64,000 nt of DNA from Candidatus Reidiella endopervernicosa (GTDB lineage: Bacteria; Pseudomonadota; Gammaproteobacteria; GCF-013343005), in assembly GCF_013343005.1 (NCBI RefSeq), contig NZ_CP054491.1, positions 1,054,001-1,118,000 of the forward strand, in the 5' to 3' direction. The position numbers were made by a program, and so were the translations under genes. Of this stretch, positions 1 through 64,000 are shown piece by piece (within the stretch, counting starts at the first letter, position 1; every line of letters starts with the position of its first letter). The notes under the pieces were generated by a model. That model did not search any database, was not told the origin of the DNA, and saw nothing but the letters and a program-made list of their open reading frames with translations.

Positions 1-2
1 GT

Positions 3-551
3 GAGCGGCGAGAGGCGGTACTGGCCGTCACGATTCCAGAACAGCCGGGTAGCTTTCGTAAGTTTTGTAAGGCGATTGGTAAACAGGGCATTACCGAATT
101 TAACTACCGCTATGCTGATGCGAGCAGTGCGCACATCTTTGTAGGTGTGAAACTGGCGAATGCACAGAGCGAAAAGCGTGAATTGATTCAGCGTCTGCGT
201 GATGGGGGTTATCGGGTGCTCGATATGGCCGACAATGAGATGGCCAAGCTGCATATTCGATACATGGTTGGCGGACGATCATCGGGTGTTGAGAACGAGA
301 TACTCTATCGATTCCAGTTCCCGGAGCGCCCCGGCGCATTGATGCAGTTTCTAAATCAGATAGGACAGCAGTGGAATATCAGTCTGTTCCACTACCGAAA
401 CCATGGTGCTGCCTATGGCCGGGTACTGGTCGGCATTCAGGTGCCTGCTGAGGAGAAGGGCCAATTCCAGGGATTTCTTGATAATCTCGGTTACCCCTAT
501 TGGGATGAGAGTGATAACCCGGCCTATAATCTCTTTCTGGGGACGCTCTGA
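3..551 (+). CDS. ilvA: Threonine dehydratase, C-terminal regulatory part (gene begins before the window)
   Basis: The open frame runs from base 3 to the TGA at 549-551, about 182 residues with no start, so it is the 3' end of a gene that begins upstream. It reads as two consecutive ACT-like regulatory repeats, each with a 'PE(Q/R)PG' turn (IPEQPGSF, then FPERPGAL), and ends NLFLGTL, as biosynthetic threonine deaminases do. The missing N-terminal part would hold the PLP-binding catalytic domain. The enzyme converts threonine to 2-oxobutanoate, the first step of isoleucine synthesis, and this part binds the allosteric effector isoleucine. A rho-independent terminator follows at once. Confidence 0.93.
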   Translation, partial: ERREAVLAVTIPEQPGSFRKFCKAIGKQGITEFNYRYADASSAHIFVGVKLANAQSEKRELIQRLRDGGYRVLDMADNEMAKLHIRYMVGGRSSGVENEILYRFQFPERPGALMQFLNQIGQQWNISLFHYRNHGAAYGRVLVGIQVPAEEKGQFQGFLDNLGYPYWDESDNPAYNLFLGTL

Positions 552-576
552 AGCTGTAGTAATGGTTTGTTGCATC

Positions 577-606
577 AAAAAAGCCCGCGATTGCGGGCTT
601 TTTGTC
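577..606 (+). terminator. Rho-independent terminator of ilvA
   Basis: A run of A is followed by the stem GCCCGC/GCGGGC (583-598) and TTTTT. The A-tract on one side and T-tract on the other make it usable from both strands, which fits the convergent H1-like gene ending at 643. Confidence 0.85.
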
Positions 607-642
607 AGGATAATCGATCAACCTGAAGGGAAGGTGAAGTGA

Positions 643-1098
643 TTAACGCTTTTTGGCGCTCTTCTTCTTAGCTGCTTTCTTCTTAGCAGCTACCTTCTTC
701 TTGGCAACCTTTTTCTTAGCCACTTTCTTCTTAGCAGCTACCTTCTTCTTGGCGACCTTTTTCTTAGCCACTTTCTTCTTAGCAGCTACCTTCTTCTTGG
801 CAACCTTTTTCTTAGCCACTTTCTTCTTAGCAACCTTTTTCTTAGCCACTTTCTTCTTAGCAGCTACCTTCTTCTTGGCAACCTTTTTCTTAGCCACTTT
901 CTTCTTAGCAACCTTTTTCTTAGCTACTTTCTTCTTAGCAGCTACCTTCTTCTTGGCAACCTTCCTCTTAGCAGCGGCCTTTCTCTTTGGTGCTGCTTTC
1001 TTGGCTACCTTCTTCTTAGCTACTACCTTTTTCTTGGCAGTTACCTTCTTTTTTGCAGTCGCTTTTTTCTTGGAAGCGGCCTTCTTCTTCGTCGCCAT
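643..1098 (-). CDS. Histone H1-like, lysine/alanine-rich repeat protein (AlgP/Hc1-like tail)
   Basis: The product is 151 residues, almost entirely K, A and V, built from KKKVAKK and AAKKK units, with no predicted globular domain. Such proteins resemble the C-terminal tail of histone H1 and the bacterial AlgP/Hc1 group, and probably bind nucleic acid through charge. I start it at the ATG whose CAT is at 1096-1098, because a GGAGGA ribosome site lies just upstream; an in-frame start at 1149 would add an unlike leader. The DNA is a tandem array of units of about 15 bp, so length is likely to vary between strains by slippage. The opposite strand has an open frame only because the repeat is so biased. 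Confidence 0.8.
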   Translation of the reverse strand: MATKKKAASKKKATAKKKVTAKKKVVAKKKVAKKAAPKRKAAAKRKVAKKKVAAKKKVAKKKVAKKKVAKKKVAKKKVAAKKKVAKKKVAKKKVAKKKVAKKKVAAKKKVAKKKVAKKKVAAKKKVAKKKVAKKKVAAKKKAAKKKSAKKR

Positions 1099-1612
1099 TA
1101 ATCGATCCTCCAATAGTGAAATTCCATTAACGCAATTGAGTATAAACAACTGTTTGCAAAATGCTAGTTGTCGAATGTGGTTAATAAGGCCTCTGTTTGA
1201 CTCGCTCTGTGGTGCGGTTTCTTAATGGCTAAGCTCGCATCATTGTTGGTCTCTGTGTGTGTGGTTTGTTGGCTCGTGTGGTAAGTGTTGGCAAGGGGAA
1301 GGGTGGTTGTTTCGTGCTTGTATAGTAGTGCGAGAGGTTGGTTGTGATTCGGTTCTGATAGCGATGAGCGGTTGTTGGTTATGTTGTCTTATACGTAGCA
1401 GTGCTTGAGATGTGTTTGGAGGTTCTGTGTGCGTTGTTGCTGTGAGGTTGAGATGAAAATATGAGTGGTGAAATGAATTTGCGCAAAAGTGTGTATGAAT
1501 GTTTGTAAGGGGTTGTTTGTTTGTTGGCAGTAAATGCTATTGCTGGATGATGGCGAAGATGGTTATGAAGAGAATGAGTGATCGATGTTGACGAGTCGTT
1601 GTGCTTGGTTGT
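1099..1612. other. Intergenic, TG-rich, no gene seen
   Basis: About 510 bases between the divergent-side end of the H1-like gene and the 3' end of the cyclo-ligase gene. The + strand is rich in G and T with many TGTG and TTGTTGG runs. I see no ORF with coding character, no RNA gene and no clear terminator. It should hold the promoter of the H1-like gene near 1100-1200. Confidence 0.5.
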
Positions 1613-2215
1613 TTAGTCGAAGAGTGCAACGCCTTGTTCGGTTGCTATGCCTGCTAGTGGTACATCCCACTCCTGATGAGGAAGTGTGTTGATCTGTTGG
1701 CAGGCAAATGCAAAGCCAAGCAGTCTTGGTTTCTGCCAGTGACGACGGTGGTGTAGAAAGGCGAAAGAGCGATCATAGAAACCGCCGCCCATGCCAAGAC
1801 GGTTGCCATTGTTGTCAAAGCTGACCAGCGGTGTCAGTACCAGATCGAGTGTGTGGATTGAGATCATCTGCGAGCGTGAGACCACTGGCTCGGCGATACC
1901 AAATCGATTGGCTCGTAGCAGTGAGTGCGGGTGGTAGGGGGCAAAGTCGAGTCGGTTGGCGCGATTGGGTGCTAGAACCGGCAGGAACAGGTTCTTGTCA
2001 CAGCGACGGGCAATTGCAGCCAGAGGTGCCGGGTCTATCTCGCCGTCGTTGGCCAGATAGATGGCGATATTGCGGCTGCGTTTAAAGATCTGATGTGAGG
2101 CGATTGTCGCGGCGGCCTGACGACTATGCTGGGCACGAAGTTCGGGGGTGATTGCAAGACGCCGTTTACGGATCTCGCGGCGGATGTCGGCACGCGTCGC
2201 GTTGGGCTCTGTCAT
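1613..2215 (-). CDS. ygfA: 5-formyltetrahydrofolate cyclo-ligase
   Basis: A 200-residue protein of the 5-FCL family, which converts 5-formyl-THF to 5,10-methenyl-THF using ATP. The N-terminal IRREIRKRR stretch carries the basic residues typical of the family, and the signature GMGGGFYDRSF (about residues 140-150) matches the GxGGGYYDR nucleotide/folate loop. It lies immediately downstream of 6S RNA on the same strand, the same order as ssrS-ygfA in enterobacteria, where the two are co-transcribed. The nearby glycine cleavage operon supplies methylene-THF, so the locus is folate-related. Confidence 0.93.
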   Translation of the reverse strand: MTEPNATRADIRREIRKRRLAITPELRAQHSRQAAATIASHQIFKRSRNIAIYLANDGEIDPAPLAAIARRCDKNLFLPVLAPNRANRLDFAPYHPHSLLRANRFGIAEPVVSRSQMISIHTLDLVLTPLVSFDNNGNRLGMGGGFYDRSFAFLHHRRHWQKPRLLGFAFACQQINTLPHQEWDVPLAGIATEQGVALFD

Positions 2216-2250
2216 GCTGGAGTGGTTCGATCCGATCGATTAATTAGGAG

Positions 2251-2435
2251 GCACCTCCCACCAATGCCGTTGTGGACACTTGCCCTTGAACCAGAAGGTT
2301 CAGGTGGGGACGGCTGTGAGCGTTCAGGCTCTCCGCACGTAACGGATATGCACAACGCACCCGACAGTAGTATCCCCGGGCATATAAATAGGCTCAAGAG
2401 ATCTTAGGTCCACTCACGAACACAGCAGGAGGTGC
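2251..2435 (-). ncRNA. ssrS: 6S RNA
   Basis: On the minus strand a 185-base segment begins GCACCTCC and ends GGAGGTGC, a perfect closing stem. Inside, CCTGAACC...GGTTCAAGG matches the conserved arm of 6S RNA (in E. coli, CCTTGAACCAAGGGTTCAAGG). The purine-rich GGAGAGCCT... and flanking regions can form the large central bubble that mimics an open promoter. 6S RNA binds and sequesters the sigma-70 holoenzyme in slow growth. Its position between zapA and the cyclo-ligase gene is the classic one. The exact ends are set by the stem and could differ by a few bases. Confidence 0.93.
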
Positions 2436-2502
2436 CGAAAGCTTCTAAGGGTAAAGCGTAGCGGAAAACGATGGAGTGGGAAAGTGTTGCGGTTGCAGGG
2501 AA

Positions 2503-2817
2503 CTAGAGTTCCATCTGTTTGTTGTGATTCAGAGCGACTTCGATCTTGTCCTGAATCTGTTTGATACGGCTATGCAGAGTCTTGTCGACACCTTCGAGCT
2601 GTTTCTGGCAGCTGAGTAGTTCATGGGCGATGTTAAGTGCGGCCATCACGGCAATGCGATCAGCGCCGATCACCTTGCCACCACGACGAATCTCGAGCAT
2701 CTGTTCGTTAAGGTAGCGTGAGGAAGCGAGCAGCTCTTCGCGCTCGTTGTCGGCGCAGGAGACTCGATACTCTTTGTCGAGGATCTTGACGGTAACGGGG
2801 CTACTCTTTTCGCTCAT
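2503..2817 (-). CDS. zapA: Cell division protein ZapA
   Basis: 104 residues, the usual ZapA length. The N-terminal VTVKILDKEYRVSC strand region is followed by the family helix with NEQM and the ADRIAVMAALNIAHELL segment, then a C-terminal coiled coil. ZapA tetramers bundle FtsZ filaments at the septum. The start codon overlaps the stop of the upstream small coiled-coil gene by four bases (ATGA), so the two are translationally coupled. Confidence 0.93.
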   Translation of the reverse strand: MSEKSSPVTVKILDKEYRVSCADNEREELLASSRYLNEQMLEIRRGGKVIGADRIAVMAALNIAHELLSCQKQLEGVDKTLHSRIKQIQDKIEVALNHNKQMEL

Positions 2818-3047
2818 ACGGAGTTTTCCATCGCCTTAAGTCGAGTGACGATGGTCTCTACGCGCGAACGAGCCTGATCACCCTTCTCGCGCAACTCATC
2901 GCGCTCGGTGCTGAGCAGATCGTTCTCTTTGCGCAGCACATAGTTCTCTTCGTTGAGTCGTTCACAGGTGCCGATCAGGTCGTCGAGCCACTGCTCCAGG
3001 CGCTGAAGGTCCATCTCAAGATTGGTTGCGGGTGTCTTGCCAGTCAT
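2814..3047 (-). CDS. Small coiled-coil protein, ZapB-like (TIGR02449 family)
   Basis: A 77-residue, charged, almost wholly helical protein with heptad character (LNEENYVLRKENDLLSTE). This family is regularly encoded just before zapA in gammaproteobacteria and is annotated as TIGR02449 or ZapB-like. A role beside ZapA at the Z-ring is inferred from that linkage and the coiled coil. It shares a four-base overlap with zapA. The 136-base gap to ygfB must hold divergent promoters. Confidence 0.85.
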   Translation of the reverse strand: MTGKTPATNLEMDLQRLEQWLDDLIGTCERLNEENYVLRKENDLLSTERDELREKGDQARSRVETIVTRLKAMENSV

Positions 3048-3183
3048 CGGCCCAATATAAGACGGTGTGGGAACAGGGTCAATGTCGCTCGGTTCCGACC
3101 TAAAGGTGGCGATGCTAATATAGTCGCCTATTGTCTATTTAAACCCTCTCTTAATACTTCAAATCAGGTCGATACAACTTCAA

Positions 3184-3747
3184 ATGAGCGAACAACAATC
3201 TCCAGATTTCGACAGCATTGATGATGCGCTACAACGTGTCGGTGCGCCTATGGGGGCAGCCGAATCACACGGACTGCTGTGTGGCATGATCTGTGGCCAG
3301 GGCCACGGTAATCGTCGTGGTTGGGGGGAGCAGGTGCTCGATGAGGTCGATATGAACAACCTACTGGTTAAGGAGTGTGATGGTCTACTCGATCAGCTTT
3401 TCGAGCAGACTCAGCAGCAGCTCAACGATACGGTGCTCGAGTTTGCGCTGTTTCTGCCTGTGGAGGGTGATGTGATCTCAATCCGGGTCGAGGCATTGGC
3501 GGAGTGGTGTCAGGGTTTCCTCTACGGCTTTGGCATCGCCGGTGGCAACAAGGCTGAATCGATGCCCGATGATAGTCGTGATCTCTTGCGTGACATCGCT
3601 GAGATTTCCCGTGCGGCGATCGATGATGAGGACGATCCTGAGGTTGATGAGTCCGCCTATACCGAGCTGGTTGAGTATCTGCGTATGGGGGTACTTCTGA
3701 TGAATGAAGAACTCCATCCAATTAAAGCCCCTGCACGTCTGCAGTAG
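3184..3747 (+). CDS. ygfB: UPF0149 family protein YgfB
   Basis: 187 residues. The N-terminal part has GAPMGAAESHGLLCGMICG, typical of UPF0149/YecA-like proteins, followed by FALFLPVEGD and AEWCQGFLYGFGIAGG. An acidic DDEDDPEVDE segment precedes the last helix. The biochemical role is not established in general; in Pseudomonas a homologue affects expression of a beta-lactamase pathway. It is the first gene of a run continuing into pepP 11 bases later, the conserved ygfB-pepP-ubiH order. Confidence 0.9.
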   Translation: MSEQQSPDFDSIDDALQRVGAPMGAAESHGLLCGMICGQGHGNRRGWGEQVLDEVDMNNLLVKECDGLLDQLFEQTQQQLNDTVLEFALFLPVEGDVISIRVEALAEWCQGFLYGFGIAGGNKAESMPDDSRDLLRDIAEISRAAIDDEDDPEVDESAYTELVEYLRMGVLLMNEELHPIKAPARLQ

Positions 3748-3758
3748 GTCGAGTCACT

Positions 3759-5063
3759 ATGAGTCCAAAAGAGTTTGTTCGCCGTCGTAAGCATCTGATG
3801 TCGATGATGGGTGAGGGCGCGATAGCGCTACTGCCTGCTGCACCGGTGCAGATTCGTAACCGCGATGCGGAGCATCACTATCGCCAGGATAGCGACTTCA
3901 TGTATCTGACCGGCTTCCCTGAGCCTGAGGCAGTATTGGTGCTGATTCCGGGTCGCAAACAGGGGCAGTGCATCCTCTTCTGTCGTGAACAGGATCCCAG
4001 TATGACGCTCTGGAATGGACCGATGGCGGGGCTGGAGGGTGCGGTAGAGAGTTACGGCGCCGATGATGCGTTCCCCATTAGTGATCTTGATGAGATTCTG
4101 CCGGGGCTGCTCGAGGAGCGTGAGACGGTCTGTTACACCATGGGCGCACGTCCTGACTTCGATCAACGTGTCATGGGTTGGGTCAACCAGGTGCGCAGCA
4201 AATCGCGCTCTGGTGTGCACGCGCCCGAGGAGTTTGTCTCGCTCGATCACCTGCTGCATGAGCTACGACTGTTTAAGAGCCGCGCCGAGCTGAAGGCGAT
4301 GCGTGAGGCGGCCACTATCTCGGTTAAGGCGCATAAACGCGCGATGAAGATCTGTAAGCCGGGCATGTATGAATATGAGATTGAGGCGGAGTATCTACAC
4401 GAGTTTCGTCGTCACAACAGCGTACCGGCCTACAGCTCGATTGTTGGCGGTGGTAACAACGGCTGTGTGCTCCACTATGTCGATAACCGCGATGAACTCC
4501 GCGATGGTGATCTGCTACTGATTGATGCTGCAGCTGAGGTGGAGTGTTATGCCGCTGACATTACCCGCACCTTCCCCGTTAATGGAAAATTTTCTCCGGC
4601 TCAGCGTGCACTCTACGAGGTTGTGCTCGATGCACAGCTAGCGGCGATTAAGGCGGTCAAGCCTGGCAACCATTGGAACGATCCACACGATGCTACGGTG
4701 AGGGTAATTACCGAAGGACTGCTCAAACTCGGGCTGCTCAAGGGCAAGCTCGATAATATGATTGAGAGTGAGGCCTACAAACGTTTCTATATGCACCGTG
4801 TCGGCCACTGGCTCGGCATGGATGTGCACGATGTGGGTGACTATAAGATTGGTGACGAGTGGCGCATGCTCGAGCCCGGCATGGTGCTGACCATCGAGCC
4901 GGGCATCTATATTCCAATCGGCAGTAAAGGCGTGGCGAAAAAGTGGCAGGGAATCGGTATCCGTATCGAGGATGATGTGGTGGTGACCAAGGATGGTCAT
5001 CTGGTGCTGAGTGAGAAGGCTCCGAAACACGTCGATGAGATTGAGGCATTGATGAATGGTTGA
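3759..5063 (+). CDS. pepP: Xaa-Pro aminopeptidase
   Basis: 434 residues, the normal size of aminopeptidase P II. The N-terminal domain (residues 1-170) carries the RRRKHLMSMM and YRQDSDFMYLTGFPEPEA segments. The C-terminal pita-bread domain shows the metal ligands: LIDAAAE (Asp), ADITRTFPV (Asp), HRVGHWLG (His), TIEPGIY (Glu) and RIEDDVV (Glu). It removes N-terminal residues that precede proline, using two manganese ions, in the cytoplasm. The end overlaps the ubiH start by eight bases. Confidence 0.95.
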   Translation: MSPKEFVRRRKHLMSMMGEGAIALLPAAPVQIRNRDAEHHYRQDSDFMYLTGFPEPEAVLVLIPGRKQGQCILFCREQDPSMTLWNGPMAGLEGAVESYGADDAFPISDLDEILPGLLEERETVCYTMGARPDFDQRVMGWVNQVRSKSRSGVHAPEEFVSLDHLLHELRLFKSRAELKAMREAATISVKAHKRAMKICKPGMYEYEIEAEYLHEFRRHNSVPAYSSIVGGGNNGCVLHYVDNRDELRDGDLLLIDAAAEVECYAADITRTFPVNGKFSPAQRALYEVVLDAQLAAIKAVKPGNHWNDPHDATVRVITEGLLKLGLLKGKLDNMIESEAYKRFYMHRVGHWLGMDVHDVGDYKIGDEWRMLEPGMVLTIEPGIYIPIGSKGVAKKWQGIGIRIEDDVVVTKDGHLVLSEKAPKHVDEIEALMNG

Positions 5064-6294
5064 AACGCAGAACAGCTACGATGTGGTGATTGTTGGCGGA
5101 GGGCTGGTCGGTATTGCACTCGCCTGCGCACTGGGTGATCAACCACTACGTGTTGCGGTTATTGAAGCGCTGCCGTTCGAAACCAACCGTAGCGCAAGCT
5201 ACGACGATCGCACCATCGCGCTCGCCTACGGTGCGCGTCCTATCTTTGAGGCGATGGGCGTCTGGCAGCAGCTGGCTGCTGATGTCACTGCCATTAAACG
5301 AATCCATATCTCCGATCGAGGTCACTTTGGTGCGGCGCGACTCGACTGTAACGATGTCGGTTGCGAGGCGCTGGGCTATGTGGTGCCGAGTCGTTGCATG
5401 GGTGAGGTGTTGATGGCGCGGGTGGCACAGTTCGATAATGTTGAGCTGCTCTGCCCAGCACGGGTGACCTCGCTAGAGCAGGATGAACACGCTGCCACCA
5501 TTGTGATCGAACGCGAGGGTGAACAGCAGATGCTACGGAGCGGGCTGCTGGTGGTGGCCGACGGAACCCACTCGGCGATTCGCGAACAGCTGCAGGTAGC
5601 GGTAGATCGTCACGACTACGGACAACGCGGTGTTATCGCCAACGTCACCCCATCACGTCACCACGACAACGTCGCCTTCGAACGCTTTACCGATAGTGGG
5701 CCGATGGCGATGCTGCCGATGGATGAGAGCCGCTGTGCACTGGTCTGGACCGTGAGTGAGGCGCGTGCCGATGAGCTGCTGACGCTTGATGACGAAGCCT
5801 TTCTGGCTGAACTGCAGGATCGTTTTGGTAACCGCCTGGGACGCTTCGAGAAGGTCGGCAATCGTGCGGCGCACTCGCTGATGCAGATCGTCGCCCAGGA
5901 GCAGGTGCGTGATCGGTTGGCGCTGATCGGTAATGCGGCCCATACACTCCATCCCGTTGCTGGGCAGGGATTTAATCTCGGTCTGCGTGATGTTGCGGTA
6001 CTGGCCGATCTGATCAACACGGCTGCTGTCAGTGGTGAGGATGTTGGTTCAGCCACGCTGCTGGCAGATTACGCCGAGTGGCGCCGCAACGATCAGCGCT
6101 ACATCATCGGATTTACCGATTCACTGGTGCGCCTCTTTGCCAGTCCACTGCTTCCGATCAAGGCGGCGCGTAGCGCCGGGCTGGTTGCGCTCGATCTACT
6201 GCCACCGCTGAAGCGCTGGCTGACACGCCACGCGATGGGCCTGGGTGGAAAGCTGCCGCGCCTCTCGCGTGGTCTGCCACTGCAGGAGAAGTAA
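5056..6294 (+). CDS. ubiH: 2-octaprenyl-6-methoxyphenol hydroxylase (UbiH)
   Basis: 412 residues, a class A flavin monooxygenase. The N-terminal VVIVGGGLVGIALACAL is the FAD-binding Rossmann motif, VVADGTHSAIR is the second FAD/NADPH motif, and IGNAAHTLHPVAGQGFN is the third. Asn in place of the usual Asp in that motif is normal for UbiH. It hydroxylates the ring during ubiquinone synthesis, in the Ubi complex on the membrane side. It overlaps pepP upstream, and its final A is shared with the ATG of the next gene. Confidence 0.92.
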   Translation: MVETQNSYDVVIVGGGLVGIALACALGDQPLRVAVIEALPFETNRSASYDDRTIALAYGARPIFEAMGVWQQLAADVTAIKRIHISDRGHFGAARLDCNDVGCEALGYVVPSRCMGEVLMARVAQFDNVELLCPARVTSLEQDEHAATIVIEREGEQQMLRSGLLVVADGTHSAIREQLQVAVDRHDYGQRGVIANVTPSRHHDNVAFERFTDSGPMAMLPMDESRCALVWTVSEARADELLTLDDEAFLAELQDRFGNRLGRFEKVGNRAAHSLMQIVAQEQVRDRLALIGNAAHTLHPVAGQGFNLGLRDVAVLADLINTAAVSGEDVGSATLLADYAEWRRNDQRYIIGFTDSLVRLFASPLLPIKAARSAGLVALDLLPPLKRWLTRHAMGLGGKLPRLSRGLPLQEK

Positions 6295-7511
6295 TGCAGA
6301 ACGAATACGATGTGGCGATTATCGGTGGCGGCATGGTCGGCTCCGCACTCGCCTGCGCACTCGGTGGCAGCAGGCTGCGCGTGGCCGTTGTTGAGAAGTT
6401 TCCCGCCGATGCCAGCTGGTCAGCCGAGTCGGTTGATCTTCGCGTCTCGGCGATTACCCGCGCTTCACAGCATATCTTCGAGGCGCTCGGCGCCTGGCAG
6501 GGGATGGCCGAGCGGCGCATTAGCCCCTACACCGATATGGAGGTGTGGGATGCGATGGGTGGTGCCTCGATCCACTTCGATGCGGCCGAGGTGGGGCAGC
6601 CTTACCTGGGACACATCATCGAGAACCGGGTGATTCAACTCGCGCTCTGGGAGCGTCTTGAATCGATCGATAACGTCACTCGTATCTTCCCTGCTGGACT
6701 CGAGAGCTTTGAGGTTGATGGTGAGGGTGTCGATCTCCTACTCGATAACGGTGAGCGGCTACGCAGCAAACTGATTGTCGGTGCCGATGGTGCTAATTCG
6801 AAGGTGCTGGAGATCGCCGGTAGTAGCGTCGGTGGCTGGATGTATGACCAACATGCGCTGGTCGCCACGGTGCGTACCGAACACTCCCACCTCAACACCG
6901 CCTGGCAGCGTTTTCTGCCCGAGGGTCCGCTCGCCTTCCTGCCGATTTCAGATGGACGTGCCTCAATCGTATGGAGCTGTCGGCCCGAGCGTGCAGAGGC
7001 TCTGGCCGAACTCGATGAGGCGAGCTTCTGCAAAGCGCTGGGTGAGGATATCGATCACCGACTGGGCCAGATTACAGCGGTTGAGGGACGTGGTGTCTAC
7101 CCGCTGCGTCTGCGCCACGTTGATCACTACGTGCATCCACGCGTCGCGCTGGTTGGTGATGCCGCTCACTCGATTCATCCGCTGGCGGGGCAGGGCGTAA
7201 ATATCGGTCTGCTCGATGCGGCATCGTTGGCTGAGGTGGTGCTGCAGGGCGTCGAGCAGCGGCGCGATATCGGTGAGGTGGCGCTGCTGCGTCGTTATGA
7301 GCGCTGGCGCAAGGGGCAGAACCTGCTGATGATGGGTTCGATGGACGCCTTTAAACGAAGCTTTGGCAGCCAGCAGGCACCGATACGGTTGGCGCGTAAT
7401 CTGGGGCTCGCCATCGCCGATCGCATTACCCCGCTGAAGAGCGCAATTATGCGCCGTGCGATGGGGCTCGGTGGTGATCTGCCCAAATTGGCGCAGCCGC
7501 CGCGCTACTGA
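6294..7511 (+). CDS. Ubiquinone biosynthesis hydroxylase, UbiI/VisC-like
   Basis: 405 residues, a paralogue of the preceding gene with the same three flavin motifs: VAIIGGGMVGSALACAL, VGADGANSKV and LVGDAAHSIHPLAGQGVN (here with Asp). In enterobacteria this position is held by visC, now called ubiI, which hydroxylates C5 of the ring; UbiF-type C6 specificity is also possible and cannot be settled by motif. The one-base overlap (TAATG) with ubiH implies coupled translation. Confidence 0.88.
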   Translation: MQNEYDVAIIGGGMVGSALACALGGSRLRVAVVEKFPADASWSAESVDLRVSAITRASQHIFEALGAWQGMAERRISPYTDMEVWDAMGGASIHFDAAEVGQPYLGHIIENRVIQLALWERLESIDNVTRIFPAGLESFEVDGEGVDLLLDNGERLRSKLIVGADGANSKVLEIAGSSVGGWMYDQHALVATVRTEHSHLNTAWQRFLPEGPLAFLPISDGRASIVWSCRPERAEALAELDEASFCKALGEDIDHRLGQITAVEGRGVYPLRLRHVDHYVHPRVALVGDAAHSIHPLAGQGVNIGLLDAASLAEVVLQGVEQRRDIGEVALLRRYERWRKGQNLLMMGSMDAFKRSFGSQQAPIRLARNLGLAIADRITPLKSAIMRRAMGLGGDLPKLAQPPRY

Positions 7512-7522
7512 TTTCAGCTATC

Positions 7523-7547
7523 CCAGTAACCTGATTAGGGTTATTGG
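7523..7547. other. Stem-loop between ubiI-like gene and gcvT
   Basis: CCAGTAACC pairs with GGTTATTGG (nine pairs, one G-T wobble) around a seven-base loop, twelve bases after the hydroxylase stop. No T-run follows, so it is at most a weak terminator or mRNA-end stabiliser. The rest of the 116-base gap should hold the gcv promoter. I looked for glycine-riboswitch core motifs and found none. Confidence 0.45.
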
Positions 7548-7627
7548 ACCTCGTCGAAAACAATCCCTACTATACGGCTCGGGTACTCGACCCCTGACCG
7601 ATACATTGAGATAAACAGGAACAGTTC

Positions 7628-8719
7628 ATGACGCAGAGAACAGCACTCTATGAGCAGCACCTCGCCGTGGGCGGCAAGATGGTCGACTTCGCCGGTTGGG
7701 AGATGCCGATCAACTATGGTTCACAGATTGAGGAGCACCACCAGGTGCGTCGCGATGCGGGTGTCTTCGATGTCTCGCACATGGTTGTGGTCGATCTGAA
7801 GGGGTGTGAGGCGGGTGACTACCTGCGCAAACTGCTCGCCAATGATGTGAGCCGTCTTAAAGAGAGCGGTAAGGCGCTCTACAGCTGCATGCTCAACGAT
7901 GAGGGTGGGGTGATCGACGATCTGATTGTCTACTACATCAACGACGCCTACTACCGCGTGGTGGTCAACGCCGCCACCCGTGACAAGGACCTGAAGTGGA
8001 TGCGCGCCAAGCTCGGCAGCATGGCGGTCGATCTGAATGAGCGTAGCGATCTGGCGATGGTCGCAGTGCAGGGGCCCAATGCCCGTGCCAAGGCGCTGCC
8101 GCTGCTGCCCAAGGCGGGACGTGAGGCGGCCGAGGCGCTGGCGCGCTTCTTCGGTGTTGAGTGTGGCGACTGGTTTATCGCCCGCACCGGTTACACCGGG
8201 GAGGATGGTTTCGAGATCATGCTGCCCGAGAGTGAGGTGAGTGGTTTCTGGCAGGCGCTGCTCGATGCAGGTGTCGCACCGACCGGACTCGGTGCGCGCG
8301 ACACGCTACGCCTTGAAGCCGGCATGAACCTCTACGGCACCGATATGGATGAGACCACCTCACCGCTGGAGTCGGGTCTGAAGTGGACCGTGGCGATGGA
8401 GCCCGCTGAGCGCGACTTTATCGGTCGTAGTGCGCTGGAGGCCGCCGCGCCGGAGCGCAAGCTGGTCGGATTGGTGCTGGAGGCGAAGGGTGTGCTGCGT
8501 GGTCATCAGCGTATTGAGGTTGAGGGGGGAGGCGAGGGTGAGATCACCAGCGGCAGCTTCTCGCCGACGCTCGGTGTCTCAATCGCCTTCGCCCGTGTCC
8601 CCGCCGCGACCGGCGCCTCGTGCACGGTAGAGATTCGTGGCAAAATGTTGCCCGCCCGAGTGGTCAGGCCACCCTTCGTACGCGATGGCAAGGCGTGTAT
8701 TGAGCTGCCGGGTAATTAA
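7628..8719 (+). CDS. gcvT: Glycine cleavage system T protein (aminomethyltransferase)
   Basis: 363 residues, standard length. Family features include the N-terminal [23 protein letters not shown], the folate-contact region, and [18 protein letters not shown] in the core. It transfers the aminomethyl carbon from lipoylated H protein to tetrahydrofolate, releasing ammonia and giving methylene-THF. The start follows ACAGGAAC, a fair ribosome site. It opens the gcvT-gcvH-gcvPA-gcvPB operon, with small gaps of 36, 8 and 13 bases. Confidence 0.96.
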
Positions 8720-8755
8720 CTAATAACTAACACAACAGAATTTTGAGAGGACGTC

Positions 8756-9145
8756 ATGAGTAACGTGCCAGCCGAACTGAAATACGCCAAGAGCCATGAG
8801 TGGGTTCGCAAGAATGATGATGGCAGCATCACCGTCGGAATTTCCGAGCATGCCCAGGAGCTGCTAGGCGATATGGTCTACGTTGAGGTGCCCGAGGTGG
8901 GTAACAGCGTTGAGGCCGAAGAGGCGTGTGCCGTGGTTGAGTCGGTCAAGGCCGCTTCTGATATCTACAGCCCCGTTGCGGGTGAGGTAGTAGAGGTTAA
9001 TGAAGCACTCGACGGCGCACCTGAGCTGATCAACAGCTCACCCTACGATGAGGGTTGGATCATGCGTCTGCAGCCTGCCGATATGGCCGACGTCGATGCA
9101 CTGCTCGATGCCTCAGCCTACGAGACCCAGATCAGCGAAGAGTAA
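8756..9145 (+). CDS. gcvH: Glycine cleavage system H protein
   Basis: 129 residues. The lipoyl-carrier fold is shown by [11 protein letters not shown] at the N-terminus, [20 protein letters not shown], and the lipoylation site ESVKAAS (Lys near residue 64). H protein shuttles the methylamine group between P, T and L proteins. A strong ribosome site, GAGAGGACGTC, lies before the ATG. No L protein (lpd) gene is in the window. Confidence 0.96.
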
Positions 9146-9153
9146 TCCCCGTT

Positions 9154-10560
9154 ATGCCATTTATCCCCCACACTGAGGCGGAGGTGCGCGAGATGCTCTC
9201 CGCCATCGGCGTCTCCGATATCGAAACGCTGTTTGATGAGATCCCTGCCGATCTTCGTGTCGCCACACCCGAGTCGATCCCCGCCGCTCTGAGCGAGATG
9301 GAGTGCTCACGGTTGATGGGCGATCGCGCTGCGCAGGATGGACGTCCACTCAGCTTTATCGGTGCCGGTGCCTATGAGCACCATATCCCTGCCGTGGTGT
9401 GGGAGTTGGCAACACGCGGCGAGTTCTATACCGCTTACACTCCTTATCAGGCCGAGGCGAGTCAGGGCACGCTGCAGCTACTCTATGAGTTCCAGTCGAT
9501 GCTGACCCAGCTCACCGCGTTGGAGGTGGCTAACGCTTCGCTCTACGATGGTGCCTCGGCGCTGGCCGAAGCGGTATTGATGGCGGTACGTGCCAACCGT
9601 AAATCGAAATCGAAGAAGATTCTGATGCCAGCCACCGTTCATCCGCACTACCGTGCTACGGTCGATGCGATTGTGCGCAATCAGGGTATCGAACTGGTCG
9701 ATCTCCCCTACTGCAGCGATGGGGGCAACACGCTGCGCGACTCGCTGAGCCAGTACGAGGGTGAGGACTTCGCCGCACTGATCATCCCGCAGCCCAACTT
9801 CTTCGGTGCGCTGGAGGCGGTCGACGAGCTGACCGACTGGGCGCATGCCAACAAGATGCTTGTGATTGGTGTGGTCAACCCGCTGGCGCTGGCGCTGCTC
9901 ACCCCACCCGGTGAGTGGGGCGAGAGCGGTGCTGATATCGCTGTCGGTGAGGGGCAGCCGCTCGGCATTCCGCTCTCCTCGGGCGGTCCCTACTTCGGTT
10001 TCATGTGCGCCAAGCAGGCCTACGTGCGACAGATGCCGGGGCGTATTGTCGGTCGTACCGTTGATATCGAGGGCAAGGAGGGTTTCACCCTCACCCTGCA
10101 GGCGCGCGAGCAGCATATCCGTCGCTCCAAGGCGACCTCGAACATCTGTACCAACCAGGGTCTGATGACCACGGCGGCGACGATTCACATGGCGCTGGTC
10201 GGAGGTGAGGGCATGCGCAGGACTGCTGCGGCATCGCACGCCAATACCGCGATGCTGGTTGAGAAGCTGGCGGCTGTTGAGGGTGTAGAGAAGATCTTCA
10301 ATCGCCCCTTTTTCCACGAGGTGGTGCTGCGTTTCGAACCCAAACTGAAACCAATTCTGCGTGCCCTTGAGGCGCAGAACCTGCTCGGCGGTTATCTGCT
10401 TGAGGAGCACTATCCGGAGCTGGAGAACTGTCTGCTGGTCTGCGTCACCGAGACCAAGAGCGAGGGCAATATCACCAAGTTCGCCGAGAACATCGCACGT
10501 ATTATCGAGCGCCAGGGCGGACCGATCTGTACCAAGCTAAGACCGAAGGAGCCGCTCTAG
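9154..10560 (+). CDS. gcvPA: Glycine dehydrogenase (decarboxylating), subunit 1
   Basis: 468 residues from the ATG at 9154 ([15 protein letters not shown]), eight bases after gcvH; an upstream in-frame start inside gcvH adds 33 unlike residues and is rejected. The sequence has [15 protein letters not shown], the [19 protein letters not shown] region and [15 protein letters not shown], all typical of the N-terminal half of P protein. The two-subunit (PA/PB) form replaces the single long GcvP of E. coli. This half joins PB to make the PLP active site that decarboxylates glycine. Confidence 0.95.
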
Positions 10561-10573
10561 CGGGAGATGCCAG

Positions 10574-12031
10574 ATGTTGATATTTGAACACTCCCGTAGC
10601 GGAGCACGCGCTGCAGCACAGGCACCGCTCGAAGCGGTTGCGGTCACCGATATTCCTGCTGAGATGCTGCGTAAGCAGCCACCGGCGCTGCCCGAGGTTT
10701 CGGAGATGGAGGTGGTGCGCCACTACACGCGCCTGTCGCAGAAGAACTTCTCGATCGATACACACTTCTATCCGCTCGGCTCCTGCACCATGAAATACAA
10801 CCCGCGCGCCTCTAACCGGCTCGCAATGTTGCCCGGCTTCTTGGGACGCCACCCGCTGGCACCGGAGTCGTTTGGTCAGGGCATCCTCGCCTGTCTGCAC
10901 GATCTGCAGGAGATACTTAAGGATGTCACCGGTATGCAGGCGGTCTCGCTGACCCCGGCGGCCGGTGCGCAGGGTGAGTTTGCCGGTGTGGCGATGATTC
11001 GCGCCTATCACGATGCCCGTGAGGATAGTGAACGGTGTGAGATTCTGGTGCCCGATGCGGCACACGGCACCAATCCTGCCACCGCAGTGATGTGCGGTTA
11101 CAAGGTGCGTGAGATACCAACCGATAGTCATGGTGATGTCGATATCGAGGCGCTGCGTGCGGCGGTTGGTCCTCAGACTGCCGGTATTATGCTGACCAAC
11201 CCCTCAACGCTCGGTGTCTTCGAACAGAAGATCACCGAGATCGCAGGCATCGTGCATGAGGCGGGCGGGTTGCTCTACTACGATGGTGCCAATCTCAACG
11301 CAATCCTCGGCAAGGTACGCCCCGGTGATATGGGTTTTGATGTCATTCACCTCAATCTGCACAAGACCTTCTCCACCCCGCACGGCGGTGGTGGACCGGG
11401 CGCGGGTCCGGTTGGCGTTAGCGAACGACTGATCCCCTATCTGCCGGTGCCGATGGTTGAGCGTGAGGGTGAAAACTACCGCCTGCTGACCGAGAAGGAT
11501 TGTCCCGATACCATCGGTCGACTCTCTGCCTTTATGGGTAATGTGGGTGTGCTGCTGCGTGCCTACGTCTACGCGCGCATGGTCGGGCGCGAGGGGATGG
11601 AGCGGGTGGCCGAGTACGCCACGCTCAATGCCAACTATATGCTGGCTAAGCTGAGCGAGGCCGGTTTTGAACTCGCCTTTCCCGATCGTCGTGCCACACA
11701 CGAGTTTATCATCACCCTGCGCAAGGAGGCGAAGGAGCTCAACGCCACGGCGATGGATTTTGCCAAGCGGTTGCTCGATCACGGCTTCCATGCGCCGACG
11801 ACCTACTTCCCACTACTAGTTCCGGAGTGTCTGCTGATCGAACCGACCGAGTCGGAGTCGAAGGAGGCGGTCGATGGTTTCATTGCGGCGATGACTACGA
11901 TCCGTGAAGAGGCACAGCAGAATATCGATACCCTTAAAGAGGCGCCCCACACCCTGCCGGTTCGGCGTCTCGATGAGGTGCGTGCGGCTCGCGAGCTCGA
12001 CCTCGCCTGGAAACCGGCCAGCGAGAGCTGA
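10574..12031 (+). CDS. gcvPB: Glycine dehydrogenase (decarboxylating), subunit 2
   Basis: 485 residues, catalytic half of the P protein. The PLP lysine is in [18 protein letters not shown] (about residue 265-280), preceded by [12 protein letters not shown] and [19 protein letters not shown] near residue 70 is also characteristic. It decarboxylates glycine and passes aminomethyl to the lipoyl arm of GcvH. It sits 13 bases after gcvPA and 3 bases before dgkA, so all are probably one transcript. Confidence 0.95.
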
Positions 12032-12034
12032 TCG

Positions 12035-12409
12035 ATGGCGGGCGGGACCGGACAGGGGTGGCGACGACTGATCAATGCCAGTCGCTATTCGGCCCAGGGA
12101 CTGCGTGCCGCCTGGCAGAATGAGGCCGCTTTTCGTCAAGAGCTGATCGCCTCCATTGTTTTGATCCCTGTTGCTCTCTGGCTCGGTACCACCGCGCTGG
12201 AGCGCAGTGTGCTGGTCGGCTCGCTGCTGCTGGTCTGGATCGTTGAGCTGGTCAACTCCGCCATTGAGGCGGTGGTTGATCGTACCGGTACGGAGCGTCA
12301 CGAGCTCTCGGGGCGCGCCAAGGATATTGGCTCTGCGGCGGTGATGATCGCGCTTATCAATGTGGCTGTGATCTGGTTGCTCTTCCTGTTGGAGCGTTTC
12401 GCTGCATAA
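12035..12409 (+). CDS. dgkA: Diacylglycerol kinase, prokaryotic type
   Basis: 124 residues, the family length. The catalytic surface is seen in RLINASRYSAQGLRAAWQNEAAFRQE at the N-terminus and in VNSAIEAVVDR with SGRAKDIGSAAVM, where the Glu and Asp of the active site fall. Three membrane helices follow the usual spacing. It phosphorylates diacylglycerol released by periplasmic glycan synthesis. The end-to-end position after gcvPB (three-base gap) is probably only transcriptional sharing. Confidence 0.93.
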   Translation: MAGGTGQGWRRLINASRYSAQGLRAAWQNEAAFRQELIASIVLIPVALWLGTTALERSVLVGSLLLVWIVELVNSAIEAVVDRTGTERHELSGRAKDIGSAAVMIALINVAVIWLLFLLERFAA

Positions 12410-12653
12410 CTCGCGTTCGGGTGAGGCTCTCTCCCGTGCGATTCTCTATTTCCATCGCCGTTTCTGGCGAGAATTTAATCAATCGCTCTGTCCCTCAAGG
12501 CCAAATTCTTTGATTTGAGGAAACCTCGACACGGTCACAGATTTGCACATGCTCCCTTGATTTGTTATCTATATGGGAAAATAATCCCAATTAGGCGGCT
12601 AGGTAGGCGCTCACATTGGCAGGCAATAAATCGCAATACCAGGGGGAAGGGAT

Positions 12654-14099
12654 ATGAAACCACGTAATGCAGCGCTTAGCGCAGCCGTAATGACGGCACT
12701 ACTCGGATTGACCGCCTGCGGTGGCGGCAGCTCATCGGGAACCGCAGCCAGTGGTGGGGCTACCACCACGGTGTCGGGTGTGATTACCGGCTTTGGTAGC
12801 GTCTACGTGAATGGCGTGCGCTATCCCACTACAGGATCCACTATCACTATGGATGATGCTCCGGTGGGTGATGACACCGCGCTGGCTCAGGGCATGGTGG
12901 TCACGCTTGAGGTCAATGAGAGCGGTGAGGCGGAGAGCATCGAGTATGACGATGAGCTGGAAGGGCTGGTTCAGGCCAATAATGTGGCGGCAAGTGGCAC
13001 GCTGACAGTGATGGGTATGACGGTCAATATCACCGACTCCCGTCTGGTCTATGATGCCAACGACTCCGGCTTCGCGACACTTGAGGATATCCCTGGTGAT
13101 TCGACCGTCTCGGTGGAGGTGAGTGGTTACTCCGATGGTAGCGGTGTGATCTATGCAACCCGCGTGGAGGTGAAGGATGACGATTGGAATATCGGTGATA
13201 GTGAGCTCGAGATCAAAGGCATTATCACCTCACTCGATGCTGGTGCCACAACCTTCTCCATCGGTACTCAGGTGGTGAATTACGCCACTGCCACACTGCC
13301 CTCGACAACCTTGGCTGACGGCCTCTATGTCGAGGTGAAGAGCGAAGATGGCTTTAACGGCAGCAGTGAGCTAATCGCCAGTGAGATCGAGATTGAAGAT
13401 GATGGTGATATGGATTTTGACGGTGAAGATGGTGATGAGGTAGAGATTCGCGGTGTCATCACCGAGGGTACCAATGAGGGTGATCCAGAGCAGTTCCGGG
13501 TTAACGGTCAGTTGGTAGAGATCAGTGGTGCGACCGTGTTTGAAGACGGTTTTACCTTTGCCGATCTGGTCGCCGGTGTCACTGTTGAGGTCGAGGGCGA
13601 GCTCAATGCCGATGGCATGTTGCTCGCAGCAGAGGTGGGTCTCGAAGAGGAAGATGAGGATGGTGAGACCGAGATCAAGGGCGTTGTTGAAGCGGTCGAT
13701 GCAGGGGCGGGTTCGGCGATCATGGTGATGGATATCACGGTGCTGGTGGAGAGTAATACCGTGTTTGTCGATGAGCGCGACGAAGAGCACCTCTTCAATC
13801 TGGATATGATCGTCAGCGAACTTGAAGGCACGGGCGATATGGTCGAGATGGATCTCTACTGGAACGCGAGTGAGGAGATTTTTGTCGCTACCAAGATCGA
13901 ACGTGTCGAGGATGATGGTGAGTCCGAGGTGGAGGGTGAGGTTACGGCGGTCGATGCGCCCTATATCGTGGTGGCCGGTATCACGGTCGACATCTCGGGT
14001 GTGGGTGGGTTCTCACCTATCGTAGGTGACCTTGTTGAGGTCGAAGGTAGTTACGATGCCGGCGTATTGACCGCAACCGAAGGTGAGATTGACGACTAA
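12654..14099 (+). CDS. Lipoprotein with repeated DUF5666-like domains
   Basis: 481 residues. A signal peptide with a lipobox (GLTAC, Cys about residue 22) is followed by a glycine/serine linker. The body is a tandem of 60-75-residue beta-rich units, each with a hydrophobic strand such as VSGVITGFGSVYVNGVRY, a V-x-V-E/V-E-G strand and an acidic segment; this is the DUF5666 pattern. It is very acidic (many D and E). It is predicted to be anchored in the outer membrane facing the periplasm; its function is unknown. A shorter relative lies at 15.0 kb, with a DUF6502-like gene between. The 244 bases upstream are AT-richer than the genes and hold no ORF. Confidence 0.82.
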   Translation: MKPRNAALSAAVMTALLGLTACGGGSSSGTAASGGATTTVSGVITGFGSVYVNGVRYPTTGSTITMDDAPVGDDTALAQGMVVTLEVNESGEAESIEYDDELEGLVQANNVAASGTLTVMGMTVNITDSRLVYDANDSGFATLEDIPGDSTVSVEVSGYSDGSGVIYATRVEVKDDDWNIGDSELEIKGIITSLDAGATTFSIGTQVVNYATATLPSTTLADGLYVEVKSEDGFNGSSELIASEIEIEDDGDMDFDGEDGDEVEIRGVITEGTNEGDPEQFRVNGQLVEISGATVFEDGFTFADLVAGVTVEVEGELNADGMLLAAEVGLEEEDEDGETEIKGVVEAVDAGAGSAIMVMDITVLVESNTVFVDERDEEHLFNLDMIVSELEGTGDMVEMDLYWNASEEIFVATKIERVEDDGESEVEGEVTAVDAPYIVVAGITVDISGVGGFSPIVGDLVEVEGSYDAGVLTATEGEIDD

Positions 14100-14118
14100 A
14101 TTCTCCTTGCGGAAGAGT

Positions 14119-14150
14119 CAGGGCGTGGTCAGAAGTGATCGCGCCCTGTT
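14119..14150 (+). terminator. Probable terminator after the DUF5666 lipoprotein gene
   Basis: CAGGGCG and CGCCCTG pair, with the inner GGTCA/TGATC arm closing on a GAAG loop, followed by TTCTATTG. The stem is strong but the T-run is poor, so termination may be partial. Confidence 0.55.
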
Positions 14151-14186
14151 CTATTGTGTGGCGTTGATATGGGATAGAATGCCCAA

Positions 14187-15008
14187 ATGAGCGTTGATCT
14201 TCACAAGGCGTTAACGGCGGCAGTTCTCAGGCTGTTACGCCCGCTGGTGCGTATTCTGCTACGCAACGGTATCTCCTACGGCGAGTTCACCGATCTATCC
14301 AAGCAGGTCTATATCGACGTGGCGGAGAGGGACTTCGTCCTGCCGGGTAAAAAACAGACCGTTTCTCGCATATCAATACTGACTGGGTTGTCGCGCAAGG
14401 AGGTTGCACGTATTCAGAAGCTCGACGCCCCGAGTGACCATCTGGCGAAACATAAACATAACCGGGCCGCGCGCGTTATCAGTGGCTGGATGACCGATGA
14501 GCGTTTCTCCAGCGAGGAGGAGCCAAGAGTGCTCGACTTCGAAGGCGGACAGGCGAGTTTCAGCGAACTGGTAAAACAGTATAGTGGCGACATGCCGGTG
14601 CGTTCGGTCTTCGATGAGATGGAGCGTGTCGGGGCGGTGGCGCGTGATGGTGAGGGACGTGTACATCTCAAGGTGCGCGCCTATACACCGCACGGTGATG
14701 AGGCGGGCAAACTCTTTATTCTCGGTAGCGATGCGGCCGATCTGGTAACAACCATCGATCACAATCTGCAAAATAGCGGTGGCGAGCTGCGCTTCCAACG
14801 CAAGGTCGCCTACGACAACCTGCCACGCGATGTGATTCCAAAACTACGCAAGTTGGGTGACAAGCGAGCTCAGAATCTGCTGGAAAGTGTGAACCGCTTC
14901 CTGGTAGCCCACGATCGCGACATGAATAGTGAGGCGGAGGGAGAGGGGCGTATGCGTGCTGGTTACGCCATCTACTACTTCGAAGAGGATCTTTCCGAAG
15001 AGGAATAG
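14187..15008 (+). CDS. DUF6502 family protein with a predicted helix-turn-helix
   Basis: 273 residues, soluble, no signal peptide. The N-terminal region LLRPLVRILLRNGISYGEF is followed by YIDVAERDF and a likely helix-turn-helix in VSRISILTGLSRKEVARIQ (about residues 57-75). Later parts (VLDFEGGQASFSELVKQYSGDMP) match the DUF6502 group, which is often found next to DUF5666 lipoprotein genes. A DNA-binding regulator of the neighbouring lipoproteins is my inference. The stop is two bases before the next ATG, so it is co-transcribed with the second lipoprotein. Confidence 0.75.
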   Translation: MSVDLHKALTAAVLRLLRPLVRILLRNGISYGEFTDLSKQVYIDVAERDFVLPGKKQTVSRISILTGLSRKEVARIQKLDAPSDHLAKHKHNRAARVISGWMTDERFSSEEEPRVLDFEGGQASFSELVKQYSGDMPVRSVFDEMERVGAVARDGEGRVHLKVRAYTPHGDEAGKLFILGSDAADLVTTIDHNLQNSGGELRFQRKVAYDNLPRDVIPKLRKLGDKRAQNLLESVNRFLVAHDRDMNSEAEGEGRMRAGYAIYYFEEDLSEEE

Positions 15009-15010
15009 TA

Positions 15011-16017
15011 ATGATGGCTATACGACATATCTCATATCTGCTCGCGATCGCACTGGTGACGGTGCTGAGCGCGTGCAATTCCGGCGGCTCGACCAACGTC
15101 GCCGAAGGTGGTATCGGTGGTACCGGCATCACCACCTCAGGGCAGATCACGGCATTTGGATCGATCTGGGTGAATGGTATCGAGTTTGAAACCGATTCGG
15201 CCTCAATCTTCGTCGAAGGGACAGAGGAGTTTGGAGATGATCAGGATCATCTCGATGAGTGCATGGTCGTAACGGTCGTCGGAACGGTTAATGCCGATGG
15301 TGTCAGCGGCACCGCCGATGTCGTCAGATTTGCTGATGAGATGGAGGGGACGGTTGATGCCAATAATGTGGCGGCCAGCAATACTCTGACGGTAATGTCA
15401 CAGACGGTAACAGTCACTGCCTCAACCTGTTTTGAAGATGATAGCGGTGCTTCCATCGCATCACTTGCCGATATACCGGTCAATGCCGTGGTAGAGGTCA
15501 GTGGATTCTCCGATGGGCAGGGCAACATTGTCGCGACTCGGGTTGAGGTTAAAGCGGGTGCCTGGACAGGTGAGGAGCTTGAGTTGAAAGGTGTCGTAGA
15601 CAATCTCAATACAGGTGCTGAGACTTTTGAGATTGGCGCACTGATCATCGACTACAGCAGTGCGGATCTGAGTGAGCTGGGAGCGACGCCGCTCACCAAT
15701 GGTCTCTATGTCGAGGTCGAGAGCGAATCAGCAATTGTTGGTGGTGTGATGGATGCAGATGAGGTTGAGCTCGAGGATGAGGATGGTGAGTGGGGCCATG
15801 ACGGTGATGATGGCGAAGAGTATGAACTCGAAGGTGTCATCAACACCATCATCAACTCTGAGCAGATCGAGGTGAATGGTCAGCTGGTCGATATCAGTGA
15901 GTCGCCAGACTATGAGGGGGCGATATCAGTGATCTGTTTGCCGGAGCGGTTGTGACGATTGAAGGTACGTTTGATGCCTTCGGTTTCCTAGTGGCCAGCG
16001 AGATTGAGTTCCACTAG
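15011..16017 (+). pseudogene. Second DUF5666-like lipoprotein gene, with a frameshift near its 3' end
   Basis: The signal peptide ends in a lipobox (VLSAC, Cys about residue 21), followed by a region like the 12.65 kb paralogue (ITTSGQITAFGSIWVNGIEF; DANNVAASNTLTVM matches QANNVAASGTLTVM). The reading frame as given stops at 15955. One base later in phase, from about 15930, the sequence continues DLFAGAVVTIEGTFDAFGF and ends at TAG 16015-16017, closely matching the DLVAGVTVEVEGEL unit of the paralogue. So a single base appears lost near 15925-15932. It could be a real mutation or a consensus error; if corrected the product is about 335 residues. Confidence 0.75.
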
Positions 16018-16033
16018 CCGGGCTAACATCAAT

Positions 16034-16070
16034 CCTTCAGGAACACCGTTGCGCTGTTTCTGAAGGTTTC
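16034..16070 (+). terminator. Terminator-like hairpin after the lipoprotein/DUF6502 pair
   Basis: CCTTCAGGAACA pairs with TGTTTCTGAAGG (eleven of twelve positions) around CCGTTGCGC, followed by TTTCTATTCC. It lies 17 bases after the restored stop of the second lipoprotein gene, which supports that stop as the real gene end. Confidence 0.65.
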
Positions 16071-16143
16071 TATTCCTTGTCTTGCACCCGTGCTGCGGGT
16101 AAGTTGTCCCTCTTCCACTTTGACAACAACAAGGAACCGCTCC

Positions 16144-17076
16144 ATGTCAGCACTGATCTGCGGCTCGATCGCATTCGATACCATCATGGTCTTCCACGAC
16201 CAGTTCAAGAATCACATCCTGCCCGACAAGGTTCACATGCTGAACATCTCCTTCCTGGTGCCCGATATGCGCCGTGAGTATGGCGGCTGTGCCGGTAACA
16301 TCGCCTACAACCTGAAGCTGCTCGGTGGTGATCCACTGCCGATGGCAACGGTAGGACGCGATTTCGATCCCTATGGTGAGTGGCTGGAGGATTGCGGTAT
16401 CGACACCACCCATATGCGGGTGCTGGAGAATACCTACACCGCGCAGGCGTTCATCACCACCGATCAGGACGACAACCAGATCACCGCCTTCCACCCCGGC
16501 GCGATGAGCTTCGCCCACGAGAACAGTGTTGCAGATACCGAGGGTGTCACCATCGGTATCGTCGCCCCCGATGGTCGCGACGGCATGATCGAGCACGCGC
16601 AGCAGTTTGTAGAGGCGGGTGTTCCCTTTATCTTCGATCCGGGCCAGGGCCTACCGATGTTTGACGGCGAGGATCTGCTCAAGTTTGTCGATCAGGCGAC
16701 GTGGGTGACGGTCAATGACTATGAGGCACAGCTGCTGGAGGATCGTACCGGCAAGTCGCCACATGAGATCGCCGAGCGGGTAGAAGCGCTGATCATTACC
16801 CGTGGTGGTGAGGGTTCGCATATCTACACCGCTGAGAAACGTCTGGAGATCCCCGCCGCCACCGCGTCAGCGATCAGTGATCCAACCGGATGTGGTGATG
16901 CCTATCGTGCCGGTCTGCTCTATGGTCTGATGAACGACCTCGACTGGGAGACTACCGGACGTATCGCTTCGCTAATGGGGGCGATCAAGATCTCTCATCA
17001 CGGAACCCAGAACCACCGCTTCACGATTGATGAGTTCAAGGCGCTCTATGCCAAGGAGTTCTCCAGTAGCTTCTAG
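16144..17076 (+). CDS. PfkB-family carbohydrate/nucleoside kinase (adenosine kinase-like)
   Basis: 310 residues from the ATG at 16144, preceded by an AAGGA ribosome site; an in-frame ATG at 16090 would add 18 unlike residues. Family signatures are the N-terminal GGCAGNIAYNLKLLGG and the C-terminal DPTGCGDAYRAGLLYG, where the second Asp is the catalytic base. The region IITRGGEGS is the phosphate-binding part. The pattern is closest to proteins annotated as carbohydrate kinase or adenosine kinase; the substrate cannot be set here. It stands alone between two terminators. Confidence 0.85.
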   Translation: MSALICGSIAFDTIMVFHDQFKNHILPDKVHMLNISFLVPDMRREYGGCAGNIAYNLKLLGGDPLPMATVGRDFDPYGEWLEDCGIDTTHMRVLENTYTAQAFITTDQDDNQITAFHPGAMSFAHENSVADTEGVTIGIVAPDGRDGMIEHAQQFVEAGVPFIFDPGQGLPMFDGEDLLKFVDQATWVTVNDYEAQLLEDRTGKSPHEIAERVEALIITRGGEGSHIYTAEKRLEIPAATASAISDPTGCGDAYRAGLLYGLMNDLDWETTGRIASLMGAIKISHHGTQNHRFTIDEFKALYAKEFSSSF

Positions 17077-17091
17077 GCGCGATCGTTGACA

Positions 17092-17122
17092 CAAAAACGG
17101 GCTCTTCGGAGCCCGTTTTTAT
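17092..17122 (+). terminator. Bidirectional rho-independent terminator
   Basis: ACGGGCTC-TTCG-GAGCCCGT stem (17097-17116) with AAAAA before and TTTTT after. It serves the kinase gene on + and can serve the GGDEF-EAL gene ending at 17158 on the minus strand. Confidence 0.93.
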
Positions 17123-17157
17123 TGGTGGTCTACTGTCAGGATATTTCGAACAACTGA

Positions 17158-19734
17158 TCAGCTGTGAGCAATGGTACCGATGGTGGTTACCATCTCCGGT
17201 GATGGTTTGCCGATGTGATAACCCTGCGCATAGGTAATGCCCGCTTTGCGTACCTCATCCAGCACTTCGGCATCCTCGACAAATTCAGCAATTGAGTAGA
17301 GGTTGAGGTCCCCCGCCAGTGCAGAGATTGAGTGGACCAGCGCCAGGTCGCGAGGATCATTTAACATGTTGGCAACGAAGTCTCCTTCGATCTTCACAAA
17401 GTCGATCGGGAAACGCTTCAGATAGTGGAAGCTGGAGAAGCCGGAGCCGAAGTCGTCGATTGCCAGCTGGTAGCCATCGCTCTTCAGCTCGTTAACGAAT
17501 TTCTCCAGCAGGCTCATGTTTTTCACCGTGTCGCGTTCGGTGATCTCGAAGACGATACGATCATGCTCAATGTTGTACTTTTCGGTCAGACGACGAATCT
17601 CGGGGATAAAGTCGCTCAGTACCAGCGCGCGTGGCGAGAGGTTAATAAACAGCTTGCCGCCGTAGCCACTCTCCTGCAGTTTGGCGAACGCCTTCTCGAT
17701 CACGATGATGTCGAGCATATGGATCACACCCATGCGCTCAGCGATCTCGATGAACTCGAAGGCACCCATGATTGTCTCGTCTTCGAGCTGGATACGGCTT
17801 AGCACCTCAAAGGCATCGACACGATCTTCCTGTACGTTATAGATCGGCTGGAAGAAGGGGATGATGCGTTTCTGCTGAATCGCATCGTTGATGATCTGGC
17901 TCTTCTCGCCAATCTTTTTAAAGACCTCCACCACATCCTGATCGGTAGGAACACCGATGCGGTTTTTGCCCTCGGTCTTCGCCTTGTACATCATGTTATC
18001 AGCGAACATGAAGAGATCTTTCCCTTCGGTAGCGTGGGCTGGGTAGGTGGCCAGACCAATGGAAACGGTCGCCTTGGCCGCGCTGCCATCGGGGGCCTCG
18101 AGGGTGAGACGGTTGGCGTTCTGCAAGATGCGTTCGCACACGGGTAGGGCGTGCTCCTGATCACTTTCAGGTAGCAATACGACAAACTCATCACCACCGT
18201 AACGCGCCAGCACGTCACCGTTTCGCATCGCATCGTCAATGGCGGAGGCAAACTCCTGCAGGAAGCGATCGCCAAAGCTGTGGCCGTAACTGTCGTTGAC
18301 CGACTTGAAGTTGTCGAGGTCGATGACTAACAGGCTGAAGGCGTAGTCGTGGCGCTCGGCGCGATTGATCTCATAGCCGAGCAGCTCCCAGAAGATGCGC
18401 TGGTTATAGAGATCGGTGAGCGGGTCACGGGTGGCGTAGTATTCAAGGTCCTTGGTGTATTTGTAGATTGCCTTAACCGAACCCACCACGTTGAGCAGGG
18501 TGGAGAGAATGCTCTCCATTACCAGTATTCGTACCTCATCATCGCCCAGTCCCGACTGCACACCGATACCGACGATGCCGCCGATCTTGGGGGTGTCGAC
18601 AAATAGTGATTTGGTCTGCAGCTCGATCTGGTCGTTGTCGAGTTCAATGATCTCACCAGCAGGATCGGAGATGTTGTGGTTAATCACCAGGCTGGGGAAT
18701 GAGGAGAAGCTGGGGTGGTTTTCCAGCGCCTTCTTCACCGCGCGTTCCATTGAGTCGCGGGTCCGTTCTGAGGGGGGTGAGATCCAGAATATCTCCAGAT
18801 CGAACAGCTCATCATCGACCTTGAAGATGGAGAAGAGGGTGTAGGCATCGATGACGCGATTGATCTCACCAAGCATGGTGCTGACATACTCGCGCCAGTC
18901 ACGCACTACATCGGAGGTGATGACAAACTTCTCCAGCAGTCGGATCTCAAACTCAAGCAGCTCCTTGTCGACGGCGACCGATTTTAGCTTGGTACCGAGC
19001 ATTGCGACTTTATGGAAGATGTTGTTGAGTTCAGTGAAACCGAGATCGACCTCGTTGAGATCGATGTTCTTCAGGTCCGAGACGCGGTTGACCTGATCGA
19101 TATTGGTATCGAGGATGGCCAGTGAGCGGTTGATCCGCTTGTTGAGCATAAAGGCGACCAGCAGCGCCATGATGAAGGGAATGGGGGCGATCAGCGCCAG
19201 TGGTGCCAGCAGCTGGCTCTCGGCCTTTGAGAGCAGTGGTGTCAGATCCTGACGAACCTCAATCACGCCGAGAATATTGCCCGTCTTGGCATTGGTGTGG
19301 CACTGCAGACATTCATCCTTGGCCGTCAGTGGGTAGCTGTATCGGATGGAGGTGTCACTGACGATGGAGACCGCCTGCCCGCTGCTAAAGGTCTCGTTAA
19401 TCATCGTGTCGCCCGGTTGGCTTCCGATGGAGCCAAACAGATGGTTGACCAGTTCGCCGCGATAGATGGTGGTGGTGTGGCTGGTTTTGCTCGAGGTCTG
19501 CTCAAGAGAGGCGATGAACTCCTCCAGCTGCGCTCGCGACCAGCCCTGACGCATGATCTGGTACATCGCATTGAAGGTGTTGCGCGCCAGTGACTCGGAG
19601 CTGGAGATGGCGTTATCGCGAACGGCACTGCTATAGGCGTGGCTGGTGGTGAAATAGAGCCCGACCAGCAGAATCAGCGAGACGAGTAGTGCCGCAGCGA
19701 GGATGAATCCCTTGATGGTCTTTAGTGCTTGCAT
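17158..19734 (-). CDS. Membrane sensor with c-type haem motif, GGDEF and EAL domains
   Basis: 858 residues. One membrane helix at residues 7-28 is followed by a periplasmic domain (about 30-175) with CLQCHT near residue 140, a c-type haem-binding motif of the DUF3365 kind, then a second helix (about 180-198). A linker precedes GGDEF (RYGGDEF about residue 513), intact for diguanylate cyclase activity, and an EAL domain (AFEVLSR about 642, FEITERDT, IDDFGSGFSSF, KIEGDF) with the catalytic acidic residues kept. It probably makes or breaks cyclic-di-GMP in response to a redox or gas signal sensed by haem; which activity dominates is unknown. Confidence 0.88.
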   Translation of the reverse strand: MQALKTIKGFILAAALLVSLILLVGLYFTTSHAYSSAVRDNAISSSESLARNTFNAMYQIMRQGWSRAQLEEFIASLEQTSSKTSHTTTIYRGELVNHLFGSIGSQPGDTMINETFSSGQAVSIVSDTSIRYSYPLTAKDECLQCHTNAKTGNILGVIEVRQDLTPLLSKAESQLLAPLALIAPIPFIMALLVAFMLNKRINRSLAILDTNIDQVNRVSDLKNIDLNEVDLGFTELNNIFHKVAMLGTKLKSVAVDKELLEFEIRLLEKFVITSDVVRDWREYVSTMLGEINRVIDAYTLFSIFKVDDELFDLEIFWISPPSERTRDSMERAVKKALENHPSFSSFPSLVINHNISDPAGEIIELDNDQIELQTKSLFVDTPKIGGIVGIGVQSGLGDDEVRILVMESILSTLLNVVGSVKAIYKYTKDLEYYATRDPLTDLYNQRIFWELLGYEINRAERHDYAFSLLVIDLDNFKSVNDSYGHSFGDRFLQEFASAIDDAMRNGDVLARYGGDEFVVLLPESDQEHALPVCERILQNANRLTLEAPDGSAAKATVSIGLATYPAHATEGKDLFMFADNMMYKAKTEGKNRIGVPTDQDVVEVFKKIGEKSQIINDAIQQKRIIPFFQPIYNVQEDRVDAFEVLSRIQLEDETIMGAFEFIEIAERMGVIHMLDIIVIEKAFAKLQESGYGGKLFINLSPRALVLSDFIPEIRRLTEKYNIEHDRIVFEITERDTVKNMSLLEKFVNELKSDGYQLAIDDFGSGFSSFHYLKRFPIDFVKIEGDFVANMLNDPRDLALVHSISALAGDLNLYSIAEFVEDAEVLDEVRKAGITYAQGYHIGKPSPEMVTTIGTIAHS

Positions 19735-19858
19735 TGATGCGCCACGCTCCCGTCAGCCGCTGTGCGCTAATAGGAAAACTGTAGCGCATAAATTGGCGCT
19801 CAAATTACCATACTTTTAGTGGTTTAATGCTTGATCTGTGTCAGTTGAGGGGTGTTGG

Positions 19859-21928
19859 CTAGTCAGGGGTGTCGAGCTGCTGTTTGAGTGTGGCCAGCGC
19901 GCCCTTGGCAGTGATCGGTGAGGAGCAGGCGTTGCCACTGCAAAGGTAAGCGGTGAAATCGCCGCGCAGGGTACGTTCGGCGAGTGCGCCGGGAAGATTC
20001 GTCTCGTCGGAGGGGATAGGGAAGGCGAGGCGACGTGGCGAGTATTGTCGTGCCACCAGCTGCTGCCATGAGCGGAGCTCCTCCTCGTTGCCACGAAGAA
20101 CCAACATCTGCGAGGGGTAGACCGAAGACTCAACATCGAGCAGCAGTGCGTTGTGGCGATGTGGCATCTCGCTGATCATCGGCGCGGCGGCATCGAGGGT
20201 ACGTCTGGCGGCGTTCAGGTAGCGCTCTTCCCCCAGTAGCTGGCCAAGACGATTTAGGGCGTAGGCGGCGATACCGTTGCCGGCCGGAGTCGACTCATCA
20301 CCGAGTGGTTTGGGGCGCTGGATCAACGCCTCGTGATCGTCAGCGGTAAAGAAGAAACCACCATTTTCTTTATCTTCAAAGTGTTCCAGCAAGACATCGG
20401 CCAGCGCGATGGCGAAGTCGAGATCGTTGCGTGACCAGCGTACCTGTAACAACTCGAGTAACGCGTCGAGCAGGAAGGCGTAGTCGTCGAGATAGCCCAT
20501 CAGGCGCGCCTGTCCATCCTTGTGGCTGGCAAAGAGGCGGCCATCTTTCCACAGGTTGTGGCGAATGAAGTTGAGCGCCCGTTCGGCTGAATCGATGAAG
20601 GCGCTGTTATCGAAGATGCGACCGGCAACCGCCATGCCCTTGATCATCAGGCCGTTCCAGGCGGTGAGTACCTTCTCGTCGCGCCCGGGATGAACGCGGT
20701 GTTCGCGAAGTCTAAAGAGTGTCTCGCGAGCACCATCGAGTTGTTGCCGTACTGAGTCGATATCGAGCATGAACTCTTTCGACAGGGTTTCATCATCGGC
20801 GTAGCAGTGTAGATGCCAACTCCCCTCAAAATTGGCCTTGCGATCGAGCCCGAAGTGGCGGGAGAAGAGCTCATACTGTTCGGTCTCGAGTACCTCCTTG
20901 ATCGTCTCTGGGTGCCAGACGTAGAAGATCCCTTCGTGCCCTTCGGAGTCGGCATCAAGGGTGGAGAAGTAGCCACCTTCGGGGGACTGCATCTCCCGGA
21001 TCACCCAACGCGCGGTCTCTTCAGCGGTGCGGCGAAACAGCGGCTCGTGGGTGATCTGCCACGCCTCGCTGTAGATGCTCAGTAGTGGGCCATTGTCGTA
21101 GAGCATCTTTTCGAAGTGGGGAATCATCCACTGGTTATCGACCGAGTAGCGGCAGAAGCCCCCGCCGAGATGGTCGAAGAGACCGCCGAGTGCCATTTTG
21201 CGCAGGGTGAAAGTAGCGCTCTCCAGTGCCTCATTATCACCAGTGGCCGACCAGTGGCGCAGAAGCCGCTCAAGGCTGGTGCAGTGGGGGAATTTAGGGG
21301 CGCGACCAAAGCCACCATGTTCCGGCTCAATGCTCTTTTTTAGCTCACGATAGGCCTGGTCGAGGGTCTCGATGGTGATCTCATTGCTGCCACTGCTGTA
21401 GAGGTGCGGGGTATTAATTTTCTCCAGTGCATCGAGCAGTGGTGTGTTCTGTTTGTCGATATCGCTGCGGTTGTCACGATAGAAATCGGCTACCTGATTG
21501 AGAATGTCGGCAAAGGATGGCATGCCATAGCGCGGCTCACGTGGGAAGTAAGTGCCACCAAAGAAGGGCACCTGAGCATCGTGGGTGAGAAACATCGTTA
21601 GTGGCCAGCCGCCGGGACGATTGGTCAGCAGCTGGTGGGCGGTCTGATAGATCTTGTCGAGGTCGGGGCGCTCTTCACGGTCGACCTTGATGTTGATAAA
21701 ACGCTCATTCATCAGGGCGCGCGGATCATCGTGTTCAAACGATTCGTGTGCCATCACATGGCACCAATGGCAGGCGGAGTAGCCAATTGAGAGCAGGATC
21801 GGTTTGCCCGTCTCATGCGCCAGCTGCAACGCCTCTTCACCCCAGGGATACCACTGCACCGGGTTATCCGCGTGTTGCAAAAGGTAGGGGCTGGTTTCGC
21901 TGGTGAGTGCGTTTTGCGAGCTGCTCAT
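19859..21928 (-). CDS. YyaL/SSP411-type protein with thioredoxin-like domain (DUF255)
   Basis: 689 residues. The N-terminal thioredoxin-like domain has [13 protein letters not shown] and [19 protein letters not shown] (CxxC-type pair in CHWC), then [11 protein letters not shown] and [10 protein letters not shown]. The rest resembles the six-hairpin glycosidase-like barrel of this family ([28 protein letters not shown]). The family is widespread, and its physiological role is unsettled. It is transcribed away from the glycosyltransferase operon; one element copy sits 73 bases before its start. Confidence 0.9.
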
Positions 21929-22001
21929 TGCGCAGTTCTCTCCGCTGTCCTGACTGGTTATGGACGGCTAACTATAGCAGAGCGATAACGGCTTGTCCAT
22001 C

Positions 22002-22269
22002 GCTGACCGCCATGGATAGCGAAGCGAAGGCGTTAGTCCGCGATAGTCGACGCCGTCTGCCTATTCGTAGTTGAGAGCGCGGCGAACGACGGAAGATGAG
22101 CAGCGGCTTTATGTCGGCGGAGTCAGTGAGGAGTTTGTAGGCCGCGAAGAGGTGATTACGCAACGAACGCAGCGAGTCGGCGCCGCATGGCTAAACGGTC
22201 GCGTTAAGTTGGTTGCTGTTTGCTTGGGCTTGATGCCCAAAACAAACTTTCGCAAAAATAGCGACTCCC
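22002..22269 (+). repeat. Intervening element, copy A (intergenic)
   Basis: About 268 bases, from GCTGACC to GACTCCC, the most diverged of five copies (losses around 22080-22100 and 22115-22135). It follows a C and is followed by GG, as in the other copies. It lies in the leader of the glycosyltransferase gene at 22380, in the same sense as that gene. The 3' stem GTTTG/CAAAC and the TTGGGC/GCCCAA hairpin are intact. Confidence 0.85.
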
Positions 22270-22379
22270 GGTGAAATCTGTTGCTTTTGAGGGGTAACCA
22301 ATTAATGAGGAAAATGGTATGCAATCCTGCGATAATAGCCGGCTACTATTGGCTCACCCGCAGAGAAACCTAAAGAATC

Positions 22380-23120
22380 ATGGACTTATCGGTAGTCGTT
22401 CCGGTCCGTAATGAGGCCGACAATATCCGCCCTTTGATCGAGGAAATTCGAGACGCCCTGCAGGGAAAGATCGAGTACGAGATCATCTACATCGATGATG
22501 GCAGTGACGATGAGACCCCTCAGCGTCTGCAGCAGATGATGGCAGAGCTGCCGCAGCTGCGCGTGCTGCGGCACGTGGTCAACTGTGGACAGAGTACCAG
22601 CGTGCGCAGTGGTGTGCGTGTTGCACAGGCCGACTGGATCGCTACCCTCGATGGTGATGGACAGAACGACCCGGCCGACATACCGGCCATGTTCGCGGTA
22701 ATTCAGGGCGACAATGCCCCGGCCAATCTGCAGATGGTCGCCGGTTGGCGTCACAAGCGTCAGGATAACTGGCTGCGCAAACTCTCCTCGCGGGTCGCCA
22801 ACAAGGTGCGCTCCTCAATGCTGCGCGACAGCACCCCCGATAGCGGTTGTGGCCTGAAGGTCTTCTCCCGTCAGGCGTTTTTGGAACTTCCCTACTTCAA
22901 CCACATGCACCGCTTTCTGCCGGCGTTGATCATCCGCAACGGTGGCGTGATCGATACGGTCAAGGTGAACCATCGTCCACGTACCATGGGCACCTCCAAG
23001 TACGGTCTGCACAACCGCCTCTGGGTCGGTCTGGTTGATCTGTTCGGTGTGCGCTGGCTGCTCAAACGCGCCAAGCTGCCCGAAGTGGTTGAACAGCCTC
23101 GGGAGTCGGGCGGGCAGTAG
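22380..23120 (+). CDS. Family 2 glycosyltransferase, polyprenyl/dolichyl-phosphate type
   Basis: 246 residues. GT-A fold motifs are plain: VVVPVRNEADNI at the N-terminus, YIDDGSDDETPQ, and ATLDGDGQNDPADI with the metal-binding DxD-like acids. The region VNHRPRTMGTSKYG is typical of the DPMS-like group that transfers sugar to polyprenyl phosphate. No C-terminal membrane helices are present. With an ArnT-like transferase downstream, it probably charges a lipid carrier with the sugar that the transferase moves on to lipid A or another acceptor. It is the first gene of a cluster reaching rlmI. Confidence 0.88.
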   Translation: MDLSVVVPVRNEADNIRPLIEEIRDALQGKIEYEIIYIDDGSDDETPQRLQQMMAELPQLRVLRHVVNCGQSTSVRSGVRVAQADWIATLDGDGQNDPADIPAMFAVIQGDNAPANLQMVAGWRHKRQDNWLRKLSSRVANKVRSSMLRDSTPDSGCGLKVFSRQAFLELPYFNHMHRFLPALIIRNGGVIDTVKVNHRPRTMGTSKYGLHNRLWVGLVDLFGVRWLLKRAKLPEVVEQPRESGGQ

Positions 23121-23139
23121 TACTGCTGGGCCGCATTGC

Positions 23140-23853
23140 ATGAACCCCCGAATACTGCTGCGTGGCCTACTGCTGATTGGCTCACTGGTCGCGCTGGGCT
23201 ATCTGTTTGAGGTGACTCAACTCGGCAGTCTGCTCGATAAGGGCTGGATCGATAGTGAGATCCGCGGCAAGGGGCTCGACGGTGAGCTGATCTTTATTGC
23301 CATCGGTGCACTCGCCACCGCTGTTGGTCTACCGCGTCAGCTGATCGGTTTTCTCGGTGGTTACGCCTTCGGTTTCCTTTTCGGAACTCTCGCTGCACTG
23401 ATTGCGGCTAGCCTCGGTTGTGTGATCGCCTTCTACTACTCGCGACTCTTCGGACGGGCGCTGGTGATGGCGCGTTTCGAACGACGCATTCGCCGCGTTA
23501 ATGATTTTCTTAGTGGCCACACCTTCTCAATGACGGTACTGATTCGGCTGCTGCCGATCGGTAGTAACCTCGCGACCAATCTGGCAGCGGGTGTGACCCA
23601 TGTACCCGCCTTTGCCTTCATCGCCGGTTCGGCGCTCGGTTACATCCCACAGACGGCGGTGTTCGCGCTGGCTGGAAGTGGTATTGAGGTTGATCCCGTG
23701 CTGCGTATCGGTCTCGCTATCGCCCTGTTTGTTATCTCTGGAGTGCTCGGCGCCTATCTCTACCGACGCTTCCGTCACGGTCGTAGCCTCGATCGTGAGA
23801 TCGATCGGGAACTGGGTGAGGAACAGGCTGTTGAAGAGCAGCAGAAGGCGTAG
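23140..23853 (+). CDS. TVP38/TMEM64 (DedA-like) membrane protein
   Basis: 237 residues from the ATG at 23140; a longer in-frame start at 23035 lies inside the previous gene and is rejected. Several membrane helices are seen, and the family core GGYAFGFLFGTLAALIAAS plus RLLPIGSNLATNLAAG matches the SNARE-associated/VTT domain. Members are thought to be lipid scramblases or transporters that help recycle carrier lipids, which suits a neighbourhood of polyprenyl-sugar enzymes. The stop is directly followed by the next ATG. Confidence 0.87.
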   Translation: MNPRILLRGLLLIGSLVALGYLFEVTQLGSLLDKGWIDSEIRGKGLDGELIFIAIGALATAVGLPRQLIGFLGGYAFGFLFGTLAALIAASLGCVIAFYYSRLFGRALVMARFERRIRRVNDFLSGHTFSMTVLIRLLPIGSNLATNLAAGVTHVPAFAFIAGSALGYIPQTAVFALAGSGIEVDPVLRIGLAIALFVISGVLGAYLYRRFRHGRSLDREIDRELGEEQAVEEQQKA

Positions 23854-24669
23854 ATGAGCGAGCTCACTTCAATGAGGCTGCGGATCTCAACACCCTGGCT
23901 GCTGCTTGGCGGCTGGCTACTGCTGATGATCGTCTCACTGCTGTCGCGCAGCTATGCACCGATTGATGAGACGCGCTATGTGACGGTTGCCTGGGAGATG
24001 TGGCTGCGTGGCGACTATCTGGTGCCGCACCTCAATGGCGAGACCTATAGCCACAAACCGCCGCTGCTCTTCTGGCTCTTCAATCTCGGCTGGTCGATCT
24101 TCGGTGTGAACGAGTGGTGGCCGCGACTGGTGCCACCGCTGTTTGGTCTCGGGTCACTCTTTCTAACCATACATATCGCGCGTCGCCTTTGGCCCGAGCG
24201 CGAGGTGGTGGCTCAACTCGCACCACTGATGCTGCTCGGTTCACTCTTCTGGGCCTTCTACACCACCGCCACCATGTTCGACATGATGATGGTCTTCTTC
24301 ACCCTGCTCGGCCTGAGTGGTGTGATCGACGCCTGGCAGCGTGGTGGCCTGCGTGGCTGGCTCATTCTGGCCGTTGCCATCGGTCTGGGTGTGTTGGCCA
24401 AGGGACCGGTGATTCTGCTGCTGACCCTACCGACTGCGCTACTGGCACCGTGGTGGATGGGCGCGGGCCGCATCGTCAGTCTGCCGCGCTGGTATCTGGC
24501 GATCTTCGCCTCGGTGCTCGGTGGGGCTGCCATTGCGCTTGCGTGGGCGATTCCCGCTGCGATTGCGGGTGGTGAGGCCTACGCCGATGCTGATCACGCT
24601 CTTCTGGTGGTTGATCAGGTAACGGCCACAACGCATGGTTCCTGCCATCGCCGTCGCGGCTTCTTCTGA
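23854..24669 (+). pseudogene. ArnT/PMT-family glycosyltransferase, truncated after about 245 residues
   Basis: The N-terminal part is convincing: SRSYAPIDETRYVTVAWEMW, HLNGETYSHKPPLLFWLFNLGW and repeated membrane helices match the ArnT/PMT family (GT83-like), which normally runs to about 500-570 residues. After GGEAYADA (about 24590) the frame is lost and the reading frame ends at 24669 with unlike residues. The missing half should lie in the following 1.1 kb, which has no coding frame. Either the gene is disrupted or the assembly is faulty here. Confidence 0.75.
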
Positions 24670-25789
24670 GCGGGATCGCTGGCGATCTCTGCTACCGTTC
24701 TGCTGCTTGCCGGCTGGGTGGCTGCTCTGATCGCCGCGCTGGTGGCGGAGCTACCCAACTGGAGCGTCTGAACCGGGTGCGCTGCTGGGTTGCGGTCGGG
24801 ATTCGCTTGTATTAGCCGGATTCACTGGCCGCCATGCGTGGCGTATGCGTCGATCAGGGTGGGTCCAATATCGCCGTTCTGGGTGCGCGACCGCTCATCG
24901 CCTGCTTGGCCGAGCGACCGTGCTCTGAACAGGGGTTGCGTCGCAATCTCGTGAGTACCCTGGTCGTACCATCTTGCGGCTGTCGCGCTGGCGATCTTCA
25001 AACGGCGTCAGCTGAGGACGTGGGCGCAAGTATCCAATGGGCGGTTACGATGAAATCCGGGTCGGAGGGGCGGGTGTCGTCGATTACACACCGGTAGTGT
25101 CTCATCGCCGATTACTGCTGCCGCCTGGTGGCGACGTGGCGGGCTCGACGATGCAGTGCTGGTGATCAATATGGGCTGGGCATGCTGCCGACTCGCTGAC
25201 TACGAATCTGCTACTCTGTCGGTCTGACGCGGGTACTCGCTGTGGAATTTGCAGTAAACGCGGTGTTGCGGCTGACGATGGTGCTGGTGGTGATCGGCCA
25301 GTATCCATTTTGCTTTTAGCCCACTCCTCGAACGCGTCCGCTTATGATCTTCAGCCGGCGTTGCGAGCCGTGGGCGCAAATAATCAGAGGGTGGGGCCGG
25401 CAGCATGCAAGTTGGCCTGCCACCTTCACTTGGGGGGCCTTCTGCGGTTTTCCTGCGCGGTGGGTTGCAACGGGCCGATGCGGGGTTGCGCTGAACGGTT
25501 GCGGACTCGCGTACCATCTGCCGACTTCTGGATCAGATCGGGTGGGTCGCTGCTGGTGATCTACTTTTGTGGGTTGGATGTGCCGATCGTAACCCTTCTC
25601 GCACCGCTGGTCGAGTCGCGCTGGTTATCTCGCAATGTGGAAATGTGGTTGAGTCGACGTTACCATTTGCTGTGGCTGAAGATAGGGCGCTTGGTGGTGA
25701 CGCGTTGATCCGCATGCAATGTGATAAGCAGAACCACTTCGGCCGAAGCGGTCGCCGTTTGAATTCAGCCGATTGCGCAAGCGGGGCAG
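24670..25789. other. Scrambled region between ArnT-like and PAP2 fragments
   Basis: About 1.1 kb with GC content like the genes around it but no frame longer than about 130 codons and none with family resemblance. Short hydrophobic pieces, for example around 24700-24770 (LLAGWVAALIAALV) and 25215-25310 (VLAVEFAVNAVLRL), look like broken membrane helices. It occupies the place of the second half of the ArnT-like gene and the first half of the PAP2 gene. I see no element copy, insertion sequence or RNA gene in it. Confidence 0.5.
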
Positions 25790-26106
25790 CGGTTACTGCA
25801 TACATCGCATCACGGCGATTGCCCTCTAACCACACCTTCAACTTCTTTGCGATGGCGCTCTTCATGAGTTTCTTCCTGCGCGGCTGGGGTTGGCGAACGG
25901 CCCTGATCGGGGTTTCGCTACTGGTTGCGATCTCCCGTATCTATCTCGCCAAGCACTATCCGAGTCAGGTCGGTGTGGGTCTGCTGCTGGGTGTGAGTTA
26001 CGGTTTTGTGCTGGGTTGGTTAGTGGTGCGATTTATCCCCTATCTGCGCACGCTTCATCAGCGCGCGGGTGGTGCAATCAGAATTAAAAAGGGTGAGTGG
26101 TTATGA
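25790..26106 (+). pseudogene. PAP2-family phosphatase, C-terminal half only
   Basis: In the frame ending at 26106, RRLPSNHTFNFFAMALF (from 25813) matches the PAP2 motif PSxHT, and AISRIYLAKHYPSQVGVG matches the third motif SRxYxxxHYxxD. Membrane helices surround both. The first PAP2 motif (KxxxxxxRP) is not found upstream, where the sequence is scrambled. PAP2 enzymes dephosphorylate undecaprenyl diphosphate or other lipid phosphates, which suits the carrier-lipid theme. The stop overlaps the rlmI start by four bases, so the junction was once coupled. Confidence 0.75.
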
Positions 26107-27302
26107 GTGAAACGTTTGCACCATTGCGTCTGAAAAAGAATGAGGAGCGTCGTCTGCGTGCCGGACACCTTTGGGTCTTCAGTAATGAGATCGATACAGC
26201 GCAGACACCACTGAGTGGTTTCGAGGCGGGTCAGCCGGTTGAGATTCAGGGCCATAGCGGCAAGGTGATTGGCACCGGTTACGCCAATCCCAACTCGCTG
26301 ATCACGGCACGTTTGGTGAGTCGTGATCGTAAACACCCGCTCTCCGATTCACTGCTGGTGCACCGCATCAAGGTGGCCCTCTCTCTAAGAGAGACGCTGT
26401 TCGATAAACCCTGTTATCGATTGATTTTTGGCGAGAGCGATGGTCTGCCGGGTGTGGTGGTAGACCGCTTTGGTGATGTGCTGGTGGTACAGATCACCAC
26501 CGCCGGAATGGAGCGGATGAAGGATGCACTGCTCGCTGCACTGGAGAAGGTACTCAAGCCGACGGCGGTGCTGTGGCGTAACGACAGTTCGATTCGCAAG
26601 CTCGAAGGGCTCGATAGCTATGTTGAACCCGCCTTGGGTGAGGTGCCGGAGACGGTCGCACTAGAGGAGAACGGCGTGCAGTTCGAGGCACCGATCATCG
26701 GCGGGCAGAAGACCGGCTGGTTCTACGACCACCGTATGAACCGCGCACGACTCGCTCCCTATGTGCAGGGCAAACGCGTGCTCGATGTCTTCAGTTATGT
26801 CGGTGGGTGGGGTGTGCAGGCGGCCGCCTTCGGCGCAAGCGAGGTGGCCTGCGTCGATAGCTCCGAGAGCGCACTCGATATGGCGCACCACAATGCCGAG
26901 CTTAACGGTGTCGCTGACAAGTTTGTCGGCGTTGAGGGCGATGCCTTCGAGGCGCTCAAATCACTGCGTCTCGATCACGAGAAGTTCGATGTAGTCATCC
27001 TCGATCCGCCCGCATTCATCAAACGGAAAAAGGATTTCAAACAGGGTGTAGAGGGGTATCGGCGTCTCAATCAGCTCGGTATGCAGGTACTACAGAAAGA
27101 CGGCATCCTCGTCTCTGCATCCTGCTCGCACCATCTGCCCCATCAAAAACTGCAGGATCTGATGCTGCAGTCCTCGGTCCACCTCGATCGTACCCTGCAA
27201 GTGCTCGAGCAGGGCCATCAGGGCCCCGATCACCCGGTCCACCCGGCAATCCCCGAGAGTGCCTACATCAAGGCGATCTTCTCCCGCGTGTTGTGGCGCT
27301 AA
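26103..27302 (+). CDS. rlmI: 23S rRNA cytosine methyltransferase RlmI
   Basis: 399 residues from the ATG at 26103, preceded by AAAGGGTGA; a GTG two codons upstream is also in frame. An N-terminal PUA domain (KKNEERRLRAGHLWVFSNEI) leads to a Rossmann methyltransferase: VLDVFSYVGGWGVQAA is the SAM loop, ILDPPAF is motif IV and SASCSHHL holds the catalytic Cys. RlmI methylates C1962 of 23S rRNA to m5C. It converges with the FHA gene, with four bases between the stops. Confidence 0.92.
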   Translation: MSETFAPLRLKKNEERRLRAGHLWVFSNEIDTAQTPLSGFEAGQPVEIQGHSGKVIGTGYANPNSLITARLVSRDRKHPLSDSLLVHRIKVALSLRETLFDKPCYRLIFGESDGLPGVVVDRFGDVLVVQITTAGMERMKDALLAALEKVLKPTAVLWRNDSSIRKLEGLDSYVEPALGEVPETVALEENGVQFEAPIIGGQKTGWFYDHRMNRARLAPYVQGKRVLDVFSYVGGWGVQAAAFGASEVACVDSSESALDMAHHNAELNGVADKFVGVEGDAFEALKSLRLDHEKFDVVILDPPAFIKRKKDFKQGVEGYRRLNQLGMQVLQKDGILVSASCSHHLPHQKLQDLMLQSSVHLDRTLQVLEQGHQGPDHPVHPAIPESAYIKAIFSRVLWR

Positions 27303-27306
27303 GGCG

Positions 27307-28245
27307 CTACTCGATCGTATCGATCATTGATGAGAGCGCATCCAGATGGCTCTCCATCTCGATATCTCTACCCAGCTTGGCGTAGGGCGGCTTGATCGTC
27401 GCCGAATAGCTCGGCTGGGTGCTGAACTCGGGTTGCTCGGCCGAAGTATATAGATAGGACAGGAGCACGATGGAGAGCGCACCGACAAATGCCGCCTGTG
27501 TAGTGCGCTTCACATTGGTGGCAAGCAGAAGGTTGAGTTTCAGCAGCAGGGTCAGGTAGAGCAGTGAGACGAGGTGCTCCGAGATGGTGCCAACAAGCGT
27601 ACTGCTGCTGAAATAGTCGAAATAGTCGCTGAGTGGTTCTATTAGGGAAGAGAGGCCAAAGGCGAGGAGTGTCGCTAGTAATTGTCCCTTGAAGTGCGCC
27701 TGATGGCGGAAGAGACGCCCAATCAGTGCCCAGAATCCTGCCCAGAGCACGACGATCAAGGTGAGTGCTGAGATGGCGAGGCCGAACGCTTTCCAGTTAA
27801 ACAGGGTTGCCGTATCCAGATAAAGATAGATGCCGGTCAAGGCAATATAGGCCATGAAGGCGATCAGTAGTTTGGCAAAGCCGGCGTTCTCCAGATGGAG
27901 CCAGCGGTTCAGAAGCAGCTTGCGCGTCTCCTCTACCGGCTGGCTGCTTGAGAAGAGCGTTAATCTTGAGCGCCCGATCGAGAGTTGATCACCCGAGGCG
28001 ATGGCATGGCCTGCGCCGCTGATCTCATGGCTGTTGAGCCGGGTCGGATTGGTATCATCGAGCACATCAACGAACCACTCGCCATCGCGTTGTTCGACGG
28101 CGACCTGAGTGGGGGCTATATAAGGATCGGTGAGGATGAGGCTGTTGTCGTATCCACGTCCGAAGGTGATGCGCTCACCACCACTTCTAAAAACCTCGGC
28201 CACTCGACCGTGACGGGTGCCGACCTGAACAACTAGCTCTTCCAT
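27307..28245 (-). CDS. FHA-domain protein with several membrane helices
   Basis: 312 residues. An N-terminal forkhead-associated domain (about 20-90) shows FGRGYDNSLIL, the phosphothreonine-binding loop pattern GR-x(2)-N, and LNSHEISG. After residue 120 there are about five membrane helices (LLIAFMAYIALTGIYLYL, ALTLIVVLWAGFWALI and others) and a short polar C-terminal tail. The start overlaps the end of the protease gene by 13 bases, so the two are coupled and probably act together. No kinase or phosphatase gene is nearby. Its function is unknown. Confidence 0.8.
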   Translation of the reverse strand: MEELVVQVGTRHGRVAEVFRSGGERITFGRGYDNSLILTDPYIAPTQVAVEQRDGEWFVDVLDDTNPTRLNSHEISGAGHAIASGDQLSIGRSRLTLFSSSQPVEETRKLLLNRWLHLENAGFAKLLIAFMAYIALTGIYLYLDTATLFNWKAFGLAISALTLIVVLWAGFWALIGRLFRHQAHFKGQLLATLLAFGLSSLIEPLSDYFDYFSSSTLVGTISEHLVSLLYLTLLLKLNLLLATNVKRTTQAAFVGALSIVLLSYLYTSAEQPEFSTQPSYSATIKPPYAKLGRDIEMESHLDALSSMIDTIE

Positions 28246-29498
28246 TGCATCGACTCCATAAACAGTTTGAAGAGCGAGAGGGCGTTCTGCTTGCTAATGC
28301 CGCTGGCACCCACTGTGATCAACGCAGCCTTCTCATACTCGTCGACCGAGACCATCAATAGTGAAGCGTCGTAGAGCTCCGCGTAGTCGCGGTAGCTGCG
28401 CAGACAATTAGAAACTTTCCATGAATGGTCTGCGAGGGTGACAAAATGGGTTGTGCAAGCAAACTCGGTGATGCGTTCCTTGTCACTGGTGTTCCCGAAG
28501 CGGGGGTGTTCGAAGCGTTTCTCCAGTGTGTTGTAGAACTGTGCTGTGTTTAACCGATCGGCATCGAACCACTCATAGTTGTAGACGAAGGTACCGGTTC
28601 TGAAATCGCTGTCGATATAGAGATTGTCCTGGCTTTTGCAGTGTTTATGAAAGCTGCTGTAGCGGATCTCCGGACTCTCCTCGGCGTGGCCCCAGCACTT
28701 GAGTGACTGCTTGAGCTGGCCGGGTAACAGCAGTTCGCCAAATGGAGTCAGCGGTGTTTTTGCGTTGAAAAGAGAGCTGTAGAACTGATTCTGATCACTG
28801 AATAGTGCCTTGCCGATCTGTCTCTGGTACTCGCTCGATGGGGTCGAATCAGAGAGGTTGTCGATAAGCTGTCGGAGTTTGATCGCCGGTACCAGGAAAC
28901 TAATATGCTCGCCCCCCTTGGAGACGTTGATACCGACCACGCGGCCGGCCTGATTAACGGCGGGGCCACCGCTCATGCCGGGATTGAGCGAGCCGGAGAA
29001 GTGGAGGCGGTCGTAACGTGAGGTTTCAACCAGACCGTTATAGTTGCCTTCGATAATCGTCATGCCGAGATCGTGGGGATTACCGATTGAGTAGATGCGC
29101 TCGCCCTGTTGAGGGCCTCCATCGCTGATTGAAAAGTAGGCGGTTTCGCGCTGTTCGATCTGAAGAATTGCCAGGTCGTTAATGATGTCGAAACCAACCA
29201 ACTTCGCTTGTAGGTGGGTATCGTCGTGCTGTTTTACCTCGAGCCGGAAATTCTCTGGTTTCTGCACATAGCTTGAGACGACGTGATAGTTGGTGGCTAT
29301 ATGACCATCTGCAGTGACGAGAAAGCCGGAGCCGATGCTCGACTGATCCGAGGTGTAGGTGTCGAGTACCCGTACCTGATAGACCTGCTGCTTCAGCGCA
29401 CTGAAGAGCTGGCGTGCCTCATCGGCGGCGTGGCTTATCGATGAGCAGGCGAAGAGTGCCAGCAGTAATGCTGAGTGGAGGGTGATTCGGTTCACCAT
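28233..29498 (-). CDS. Trypsin-like serine protease, exported
   Basis: 421 residues from the ATG at 29496-29498, with an AGGGAGAG ribosome site; the longer frame from 29564 has no export signal at its front. A signal peptide (LLLALFACSSISHA) is followed by a chymotrypsin-fold domain: GSGFLVTADGHIATNYHVV (His), NDLAILQIE (Asp) and NPGMSGGPAVNQAG (Ser). There is no PDZ domain; the C-terminal 200 residues contain several Cys and are not recognised. Cys within the signal peptide might allow lipidation, but the lipobox is poor. It is probably periplasmic and partnered with the FHA membrane protein. Confidence 0.83.
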   Translation of the reverse strand: MVNRITLHSALLLALFACSSISHAADEARQLFSALKQQVYQVRVLDTYTSDQSSIGSGFLVTADGHIATNYHVVSSYVQKPENFRLEVKQHDDTHLQAKLVGFDIINDLAILQIEQRETAYFSISDGGPQQGERIYSIGNPHDLGMTIIEGNYNGLVETSRYDRLHFSGSLNPGMSGGPAVNQAGRVVGINVSKGGEHISFLVPAIKLRQLIDNLSDSTPSSEYQRQIGKALFSDQNQFYSSLFNAKTPLTPFGELLLPGQLKQSLKCWGHAEESPEIRYSSFHKHCKSQDNLYIDSDFRTGTFVYNYEWFDADRLNTAQFYNTLEKRFEHPRFGNTSDKERITEFACTTHFVTLADHSWKVSNCLRSYRDYAELYDASLLMVSVDEYEKAALITVGASGISKQNALSLFKLFMESMQWKS

Positions 29499-29627
29499 GT
29501 CTCTCCCTGTGGTGTGATGTCCATTTGAAAGGGGATGATAAAGGAGCCGAGCAGCTCTAGGCAAAGCGAACTAATCGGATACCGCTTCACTTCATACTTG
29601 AATTTCCGGGAGGGTTTCATATGCTTG

Positions 29628-29647
29628 TTTCAAACGGTTGTTTGAAA
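29628..29647. promoter_or_regulatory. Inverted repeat, likely TetR operator
   Basis: TTTCAAAC-GGTT-GTTTGAAA is a perfect eight-base inverted repeat with a four-base spacer, 15 bases before the ATG of the TetR gene. CAAACGGTTGTTTG-like palindromes are usual for TetR regulators of efflux operons that repress their own promoter. Confidence 0.8.
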
Positions 29648-29661
29648 TAGGTAGGGGGAGT

Positions 29662-30587
29662 ATGGGAGAGCAAGAGGTTGAGAATACCCGCGAGCGTCTG
29701 CTGCGGGCGGCAACCGCTGACCGCCATGGATAGCGAAGCGAAGGCGGTTAGTCCGCGATAGTCGACGCCGTCTGCCTATTCGTAGTTGAGAGCGCGAGCG
29801 AACGACGAAGAAGATGCAGCAGCGGCTTTATGTCGGCGTAGAGTCACTGAGGGAGTTGTGTAGAGCCGCGAAGAGGTGATTACGCAACGAACGCAGGACG
29901 TCGGGGCGCCGTAGGCATAAACGGTCGCGTTATATTTGCCGCTTGCTTGGCTTGGATGCCCAAAACAAGCTTCGCAAAAATAGCGACTCCCGGGGCAGTC
30001 TTTGCAGAGTCTGGTACGATGCGGCGACGGTGCGTGAGATCTGCAGCCGGGCGGGGGCGAATATCGCCGCTGTTAATTATCATTTTGGTGATAAGCGTAA
30101 CCTCTACGCCTCGATTTTCGATCGTGTTTTTGAGGCGGTACGCGCCTATCGCACACCATTTCTGCCGCGTAGTGAACCCCCCGAGCAGCGGTTGGCTATC
30201 TATGTTCGTGCCTTCTTCGAGGAGCTCTACTACTGCGAGGAGGATCAGCGGGAGGCGGGTGATATCGCCGCTATCTATCTGATGGAGATGGCCCGGCCTA
30301 CTGAAGCACTCGACCATATCGTGCAGGCCTACATCGCCGCCGATGCCGAGGAGCTGCAGGATATCGTTACCGCGATGCTCGGTCCTGATGCCGAACCGGA
30401 AGTGGTACTCAACTGCGCCTCGAGTATCGCCGGACAGGTGCTCTACTACTACCACGCGCAGCCGTTGATCGCCCGTCTCCATCCCGAAGTTCCAGCGATT
30501 AGAGAACGTGTCGACGCGTTGGTCGACCATGTGGTGAGATTTTCACTGGCAGGTGTCAGCAGCTTCAAGCAGGGGAGTAACGGATGA
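29662..30587 (+). pseudogene. TetR-family regulator (CecR-like), interrupted by element copy B
   Basis: The first 18 codons (MGEQEVENTRERLLRAAT) are followed by the element, then the gene resumes at 29992 (GAVFAESG). Removing 29716-29991 (276 bases) joins the halves in phase. A further single-base loss near 30013-30017 (GGTAC where GGTTAC is expected) shifts the frame before YDAATVREICSRAGAN, the helix-turn-helix. The C-terminal part resembles the CecR/DUF1956 group. As read, translation stops at TAG five codons into the element. The stop overlaps the next ATG by four bases, so the gene heads the pump operon. Confidence 0.82.
29716..29991 (+). repeat. Intervening element, copy B (inside the TetR gene)
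   Basis: 276 bases, GCTGACC to GACTCCC, after a C and before GGGG. It carries the 3' stem version GCTTG/CAAGC. One-base losses relative to other copies occur near 29900 (GACGTC) and 29950 (TTGGCTTGG). In-frame stops occur at once (CATGGATAG). Confidence 0.9.
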
Positions 30588-31600
30588 TGAAGATGATGAG
30601 ATTGCTGATTTCGACGTTGCTGTTCGGTGCGTCGGTAGTGAGTGTGCAGGGTGCCGAAGAGTCGCAGACGGTGGTAACGGCACAGCCCGCCTTTCGCCAG
30701 GTTTCCCTAACTGGTTTCTCACGTGCCCATGCGCGGTTGCCGCTGGTGGCTGAGAGCAGTGGCAAGGTGTTGAGTGCGAATGCAGATGTCGGGGATGTAA
30801 TCGGCCCGAAGGGATTCTTTGCAAGGCTTGATCCAACTTTTATCAAGCTCGATATCGAGGCGAATCGTATCCAGCAGAAACAACTGCGTTCGCGTATCGA
30901 TTACGACAAGCTCGAGGCCAAGCGCTACCGGGAGCTGAGCAGTAAGGGGAGTGCCTCCAAGTCGCGCCTTGATGAGTTGGAGCAGCAGCTGCGCGATAGC
31001 CGCCTGCGTCTGGCTGAGCTGAAGGTGCATGAGAAAACCCTGGCGGAGCGGCTGCAGCGAACCGCAGTTACGGCACCCATCGGGTGGCGAGTGACCAGTC
31101 GTCTGATCGAGCCCGGCCAGCGGGTGAATGAGGGCGAAGTGCTGGGGGAGGTGGCCGATTTCTCACAGCTGCTGGTCCCCTTTGCCCTGACACCGAGTCA
31201 GTTCGCGGCAATACGACAGCAGCAGGATCAACTTGAGCTGACCCTGCCAGACTGGGGCGTGAGTGTTGCAGCGACCCTATACCGGATTAATCCCGGTTTC
31301 GATCAAGATACGCGCAAGATCGTGGTCGAGCTGCAGTTGGCGGGAGAGCTACCCGAACGGCGTGGCGGTCTGCGACTGCTGCTCGATCTGAAACTACCAG
31401 AGCGTAGCGGTGCGGTAACGCTTCCCGCTGCGGCGGTAGAGGAGAGTTATGACGAGTTTTGGCTGACCCGAGAGGATGGCGAGCGAATCAGGGTCGTACA
31501 GCTCGGTGTTCACAATACAGATAGCGAGCAGCGCTATCTGCGCCTCGCCTCGCCGCAGATCAAAGCGGGTGATCGCTTCATCCTGCGTGGGGGCGAGTAA
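30584..31600 (+). CDS. RND efflux membrane fusion protein (HlyD family)
   Basis: 338 residues with a signal peptide (LLISTLLFGASVVSVQG). The barrel-sandwich domain has AHARLPLVAESSGKVLSANADVGD, followed by a helical hairpin of about 75 residues (EANRIQQKQLRSRIDYDKLEAKRY... ELEQQLRDSRLRL) and the return strand TAVTAPIGWRVTSRLIEPGQRV. It links the inner-membrane pump to an outer-membrane channel; no channel gene is here. Its ATG overlaps the TetR stop, and the pump gene follows three bases after its stop. Confidence 0.9.
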   Translation: MMKMMRLLISTLLFGASVVSVQGAEESQTVVTAQPAFRQVSLTGFSRAHARLPLVAESSGKVLSANADVGDVIGPKGFFARLDPTFIKLDIEANRIQQKQLRSRIDYDKLEAKRYRELSSKGSASKSRLDELEQQLRDSRLRLAELKVHEKTLAERLQRTAVTAPIGWRVTSRLIEPGQRVNEGEVLGEVADFSQLLVPFALTPSQFAAIRQQQDQLELTLPDWGVSVAATLYRINPGFDQDTRKIVVELQLAGELPERRGGLRLLLDLKLPERSGAVTLPAAAVEESYDEFWLTREDGERIRVVQLGVHNTDSEQRYLRLASPQIKAGDRFILRGGE

Positions 31601-31603
31601 CCG

Positions 31604-34600
31604 ATGCGCCCGGTCGTTAAATTCTCCCTCAAGCAGAACGTCCTCTTTAATCTGGTCTTCGTGCTGCTGATCGTTGCCGGTGCCTTCTCGGTGATGGAGC
31701 TACCGGTCGAGCGTTACCCGCAGGTCAACTTCGGCAAAGTGTTGATCTCCAGTTTCTACCCGGGCGCCTCGCCGAGCGATGTGGAGGCGCTGGTGACCCG
31801 CGAGATCGAGGAGTCGCTCGAGGGGTTGGAGGATGTCGAGTTCATCCGTGCCAACTCCTCGCGTGAGTTCTCGGTGATCGTGGTCAAGTTCCGTGATGAT
31901 GTCGACTACGATGCGCGCTATGACGAGCTGCGGTTCCGCGTGCTCTCGATGCTCGGTGATCTACCCGATATGGTCGAGCCGCCGAGCTTCACCATGATCC
32001 AGACCGCCGACTGGTTGCCGGTGGTCTCGGTCAACCTGGTTGGCGAGCGCTCCAACCGTGCGCTCTCGATGATGGCCAAGGAGCTGAAGATACCGCTTGA
32101 GCAGGTCGATGGGGTGCAGGAGGTGGTGCTGGAGGGGGAGTACCAGCGCGAGTTCCACGTCTATCTCGATATCGGGCGCATGAATGCGCAGGGCATCAGC
32201 TACGAGCAGGTGGCGGCCGCGCTAGAGGCGGCCAACGTCTCGATCCCGGCGGGCGACTTCACCGATGGCTCCGGCGAGTACGTGGTCAAGGTCGATGAGA
32301 AGTTCCGTGATCGTGAGCAGGTGCTCGATACCGTTATACGCCGAGATCAGGACGGTTCCTTCGTCAAGCTGAGCGATGTGGCGAGTGATGCGAAGATCTC
32401 CCATCGTGATCCGCATGTGATCACCTCGGTCAATGGCCGTGATGGCGTCACACTCAAGATTCTCAAGACCGAGGATGGCAATGCACTGACCATCTTTGAT
32501 GGGATCGACCGAGTGGTTAGCGGCTTTATTCCGGTGCTACAGAAGCAGGGGGTTGAGGTTGTCCTGACCCAGGACTCATCGACCTATATCGAGGAGTCGA
32601 TCAGCACCCTGGGCTGGAACATGGCGCTCGGAATCGTGCTGGTGAGCCTGATCATCTGGTACTTCATGGGCTTTCGCAATGCAGCATTGACCACCGTCGG
32701 TATCCCCTTCGCCTTCCTGGTCACGATGATTTTGATGAAGCTGACAGGCAACTCGCTCAATGAGATCACGCTCTTCTCCTTCGTGCTCGTCTCCGGCATC
32801 GTCGTCGATGATGCGATCGTGGTGGTGGAGAATATCTACCGCCATGTGCAGAAGGGGGATGATCTCTCTAAGGCGATTATCGATGGCACCTCCGAGGTGA
32901 TGATTCCGGTCATCGCGGCCACTGCCACCACCGTTGCTGCCTTCCTGCCGATGCTGCTGATGACCGGCTCGACGGGTGAATTCTTCGCCCTGATCCCGAA
33001 GGCGGTCAGCTTTGCGATTATCGCCTCGCTGATCGAGTGTCTACTGATTCTACCGCTCCACTACCGAGACTACGGACCGAAGCCGGGTCATGTGCCCGAT
33101 GAGGATCACGATAATGCGCTGATGCGTCCGCTACGCAACATCACCGAACGGATCGTCAACGTAACGATGCGTTTTCGTATCACCAGTGTCTCGTTGGTGG
33201 TGGTCGCCTTCTTTGTTGCCATCTCCATTCTGGTGATGTCGATAACCGGTGCCTCCTCGCTGATTCGCATCAAGTTCTTCCCCGACGACTACAACCTCTA
33301 CTACGCCTTCATCGAAGGATCGGCCGATACCTCGATTGAGGAGACAGCGAAAAAGACCAAAGAGATGGCGCGTTTTGTGATGGCCGATGGCGAGGGTTAC
33401 GCACGTTCGGCGGCAGGCTTTGGCGGTTTTTCGGTGACCGAAGATTATGAGCAGGAGTTTGGCCACAATCGCGGCACGGTGATGGTGGCGCTGCCGAAAA
33501 AGGATCAGCGCGCCTTCGAGGGTGCACAGGCCCATCTGGAACGGATGCGAGAGCGGCTGGTCGAGCGCTTTGCCGGTAATGGATTCGAGATCAAGGTGCG
33601 TGCAGAGAAGGATGGTCCGCCAGCGGGCAAGGATCTTAACGTGCGCATTGTCGGCGATAACGAGGCGAGTGTGAACGGACTGGCCGAGGATGTCCTGCAG
33701 GCGCTACGTGGAAACGAACAGTTTGCCGAACATCTCACCCAGCTCGAGGATGATAGTGGTCTACCCGCGCGTGTGTTTCGCATGGTGGTCGATCAGGCGC
33801 GGACCCAGGAGCATGGGTTGACCACTGCCGATGCAGCGCGTCTTGCTGCCTCGGTGCTCGACGGTCGCTTTATCGGTAAGTTTCGTGCCGCCGAGGAGGA
33901 GATCGATCTCAAGCTGCGGGTCGATCCCACCTTCCTCGATAGTCCTGAGGCCGCACTCGATGTGCCGCTGCTACAGCACCCCTCGGGGCCGGTCTATCTG
34001 GGTGATCTTGTCGAGCCGGTAGCGGTGGTCGAACCGGGTGAGTTACATCGCTACCAGAAGCAGCGTAGCTTGACGATTACCGCCAACATCAAAACCGGCG
34101 CGCCCTTCTCCAGTCCAACCGTGGTCGCCTGGGTGAAGGATTACTATCAGGGTATTCGTGAGAACTATCCGGGCTCGACGCTGGTCTTCGGTGGTGAGTT
34201 CGAGGAGACGCAGCGCTCCTACACCTCACTCACCTACGCCTTCGGTCTGGCGGTGTTACTGATGTACCTGATCCTGGCCACCCAGTTCCACTCCTACCTG
34301 CAACCGATGATTGTTATCTCGGCGGTGGTCTTCTCCATCATCGGCGTGGTCTTTGGCAAGATGCTGACCCAGTCGCTCTTCACCGTGAACAGTTTCATCG
34401 CCGTTGTTGGTGTTACCGGCGTGGTAGTGAACGATGCGCTGGTGCTGATCGATTTCATCAATCGTGGTTACCGCTCAGGACTGTCACGCCAGCAGGCGAT
34501 TAGAGAGGGGATAAGAGTACGGTTGCGCCCGATTGTTCTGACTACGCTGACGACCACTCTCGGCCTGCTGCCGATGGCAATCGGTATCCCCAGCTACTCG

Positions 34601-34765
34601 CTGATCTGGGGCGCGATGGCCTCAACCTTTGTTACCGGTCTTGCCACCGCAACCTTCCTCACCCTATTTATTGTGCCGGTGGAGTGGGATCTGTTGATGG
34701 GCTTGAAGGAGCGCATGGATCGACGCAAGGCGAGGCGTCTTGAGGCGCGTGCGGGGGAGTTGTGA
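31604..34765 (+). CDS. RND multidrug/solute efflux transporter
   Basis: 1053 residues, full length for the family. The N-terminus (MRPVVKFSLKQNVLFNLVF) begins the first helix, ERYPQVNFGKVLISSFYPGASPSDVE is the usual porter start, and the transmembrane core shows SGIVVDDAIVVVENIYRH, which carries the proton-relay Asp pair. A second half has VGVTGVVVNDALVLIDFINRGY. The pump is proton driven. Substrate is not predictable; the TetR regulator hints at toxic compounds. Its last bases overlap the GTG of the next gene. Confidence 0.93.
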   Translation: MRPVVKFSLKQNVLFNLVFVLLIVAGAFSVMELPVERYPQVNFGKVLISSFYPGASPSDVEALVTREIEESLEGLEDVEFIRANSSREFSVIVVKFRDDVDYDARYDELRFRVLSMLGDLPDMVEPPSFTMIQTADWLPVVSVNLVGERSNRALSMMAKELKIPLEQVDGVQEVVLEGEYQREFHVYLDIGRMNAQGISYEQVAAALEAANVSIPAGDFTDGSGEYVVKVDEKFRDREQVLDTVIRRDQDGSFVKLSDVASDAKISHRDPHVITSVNGRDGVTLKILKTEDGNALTIFDGIDRVVSGFIPVLQKQGVEVVLTQDSSTYIEESISTLGWNMALGIVLVSLIIWYFMGFRNAALTTVGIPFAFLVTMILMKLTGNSLNEITLFSFVLVSGIVVDDAIVVVENIYRHVQKGDDLSKAIIDGTSEVMIPVIAATATTVAAFLPMLLMTGSTGEFFALIPKAVSFAIIASLIECLLILPLHYRDYGPKPGHVPDEDHDNALMRPLRNITERIVNVTMRFRITSVSLVVVAFFVAISILVMSITGASSLIRIKFFPDDYNLYYAFIEGSADTSIEETAKKTKEMARFVMADGEGYARSAAGFGGFSVTEDYEQEFGHNRGTVMVALPKKDQRAFEGAQAHLERMRERLVERFAGNGFEIKVRAEKDGPPAGKDLNVRIVGDNEASVNGLAEDVLQALRGNEQFAEHLTQLEDDSGLPARVFRMVVDQARTQEHGLTTADAARLAASVLDGRFIGKFRAAEEEIDLKLRVDPTFLDSPEAALDVPLLQHPSGPVYLGDLVEPVAVVEPGELHRYQKQRSLTITANIKTGAPFSSPTVVAWVKDYYQGIRENYPGSTLVFGGEFEETQRSYTSLTYAFGLAVLLMYLILATQFHSYLQPMIVISAVVFSIIGVVFGKMLTQSLFTVNSFIAVVGVTGVVVNDALVLIDFINRGYRSGLSRQQAIREGIRVRLRPIVLTTLTTTLGLLPMAIGIPSYSLIWGAMASTFVTGLATATFLTLFIVPVEWDLLMGLKERMDRRKARRLEARAGEL

Positions 34766-35890
34766 AACTGCGAACACGACTTAAGCGGTGGTTGGTTGAG
34801 GGGCCGATGCGCGCGCTCTTTTGTCATATTTACAGAGCTGTGATCGCAGCTGAGTTGGCCCTGCAGAAACTGTTTGATCGTTTCCTTGCGCAGCCCGAAC
34901 AGAATGCAGAGCTATTGTCGCAGTTGACCATCACGATCAAAACGTTCGAGCGACCACTAGCGCTGCGACGGCTGGTTGAGTCGATTCAGCAGTTCTACCC
35001 GAGAGTCAGAATTGTGGTGGTCGACGACAGCGCCGAGCAGCTACAGCTGGACGGAGTCACGACGATCACAATGCCCTTCGATTCGGGCGTCTCAGCTGGA
35101 AGGCAGCGGGCGCTGGAGGCGGTCGAGACACGCTACGTGATGGTGCTTGATGATGACTACATCTTCACTCGACGCAGTGGGTTGGTCCCGTGCCTGCGCT
35201 ATCTGCAGCGTAATGAGGCTGTCGACATCGTCGGTGGCGAGCGGATCGACCTGCCGTTCTACCGGATCAACGACCGCTGACCGCCATGGATAGCGAAGCG
35301 AAGGCGGTTAGTCCGCGATAGTCGACGCCGTCTGCATATTCGTAGTTGAGCGCGAGCGAACGACGGAGAAGATGCAGCAGCGGCTTTATGTCGGCGTAGA
35401 GTCACTGAGGGAGTTGTGTAGAGCCGCGAAGAGGTGATTAGGCAACGAACGCAGGACGGTCGGGGCGCCGTAGGCATAAACGGTCGCGTTAAGTATTTGC
35501 CGCTTGCTTGGGCTTGGACGCCCAAAACAAGCTTCCGCAAAAATAGCGACTCCCCGATATGCACGGTCACGACTCCACCCGAGTGGCAAGGCACCGCTAG
35601 CCGAACCAGATACGTTAATCGACGGACTACCCGTGCAGTTGAAGATCGCCAACTTCTTTATCGCCAGAACGGAGCGGTTGAAGATGGTTGGCTGGGATAC
35701 GGCGCTGAAGCGGCTCGACCACGCCGACTTCTTCAGTCGCGCCTGTGGCGTGCTGGTGACCGTCTACAATCGGGAGATGAAGTGTTTGCATGCGCCCGTG
35801 TCCTTCGATCATCACTACATGGCATTTCGGAACGATTACGCTGCCGACCGAGAGTTGATCGGACAGCGCTACTACAGCGACAGGAAGTAA
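34762..35890 (+). pseudogene. Family 2 glycosyltransferase, interrupted by element copy C
   Basis: It starts at GTG 34762, overlapping the RND stop (GTGA). Motifs LTITIKTFERPLALRRLVES, VVVDDSAEQ and YVMVLDDDYIF (DDD, metal site) show a GT-A transferase. The frame hits TGA at the element start (35278-35280). Removing 35276-35555 joins FYRIND to RYARSRLHPSGKAPLAEPDT in phase, and the sequence then runs to TAA at 35888-35890 with no other defect (about 282 residues). The C-terminal half has WDTALKRLDHADFFSR. Its place after the pump may be only transcriptional. Its activity depends on how the element is treated. Confidence 0.83.
35276..35555 (+). repeat. Intervening element, copy C (inside the glycosyltransferase gene)
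   Basis: 280 bases, GCTGACC to GACTCCCC, after a C and before GATATG. It carries GCTTG/CAAGC in the 3' stem. It is the sense-oriented interruption of a gene that is otherwise intact on both sides. Confidence 0.93.
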
Positions 35891-35903
35891 GTGGCGTGTG
35901 TTT

Positions 35904-37151
35904 CTACTCGGTGAGCAGCTGATCGATAATTTTCCAGCTCTCGGCGGTGTCCCAGTCGATAGCACGGTTGGTGGAGTAACGGATGTTGCCTGCTCGGTCG
36001 ATGATGAAGGAGCTGGGGAAACTAAAGACCTTCCACTGCATCGCCGTCTTGCCATCACGATCCATCAGTACCGGGAAGTCGACCGGTATCAGTTTCATAA
36101 AGGCTTGAAGCTGTTCGTTGGTCTCACGAAAATCGATCGAGACCACCTCGAAGTTGCGGTCACGATAACGCGCCGCCAGACCGTTGAGTGATGGCACCTC
36201 TTCAACGCAAGGCGGACACCAGGTGGCCCAGAAATTCACCAGCGTCACCTTGCCGCGATAGTTCTGCCAGCGATCCTCCTTACCCTCGAAATCGGGCAGG
36301 ACAAAACCGGGGGCGGTGACCGGTTGTTTAAACTCCACCAGCTCCATCACCTGTTGGCCGGTATCGCCGGATTTGAGTTCGGTTACGCTGGCTGGTTTCG
36401 GATAGCGCTCCATCATGGCCGCAAGGCTCAGCAGCTGCTGAGGTACGGCATGTGTTGCTCCCAAATCGCCAGGGCCGTGATCGGTCTCGCCCATGAAGAA
36501 CCAGTCTCGAACGCGCGGAACGATATAGGCATAGGCATAGGCAGGCGAACCACCGCGCCAGAACGTCCCCATCACCTCGCTCAGGCGCCAGCGCTGGCTG
36601 CCGATCTCCGGCTGATAGATCACCACCGGGATATTGGTCGCCGAGACGATGGGGTCGATGATCGGATCCTGTCCGGCCACCGGCGCCGGGCCAAACAGAT
36701 TGGGGTAGAAGAGCACCGCACCGGTCAGGCGTGACTTTTTCTGTTGCTGTTGCCAGAGACGCGCACCGCGCAGCAGCGGCACCGGCACCGGCATACGGTC
36801 GTAGGCGACCAGCAGTACCCGCTTGTTGCGTTGGCTGTGGGCCGCTTCAAGCAGTGCCAGTACCCCGTTACCTGAGAGCTTGCGCTGTACCTCGCTACTG
36901 CGCGGCAGAAAGTAGGATTCGAGCAGATCGACGCGCCAGATCTCCGCACCTGCACGGTTCACCGCTACCACCATCTCATCGAACATCGACCGCACCTCCT
37001 CGTGGTCGGTCAGCCAGATGATCAATAGGTCGCCCTCGGAGGGGTGGTGCTGAACGGAAATCTCGTTTCCGTCGTGGTCAGATACCGTGAAGTCCTCTGC
37101 AGCGAGCAAGGGAGAGAGGAGTAGCAGGCAGAGAGTGAATAGCTGTTTCAT
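35904..37151 (-). CDS. Exported two-domain protein: DUF3530-like hydrolase plus TlpA-type thioredoxin
   Basis: 415 residues from the ATG at 37149-37151 with signal peptide QLFTLCLLLLSPLLAAE; an upstream in-frame start from 37340 gives unlike sequence. The N-terminal 230 residues resemble alpha/beta-hydrolase-like proteins (VLLVAYDRMPVPV, GAVLFYPNLF). After residue 270, APGFVLPDFEGKE, VNFWATWCPPCVEEVPSL (CPPC redox pair), VSIDFRETNEQL and FPSSFIIDRAG mark a TlpA/ResA thioredoxin domain. Probably periplasmic thiol reduction. The fusion is uncommon, and the role of the first half is not known. Confidence 0.8.
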   Translation of the reverse strand: MKQLFTLCLLLLSPLLAAEDFTVSDHDGNEISVQHHPSEGDLLIIWLTDHEEVRSMFDEMVVAVNRAGAEIWRVDLLESYFLPRSSEVQRKLSGNGVLALLEAAHSQRNKRVLLVAYDRMPVPVPLLRGARLWQQQQKKSRLTGAVLFYPNLFGPAPVAGQDPIIDPIVSATNIPVVIYQPEIGSQRWRLSEVMGTFWRGGSPAYAYAYIVPRVRDWFFMGETDHGPGDLGATHAVPQQLLSLAAMMERYPKPASVTELKSGDTGQQVMELVEFKQPVTAPGFVLPDFEGKEDRWQNYRGKVTLVNFWATWCPPCVEEVPSLNGLAARYRDRNFEVVSIDFRETNEQLQAFMKLIPVDFPVLMDRDGKTAMQWKVFSFPSSFIIDRAGNIRYSTNRAIDWDTAESWKIIDQLLTE

Positions 37152-37309
37152 CGAGTTTTCATGGCGTCGGCAAATTGATTCGACAATATGGAGTGATGCG
37201 AAGGGTGTTGCAAGCCCGTCGCCTGATGTTGCTGTTTTCGTGGGGTGGGTTGAGTAAAGCGCGATGAGTAGATTAGGCATGCCGCCATTGGACGATGTGG
37301 TTAGGGCCT

Positions 37310-37385
37310 GGGTGGTTTGTTGGGTATCACTCCATCCCAAGGGTGCTTCCTCGCTTCGCTCAGGGCGCGTTCAATCCAATCTACG
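37310..37385. repeat. Diverged copy of the palindromic repeat
   Basis: The reverse complement of GGTGGTTTGTTGGGTATCAC... up to TCAATCCAATCTACG matches the arms of the repeat at 38387, with about 37 extra bases inside (roughly 37333-37368). The rest of the 37152-37452 gap shows no gene. Confidence 0.65.
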
Positions 37386-37452
37386 AAAATACGTGCTGAG
37401 ATGTGGTTGAAAAAGAGGGGTGTGATGGGGAGGAGCGGTTTGGTGTGGAGGC

Positions 37453-38241
37453 TCAGGAGGTGCCGTGCTCTTCAACGGCTTGAAACACCGAATCCTTAAA
37501 GTACCAGTCATCAAACTTTGAAAGGGTGGTGAATTTTCGTCGATAGCCATGCCTGCTCAAGAGATTGAAGATCTGCTCTCTGTTTCTGGTGAAGTTGTGT
37601 TCGCAGGTGATGATCGATATCTCATATTTGTCGAAGTTGAAACTATTCAATATCTCGAATTCGCTTCCCTCGGTATCGATCGACAGGTAATCGATTTGTC
37701 GAGGAGCATTATGTTTCTCTAGCAGGTCGTTCAGAGAGAGGGTTTTTACCTCGTATGTGGTCGACTCTTTTCTCGTCTTGGCATGATGGTCGTGATCGCT
37801 AAACTTAGAGATGGTTGAGAGTGTTGCGACATCTGCTTCTGTAAAAGAGAGGGTGTCGTGGCTGCTGCTCCACACACAGGAGTGATCGACAGCTGCATCT
37901 CTGTTGTTTGCAAGGTCGGTGTGCCAGATCTTTCCCGGTTCAGCGAGGATGCCTTGCCAACCATACTCTTTCTCCAGCAGATAGGTGTTGCTGAATTTGA
38001 TGCCATCTGATGCGCCAAATTCGACGAAGTAACCGTTTGTCTTAAATCCCGTCGCCAATAGAACGATTACATCCTGGTGGATTTGAGCGCTGCTGGTTCC
38101 TTCAAAAATGCCAGCCTGAGTGACTAGCTGGAGCAGTTCTTTCGTCTCAATCTCGGATTCAAGTAGCCGATTGGGCTTCCGAGGGCGTATCAGCTCAAGG
38201 CCGAGTGGGGATAATAATCTGTTGAGTGCGCGTCTGATCAT
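37453..38241 (-). CDS. FkbM-family methyltransferase
   Basis: 262 residues. FVEFGASDGIKFSNTYLLE is the SAM-binding loop of FkbM proteins, and LAEPGKIWHTDL and LSIDTEGSEFEIL (IDxEGxE) are the other two signatures. Such enzymes O-methylate sugars or other small metabolites, often in surface glycan clusters. It is flanked on both sides by palindromic repeats and stands alone, so its substrate is open. No signal peptide. Confidence 0.88.
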   Translation of the reverse strand: MIRRALNRLLSPLGLELIRPRKPNRLLESEIETKELLQLVTQAGIFEGTSSAQIHQDVIVLLATGFKTNGYFVEFGASDGIKFSNTYLLEKEYGWQGILAEPGKIWHTDLANNRDAAVDHSCVWSSSHDTLSFTEADVATLSTISKFSDHDHHAKTRKESTTYEVKTLSLNDLLEKHNAPRQIDYLSIDTEGSEFEILNSFNFDKYEISIITCEHNFTRNREQIFNLLSRHGYRRKFTTLSKFDDWYFKDSVFQAVEEHGTS

Positions 38242-38386
38242 CGCGCGAGTTTACCAATTGCTGGTCGGTAGGTGTGTGGCTATTGGTGTGGCAGGGATAT
38301 AGGGTGGCTGCGTTATTGGGTGGCGCACCGATTACCTAGTTAGATGCCCAGAAACTGATTTCTACCACTCGATGGTGGCGCTTATA

Positions 38387-38482
38387 CGTAGGTTGGGTTG
38401 AACGCAGTGATACCCAACAAACCACCCATACCCTAACAACGTCATCCAAAGGTGGATATCACTGCGTTCAACCCAACCTACG
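38387..38482. repeat. Palindromic repeat with perfect 26-base arms
   Basis: The arms 38387-38412 (CGTAGGTTGGGTTGAACGCA...) and 38457-38482 are perfect reverse complements, 44 bases apart. Two similar bits (GTTGGG/CCCAAC) lie between. A diverged copy lies at 37310. Repeats of this kind are scattered in many proteobacterial genomes and may be transposon-derived. Confidence 0.85.
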
Positions 38483-38579
38483 GGTTCATCGGGAAGAGAG
38501 AGTTTTTGAGCTGTTATTGTGAATCTTGGGGTGAGTATACTGTTCACGGAATAATTCTTAATTAAGCTATTGGATAGCT

Positions 38580-39155
38580 ATGAAAACAATATTGATAAGT
38601 TTTGTGTCGTTTCTTGTGTTCTCTGCAACAGCCTATTCAGCCGATAAAAAGACCATGAATCGGCGCTGGAACTGGTTGATACGATTCACGTGGAGCGAGA
38701 TATACAAGATGTGATAGAGACGATTCTCTCTATTACGGAAGCGAATCTGCCGAGGAATTATCCGAGTCAGAGGATATGTCGAACTTCGTTTTAGATGAGT
38801 ATCGACGCATCTTAAATAGTAAATTCGATTGGGGGCAGGATAAGGTCGAGGTCGCAGAGTTGGTTGCGAGAACATACTCTGAGCGAGAGGTGAGAGCTTA
38901 TCTTGATTTTCTTGAGAGTGTAGATGGTGGGGTTATTTTCGTAAGACACATGAGTTTGATGAGAAGCTTTCTCTTTGGATAAAGGATAAGTTGGAAGGGG
39001 TTGAGGGTGATCTGCGTGGGATTTCTTCTGAACTGGGCGAGAATTACCTGTTGAAGTTGAGAGAAGAGAAGCCAAGAGCTGTGGAGGAGGTTGTCTCTGA
39101 GAATTATTACGATATCAAGGTGTATAAATGTTATTGGCCTATTCTAACGATATGA
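38580..39155 (+). pseudogene. Exported DUF2059-like protein gene with frameshifts
   Basis: The ATG at 38580 begins a good signal peptide (ISFVSFLVFSATAYS). After ADKK the frame changes: ALELVDTIHVERDIQD (about 38660) is in another phase, YRRILNSKFDWGQDK with EREVRAYLDFLESVDGG (38800-38930) in a third, and FDEKLSLWIKDKLEGV follows with another shift near 38940. Together these resemble DUF2059 proteins (helical, exported). At least three shifts within 400 bases point to a decayed gene or poor consensus. The end is approximate, because a second small frame begins at 39128. Confidence 0.55.
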
Positions 39156-39510
39156 TTTTATTTGCTAATAATTTTGATGGGTATAGGTTTGTTAGCAAGA
39201 GACTGAAACTAACTCAGGGACGGAAACAGATTGAGTTTTCAAAGATCGATGTGCCGATTGTAGATGAGCTAAAGGGGTTGAGGAATTGGTCGTGGAAGAC
39301 ATGGGTGTTCGAAATGGATTTAAATTGATTGAAATGTCATTGGTGGACAATAGGTTGGAGGGTAAGGTTGATCCATTGTTTGTTGATGAGGATGAGGGTC
39401 GTATGTTTGCGGTTGAGAAAGATGGTATTCGAACTGTTTTGACAGGTGTTGATGAGGTTGAACTGGAATATATGCTTGCCAGATGTGATGCGACAAAGAA
39501 GGAGTATTGA
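39128..39510 (+). pseudogene. Small gene of unknown function with one frameshift
   Basis: The ATG at 39128 follows AAGGTG, a possible ribosome site. The frame reads LAYSNDMILFANNFDGYRF and continues to about VDELKG, then the coding sense moves to the frame ending at TGA 39508-39510 (EELVVEDMGVRNGF, DEVELEYMLARCDATKKEY). The shift is near 39275-39282. AT-rich relative to surroundings. I do not recognise the family. Confidence 0.45.
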
Positions 39511-39663
39511 GTTTTATTGCTGGACTATTGCGCTATTTTTTTGTGGTGTTGTTGAGTAATAACTAATCCACCGGCTCCCCTCTATCTACTTGGGGTGACA
39601 TGAATTCATGAAACCTGTGCTCTGCACAAGAATGCAATAAACCCTCTGGTATACTCCCCGCCC

Positions 39664-40446
39664 ATGTTGACCTATCCCAATATCGATCCTGTTGCGCTGG
39701 CGCTCGGGCCGGTGAAGATTCACTGGTACGGGCTGATGTATCTGATTGGCTTTGCCGCCGCTTGGTGGTTGGGTCGGTTTCGTGCACGTAAGGCCGACTC
39801 CGGCTGGAAGGTGGAGCAGATCGACGATCTGATCTTCTACGCGGCGTTGGGTGTGATTCTCGGTGGACGTATCGGTTATATCCTCTTCTACAACTTCGCC
39901 AACTTTATCGACAACCCGCTGATTCTGATTCGTATCTGGGAGGGAGGGATGTCGTTCCACGGCGGGCTGCTCGGGGTGTTGGTCTCGATGCTGCTCTTCG
40001 GGCGCAAGGTGGAGAAGGGTTTCTTCACCATTACTGACTTTATCGCGCCGCTGGTGCCGGTCGGGTTGATGGCGGGGCGCATTGGTAACTTTATCAATGG
40101 AGAGCTGTGGGGACGTGTTACCGATCATTCAATCGGTATGGTCTTCCCTGGTGGTGGGCCGATGCCGCGACATCCTTCACAGCTCTACGAGGCAGCGTTG
40201 GAGGGATTGATCCTCTTCCTGCTGCTCTGGTGGTTCTCGGCCAAACCGCGACCGCGCATGGCGGTTTCGGGGTTGTTCCTGATCGGATACGGCGTAGCGC
40301 GCACGGTGGTGGAGTTTGCCCGTGAGCCCGACGACCATCTTGGTTTTATCGCCTTCGACTGGCTGACGATGGGACAGATGCTCTCACTGCCGATGGTGAT
40401 GTTTGGTGTGGTGCTGCTGGCGTTTGCTTACCGTCGCCGAGCGTAG
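39664..40446 (+). CDS. lgt: Prolipoprotein diacylglyceryl transferase
   Basis: 260 residues with seven predicted helices. Diagnostic segments are [12 protein letters not shown] (HGxxG-type start), [11 protein letters not shown], the [11 protein letters not shown] loop (catalytic His) and [13 protein letters not shown], the Lgt signature. It transfers diacylglycerol from phosphatidylglycerol to the lipobox Cys of prelipoproteins, including the DUF5666 lipoproteins here. The order lgt then (after a GST) thyA and folA recalls the enterobacterial lgt-thyA pair. Confidence 0.95.
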
Positions 40447-40478
40447 GGCTCTCCCTGATCCGATTTTCTGTGTTGTCG

Positions 40479-40515
40479 CCATGTACCGGAGTCGAACTTC
40501 GACTCCGGTACATGG
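40479..40515. repeat. Perfect 18-base palindrome
   Basis: CCATGTACCGGAGTCGAA, then C, then its exact reverse complement. It could form a long hairpin 32 bases after lgt. No T-run follows, so it is a repeat or protein-binding palindrome rather than a terminator. Confidence 0.8.
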
Positions 40516-40533
40516 TTTAGGTTGTAAGTCTCT

Positions 40534-40565
40534 GTAGCCCGGATGGAGCGACGCGAAATCCGGGG
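40534..40565. repeat. Short BIME-like repeat (GTAGCCCGGAT...ATCCGGGG)
   Basis: GTAGCCCGGATGGAGCGACG, then CGAAATCCGGGG, with CCCGGA/TCCGGG arms. This unit is a very common interspersed repeat in proteobacterial genomes. It sits between two other palindromes in the lgt-gst gap. Confidence 0.75.
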
Positions 40566-40635
40566 TGGTTGCTCTCTCTCCTTACCCTCTCGCCATATTG
40601 GCGATCTCTGCCTCGGTTTTCGTTGTTGTCGTGCG

Positions 40636-40664
40636 GTAGTGGAGTCGAGATTCGACGCCGCTAC
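40636..40664. repeat. Imperfect palindrome before the GST gene
   Basis: GTAGTGGAGTCGA pairs with TCGACGCCGCTAC (eleven of thirteen). It shares GGAGTCGA with the 40479 palindrome, so both may derive from the same repeat type. It lies nine bases after the end (on the minus strand) of the GST gene. Confidence 0.6.
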
Positions 40665-40672
40665 CTGTATTT

Positions 40673-41287
40673 CTAACCTTCGCCGACCCGCATCAGCCCC
40701 GGCATGGTGATATAGCCGGGCTGGGTCTCGATGCGCGCCATCCACTGTCGGATGGCGGGGTAGGGATCGAGTGAGAAGCCACCGTCACCGCTCAGTCCGA
40801 TGTAGGGGTAGCAGGCGATATCAGCGATGGTGATTGTGTGCCCCGCCAACCAGCTACTCTTCGCTAGCTGCTGCTCTACCACCTCCAGTGCCTGTTCACC
40901 CAGCTTGCGACACTCTTCAGGGTTCCACGGTTTGTTCATTAGCTTGATGGCGCGAGCTCGTGCCAGACCGTAGAGGATCTCGTTCTCTGAAACGGCGAGC
41001 CACTGCACCACCTCTGCCATACCGAGTGGATCGGTCGGCAGCCAGCGCTCACCACCGTATTGGCGGGCGAGGTAGGTGAGGATCGCGCTCGAGTCCCAGA
41101 TGATGGTGCCGTCGTCGTCGAGTACCGGGATCTGTGCGCGAGGGTTGAGCTTGAGGAGTGCCGGTTCGAAGTTTTCCCCCTGGCGCAGGTCGACCGGTAC
41201 CAGCTCATGTTCGATGCCGAGCAGTGAGAGCAGCAGGCGGATTTTGTAACAGTTTCCTGAGATCTCGAAATTGTAGAGTTTCATCAC
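40673..41287 (-). CDS. Glutathione S-transferase
   Basis: 204 residues. The thioredoxin-like N-terminal domain (residues 1-80) has the Tyr near the start (KLYNFEISGNCYKIRLLL), PRAQIPVLDDDG (cis-Pro, glutathione contact) and DSSAILTYLARQYG. The C-terminal helical domain has LAGHTITIADIACYPYI, the usual N-capping box. Cytosolic detoxification or peroxide handling is the likely class role; the exact substrate is unknown. The start may be the second Met. Confidence 0.9.
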   Translation of the reverse strand: MMKLYNFEISGNCYKIRLLLSLLGIEHELVPVDLRQGENFEPALLKLNPRAQIPVLDDDGTIIWDSSAILTYLARQYGGERWLPTDPLGMAEVVQWLAVSENEILYGLARARAIKLMNKPWNPEECRKLGEQALEVVEQQLAKSSWLAGHTITIADIACYPYIGLSGDGGFSLDPYPAIRQWMARIETQPGYITMPGLMRVGEG

Positions 41288-41460
41288 GGTTATCCCTGTC
41301 GCCGGTTTACGACAGGGTAGCTGAGTTTGTGCCGCATGGGGACGTCATCAATCGACTCATTCGATCTATCATCCTTGAATCTCGATTTAAACGATCAGAT
41401 TGTTCGGGTGTGTTGGCTAAGATGCAGTCTGCGAGGCGGTAAATAACACCGAGATTAGGG

Positions 41461-41490
41461 TCTTATGTTGCAGGCCGGGGTAGGTATAAT
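41461..41490 (+). promoter_or_regulatory. Probable promoter of thyA
   Basis: A consensus TATAAT (41485-41490) lies 36 bases before the thyA ATG, with TCTTAT 18 bases before it as a weak -35. The ribosome site TCGAGGAGCGGTA follows before the ATG at 41527. The rest of the 239-base gap upstream shows no gene. Confidence 0.55.
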
Positions 41491-41526
41491 CGAGCGGATA
41501 ACGATACCTTCAATCGAGGAGCGGTA

Positions 41527-42321
41527 ATGCGGCAATATCTGGAGCTGATGCGCCATGTGCGTGACAACGGGGTGAAGAAGGAGGACCGGACCGGCACCGG
41601 TACGGTCAGTGTCTTTGGCTACCAGATGCGTTTCGATCTCAGTGAAGGTTTTCCGGTGGTCACTACCAAGAAGCTTCACCTGCGCTCCATCATCCACGAG
41701 CTGCTCTGGTTCCTGCAGGGCGATACCAACATCCGTTATCTGAGGGAGAACGGGGTGCGTATCTGGGACGAGTGGGCCGATGAGAATGGCGATCTCGGCC
41801 CCGTCTATGGTTCGCAGTGGCGCAGCTGGCCAACCCCCGGTGGTGGCCATATCGACCAGATCACCCAGGTGATCGATCAGCTGAAGAACAATCCCGATTC
41901 ACGCCGCATTATCGTCTCGGCCTGGAATGTGGCCGAGGTGGAGAATATGGCGCTGCCGCCCTGTCACGCCTTTTTCCAGTTCTACGTCGCTGATGGCAAG
42001 CTCTACTGCCAGCTCTACCAGCGCAGCGCCGATATCTTTCTCGGTGTGCCGTTTAATATCGCCTCCTATGCGCTGTTGACGATGATGATGGCGCAGGTCT
42101 GCGATCTGGAGCCGGGTGATTTTGTCCACACATTGGGCGATGCCCACCTCTATTCCAACCACCTCGAACAGACCGATCTGCAGCTTTCGCGTGAGCCCTA
42201 TCCGCTGCCGACGATGAAGATCAATCCTAAGATCAAAGATATCTTCGATTTCACCATTGATGACTTTGAGTTGATCGGTTACGAGTCACACCCCCACATC
42301 AAAGGGGTGGTGGCGGTTTGA
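41527..42321 (+). CDS. thyA: Thymidylate synthase
   Basis: 264 residues, the size of E. coli ThyA. The catalytic Cys lies in [12 protein letters not shown], followed by [22 protein letters not shown], and the dUMP-binding REPYPLP/H-region is kept. It methylates dUMP with methylene-THF, yielding dihydrofolate, which the coupled folA product recycles. The stop overlaps folA by four bases. Confidence 0.97.
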
Positions 42322-42809
42322 TCGTCTCACTGATCTGGGCGATGGATGAGCAGCGTCTTATTGGCGTTGAGAATCGTCTGCCGTGGAAGCTACCGGCCGA
42401 TATGAAGTGGTTTCGCCGCCATACACTGGGCAAGCCGATCGTGATGGGGCGCAAGACCTTCGAATCGTTTGGTGGGCGTCCGTTGCCTGAGCGCACCAAT
42501 ATCGTCATTACCCGTGATCCAGACTACAGCGCCGAGGGCGCGGTGGTGGTCCACTCAATCGAGGAGGCGCTGGCTGCGGCGGGTGAGGTCGAAGAGGTGA
42601 TGATTATCGGCGGTGCCTCGTTTTATGAGCAGATGCTGGCGCAGGCCGATCGCATCTACTTTACTAAGGTGCATGGTCAGTTCGAGGGCGATGCCTGGTT
42701 CCCGGAGTTTGATCTTTCTCCGTGGCGCGAAACGCTGCGTGAAGAGCAGCCGGTTGATGAACGTAATGCCCACGCTTGCAGCTTCATCGTCATGGAGCGC
42801 TCGGTTTGA
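42318..42809 (+). CDS. folA: Dihydrofolate reductase
   Basis: 163 residues. The N-terminal [19 protein letters not shown] contains the Met-20-like loop and [21 protein letters not shown] is the NADPH site and [14 protein letters not shown] closes the active site. It reduces dihydrofolate made by ThyA. It begins at TTG (ATTTGATCG region) overlapping the thyA stop, so the two are coupled. Confidence 0.95.
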
Positions 42810-43150
42810 AGGGTATTCTCTCGGCACTACTTAATCTCGTCTGCCGCAAGGTGATTGAGCGTAACCCCGAAGCTCAGGCTGCCATTGATGCCGAGCTGAA
42901 AAAACTGACCCTCTACCACTATCCCGCCTGCCCCTTCTGTCTGCGCGTGCGGCGAGTGATGCGCTATCTAAAGCTCGATATCCCGTTGCAGGATGTGATG
43001 CAGAGCCGGGATGCGCACCAGGCGCTGCTAAAAGGCGGTGGCATGACTCAGGTGCCCTGCCTGCAGATCATTGAGGATGATGGTGCAGAGCGCTGGCTCT
43101 ATGAGTCGGCCGATATTAATCATTACCTGAAGTCGCGCTTCTCCAAATAG
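42806..43150 (+). CDS. Glutaredoxin-domain protein
   Basis: About 114 residues if it starts at TTG 42806, overlapping the folA stop (TTGA); another in-frame TTG at 42776 would lie inside folA. The C-terminal 80 residues form a glutaredoxin fold: LYHYPACPFCLRVRRVMRYL (CPFC) and GGMTQVPCLQI (cis-Pro), ending ADINHYLKSRF. The N-terminal 30 residues could be a membrane-associated helix. Likely thiol-disulfide exchange with glutathione. Confidence 0.83.
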   Translation: MKGILSALLNLVCRKVIERNPEAQAAIDAELKKLTLYHYPACPFCLRVRRVMRYLKLDIPLQDVMQSRDAHQALLKGGGMTQVPCLQIIEDDGAERWLYESADINHYLKSRFSK

Positions 43151-43166
43151 AGCAAGGATCACCCCG

Positions 43167-43868
43167 ATGCATATTCATTACCTGCAGCACGTTCCCTTTG
43201 AAGGCATTGGTTCGATCCAGGACTGGGCCGATCGGGGAGGGCATACGGTTTCGCGCACGCGTCTCTATGCCGGTGATCAGTTCCCCGCCATTGACCGTTT
43301 CGACCTGCTGGTTGTGATGGGCGGCCCAATGAATATCTACGAGTACAGCGAATATCCCTGGTTGAAGGTGGAGAAGGGGTATATCAAACAGGTGATCGAG
43401 GCCGACAAAGCAGTGCTTGGTGTCTGCCTTGGAGCGCAGCTGATCGCCGATGTGCTCGGTGGGCCGGTGGTCGATGGGCGTGAGAAGGAGATCGGCTGGT
43501 TCGATATCAAGCGCTCGGCCGAGGTGGCCGATCATCCACTGGCTCTCTTTCTCGATGATCAGTGCGAGGTGTTCCACTGGCACGGCGATACCTTCAATAT
43601 CCCGCCGGGTGCGATTCACCTCGCCTCAAGCGGCGTCTGTGACAACCAGGGTTTTATCTACAACGATCGCGTGGTGGCGCTGCAGTTCCATCTCGAGACC
43701 ACGGCGGAGAGCGCTGCGGCATTGATCGAAAACTGTGCCGGTGAATTGGCCGAGGGTGGTGCTCATATTCAGAGTGGTGCGGAGATGATGGCCGATGGTG
43801 CGCGTTATGCGGCGATCAATCAGCGTATGAATCGGCTGCTTGATGCAATGGCAGCAACGCTTAATTAA
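43167..43868 (+). CDS. Class I glutamine amidotransferase (GMP synthase-like)
   Basis: 233 residues. VLGVCLGAQLIADVLGG holds the nucleophile Cys, and VFHWHGDTF and ALQFHLE hold the His and Glu of the triad. Stand-alone proteins of this kind are annotated as GMP synthase-related; the true amide acceptor is unknown. It lies 16 bases after the glutaredoxin gene in the thyA-folA cluster. Confidence 0.88.
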   Translation: MHIHYLQHVPFEGIGSIQDWADRGGHTVSRTRLYAGDQFPAIDRFDLLVVMGGPMNIYEYSEYPWLKVEKGYIKQVIEADKAVLGVCLGAQLIADVLGGPVVDGREKEIGWFDIKRSAEVADHPLALFLDDQCEVFHWHGDTFNIPPGAIHLASSGVCDNQGFIYNDRVVALQFHLETTAESAAALIENCAGELAEGGAHIQSGAEMMADGARYAAINQRMNRLLDAMAATLN

Positions 43869-43873
43869 CTGAG

Positions 43874-44419
43874 CTACTCCTCGAGATAGAGGAACGACCA
43901 GCGGCTGCCGGTGGTCTCCTCCAGTCGCTGCATCAACTCATCACCCGGTAGCGCCAGTTCTGCCGGTATTCCCCAGATGTCGATTCGTAAATTTCCGAAG
44001 CCCCCGTAGTGACGCCAGTTGAGTGAGGCTAGCGCTGTCTCTGAGCTGCACTTTGGACAGTTGAGCGATGTCTCGGCGGTTATCTCATCTGTTTGAAGAT
44101 GGTTACGCCACTCTCCCAGCTTGGTACGGCAGGAGGGGCAGCGGGGCGGTACGCCCTGACTGCCACCGATCAGTATTGAGTTCTCTGTAGCGACCGGCTC
44201 CACATGGCAGAAGCTATCGCCCGCCCTCGGATCGGTGACGATGTGCGGTGCGCAGCCGAGGAAGGTGATCAGTGCCGCGAAGCGTTCACCGGCGAGGTAG
44301 TGGTTGTGTCCCTGAAAATCGATCGCATTCTCGATCAGACCGATCTCTCTGATTTGCGTGGTGACAGCATCAAGCGTGCTGGCTGCAGCGGTGGTGTGCA
44401 GGATGAGTTTTTCGGCCAT
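43874..44419 (-). CDS. Protein of unknown function with zinc-ribbon-like cysteines
   Basis: 181 residues, no signal peptide. CPSC at about residue 94 and CPKC at about residue 120 could form one zinc ribbon. The rest has no motif I can name. It converges with the amidotransferase gene with five bases between stops. A possible -10 (TATAAT on the minus strand, 44464-44469) lies in the loop of a hairpin upstream. Confidence 0.65.
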   Translation of the reverse strand: MAEKLILHTTAAASTLDAVTTQIREIGLIENAIDFQGHNHYLAGERFAALITFLGCAPHIVTDPRAGDSFCHVEPVATENSILIGGSQGVPPRCPSCRTKLGEWRNHLQTDEITAETSLNCPKCSSETALASLNWRHYGGFGNLRIDIWGIPAELALPGDELMQRLEETTGSRWSFLYLEE

Positions 44420-44454
44420 TGGTGATCCGCGAAAGCGGTGAGTAATTAGTGGTT

Positions 44455-44480
44455 GGGAGCGCCATTATACGGGCGCTCCC
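44455..44480. other. Hairpin with a possible promoter element in its loop
   Basis: GGGAGCGCC and GGCGCTCCC form a nine-pair stem. On the minus strand the loop reads TATAAT, a consensus -10 for the gene at 44419. It might also act as terminator of the 44486 gene, but no T-run follows. Confidence 0.45.
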
Positions 44481-44485
44481 GGTTG

Positions 44486-44788
44486 TTAGGCGAGGCTGCT
44501 GCTCATTGCAAAGTTGTGTTCCAGGCACGGCTCAATTTCCGTGCTGTTGAGGGTCTCTCCGGGTTTGGCAATTAGCTGTAGCAGTACCCCATCTGTTGTG
44601 GGTTGGATATTGATTCGGTCTACCTTGTTATATTCGTCTGTGGCGTTTTCACAGCTACCGTCGTCGCAACGGCGATCGCGGCAGTTGTTCATATAGTGTT
44701 CAAGCAGCTGCTCCTGCTCTACGGCGTCGGCACTGATTGAAACGTCGAGATGTCGGTCGCGATTTTCGATCCGATATTCCATCTCCAT
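44486..44788 (-). CDS. Small protein of unknown function
   Basis: 100 residues, acidic, no signal peptide or membrane helix. A Cys-rich stretch (NNCRDRRCDDGSC, about residues 34-46) could bind a metal. A clear ribosome site, AGGGAGGAC, precedes the ATG. I do not recognise it. It is between the zinc-ribbon-like gene and apaH on the same strand. Confidence 0.6.
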   Translation of the reverse strand: MEMEYRIENRDRHLDVSISADAVEQEQLLEHYMNNCRDRRCDDGSCENATDEYNKVDRINIQPTTDGVLLQLIAKPGETLNSTEIEPCLEHNFAMSSSLA

Positions 44789-44863
44789 GTAGTCCTCCCT
44801 TTTAATACACCTACATTTTTATAGACTATTTGGGCGAAACGGCAAGTTTTCAACCCCTCGTAA

Positions 44864-45691
44864 CTACTCTTTCGGTGAGCGACAGCCGGGGCAGTTGTAG
44901 GCGATCGATTCACCGCTTTCGAGGCAGTAGGCGGTCAACGTGCCGCCCCAGAGGCAGCCGGTATCGAGTGCAAAGAGGCTGCCATCAGTCATTAATCCGA
45001 GCGTTGACCAGTGGCCGATGATCACCTTCAAATCGCGGCTGCGGCGTTCTGGGTGTTCGAACCAGGGTATCAATCCCTCTGGCTGGCTGCCGGGTGCGCC
45101 CTTGTGGTGAAACTCCAGCGCGCCATCTGGCTCCAGATAGCGCATACGGCTGAAACAGTTGGTGATAAAGCGTAACCGCTTGATCCCCTCCAGCTTACCT
45201 TTCCAGCGCTTCGGTTTGTTGCCGTACATGTTCTGCAGAAAGTCGACGTAATCATCGCCCTGTAGCACCGCCTCGACCTCTGCCGCACAGGCCTGTGCCA
45301 GGGAGAGATCCCACTGTGGTGCTAGCCCGGCGTGAATCATGGTGTAGCCAAGTTTGGCATCGTGGTGTAGCAGTGGCTGGTGGCGAAGCCACCGCAGGAG
45401 TTCGGGGCCGTCGTCGGCCTCGATCAGTGGCTGGAAGTTGTCGTTCTTGGAGTACTTCAGATGCCCCTCGGCAACGGCGAGCATATGCAGGTCGTGATTA
45501 CCGAGTACGGTGATGGCACGATCACCGAGTGACTTTACAAAACGTACCGTCTCGAGCGATTTGGGGCCGCGGTTGACCAGATCGCCGGTGAACCAGAGTT
45601 GATCTTTAGCGGGATCGAAATTGATCCGTTGCAGTAGCTGCTGCAACTCATCGAAGCAGCCCTGTATATCACCGATTGCATAGGTGGCCAC
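44864..45691 (-). CDS. apaH: Diadenosine tetraphosphatase (symmetrical)
   Basis: 275 residues, standard. The phosphoesterase motifs are all present: AIGDIQGCFDEL, TGDLVNRGPKSLETV and VLGNHDLHMLAV, and GHWSTLG near the C-terminus. It splits Ap4A into two ADP and can remove Np4-type caps from RNA 5' ends. Two bases separate it from the methyltransferase gene upstream, and apaG follows that, so the three are one operon. Confidence 0.95.
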   Translation of the reverse strand: MATYAIGDIQGCFDELQQLLQRINFDPAKDQLWFTGDLVNRGPKSLETVRFVKSLGDRAITVLGNHDLHMLAVAEGHLKYSKNDNFQPLIEADDGPELLRWLRHQPLLHHDAKLGYTMIHAGLAPQWDLSLAQACAAEVEAVLQGDDYVDFLQNMYGNKPKRWKGKLEGIKRLRFITNCFSRMRYLEPDGALEFHHKGAPGSQPEGLIPWFEHPERRSRDLKVIIGHWSTLGLMTDGSLFALDTGCLWGGTLTAYCLESGESIAYNCPGCRSPKE

Positions 45692-45693
45692 GG

Positions 45694-46296
45694 TTAGCGC
45701 TTCTCCAACTCGATGTGGCGGAACCAGCCGCCCGCCAATGCTGCTTCGTTGCGGCTGAGCTGAAGGTTGGGGCAGCTGGCGTGCACCTCTTCGAAGATGA
45801 CGTCAGTACGGGTGGCGATGTGGCGAATCAGTGGATTGATCATGCGTCGCAAAGGTGCACGCTGATCGGGGCGCAGGAACTTATCGAGGATCACGATTCG
45901 ACCACCGGGGCGTAGCACCCGCGCCGCCTCTGCGAGGGCGCGTTGCGGTTCAGGAACGACAGCGAGGATCAGGTGCATCACCACGATGTCGAACTGCTCA
46001 TCGCCGTAGGGGAGGGCCATCGCATCGCCCTCCTGAAGCTCGATCTCGATGCCCAGTGTGGTGGCGCGACGTTCTGCGCGCTTGAGCATAGCAGGGGTGA
46101 TATCTATGCCGTGGTAGTGGGCGCCGCTCGGTAGGTAGGGTAGGTCGAGACCGCTGCCGATACCGCTGAGTAGTATCTCGGGAGTATTGTCGGTGCCGAG
46201 TCTGTCGAGGCTGCGTCGGCGAGCGGCTGCGGTAGCGGCAGCGATCGCGAGGTCATAGATAGGTGCGATCAGGGTGTAGCTGAACCTGAGCGACAT
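45694..46296 (-). CDS. Class I SAM-dependent methyltransferase
   Basis: 200 residues. The SAM-binding loop is LLSGIGSGLDLPYL, followed by YHGIDITPAML (acidic end of strand 2), EGDAMALPYGDEQFDIVV and EAARVLRPGGRIVILDKF. It is like methyltransferases annotated as phosphatidylethanolamine or ubiquinone/menaquinone methylases; the substrate is not fixed by motif. It sits between apaG and apaH, which are adjacent in E. coli. Confidence 0.86.
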   Translation of the reverse strand: MSLRFSYTLIAPIYDLAIAAATAAARRRSLDRLGTDNTPEILLSGIGSGLDLPYLPSGAHYHGIDITPAMLKRAERRATTLGIEIELQEGDAMALPYGDEQFDIVVMHLILAVVPEPQRALAEAARVLRPGGRIVILDKFLRPDQRAPLRRMINPLIRHIATRTDVIFEEVHASCPNLQLSRNEAALAGGWFRHIELEKR

Positions 46297-46303
46297 GTAT
46301 GGA

Positions 46304-46687
46304 TCAGTGTAGGGTGCGAGGTGGTGAGAGGGAGAAGGGGGCTATCTCCGCATCGAACTCATGCCCGTCCTCTGCCACCATCTGGTAGCTACCGCGCATG
46401 GATCCGACTTCGGTCTCGAGCATGGTGCCGCTGGTGTAGCGAAAGCTCTCTCCCGGCTGCAGATTGGGTTTCTCACCCACCACTCCTTCACCACGTACCT
46501 CCTGCACCTTGCCGTTGGCATCGGTGATTAACCAGTGGCGTGAGAGCAGCTGTGCTGCAACGCTGCCAGCGTTCTCAATGGTAATGGTATAGGCAAAGAC
46601 ATACCGACCATCATCGGGCACAGACTGCTCCTCGATATAGGTGGTCTCGGCGTTGACTTCGATGTGGTATTCAGGGGAGTCGGACAT
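46304..46687 (-). CDS. apaG: ApaG protein
   Basis: 127 residues from the ATG at 46685-46687; the frame runs 37 codons further upstream but those residues are unlike the family. The DUF525 fold is shown by [52 protein letters not shown] and MRGSYQM. Its role is not well defined; it is linked to apaH and ksgA in many genomes. Here ksgA is 10 kb away. Confidence 0.95.
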
Positions 46688-46769
46688 GGTCTGCAACTGG
46701 TGGTGAATGAGCAACAACTCTAGCACGAAAGATGCGCTGCTTCCCTTTGACACAGCATCTGAAGGGTTG

Positions 46770-47768
46770 TCACAGACGACTGGCGTGAAGCGCTGCACCG
46801 AGCAGGCCGACGCGAGGCTCCATCACCACGTTGATCGGGAATTTATGCATCAGATCGGCCATGCGCCCCTTGCTGTGGAAGGCCTTAATAAAGCGCGGTT
46901 GTTGTAGCTGTTCGATCAGTTTTGGGGCGATACCGCCGGCGATATAGAGCCCTCCGCGGGGCAACAGGGTTAGTGCGACATTACCGGCCTGGGCACCATA
47001 GATGGCGATGAAAATACCCAGCGCCTCGAGTGCAAGTGGATCGTTCTGCTCGATGGCAAAACGGCTGATCTCGGCCGACGGATCACCTGTGGTAATCGCC
47101 TCATTCAGGGTGGCTGAAGCGAGTCGCTTCGGCTGGGTGGTGAGAAAGCGATAGATGGCGTGCAGGCCGGGGCCGGAGAGGACGCGATCCCACGAGACAT
47201 GTTCATACTCTGTTTCCAGGTAGTGCTGCAATGCGCGTTGCAGTTCACCTGTTGGGGCGAATTCGGCATGCCCCCCCTCGGAGGGGAGTGGTCGGTAGTG
47301 TTCGCCATCATGAAGCAGCAGGCCAATGCCGAGACCGGTTCCGGCACCGATCACGGCCCGGGTTCCCTTGGGTTGCGGATCACCGGCCTGTAGTTCGACG
47401 AGGTCATCTTCAGTGAGTGCCTCGATACCGTAACCAATCGCTTCAAAATCATTGATGAGGGTGAGCGGATGGATACCCGTTTCTCTCGAGAGGGCTGCAG
47501 CATTGAGCTGCCAGGGTAGTGCGGTGATCTGCGCGGTTACCTGGTCGGCGCTACGCGTGACCGGTCCGGCGACACCAAAACAGGCGGCTTCGATGGTGGT
47601 TGCATCGGTGCCGGTGTCGCTCAGGAACCGCAACACCATCTGCTCCAATCCAGTGAAATCGTTACTGCTGTAGCGCTGCTCAATAATTGAGCGACAACCT
47701 TCAGTGTCGCATTCGGCAATCATTAAGAGCGTTTTAGTGCCGCCAAGATCTCCTGCAATGACCCTCAT
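46770..47768 (-). CDS. glk: Glucokinase
   Basis: 332 residues. [14 protein letters not shown] is the N-terminal phosphate loop, [15 protein letters not shown] holds the catalytic Asp, and [15 protein letters not shown] and [11 protein letters not shown] (His/Glu for glucose binding) follow, as in bacterial Glk. It phosphorylates glucose to glucose-6-phosphate. It overlaps the pgl stop by four bases (ATGA), so both are translated together. Confidence 0.93.
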
Positions 47769-48523
47769 GCCAAGACCTCGGCGAGGCCCTTTGCCGCCGC
47801 TTCATCCAGTAACCACTCCAGTGATCCCTGAGGTACAAGCCGCTGGATCGGTAGTCGTGGTGTGTTGCGGCGCATGGCATGGCGCAGTGCCTCAACCTTA
47901 TTCTCACCACAGACCAGCAGGGCGATGTGATGAGACGTATTGATGGTTTTAAAGGTGAGACTGATGCGCCAGCTTGTCATCTTTTCCACATAGCTTGCAG
48001 CACAGAGTGTCTGCTGTTCGTGGAGGATCTCCGTCTCTGGAAAGAGCGAAGCGGTGTGACCATCGGGACCCATGCCGAGCAGCATAAGATCGAAGCAGTG
48101 CTGACCGTTGTGATTCAGGGGCAGCTGTTGCTGAAGTTCTTGTGCATAGGTTTCGGCGGCCTCTGCCGCGCTACTCAAAGATGTATCGACAGGGTGGATC
48201 TGGCTCTCAGGAATGGCGAGCTGATCAAGCATTGCTTCACGCGCCATACGGTAGTTGCTGTCGGGGTGGTCGTGAGGGACGAAACGCTCATCGCCAAAGT
48301 AGATGTGAACCTTCGCCCAGTCGATCTGCTCGCTAAAAGGATGGGCTGCAAGCAGTTGGTAGAGGCGTTTGGGTGTAGAGCCACCGGAAAGAGCGACATG
48401 GAAACTGCCGTGATCGCTTATCGCCTCCTTACAGAGCGATACCCAGCGTGCCGCAGCGGCGGCACTGACCGACTCCAGCTCTGGATAGATATTGGTCTGA
48501 TCGAACAGATTGTTCTTGCTCAT
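47765..48523 (-). CDS. pgl: 6-phosphogluconolactonase
   Basis: 252 residues of the DevB type. HVALSGGSTPKRLYQLL and VHIYFGDERFVPHDHPDSNY are the phosphosugar-binding motifs, and LLGMGPDGHTASLFP is the lactone-binding loop. It hydrolyses 6-phosphogluconolactone in the oxidative pentose-phosphate or Entner-Doudoroff route. The glucose-6-phosphate dehydrogenase gene expected upstream is not in this window; the pgl start faces the GlcG-like gene across 84 bases. Confidence 0.93.
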   Translation of the reverse strand: MSKNNLFDQTNIYPELESVSAAAAARWVSLCKEAISDHGSFHVALSGGSTPKRLYQLLAAHPFSEQIDWAKVHIYFGDERFVPHDHPDSNYRMAREAMLDQLAIPESQIHPVDTSLSSAAEAAETYAQELQQQLPLNHNGQHCFDLMLLGMGPDGHTASLFPETEILHEQQTLCAASYVEKMTSWRISLTFKTINTSHHIALLVCGENKVEALRHAMRRNTPRLPIQRLVPQGSLEWLLDEAAAKGLAEVLA

Positions 48524-48607
48524 GCCGTTCCTGTTAGTCTGTTTCGGCGCTATATTGGACGCACCGATATTCCCACGGTTCGATAGATCAATACAACGGA
48601 GAAAAAT

Positions 48608-49395
48608 ATGAAATTTGTTCCTGCCCTTTCGCTTCTGGTTGCAGCTTCACTCCCGTTCACGGCAATGGCTGAGTCGGAATCACCGATGGCGGTCAACATC
48701 AAACGGTTATCGATGGAATCGGCGCTAACGGTTGCCAAGGCAGCCGTCGAGGCGTGTCGTAAAGAGGGGATTCAGATCGGCGTAACCGTGGTCGACCGTG
48801 GTGGTAACCCGCAGGTGGTGCTACGTGATGTGCTGGCACCCGACCTGACACTCAATATCAGCAAGCAGAAGGCCTATACCGCGATCTCACGCTGACCGCC
48901 ATGGAGAGCGAAGTGAGGGCGGTTAGTCCCGATAGTCGACGCCGTCGCCTATTCGTAGTTGAGAGCGCGAGCGAACGACGAAGAAGATGCAGCAGCGGCT
49001 TTATGTCGGCGTAGAGTCACTGAGGGAGTTGTGTAGAGCCGCGAAGAGGTGATTACGCAACGTACGCAGGACGGTCGGGGCGCCGCAGGCATAAACGGTC
49101 GCGTGAAGTTTTTGCTGTTTGCTTGGGCTTGGATGCCCAAAACAAACTTTCGCAAAAATAGCGACTCCGGTTTATTGCCACCACATCATCAATGGAGAAC
49201 CGATTCACAACGCCGTTTGCGGTGGCCAAGGTTGATGGACTGGTGATGTCAGCAGGTGGCGTACCAATCCAGGCGGGCGGCATTGTCTATGGCGCCGTGG
49301 GCGTGAGTGGTGCCCCTTCAGGTGTGACCGATGAGATGTGTGCTCAGGCGGGTGTCGATGCGATCAAAGACGATCTGGAGATGGAGGGGCTCTAG
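48608..49395 (+). pseudogene. Exported GlcG/HbpS-like (DUF336) protein, interrupted by element copy D
   Basis: A signal peptide (MKFVPALSLLVAASLPFTAMA) is followed by SALTVAKAAVEACRKEGI, GVTVVDRGGNPQVVLRD and SKQKAYTAIS, typical of the heme-binding DUF336 family. The frame ends at TGA 48892-48894, right inside the element. Removing 48891-49168 joins AIS-R-FIATTSS in phase, and the sequence then continues FAVAKVDGLVMSAGGVPI and VYGAVGVSGAP, the conserved C-terminal half, to the TAG at 49393-49395 with no other defect (about 169 residues). As read, only the first 95 residues are made. Confidence 0.85.
48891..49168 (+). repeat. Intervening element, copy D (inside the GlcG-like gene)
   Basis: 278 bases, GCTGACC to GACTCC, after a C and before GGTTT. 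It carries GTTTG/CAAAC in the 3' stem. Substitutions near the 5' end leave the ACCGCC/GGCGGT stem intact. Confidence 0.93.
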
Positions 49396-49581
49396 TCTAG
49401 ATTTGAGCTGTTTCGATCGACCTGAGACTGCCATGTCCCACGAAGATGCGGTTTCAGGTTGAGTCGGGATTGAGTCAGCCGCCTTATTCAGGGCGGCGCT
49501 CGTTTTCCTCTGCGGTGAATCGTTGCCGCCCTGCTAGGGTAGGGGTATTACCGATAAGCAGGTTTGCCAGGCTAGATTAGC

Positions 49582-49875
49582 TCACCCTGCGTAGGTGTTG
49601 GGGCGGCTTGTGCCCCGGTGCTGCTCTACGTATTCGATAGCGGTTTTTACCGCCTCTTCTACGGCATTCATCATCTGGAAGCGCTCCTCCGATGGCATAT
49701 AGAAGACCAGGTCGACCTTGTGTCTGACGTAGCGTGCCGGTAGTTGGTTCAGCGCGACGCAGGCGACATCTTCCAGATAATCATCATCACTATTTGGTGT
49801 CTCACCCTCTGCCGCCAAGCGACGAATACGCTCTACCACTAGCTGTTCGTAGTAGTTCTGAATCTCTTCATACAT
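49582..49875 (-). CDS. Late competence development ComFB family protein
   Basis: 97 residues. YYEQLVVERIRRL, YLEDVACVALNQLPARYVRH and DLVFYMPSEERFQM are the ComFB pattern, in which the conserved LN-LPxxY region is plain. In cyanobacteria members of this family bind cyclic di-nucleotides; in most bacteria the role is unknown. It stands alone. The flanking spaces show no gene. Confidence 0.85.
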   Translation of the reverse strand: MYEEIQNYYEQLVVERIRRLAAEGETPNSDDDYLEDVACVALNQLPARYVRHKVDLVFYMPSEERFQMMNAVEEAVKTAIEYVEQHRGTSRPNTYAG

Positions 49876-50101
49876 CGGTATCCACTCCTTTGATCTTATT
49901 GTTTCGGTTCTTCAACTCCTGTGTTGGCACAAAAGCTGAATGGATAACTCTATCCGGTGCGCAGCGGCGCATCGACAGTCGATAGTGTGCGCCAGGTTCG
50001 GTTTGTATGTGAAGTGTTTCACGGTACGAGCCAAAGCGCATCTATAGCCTTAACAGTAAGCGTTTTCCAGTCTAGAGGCTAGGTTGGAGAGGAGGTGGGT
50101 T

Positions 50102-50530
50102 ATGAAAAAGTGGCACAGCCCCGATTTAATGGCCGTGGTGATGTTATTTGTGGGTACCGGTGTGATGGTGACGATGTTTGCACATGCAGGTGACGAATTT
50201 CCGCCACCACCCTGTCCTTCTGGATGTAACGGCTTTACCGATCCCATTTTGCCCCAGATCCATGCCGGGGCGGATAAGAGCAGCCGGCCAAAGGCAAAAC
50301 TCTTCACCCTGCAGCACTACCACTATCTGGGTGGAAACAAACCGGACAGTGGTACGGGTCTAGGTTATGTCCGTCAGGGAAGTGGACTCGATATGGCGCT
50401 AACCCTCGACACACCCGGATTGGAGTTGAGTCGCAAAATGGGTGGCATGAGAGCGGGTCTTCGTTTTGAACGAGACACGGTTGAAAAGAGCGATACGGCG
50501 ATCTCGATCGGTTTTAGTCACCGCTGGTAG
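50102..50530 (+). CDS. Exported protein of unknown function
   Basis: 142 residues from the ATG at 50102, with ribosome site GGAGAGGAGG just upstream. A hydrophobic signal segment (LMAVVMLFVGTGVMVTMF) is followed by PPPPCPSGC and, at the C-terminus, beta-like segments ending in GFSHRW. The final aromatic residue recalls outer-membrane beta-barrels, but it is too short for a full barrel. I do not recognise the family. Confidence 0.6.
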   Translation: MKKWHSPDLMAVVMLFVGTGVMVTMFAHAGDEFPPPPCPSGCNGFTDPILPQIHAGADKSSRPKAKLFTLQHYHYLGGNKPDSGTGLGYVRQGSGLDMALTLDTPGLELSRKMGGMRAGLRFERDTVEKSDTAISIGFSHRW

Positions 50531-50538
50531 CTTGTTAA

Positions 50539-50976
50539 CTAATCCTGAATGCGTACCGCCAGCAGGTCGCAGGGGGCGTGGTGTAGTACGGCATTGGCGG
50601 TAGAGCCGAGCAGCAGTGCCAGGCCATGACGACCGTGGCTGCCAAGAACGATCAGGTCGATTTGCTGCTCCTCAGCAACTCGCGAGACTTCCCCATTAAT
50701 CGTCCCTACCTCACTGTAGCAATCGATCCTGTCAATACCGAGTGAATCTGCCAGTTTGGTGAGTCGTGTTTTGGCTTGCTGCTGGAGTTCAGGTTCCAGG
50801 GATAGTAGTGGGGTGGCGTCGAGATCGTTGATGGTGTCGAGTACGGCCGGTTCGACCACGTGGACCAGGCTAACCTGGGCGTTAGATAGCTTGGCAATTG
50901 TCTGGGCACGTTCGACAACCTTTTGGTCGCTCTCGTTGAACTCGACTGCAATTAGGATCTTTTTATAGCTGATCAC
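50539..50976 (-). CDS. Universal stress protein, UspA family
   Basis: 145 residues. KILIAVEFNESDQKVVERA at the N-terminus and LIVLGSHGRHGLALLLGSTANAVLHHAPC near the end, a Gly-rich ATP-binding loop, are diagnostic. Cytosolic; probably ATP binding. It converges with the 50102 gene with eight bases between stops. Confidence 0.9.
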   Translation of the reverse strand: MISYKKILIAVEFNESDQKVVERAQTIAKLSNAQVSLVHVVEPAVLDTINDLDATPLLSLEPELQQQAKTRLTKLADSLGIDRIDCYSEVGTINGEVSRVAEEQQIDLIVLGSHGRHGLALLLGSTANAVLHHAPCDLLAVRIQD

Positions 50977-51272
50977 GCCACATCTCCCCTGTAACTATCT
51001 GCATCCAGTATAGCAATGGTGATGCTGGAGATATTACGGTGCATTGTGTTTGATGCTGAGCGTCATGTGTGCTGGGTGGATTGCTCTGTTATTTGGGGGG
51101 TGCGGTTTAAATGCTCCTCTAAAAATTTGTTATCTTCCAACTATGAGTAGAAGCAGGATGAAAGGCTGAATGGTGCGATTGCAGCGGACTATGTGAATGC
51201 TGCCTGTTAACAGAAAGTCCTGGATTGCGTTGGTAACTAATTGGCTGTTAGATAAATAATCCGTTGTTATTG
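50977..51272. other. Intergenic, no gene seen
   Basis: 296 bases between the UspA start and the end of the sensor kinase gene. It should hold the UspA promoter at its left end. I find no ORF, hairpin terminator or RNA gene that stands out. Confidence 0.45.
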
Positions 51273-52589
51273 TTAGATTGGAATGACAAGCCTGGCGCAG
51301 GTACCGCCCCCCTCTCGCTCGAGTAGTTTCACAATCCAGCCATTTGTGTCGGCAAGCTGTCGAACAATGGCCAACCCCAGACCACTACCTCCAGTTATGC
51401 TGCTACGGGATTTTTCGAGTCTGAAAAAGGGTTGAAATACGGCTTCGCGCTGTTCTGGTGGAATGCCTGGGCCGTGATCCAGGACCTGAATGGTGAGGGA
51501 GTCATGGTCGCAGTTGCACTCAATTCTGACTGGTTTGCCATCGCCATAGCGAATGGCATTCTCAAGAAGATTTGTAACGATGCGTTGGAGTGCGAGTCGA
51601 TTTAATGTAAAGCTGCAGGTTTTTTCAGAGTGCCACTCAATGATGTGATTACCGCGCCTTGCTGCTTCGACGATATGATCAAGTGCCTCGGCTATCTGTA
51701 AAGGCTCCTTTTCCTGTTTGTCCAGTTCAAGATTGACCTGTAGTGCCTGTCCTATAAGGCGGTTTACTGAGTCGAGATCCCGGTATATTCCATTCATTAA
51801 CTGTGGATCCCCACCATTATCTGGAAGCATGGCTAGTGCCAGCTGGATCTGAGTTAATGGTGTTCGCAGGTCATGAGAAATTCCCGCTAAGAGCGTTGTT
51901 CGGTTGGCGAGCAGCTCTTTAACCTGGATGTTCATTCTGTTGAACTCCCTGGCAAGAACGACAAGTTCCTCCGGCCCCTCCTCTTTAACAGGTTCAGGCC
52001 ACTGCCCTTTACCGATTAATTGGGCTGCGTGATAAAGGCGTTCTATGGTGACTGTAAGGCGGCGTGTGAGTAGAGCGGCAGTAATAAAGGTAAGAAAAAA
52101 ACCAGTAATCAGCAGCACAAAAAAAGCTGCGGATGGTTTTACCCCTATGCGAGAACGGGAAAACCCAAAGCGCAACATGCCTTCTGATAAGGGGATGTCT
52201 GCCCAGAACCACTCCTCTCCCTCCTTGCTGGTGCTTTTCAAAATCATTATTTTTTTGCCGATTTGGGATTCAAGCGATAGCTCAAGGAAATAGAGATACG
52301 GGAGAAGGGAGGTCGATTTCGACAATGGAGTGTCTGCCGTGACTAGTATCAGATCGTGTTTTCTTTGCATTCGTCGTGCGAATGCATCGTGTTCTGCATA
52401 CGGTAACTGTTCCCATGTTTCAGCGGCATGAGAGATGATGCTGGCCAGATCATCGGTGGCACGCTGTCCAAGTGGAACGACCATGTAGTAGGCAATGGTT
52501 GATAGTACAATCATCATAAAGCCAACAGAGACAACACCGATGGTTGATATGATTTTCCAGAAGTAGCTCTGATATTTAATAAAAAGCAT
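51273..52589 (-). CDS. Membrane sensor histidine kinase (EnvZ-like)
   Basis: 438 residues from the ATG at 52587-52589 (MLFIKYQSYFW); a longer in-frame start at 52631 would overlap the regulator gene. Two membrane helices (about 16-38 and 155-178) bracket a periplasmic sensor domain, followed by HAMP. The kinase has GISHDLRTPL (phospho-His), VTNLLENAIRYG (N box), DHGPGIPPE and SGLGLAIVRQL (G boxes), all intact. It lies ten bases downstream of the regulator gene. The signal is unknown. Confidence 0.9.
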   Translation of the reverse strand: MLFIKYQSYFWKIISTIGVVSVGFMMIVLSTIAYYMVVPLGQRATDDLASIISHAAETWEQLPYAEHDAFARRMQRKHDLILVTADTPLSKSTSLLPYLYFLELSLESQIGKKIMILKSTSKEGEEWFWADIPLSEGMLRFGFSRSRIGVKPSAAFFVLLITGFFLTFITAALLTRRLTVTIERLYHAAQLIGKGQWPEPVKEEGPEELVVLAREFNRMNIQVKELLANRTTLLAGISHDLRTPLTQIQLALAMLPDNGGDPQLMNGIYRDLDSVNRLIGQALQVNLELDKQEKEPLQIAEALDHIVEAARRGNHIIEWHSEKTCSFTLNRLALQRIVTNLLENAIRYGDGKPVRIECNCDHDSLTIQVLDHGPGIPPEQREAVFQPFFRLEKSRSSITGGSGLGLAIVRQLADTNGWIVKLLEREGGGTCARLVIPI

Positions 52590-52599
52590 CTCTATCCGC

Positions 52600-53309
52600 T
52601 TACTCTTCTTGTGAAAATATATAACCAGCACCCCACACGGTGCGGAGAAAGACGGGTTCTGTTGGATCGATTTCGATTTTTTTCCGCAAACGCCCTACGC
52701 AGACATCGATGCTGCGATCAAGCGGTGAGTGGTCATATCCTTTGGTCAGTTCCAGTAAGGTGTCACGGTTTAATACCCGGTTTGCCTGTTCAAGAAAGAT
52801 GCGCAGCAGTGTGAACTCTCCGGATGTGAGTGGGATCTCTTTGTGGTCTTTGGTGAGTTTGTGTTTTTGAACATCAAGGCTAAAGGGTCCGAAAGTGAGT
52901 GTCGTTGTTTCGCTGGGAGTAGAGTCTTTGTTGGTCTCGTTGCATCTACGTAATACGGAGCGAACCCTGGCCAATAGCTCTCTTGGATTAAAGGGCTTTG
53001 TCAGGTAGTCGTCTGCGCCCATTTCAAGACCGACAATGCGATCAAGTTCCTCACCTCTTGCTGAGAGAATAATGATGGGCAGGTTGTTCTGTTGGCGTAA
53101 TCTTCGGCCGATTGAGAGGCCGTCCTCTCCGGGGAGCATAAGGTCGAGAATTACAAGGTCGGCATTGTGGTCGGTAAGGTGTCGATCTAGCGCTGCACCA
53201 TCCTCAACGGCAACAACCTCATAACCCTCTTCGATAGATACGTTTGTAATAGGTTGCGGAGTTCAGGTTCGTCATCTACTACCAGAATCTGCTGCTTGTA
53301 AGTGTTCAA
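52600..53309 (-). pseudogene. OmpR-family response regulator gene with a frameshift
   Basis: The start is probably TTG 53307-53309 (LNTYKQQILVVDDEPELRNLLQ). After TYLS the receiver continues in another phase as EEGYEVVAVEDGAALDRH and LVILDLMLPGEDG (phospho-Asp), so one base seems missing near 53232-53242. The winged-helix output domain is complete (PLTSGEFTLLRIFL, DVCVGRLRKKIE, VWGAGYIF). If the shift is real the regulator is inactive, or made from an inner start (such as 53139) without its receiver. If it is an error, the product is about 236 residues. Confidence 0.82.
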
Positions 53310-53345
53310 TGGGAGTCCTGCGCTTATTTATTATCGATACGGTTC

Positions 53346-53373
53346 TGTAACAGTCTCGTTACATCTTGTTACA
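53346..53373. promoter_or_regulatory. GTTACA repeats, likely response-regulator binding site
   Basis: GTTACA occurs at 53358 and 53368, ten bases apart, with an inverted TGTAACA at 53346. Direct hexamers with one helical turn between them are typical of OmpR/PhoB-type sites. They lie between the regulator gene and the divergent cytochrome gene. Confidence 0.6.
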
Positions 53374-53454
53374 GATGCGCCATCACTTAGAAAAAACTCT
53401 TCTTTATTGTAGGTCTTGAATATAACAACACCAATACACTGAGGAACATATCCA

Positions 53455-54099
53455 ATGATACTCCAACTCGCTAGAGCAAAGAATTTATTTAACCTGATTA
53501 ACGGTCTGCAGAAGATACGGCGTGCGTCTGTTGCGATGGTGCTACTCATTGGTAGTTCTATGTTTGCACAGAGTGTCAGTGCGGCAGATCCAAGTCTGGC
53601 TGAATTGAAAAAAGTCTTACAGAGTCAGATCGAGCTGATGAAGCCTGAATTAAAAGGGAAGGTTAAAGATCTGTCGATGGATACAAAGATGTCGCTAATG
53701 GCAATCCTGGCGATGCATAGTCGATACAGTGAAAGGGCAACTCTGCGGCAGGTTATGACCGAGGTGCTGTCCGATTACCAAAGTGTGCTGGCAGGAATCA
53801 TGACTGACAACCCCGAGCACACGGCGGACAGTGCCAGGCGTCTTGCTAATCATCGCATTCCTGTGGGTGGTCTTCTTCCCTATCTAGGGATGGAAAATAT
53901 CAGCGATGAACGTCTGGCCGTGCTTGATAGTTTCAACAGTAGTGTTGAGGGGAATGCACTGAAGCTGGCAGATGCGGCTGAAGCTGGAGATATGGTAAAG
54001 GCAGCGTCGCTCATTGGTGATATTAGTTCCGGGTGCGTTGGTTGTCATGGTGTTTTCAGAAGTCAGCCAGGGGTGTCTGATCTACTGAGTTTGAAATAA
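53455..54099 (+). CDS. Exported c-type cytochrome with C-terminal haem motif
   Basis: 214 residues. The signal peptide region is around 25-44 (VAMVLLIGSSMFAQSVSA); it has a long leader before it, so an inner start is possible. The body is helical, and the only haem motif, GCVGCHGVF, lies near residue 195 of 214. A single CxxCH near the C-terminus in a helical protein suggests a cytochrome c' or c-556 type. First gene of a cluster on the + strand, next to GTTACA repeats, so it is probably controlled by the adjacent two-component system. Confidence 0.8.
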   Translation: MILQLARAKNLFNLINGLQKIRRASVAMVLLIGSSMFAQSVSAADPSLAELKKVLQSQIELMKPELKGKVKDLSMDTKMSLMAILAMHSRYSERATLRQVMTEVLSDYQSVLAGIMTDNPEHTADSARRLANHRIPVGGLLPYLGMENISDERLAVLDSFNSSVEGNALKLADAAEAGDMVKAASLIGDISSGCVGCHGVFRSQPGVSDLLSLK

Positions 54100-54171
54100 A
54101 AAAGCGCCGATTGGAATTATTTAAGATAACAATAAAGATCGCATAAAAGTGGTCGCCTTGGGAGAAGTGTT

Positions 54172-55604
54172 ATGAAGTGCAGAGTAGCCCTACTATCTGC
54201 AAGCCTCATGCTGACTTGTGCAGTGCCGACCTATGTTGTCGCAGCTACAGATGATTCAGATGGTGCTTCAACATTTGAGCAGCGTCGTGCTCTTTCAAAT
54301 AGAATAAAAGAGCTTCGGGCGCTGAGAAATAGGTTGCCCATTCCTGTGTCTGCCGGGCTTTTTGGTATATATGCCTTTCCTGAAAAAGGACAGGGTGTAG
54401 CTGGAATTAACTATCAACATCATCAGTTCAATGGATTGATACAAGGTAGTAATTCAATTTCTTCAGCGACCGCTGTTGCTACCGCACCAAATCCATTTTT
54501 TGGTGACCCTATGCAGCCGCCAACCCTGCGTGTCGTGCCAAAAGAGGCACAAGCCGATGTGATTTTCCCGTTTGCAAACTTTGCTATTAGCGATAAGTTC
54601 GCGTTAGTCACGCTCGCTGACCGCCAAGGATAGCGAAGCGAAGGCGGTTAGCCCCGATAGTCGACGCCGTCTGTATATTCGTAGTTGAGAGCGCGAGCGA
54701 ACGACGGAGAAGATGCAGCAGCGGCTTTATGTCGGCGTAGAGTCACTGAGGGAGTTGTGTAGAGCCGCGAAGAGGTGATTACGCAACGTACGCAGGACGG
54801 TCGGGGCGCCGTAGGCATAAACGGTCGCGTGAAGTTTTTGCTGTTTGCTTGGGCTTGATGCCCAAAACATGCTTCCGCAAAATAGCGACTCCCCAGTGCG
54901 CCCCTGATACGTAAGGAGACGGTGCTGGAAACATTCAATGCTCCAGGAACGGCCAGCTTGGGAACAAATACGGTCACCACAACTGGGCTGGGCGATATAA
55001 AGTTCGGTACCATTTTTAAGGCCTTCAATAGCGATAACAACAGACACAATTTTGTATTTGATATTGTCTTTAGTGCACCTACCGGCAGCATTACGGAAGA
55101 AGATAATAATCTTACTCCGATGAATACGATCGTGAAAAGTCGTCTAGCTTATGGTATGCAGCTGGGTTCTGGAACCTGGGATAGTCTGCTTGGTGTGGTT
55201 TACTGGGGTAAAAATAAGCAGTGGGGATGGGGTGTCAATATCTGGCGACGATACCGCTCGAAAGTGAAAATGAAGAGGGCTGGAGCTACGGTAATAAACA
55301 TGAAGCAACCGCCTGGATGTCATATGAGTGGAATCCCGATTTAGCGACTTCGATTCGCTTGCGCGGAGAGTCTCAAGATGAGATAAACGGTATTGACCCT
55401 AATATCTACGGGCCTGGTCTTGGTGCGAATCCAGATAACTACGGAGGAACAAGGACTGAGCTGGGTGTGGGAATTAACTGGATGCCTGTGCTTGCAAATA
55501 ACCTAAGTGTCGAATTGCTGCTACCACTTAATCAAGATCGCAATGGGGTGCAGGCGGAGCATGAATTCAGTGTGGCGGTGAGTTGGCGTAAAGGGTTTTT
55601 CTAG
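54172..55604 (+). pseudogene. Outer-membrane transporter (MetA-pathway/SphA-like), interrupted by element copy E and frameshifted
   Basis: A signal peptide (ALLSASLMLTCAVPTYVVA) leads to a coiled-coil segment and then beta-strand repeats (GIYAFPEKGQGVAGINYQ, FANFAISDKFALVTL). The element begins after CTC; removing 54616-54894 joins VTL-SAPLIRKETVLETF in phase. The barrel continues (FKAFNSDNNRHNFVFDIVF) until about 55232, where one base seems lost; it resumes as QYLATIPLESENEEGW and ends AVSWRKGFF at 55602-55604. The family is outer-membrane proteins linked to hydrophobic-compound uptake. It lies between two cytochrome genes. Confidence 0.8.
54616..54894 (+). repeat. Intervening element, copy E (inside the transporter gene)
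   Basis: 279 bases, GCTGACC to GACTCCCC, after a C and before AGTGCG. The 3' stem is GTTTG with CATGC, with one mismatch, so this copy has slightly weakened pairing there. The ATGG at the 5' end is AAGG in this copy. Confidence 0.9.
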
Positions 55605-55681
55605 TGCATTAATTGTGGCTGTTAAAAGTTTTTTACAGCGAAAAGTATTATTCGTTTAATGATTGATTTAAGGGGTTTCTT

Positions 55682-55879
55682 ATGACCGTTGATAAATACG
55701 TGCGGCTGATTGCAGGTCTGATGATATTGCTAAGTGTTGCCTTGACCCATTACGTGCATCCTTACTGGGTGTTTCTCACTCTATTTGTTGGAGTAAATCT
55801 TTTTCAGAGTGGAATTACTAATATATGTCCGCTCACGAGTGTGTTGAAAAAGATGGGGGTATCAACCGAGGCGGCTTAA
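55682..55879 (+). CDS. Small membrane protein, DUF2892 family
   Basis: 65 residues with two hydrophobic segments (LIAGLMILLSVALTHYV and WVFLTLFVGVNLFQSGITN), and the C-terminal NICPLTSVLKKMGV characteristic of DUF2892. Such genes are often found near rhodanese-type or redox genes. Its function is unknown; co-transcription with the cytochrome cluster is likely. Confidence 0.82.
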   Translation: MTVDKYVRLIAGLMILLSVALTHYVHPYWVFLTLFVGVNLFQSGITNICPLTSVLKKMGVSTEAA

Positions 55880-55997
55880 AGGTCAAGGTGAAAGCGGCTT
55901 CTGAATGCTTTCAATGTTCTGGCTGCCTTGCTTTGCTGAGTGGTTGTAGTCGTTGATGCAAGATGGATGTAGGAAGAATGATTTCAGGGAGAGATGT

Positions 55998-56465
55998 ATG
56001 CGTAGCGTTTGTTCGGTTGTAGTCGTCCTGCTTCTGTTTGTAACTGGGGGATTAATCTATAAATTTCTTGTTCAGGGGAGCGTTGAAGAGGCAAGTGATG
56101 GAAGGGCGGCTATCCAGCTGACTCATAGTGAGAAGGATCTGGTGCTCACGGAGATGAGGTCGTTCCTTCAATCGGTGCAGGCCATTACAGTTGGTCTCTC
56201 CAGTGATGATATGGACGCTGTTGCGCTGAACGCCAGAACAGTAGGAATGGCTGCTCAACAAGGCGTTCCGGTCTCTTTGATGGGTAAATTGCCACTGGAG
56301 TTTAAAAGGCTCGGGGTAGATACCCATAAAAAGTTTGATCTTCTGGCTCTTAATGCGGAGCAGCTTGGTGATTCAATGGCTACATTGAAGGAGCTAAGCG
56401 TGCTTATGCAAAACTGTGTGGCTTGCCATGAGGTGTATAGGCTGGATGCTGTGTTGCAAGAGTAG
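55998..56465 (+). CDS. Second c-type cytochrome with C-terminal haem motif
   Basis: 155 residues from the ATG at 55998 after AGGGAGAG; an in-frame ATG at 55953 has no export signal at its front. A hydrophobic N-terminal segment (VCSVVVVLLLFVTGGLIYKFLV) may stay as a membrane anchor. The body is helical, and CVACHEVYR lies ten residues from the end, as in the first cytochrome. The two share a layout but little sequence. Likely haem in the periplasm, part of the same redox module. Confidence 0.78.
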   Translation: MRSVCSVVVVLLLFVTGGLIYKFLVQGSVEEASDGRAAIQLTHSEKDLVLTEMRSFLQSVQAITVGLSSDDMDAVALNARTVGMAAQQGVPVSLMGKLPLEFKRLGVDTHKKFDLLALNAEQLGDSMATLKELSVLMQNCVACHEVYRLDAVLQE

Positions 56466-56745
56466 TGCTATTTACGCGTCTTTATCGAGTGTCATGCTGG
56501 AACAACCGTTCGTCTGCTAATGCGTGAGTTTTCTGTGATGCAAATAGGGTGGTCCTCGATGAATCAACCATCTATCTGCGTTCACTATTATGGTGCGAAC
56601 ATAATGCTTGATAAAGGTCTTCGACAATCAAGTAATCGATTCTAGCTATGCCTCATCGTAAATTCACAGGTAGTCAGTGGTGTTAGGTCACTGGTTAGCT
56701 GCGAACAACTGCGCCAAGCAGCTTTGCCAGGAGGGTCGTAGAGAC
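56466..56745. other. Intergenic, no gene seen
   Basis: 280 bases between the convergent cytochrome and ksgA genes. No ORF, RNA gene or strong terminator is visible. The sequence is AT-richer than the ksgA cluster. Confidence 0.45.
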
Positions 56746-57564
56746 CTACTGGGCACGACGTTTATCGCTGAGTTGGTTTGCGAGCTGGGTGAGCTGTTCG
56801 ACCGTGAGGCGTTCTGCTCGTATCGATGGATCGATACCGAGTGCTGCGTAGTCTGCATCATCCATTAGATGTTTGAGATTGTTGCGCAACGTTTTACGGC
56901 GTTGACCAAAGGCGCTGCTGACCAGCTCAGCGAGATCACTCTCAGAGTCGACCGGAAACGGTAGTTCGAGATAGGGGGCGATGCGGACCACGGCCGAGTC
57001 GACCTTGGGGGGTGGATTAAAGGCACCGGGTCCAACATCAATCAGCTTCGTCACCGCGCAGCGGTACTGCACCATCACTGAGAGCCGACCGTAGTCGCTG
57101 GTACCGGGGGAAGCGGCGAGTCGATCGACCACCTCCTTCTGCAACATGAAATGCATATCCTTAATCAAACCCGCGTACGAAAGCAGGTGGAAGATCAGTG
57201 GTGTGGAGATGTTGTAGGGAAGGTTGCCGACCACTCGCAGTGGTTGATCGCCTTGTCGAATCGAGGCGAAATCGAACTTAAGTGCGTCGGCCTGATGAAT
57301 CGCTACCTCGCCAAGAGGCCCAAGACGTTCAGCCAGCTTGGGCACCAGGTCACGATCAAGCTCGACAATCTGCATTGCGCCACACAATTTCAACAGCGGT
57401 TCGGTAATAGCTCCAAGTCCAGGGCCAATCTCCACAACGGTTTCACCCTGCTGCGGCGAGATCGATTGAACGATACGGTGAATAATGTGTGGGTCGTGTA
57501 GGAAGTTCTGACCGAAGCGTTTACGCGGTGCGTGCCCATCCTGTCTATATTTTGAATGCCCCAT
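56746..57564 (-). CDS. ksgA: 16S rRNA dimethyladenosine transferase
   Basis: 272 residues. RKRFGQNFLHDPHIIHRIV at the N-terminus, VVEIGPGLGAITEPLL (SAM loop), VGNLPYNISTPLIFHLL (NLPY catalytic motif) and FNPPPKVDSAVV are the KsgA signatures. It dimethylates two adjacent adenosines in helix 45 of 16S rRNA. It shares one base with pdxA (stop/start overlap), in the usual lptD-surA-pdxA-ksgA order. Confidence 0.96.
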   Translation of the reverse strand: MGHSKYRQDGHAPRKRFGQNFLHDPHIIHRIVQSISPQQGETVVEIGPGLGAITEPLLKLCGAMQIVELDRDLVPKLAERLGPLGEVAIHQADALKFDFASIRQGDQPLRVVGNLPYNISTPLIFHLLSYAGLIKDMHFMLQKEVVDRLAASPGTSDYGRLSVMVQYRCAVTKLIDVGPGAFNPPPKVDSAVVRIAPYLELPFPVDSESDLAELVSSAFGQRRKTLRNNLKHLMDDADYAALGIDPSIRAERLTVEQLTQLANQLSDKRRAQ

Positions 57565-58583
57565 CAGTTGAATGCCTCTCTCTTCTCGATTAACCCAAGG
57601 GCATATTCGATGGCTGCCATCAGGCTACCGATCTCGGCTCGACCTGTTCCGGCCAGTTCCAGTGCGGTGCCGTGATCGACTGAGGTGCGGATGATCGGCA
57701 GGCCGAGTGTGATATTGATGGCGCGACCGAAACCGACGTGTTTGAGTACCGGTAGTCCCTGGTCGTGGTACATCGCCAGTACGGCATCGGCGTGGTCGAG
57801 GTAGCGTGGGGTGAAGAGGGTGTCTGCTGGTAGCGGGCCGTTGAGTCTCATCCCTTCACTACGTAGCTGATCGAGCACCGGTTCGATGGTGTCGATCTCC
57901 TCACTTCCCATGTGACCGCCCTCGCCTGCATGTGGATTAAGTCCGCAGACCAGAATCCGTGGATCGCTGATGCCGTGACGCTGTTGCAGGTCGCTATGCA
58001 GGATGCGCAGGGTTGTCGTTAGCGAATCTCGTGTGATCGCGCTGCTGACATCCTTCAGTGGTAGATGGGTGGTGGCGAGTGCGACACGCAGTCTATCGGC
58101 CGCCAGCATCATTACCACCCGTTCGGTACCGGTCAGTTCGGCGAGCAGTTCGGTATGACCGCTAAAGGGGATGCCGGCGTCATTGATCACCCCTTTATGG
58201 ATCGGGGCGGTGACCATTGCGCTGAACTCGCCACGCAGTGCCCCCAGCGTGGCTATTTTGAGTGTCTCGACTACATAGGCGGCGTTGGCTGGATTGAGTG
58301 TGCCGGCGACGGCCGGTTGGCTGAGTGTGACCGGTAATACCTTGAGTGTGGCGGCGCGGTGTGGCGCGATGGGTAGCTCGGGATTGTAGGGCTCAATGGT
58401 GAGCGGCAGCCCAAGCTGCGCGGCTCGCGCTTCCAGCAGTACTGGATCGGCAATAACGATCGGTTCAACCGGCAGCGTCTGCTGCGCCAGTTGAATGATG
58501 ATGTCGGGACCAATCCCGGCCGGTTCGCCAGGGGTGAGTGCAATGCGTGGTGTTGCCTGATCTGGAGTCCTGTTACTACTCAT
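57564..58583 (-). CDS. pdxA: 4-hydroxythreonine-4-phosphate dehydrogenase
   Basis: 339 residues. [15 protein letters not shown] at the start, [26 protein letters not shown] (metal site and phosphate loop), [17 protein letters not shown] and [16 protein letters not shown] are family motifs, with the three His ligands visible. It oxidises 4-phosphohydroxy-threonine in pyridoxal phosphate synthesis, a cofactor that the GcvP proteins above also need. It overlaps surA by eight bases. Confidence 0.96.
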
Positions 58584-59874
58584 CCAGCATGATCTTCACA
58601 TAGGCCTCATCACGAAGACGGCGGATCCATATCTCACGCTCCTCTTCGATCTTACGCTTGCGAATGGTCTGACGGGCACGATTGCGTTTGAACTCGTCGG
58701 TGTTGTCGTGTTCGCGGCGTTCGAGCACCTGCACGATATGCCAGCCGAAGGGGGAGGCAAACGGCTTGCTGATTTCACCGGGAGCGAGTCGGTCCATCGC
58801 CTGTTCGAACTGCGCCACCATGGTGTCGGGGCTGCTCCAGCCGAGATCGCCGCCGTTGACGGCAGAGCCGGTATCGTCGGAGTGGGCGCGGGCCAGTTCA
58901 GCAAAGTCGTCGCCGTCGACGACACGACCATGTATCTGCTCAAGGCGGGTGCGCGCGTCATCACCTGAGGTGATCTCGTCGGTCTTGATCAGGATGTGGC
59001 GTGCATGTGTCTGAGTAACAAGCTTCTGCTCAGCACCACGGGTCTCCATTACCTTGATAATGTGAAAACCACTCGGGCTACGAATCAGGTCGGCGACATC
59101 GCCCGATGCCATGTTGGGCACCACCTCGGTGAAGAGACTCGGCATCTGGCTGGTGCGGCGCCAGCCGAGTGAGCCCCCCTTGAGTGCCTGCTGACCATCG
59201 GAGTGGCTGACCGCCATCTCAGCGAAGTCGGCGCCATCGCGTAGCTTGGTGAGAAGCTCGTCGGCCTTGGCGCGCTGGGCCTGGATCTGTTCAGGCACGG
59301 CACCTTCCGGCAGACCGATCAGGATGTGGGAGATGAGATACTCACGATTCTCATCGCCACGACTCTCCTCGTTGGCGAGGTGGTGGTCGATCTCCTGCTG
59401 GGTCACCGAGACGCGGTTGCTGACCTGCTTCTGCTGCAGGCGATTGATGATGATCTCCTCACGAATATCCTCGCGGAAGGAGGCGTAGCTAAAACCCTCC
59501 GATTCGATCGCATCGCGAAATTCGCGTAGTGAGAGTTTGTTCTGTTTGGCCAGGCGACTCATGGTGGTGTTGAGCGTCTCATCATCGACGCGCAGCCCAG
59601 TCTGTTCGGCCAACTGTAGCTGCAGACGATTGATGATGGCACGCTCCAGTACGCGGCGCAGCAGTGCCGACTCCGAAGGCATTTGCGTATTGCTGGCACG
59701 CAGCTGATCCTTAATCGTCTGCAGCTGCTTGGCTAGTTCGCTATAGGTGATGACGTTGTTATCGACGATAGCGACGATGCGGTCGACATCGGAAATCCGT
59801 TCCGCCTGGACGGCAGTGGTAAAGAGGGTGAGTGCGGCCAGTAGGGCAGCGAGGAGTTGGCGGGTACGGCTCAT
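58576..59874 (-). CDS. surA: Periplasmic chaperone and peptidyl-prolyl isomerase SurA
   Basis: 432 residues with a signal peptide ([18 protein letters not shown]). The N-terminal helical domain has [17 protein letters not shown], and two parvulin (PpiC) domains follow (about 175-275, with ISHILIGLP... and about 285-385, with RHILIKT...). SurA carries unfolded outer-membrane proteins across the periplasm, including LptD, whose gene lies six bases upstream on the same strand. Confidence 0.95.
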
Positions 59875-59880
59875 AGTTTT

Positions 59881-62370
59881 CTATCGCTCATCTATATATC
59901 GTGAATTGTCGCGTGAGTAGCCAAGGATACCATCCTCGAGCAGGCTCTCGATGTTGTCTCCGACACTGCTTAAACCCTTGAGTTCAACCTGCAGCATGAT
60001 GCTGTCGTTGTACTCGCTGGTGATGTCCTGGGTAAAGCGGCGTACCGCCAGGCGCATCGCCCAGCAGCAGCTGTCGTATTCGATGCCGGCCACCGTCTCG
60101 AGGGTGTGCTCATGCAGCAGCGAATAGTTCCAGCGTCCCAGCAGATGCCACCGGCGACCCAGGGGCCACAGAAGTGACACATCGGTCTGCTCCAGTTCAT
60201 CACGCAGATAGCGGTAGGAGAGGTTGATGATCTTGTCCTGCTGCGGCTGGTAGTGGAGCTGTACAGTGCCACGGTCGATCTCATCCTGCTGATTGTTCCA
60301 GCGCAGTGCGCTATTGAGACTCAGCCCCGAGCGGCTGCGCCAGTCGAGTGCAGCGACAAAATCAGATTGATTGTTCTGCTCAATGGTCTCACCCGGTAGT
60401 GTTACTTCTCGATCCTCAAAGTAGAAGATCTGGCCAAGACTCAGGGTGAAGGGCTCGTGACCGTTCTGGTTGTCGATGCTGCGTGTGGTGAGTGCCAGAG
60501 TAAGTTGGTTGGCATCACCCATGCGGTCGGCACCGTTGAAACGGTTTTCACTAAAGAGTTGATCGAAACCAAACTCGGGACGGTTGGTATCGAAGACCGG
60601 CAGCTCGTCCTGCTGCTCATCATTAACCTTGAGGTAGTAGATGCGTGGCTCGAGCGTGTGAGTCGATTCGCCGGCGTCACGTTCGAAGATCAGGCCACCG
60701 TCGAGGCTGAACAGCGGTGTGTTGCGCGTCGGTGATTCACTATCGCCGGGAGTGACATCATCGAGGCGGTAACCGGTGAAGCGATTGCTAAGCGCGGGAC
60801 GGAGGAAGTAACTCGCACCTTCCAGATCCATACCGACCCTTGGCCAGAGATCGAGGCGGGTGCCGGTTGGTGTCTGCTCTTCGTGGGCAAAGCGCACCAG
60901 CTCACTATCGATGCCGGCGTAGAGGCCTGCCGGGCCTTTGGGTGTGATGGCATCGAGTCGAAGCTGCGGTAGACGCTGATAGGGTTCGTTGCCACTGAGT
61001 GGCTGGTAGGCGTCGGCACGCGCCAGTAACTGAACGTAATCACCGGTGTAGCTAACCTCGGCGCGACGTAGCATGTGGGTCTGACTCGAGACGCTCAGAC
61101 CGCTGCCGACCTCTTTGAGATAGGTGTCATCAGAGAGGTGGTTGAAGTCGATCTCCATCGCCCAGTTGTCTGAGAGCGAACGCTGTTGGCGGAACTGAAT
61201 TAGACCGCGCTGATCATTGTAGAGCTTGTCACGATGCAGATACTCAAACTGCAAATCGCTACTGCCCTGTCGGTCGATATGGCGATGCTCAAGACCGAGA
61301 ATCGTACCGCGCTTCTCCAGATAGCGCGGCGTGATGGTCATATCCTGGTTGGGCGCGATGTTCCAGTAGTAGGGGATCGAGAGATCGAACCCGTTGACGT
61401 TCGATGAGGAGAAGCTTGGGGCGAGCAGGCCACTCTTGCGACGATCATCGATCGGGAAACTGAGGTAGGGGACGTAGAGGACCGGAATATCTTTCACATG
61501 CAGGCGTACATGCTTGGCCGTGCCCTTACCCTCGAGATGATCAAGCTCCGCCTCTGCTGCGCGCAGCTTCCAGCTATTACGATCGGCGTTACAGGTGGTG
61601 TAGCTGAAATCTTCCAGTAGCGTTTTTGCGCTGCCCTCACGAATCAGTCGAGTGCTGCTGCCACGGGCGTGGCTCTGTGGCAGACGATACTCACTGCCAG
61701 TCAGCACGCTGCGATTGGTGTTGAGTTCAATGCGAGCCGTCTCACTACTGACGTCGATGCCGGGCTCTCTAAAGCGGACATCGCCCACAGCCTCAAACAG
61801 CTCCTGTTGCTGTTCGTAGCGTGCTTGCTGTGCCTCCAGATATTGATCGGAGCGACGTATACGCACATTGCCTTCGAATTGGGTAACACTGCCCGAATCG
61901 CGGGTGCTCGCCTCGGCGACGATCTCAAGGGGGGCATCCCTGCGTGTGGGGGCGTTGGGATCAACCACCACATCCTGCATCGGTTCGCAGTTACTGAAGT
62001 TTTCAACCGGGTAGGGTGCGGTGATCGGCAGCAGTGATTTCGCAGTGGCGGTGACATCGATGGGAGATGGGATAGGTGTCGATTTGAAGGGGGCTATCGG
62101 AATGCCGCTATCGAAGGTGGTGGCGGTCTTAATCAGGCGAAAATCATTGCGCGACCTTGATGACGGTTTGGCACCCCTCTGCAGCGGTGGAGTCACTGTG
62201 GCCTTTTTCGCCAAAGCCTCTACCGGGGCAGCCCCTTCACCACACTCCCAGCCACCGCTGTGACTGCTCACACAGACCCACTTGGGAGCCGCCGCCTGCG
62301 CCGAAATTGTGGCGAGCAGATAGAGCGCTGCAGTGGCAGCTAGCGACGATTTCTTCAGGTGGAGGGGCAC
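59881..62370 (-). CDS. lptD: LPS-assembly protein LptD
   Basis: 829 residues, starting at GTG (62368-62370). A signal peptide (LAATAALYLLATISAQAA) is followed by a jellyroll N-domain (VTQFEGNVRIRRSDQYLEAQ... ) and a 26-strand-like barrel. Key Cys residues are present: WVCV and WECG at the N-terminus, NCEP, CNAD, and the C-terminal YDSCCWAMR pair used for inter-domain disulfides. It inserts LPS in the outer leaflet with LptE. It is divergent from the RND adaptor gene; 78 bases lie between the starts. Confidence 0.95.
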   Translation of the reverse strand: MPLHLKKSSLAATAALYLLATISAQAAAPKWVCVSSHSGGWECGEGAAPVEALAKKATVTPPLQRGAKPSSRSRNDFRLIKTATTFDSGIPIAPFKSTPIPSPIDVTATAKSLLPITAPYPVENFSNCEPMQDVVVDPNAPTRRDAPLEIVAEASTRDSGSVTQFEGNVRIRRSDQYLEAQQARYEQQQELFEAVGDVRFREPGIDVSSETARIELNTNRSVLTGSEYRLPQSHARGSSTRLIREGSAKTLLEDFSYTTCNADRNSWKLRAAEAELDHLEGKGTAKHVRLHVKDIPVLYVPYLSFPIDDRRKSGLLAPSFSSSNVNGFDLSIPYYWNIAPNQDMTITPRYLEKRGTILGLEHRHIDRQGSSDLQFEYLHRDKLYNDQRGLIQFRQQRSLSDNWAMEIDFNHLSDDTYLKEVGSGLSVSSQTHMLRRAEVSYTGDYVQLLARADAYQPLSGNEPYQRLPQLRLDAITPKGPAGLYAGIDSELVRFAHEEQTPTGTRLDLWPRVGMDLEGASYFLRPALSNRFTGYRLDDVTPGDSESPTRNTPLFSLDGGLIFERDAGESTHTLEPRIYYLKVNDEQQDELPVFDTNRPEFGFDQLFSENRFNGADRMGDANQLTLALTTRSIDNQNGHEPFTLSLGQIFYFEDREVTLPGETIEQNNQSDFVAALDWRSRSGLSLNSALRWNNQQDEIDRGTVQLHYQPQQDKIINLSYRYLRDELEQTDVSLLWPLGRRWHLLGRWNYSLLHEHTLETVAGIEYDSCCWAMRLAVRRFTQDITSEYNDSIMLQVELKGLSSVGDNIESLLEDGILGYSRDNSRYIDER

Positions 62371-62448
62371 GGGTCGTGTCGTTTCTTGTTTTATCTGATC
62401 AATAAGCTGCCTAGAATACCATCTTCTCCTACTTCTCGGGATATTCGC

Positions 62449-63624
62449 GTGGCGACCAGAGGCTCCAAACTACTGCCGATAATTTTGCTGATTCTGCTCT
62501 CCGGTGCGGCGGTCTATCTACTACTGATGACCAAGCCCAAAAAGGAGGCGGGACTGCGCGAGCGCCCGGTTGCCCACCTGCAGGTGGCGGCGGCGCGAAG
62601 TGAGCGTCTACAACCGGTTGAGCACCTCACTGGCAGGCTACAACCGAAGCGTCGCAGTCAGCTGCGCTTTGAGGTGGCGGGGCGTATCGCCAAACGCCTG
62701 GTGGAACCGGGTGAGCGCGTTGCAGCTGCTGCAACGCTGCTGCAACTTGAGCAGGGGGACTACGCCGATGCGGTAGCGGAGAAGCGTGCCCAGCTGGTGC
62801 TCGAAAAGGGCGGTGTTGAGCGTGATAGTGAACTGCTTACGCTGGCGCAGAAGAATCGCAAGCTGCAGGAGGGCGAGGTGGCACGTCAGGAGCGTCTCGG
62901 CCGTGAATCACTCACCTCCCGCTCACGCCTCGATGAAGCACGTCAACGCCTTCAACAACTGCTCTCGGATGAGGCAAGGCTGCAACACGGTGTTGCAACG
63001 GGTGAGGCGCGTATTGATCTGGCACAGGCAGCGCTCAACCGTGCCGAGCGCAATCTGCGTCGTACCCGTCTGCTTGCCCCCTTCGATGCCATCGTCAATT
63101 CGATTGCGGTTGAGGAGGGGGATTATGTCTCTAGCAATCAACAGAGCGTTGAGTTGATCGACGCCTCGGCACTCGATCTCTATGTCGAGCTGGTCGGTAG
63201 TGTGGCGGCGGCGGTCGAGCGAGGTGATCGGGTTGAGGTGGTGGTTGACGGTGCGAAACGTTCAGGTGAACTGGTAGCGCTGCAGCTCGATCCCGATGCC
63301 AAGACTCACACTCACCCCGTGCGCATTCGGATCAGCGCTGCTGGACTGTTACCCGGCATGCTCGCTGAGGCGCAGCTGCTGTTGCCTCCGGTTGATGATG
63401 CCGTCGTGGTACCGGTCTCGGCGCTGCTGCGTGAGGCGGGTGAGACACATCTGTTCACCGTCGACGGCGACCGTGTCGAACGACGCGCGGTAACCACCGG
63501 GGTACGCATCGGTGATCTTCAGCAGATCATCAGCGGACTGGCGGCAAACGAGATGGTAGTAATCAGTGATGCCGCCGCGCTGAGTGATGGCCAACAGATC
63601 AAGGGTGAGGTGGCGCAGTTTTAA
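62449..63624 (+). CDS. RND efflux membrane fusion protein (second system)
   Basis: 391 residues from the GTG at 62449 (MATRGSKLLPIILLILL); the frame extends upstream to 62359 but without a good start signal. A membrane anchor is followed by ERLQPVEHLTGRLQPKRRSQLRFEVAG, a helical hairpin of about 100 residues (KRAQLVLEKGGVERDSELL... QRLQQLLSDEARL) and LLAPFDAIVNSIAVEEGDYV, the barrel-sandwich return. It is unlike the 30.6 kb adaptor in detail. The pump gene follows 24 bases after. Confidence 0.9.
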   Translation: MATRGSKLLPIILLILLSGAAVYLLLMTKPKKEAGLRERPVAHLQVAAARSERLQPVEHLTGRLQPKRRSQLRFEVAGRIAKRLVEPGERVAAAATLLQLEQGDYADAVAEKRAQLVLEKGGVERDSELLTLAQKNRKLQEGEVARQERLGRESLTSRSRLDEARQRLQQLLSDEARLQHGVATGEARIDLAQAALNRAERNLRRTRLLAPFDAIVNSIAVEEGDYVSSNQQSVELIDASALDLYVELVGSVAAAVERGDRVEVVVDGAKRSGELVALQLDPDAKTHTHPVRIRISAAGLLPGMLAEAQLLLPPVDDAVVVPVSALLREAGETHLFTVDGDRVERRAVTTGVRIGDLQQIISGLAANEMVVISDAAALSDGQQIKGEVAQF

Positions 63625-63648
63625 TTCTGCCGCCACATAAAAAACACC

Positions 63649-64000
63649 ATGTTTCTGATTCGCTTCTCAATCAACAATCCACTCATCACCAACCTGATGT
63701 TGGCACTGGTGCTTATCGCCGGGGTGCTTGCCTGGTATGCGATGCCGCAGGAGATGTTCCCCTCGATCGAACTCGACAAGGCGAGCATTCGCACCGTCTT
63801 TGAAGGCGCCTCACCCGAGGAGGTAGAGCGGCAGATCTCGATCCCGATCGAGGAGGAGTTCGACGCGATGGCCGATATCGATGTGATCACCTCGAGCAGT
63901 AATGAGGGGATCTCCACCATCACCATCGAACTCAAATCGGGCAGCGATGTTGATGAGTTTATGCGCGAGGCGCAGAGCGCACTCGATCAGGTGACCGATC
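63649..64000 (+). CDS. RND efflux transporter, N-terminal part (continues past the window)
   Basis: 117 codons are seen without a stop. MFLIRFSINNPLITNLMLALVLIAG forms the first helix, then PQEMFPSIELDKASIRTVFEGASPEEVE and ISIPIEEEFDAM, the standard porter opening of AcrB-type pumps, as in the 31.6 kb paralogue (VERYPQVNFGKVLISSFYPGASPSDVE). Full length would be about 1000 residues. It should form a pair with the adaptor just upstream. Confidence 0.9.
   Translation, partial: MFLIRFSINNPLITNLMLALVLIAGVLAWYAMPQEMFPSIELDKASIRTVFEGASPEEVERQISIPIEEEFDAMADIDVITSSSNEGISTITIELKSGSDVDEFMREAQSALDQVTD

Follow-up and report, generated by a model that had tools for sequence, protein, structure and literature searches.

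DUF6502 as a candidate autoregulator of DUF5666 surface lipoproteins, with a conserved palindrome and a motif-marked partner gene

In the stretch of DNA analysed here (the window, 64,000 nucleotides of the Candidatus Reidiella endopervernicosa genome), two lipoproteins built from the same unit flank a predicted DNA-binding protein, which raises the question of what ties these three genes together and whether the middle protein governs its neighbours. On the evidence presented below, the middle protein, a member of the family DUF6502, is probably an autoregulating DNA-binding protein at the head of a surface-lipoprotein regulon, and its ligand may be a peptide that includes a short motif of the downstream lipoprotein.

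The locus and the pairing of its genes

The locus consists of three open reading frames, all located, like the coding features and the hairpin described below, on the forward strand. The first, LpA (12654..14099; 481 amino acids), matches the Pfam family DUF5666 (PF18914) in six stretches (E 1.9e-40, 137.4 bits), the second (14187..15008; 273 amino acids) matches DUF6502 (PF20112; E 4.5e-85, 285.2 bits) and the third, LpB (15011..15955; 314 amino acids), matches DUF5666 in four stretches (E 2.3e-23, 82.7 bits). Family membership was taken as a match above the gathering score, with a cut-off of 27 in each case, and all three proteins exceed it. The LpB start is found two bases past the DUF6502 stop, and a terminator-like hairpin of 13 pairs with a weak T tail (14119..14148) lies between LpA and DUF6502; the region has two such sites, and shuffles gave 2.2. 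Pfam assigns no function to either family; PF20112 is not named in the literature searched, and in literature excerpts DUF5666 appears as a gene-table entry.

By signal sequence and lipobox, recognised by eye (LTAC in LpA and LSAC in LpB), both flanking proteins are classed as bacterial lipoproteins with predicted lipidation, and the predicted lipid-bearing cysteine of LpB, C22 (15074..15076), does not vary among 32 aligned LpB-type partners. This is the arrangement that a sequence-only reading of the locus had described, and the two shared segments which it had pointed out were also recovered: positions 12951-13039 of LpA and 15335-15423 of LpB (89 nucleotides, 72% identity) encode NNVAAS.TLTVM, and positions 13320-13346 and 15701-15727 (89% identity) encode GLYVEV. 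The placing of the end of the LpB frame at 16017 was found to be in error, as the open reading frame stops at 15955 and 16017 is reached only in another frame, where homology resumes up to a stop at 16015-16017 (displaced-frame tail GGDISDLFAGAVVTIEGTFDAFGFLVASEIEFH, followed by the stop; 15913..16017). Since the frame stays open at this site in relatives such as L130 and L153, LpB is frame-broken within its last DUF5666 unit in this assembly.

Structure prediction of the repeat gives OB-like beta units in LpB. The DUF5666 model resembles the small OB-fold proteins CusF, PilY2 and YobA and the S-layer assembly domain 9fs9 (VIA Z 7.4-8.7), and a PDB profile search with the lipoprotein returned one match, 4gnx (E 0.011), which we take to be an OB-fold RPA subunit. 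Because OB folds are very common and these Z-scores fall in the uninformative range, we claim no shared function with these proteins.

Among 369 class genomes, DUF6502 was found in 99 and DUF5666 in 94, and 83 genomes contain both (an overlap counted by hand), in line with the co-occurrence that had been expected. The proposed conservation of the pairing was likewise borne out in the genome neighbourhoods, where 131 of the 154 distinct loci (161 before removal of identical DUF6502 sequences) have a DUF5666 gene of the same orientation no more than 2.5 kb downstream of DUF6502. The gap between the two genes exceeds 20 nucleotides in just six of these 131, and in 48 the downstream gene overlaps the DUF6502 stop by four bases (44 ATGA, three GTGA and one TTGA). 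Carriers of DUF6502 were observed in Gammaproteobacteria and Deltaproteobacteria, Nitrospirota, SAR324 and others. An alignment scan of genome contigs for DUF6502 gave 80 loci, which are the best 80 of 531 relatives; a scan with a single protein gave no matches.

The suggestion that one lipoprotein derives from the other needs a qualification. In a tree, 13 of the 19 usable A-type proteins were nearest to another A-type protein, with eight label changes against at least 15 in shuffles; seven of the 26 upstream proteins were left out of the tree, and several of the 26 (e.g. L060 and L195) are fragments or doubtful calls. The LpA and LpB types, as compared in sequence, are for the most part separate, old paralogues and not products of a local duplication.

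The N-terminal motif of the coupled partner

While the pairing of the two families stood, the gene coupled to DUF6502 is marked, by sequence comparison, by a short N-terminal motif rather than by DUF5666 itself. This motif, GG[I]xG[TS]G (GGxGG[TS]G), was found in 138 of 151 coupled partners (three of the 154 loci, at contig ends, were excluded) against none of the 26 upstream DUF5666 paralogues; LpA does not contain it, and 13 partners lack it by regular expression. In LpB the motif reads GGIGGTG (residues 33-39; 15107..15127), and the whole genome has a single match to the corresponding degenerate DNA pattern. Within the first 90 amino acids of other neighbouring genes it was found in 10 of 1800. 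Several partners carry the motif in tandem, and partners as short as 56-60 amino acids contain it. Its synonymous codons vary about as much as other glycine codons, so that the constraint acts on the protein, and a DNA or RNA element within the lipoprotein gene was ruled out on this ground.

Matches to the GGIGGTG DNA pattern were found in 63 of the 369 genomes, DUF6502-negative ones included. A reading of the motif as a general genome feature was nonetheless rejected. Out of 20 stretches at matches in DUF6502-negative genomes, six are dihydrolipoyl-acyltransferase-like (SLGGIGGTGFTPI; named from sequence), five are other open reading frames without a sign of export and nine have no peptide-encoding frame. 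Fifteen stretches from DUF6502-positive genomes include two exported tandem-tag proteins (L228 and L242, the latter at its own genome's DUF6502 locus), the remainder being two acyltransferase-like stretches, other open reading frames or stretches without one. In the literature excerpts searched, the string GGIGGTG was met only in work on antifungal peptides.

The motif follows the lipid cysteine at a distance of 3-20 residues in 131 of the 138 motif-bearing partners (10-13 residues in 82), which is where lipoprotein sorting signals lie. It could be a sorting, anchoring or processing signal recognised by an exported factor, retained in the coupled cistron on that account, and not a ligand, with DUF6502 still acting as an operator-binding regulator. 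We regard such a role as unlikely, though deserving of serious attention, as the DUF5666 lipoproteins that share the operator at the same loci are devoid of the motif, a match to it was seen in just one of the 82 other lipobox-like neighbours, and five of the 138 motif-bearing partners have no cysteine in the 45 residues preceding it.

The motif might alternatively belong to the DUF5666 fold as its N-terminal portion, DUF6502 then being an ordinary one-component repressor that responds to a small molecule. The motif does merge directly into the first DUF5666 unit in most partners, and the helix-turn-helix of DUF6502 also resembles those of TetR, IclR and sigma proteins (VIA). This explanation is nevertheless improbable, for DUF5666 went undetected in 14 motif-bearing partners (two of them, L105 and L195, are doubtful) and the LpA proteins share the first unit but not the motif. 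In addition, residues 23-36 of the AlphaFold2 model of LpB have pLDDT values below 50, with a mean of 49 for the block 31-40, and given this low confidence the motif does not resemble part of a folded unit. A ligand of DUF6502 is the role of the motif that we prefer.

The palindrome upstream of DUF6502 and lipoprotein genes

A palindrome, TTGGGA-(A/T)6-TCCCAA, was found upstream of DUF6502 with at least nine of its ten fixed bases in 96 of 151 loci and is perfect in 81 of those, against an average of 1.6 at nine or more and none at ten in shuffles; 55 loci have no site of at least nine fixed bases (three of the 154 loci were dropped for short or N-containing upstream DNA). Of the 71 named loci, which belong to several phyla, 58 have it at DUF6502's own promoter. 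The perfect palindrome also precedes 20 of 24 LpA genes (two of the 26 were dropped at contig ends), and the palindrome is found ahead of some unlinked DUF5666 genes.

The window contains one exact and one near-exact copy. The exact copy, TGGGAAAATAATCCCA (12574..12589), ends 64 nucleotides before the LpA start and overlaps a promoter-like -10 hexamer (promoter-like match at 12557-12585; the region has two such matches, and shuffles gave 2.6), and the second copy, TGGGATAGAATGCCCA (14170..14185; nine of ten fixed positions), stops a single base short of the DUF6502 start codon. With one of these sites overlapping a -10-like hexamer and the other next to a start codon, the sign of control would be repression.

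Exact sites with an A/T spacer were found in 47 of the 99 DUF6502 genomes against 10 of the 270 others, the reversed control giving 3 and 13 (genome counts made by hand). Several of the exact sites in DUF6502 genomes fall inside genes or ahead of genes without a clear link. Two further exact palindromes of the organism's own genome (C1:455182 and C1:2724528) were set aside, their spacers not being pure A/T and their positions lying within or near open reading frames. The palindrome precedes a 21-haem cytochrome gene pair in the organism's own genome, which we treat as a candidate site; at L065 and L101, where cytochrome genes adjoin DUF6502, the best sites lying between these genes have nine and eight of the ten fixed bases and are not exact. 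A one-mismatch scan of the own genome yielded 58 matches against 66 for the reversed pattern and did not discriminate, and none of four operator strings was found in the literature searched. Operator control is well supported by these sequence comparisons, and the surface system with its own regulator, as hinted at beforehand, gains support from the conserved palindrome ahead of both DUF6502 and the lipoprotein genes.

That another co-inherited regulator binds the palindrome while DUF6502 serves the lipoprotein, say as its chaperone or as an assembly factor coupled to translation, would suit the tight coupling of the genes (the 48 of 131 four-base overlaps fit a dedicated partner protein too) and a DNA binding of DUF6502 that is itself predicted from a model, but is very improbable in view of the conserved basic residues in the predicted helix-turn-helix, the recurrence of the site at DUF6502's own promoter and the enrichment of exact sites in DUF6502 genomes.

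The predicted fold of DUF6502 and the proposed circuit

The AlphaFold2 model of DUF6502 agrees with the helix-turn-helix suspected earlier in the middle protein, as helices 59-66 and 70-77 make up the predicted motif (residues 59-77; 14361..14417) and helix-turn-helix matches cover residues 28-82. HetR is the heterocyst regulator of cyanobacteria, and PatS, PatX and HetN are its RG[ST]GR peptide inhibitors. HetR entries took ranks 1-3 in a Foldseek search with this model (E 2.3e-3, 4.4e-3 and 0.34) and were the sole near-full-length rows among the matches listed by VIA (4j00: Z 8.0, 219 residues aligned, 8-268, rmsd 10.8). Their Z-scores of 7.0-8.0 are to be read against the range (below 8, or below about 13 for helical models like that of DUF6502) in which a match may mean a mere common arrangement; rmsd values were 9.7-11.1 and TM-scores about 0.35.

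Identity with HetR by sequence was rejected, hhalign, Pfam searches and decoys all being negative. The hhalign probability was 0.14%, rose to 0.25% when the DUF6502 profile was deepened and reached 0.64% for the hood part by itself, against a HetR profile of only two sequences that are 90% identical; the score of one HetR sequence with the DUF6502 profile was equalled or exceeded by 122 of 227 unrelated proteins and 49 of 100 shuffles. Neither HetR_C (PF18460) nor Peptidase_S48 (PF03574) was among the 18 families matched by 68 DUF6502 proteins at E <=0.2, the DUF6502 protein of the window matched DUF6502 alone in Pfam at E <=1, and PF18460 gave no match over the cut-off in 56 genomes and none at the place of DUF6502. 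Plasmids and viral contigs, searched for HetR to deepen the profile, yielded none, and a PDB profile search with DUF6502 returned two matches with E 0.86 or worse. HetR is the best match to the predicted fold of DUF6502 over its full length, with sequence-profile homology unsupported. The FQRKVAYDNLP block (residues 203-213; 14793..14825), among the most conserved stretches of DUF6502, was aligned by eye with the peptide-binding strand (beta3) of the HetR hood and is its proposed counterpart. When co-variation of motif and hood was analysed, the top three columns fell in the hood and the top 25 were spread as expected (10 in the hood against 9.9), without domain enrichment.

There are further resemblances between the two systems. 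An excerpt of PMC4649674 gives the HetR site as gggN5ccc, and the G/C-armed palindrome described here, GGGA-N6-TCCC, is similar although not identical. PatX is reportedly Sec-exported and cut to HRGTGR (excerpt of PMC12756182), and DUF6502 is likewise paired with an exported protein of its own, whose motif has a G-[ST]-G core. Unlike PatS and PatX, however, this motif is without the flanking arginines of RG[ST]GR, its flanks being mostly G and I/V, and in most cases the partner is a lipoprotein of several domains, coupled within one operon. DUF6502 also differs from HetR in having no significant profile similarity to it and no HetR_C Pfam match, and from cyanobacterial HetR in its distribution over the proteobacterial, Nitrospirota, SAR324 and other carriers named above.

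Sequence comparison showed the pairing and the motif as well as the palindrome with the genes behind it. From these we infer a circuit in which cytoplasmic DUF6502 would occupy the palindrome as a dimer, both at its own promoter and in front of LpA-type DUF5666 genes, whether or not these are linked to it, with the multihaem-cytochrome locus of its own genome as a further candidate site. The gene translated straight after DUF6502 usually encodes a predicted exported, mostly lipidated protein, whose GGIxG[TS]G tag directly follows the signal sequence. In its precursor form, or as a peptide released from the exported protein by cleavage, the tag may bind the hood-like C-terminal domain of DUF6502 and alter its DNA binding, much like the effect of PatS/PatX peptides on HetR, by which the supply or export of the lipoprotein would feed back on transcription. 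Whether DUF6502 is in addition a remote relative of HetR, with the GGxGG[TS]G tag of the co-translated lipoprotein as its peptide ligand in a widespread export-coupled or cell-to-cell circuit, is a tentative extension that could well be right, although we would not lean on it.

Two DUF families are hereby given a testable function, comprising a regulator, an operator, its probable targets and a peptide as candidate ligand. Should the ligand step prove right, signalling of the HetR-PatS/PatX type would extend to bacteria without heterocysts and would hint at the role of such a pair before pattern formation. DUF5666 surface lipoproteins are moreover linked with multihaem cytochrome genes, and perhaps with cell-surface electron transfer; if true, the circuit would govern not just surface lipoproteins but, in a number of bacteria, multihaem cytochromes as well.

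The DUF6502-DUF5666 module and its conservation

The module lies on the forward strand and consists of an upstream lipoprotein, LpA (12654-14099), the DUF6502 protein (14187-15008) and a second lipoprotein, LpB (15011-15955). Both families named in the sequence-only reading, which saw two DUF5666 lipoproteins flanking a DUF6502 protein, were confirmed by Pfam, and the segments that it described as common to LpA and LpB are real. LpB is frame-broken, as its ORF stops at 15955 while the last unit carries on in another frame to 16017. The break (region 15905-16017) lies near a G run and represents either an assembly error or a real mutation; relatives in two other loci (L130 and L153) are intact and read through. 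A diacylglycerol kinase gene and genes presumably of the glycine-cleavage system are located upstream of the module, and a PfkB kinase gene downstream. Adjoining the module on the reverse strand (17158-19734) is the gene of a large sensor-like protein that has an N-terminal CLQCH and what look by eye like GGDEF and EAL-type domains; its protein cluster recurs around DUF6502, at scattered positions, in 40 of the 154 loci compared. The window also holds a 6S RNA gene (2251-2434, reverse strand; Rfam RF00013, 82.1 bits).

The genome is a single contig (C1) of 3,446,950 bases with one copy of DUF6502, and all six of its DUF5666 matches fall in this locus. DUF6502 was found in 99 and DUF5666 in 94 of 369 genomes of the class. 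The co-occurrence on which the earlier proposal of a conserved pairing depended was observed, with both families together in 83 genomes, DUF6502 only in 16, DUF5666 only in 11 and neither in 259 (hand count from tables).

Eighty neighbourhoods, out of about 139 DUF6502 places listed for the class genomes, and 80 loci from named genomes (the best 80 of 531 relatives, including Thiodiazotropha, Sedimenticola, Ectothiorhodospiraceae, Nitrospirota, Desulfobacterales, Binatia, SAR324 and others) gave, together with the window, 154 distinct DUF6502 loci. The most constant protein cluster near DUF6502 is its DUF5666 partner, the next-ranked cluster, which includes the GGDEF-like sensor protein beside the module, occurring in 40 loci. 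A same-strand DUF5666 gene follows within 2.5 kb in 131 of the 154, 24 of which have a DUF5666 gene upstream too. The two genes are tightly coupled: the DUF6502 stop overlaps the downstream gene by four bases in 48 of the 131, and only six partners start more than 20 bases away.

A probable palindromic operator and a second locus

The exact dyad TGGGA-N6-TCCCA occurs within about 180 bases upstream of DUF6502 in 56 of 151 loci, the best shuffled dyad of the same size reaching 2-3. Within 250 bases and with one miss allowed, the operator was found in 96 of 151 loci, 81 of them perfect (shuffles, 1.6), namely in 38 of 80 class-sample loci, including the window, and 58 of 71 named loci. Its spacer is A/T-rich. 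LpA-type genes carry a perfect operator upstream in 20 of 24 cases. An exact copy precedes LpA (12574-12589) and a 9-of-10 copy precedes DUF6502 (14170-14185). One-mismatch matches over the whole window are not above chance (four against a mean of 1.7, with 6 of 100 shuffles reaching four), and the weight of these copies rests on their position and on the relatives.

By hand count, the exact operator with A/T spacer is present in 57 of the 369 genomes. These comprise 47 of the 99 that have DUF6502 and 10 of the 270 that lack it; the reversed-pattern control gave 3 of 99 and 13 of 270. Among the ten lacking DUF6502 are G047 (88% complete) and G185 (81%), whose sites are placed at cytochrome genes or a DUF5666 gene; in the others examined they fall inside ORFs or before genes without a clear link. 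Genomes with DUF6502 also have several extra sites inside ORFs or before unrelated genes. Five genomes (G079, G044, G300, G349 and G290) carry the operator before DUF5666 genes not adjoining DUF6502. In G299 (locus L329), an exact operator is located some 320 bases ahead of an ORF that has cysteines of the ferredoxin type and that we take to resemble the adenylylsulfate reductase beta subunit.

The second exact A/T-spacer operator of the genome is at C1:2217206 (4207-4222 of stretch L283). On one side is a membrane protein without a Pfam match, followed by a 21-haem cytochrome c (Cytochrome_C7, MtrC-like); on the other is a divergent Fer4/pyridine-nucleotide oxidoreductase, followed by a Sel1/ankyrin protein. 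Relatives of these genes flank exact operators in G047 (L339), G185 (L344) and G066 (L330), the last with the oxidoreductase relative only. In L065 and L101 such relatives are no more than about 9 kb from DUF6502, and the best operators in between are imperfect (9/10 and 8/10). These arrangements suggest that control may be joint.

The oxidoreductase gene is interrupted by about 190 bases (L283:5327-5514). Because peptides read across this stretch resemble, by eye, an ORF of L284, an interspersed repeat is suggested.

A short tag in the coupled partner

Behind the predicted lipid cysteine of LpB-type partners lies a GGIGGTG-like tag, most commonly [GDE]-G-G-I-G-G-T-G-[IV]-[ST]. Even where DUF5666 was not detected, the coupled gene often encodes an exported protein bearing it. 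The counting pattern G[ILVFMTE]xG[TS]G matched 138 of 151 assessable coupled genes, 124 with detected DUF5666 and 14 without (L105 and L195 being doubtful). The tag lies 3-20 residues past the nearest cysteine in 131 of the 138, and 10-13 residues past it in 82. When inspected, two of the 13 misses proved to carry it as well: the L084 partner is a lipoprotein of 56 residues, shorter than the ORF cut used, and a transposase-like ORF has displaced the partner of L171. The tag is absent from all 26 upstream DUF5666 proteins, and 10 of 1800 other neighbouring genes match within the first 90 residues, one being the displaced L171 partner. Invariant columns in a 32-protein partner alignment are M1, C22, G34, G37, T38, G39, G44, N55 and G165. 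Across the genome, the GGIGGTG tag as a DNA pattern has a single match, inside LpB. Since glycine codon use at the tag is like that of other glycines, it is the protein that is constrained.

Tandem tags are found in the partners of L106, L109, L110, L111, L113, L117 and L242. A second tandem-tag protein (L228, G322) is remote from the only DUF6502 match of its genome; it is exported-looking, has 632 residues with seven tag matches in the first 150, mostly spaced by 13 residues, and by eye a DUF5666-like start follows. In L091, L084, L107 and L112 the DUF6502 partner is no more than a small exported tag protein (ORFs of 56-117 residues).

Comparison with HetR and a proposed peptide interaction

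The DUF6502 structure model (pLDDT 85, pTM 0.70) retrieved the heterocyst regulator HetR at Foldseek ranks 1-3 (E 2.3e-3, 4.4e-3 and 0.34). Among the matches listed by VIA, HetR entries span nearly the whole model and the others cover HTH/winged-helix parts. HetR 4j00 aligned with Z 8.0 over 219 residues at rmsd 10.8, a Z that may reflect common arrangements, a caution that applies most to helical models. Profile comparison with HetR by hhalign gave probabilities of 0.14%, 0.25% and 0.64%, decoys scoring equally high; one alignment is collinear (DUF6502 109-243, HetR 140-284) and not significant. The profile comparison thus finds nothing, and HetR is taken as an analogy, with remote homology possible. 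The lipoprotein model (pLDDT 81) is a chain of OB-like units, with the tag in a low-confidence stretch.

In the HetR literature, PatS6 joins hood strand beta3 of HetR as an additional strand, with release of DNA (PMC4649674), PatX is reportedly exported by the Sec route and processed to HRGTGR (PMC12756182), and PatX is said to occur in all HetR-bearing cyanobacteria (PMC7761841). The PatX described in PMC12756182 has 56 aa, comparable in size to the small tag partners. DUF6502 is not named in any paper of the literature searched, from which the four operator strings are also absent; titles and abstracts found by the HetR-related search contain no link between DUF6502 and HetR.

What the comparison establishes as fact is the palindrome, together with the genes that follow it, and the tag of the coupled gene. 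DUF6502 very likely binds the palindrome, and we propose that it may also bind the tag peptide.
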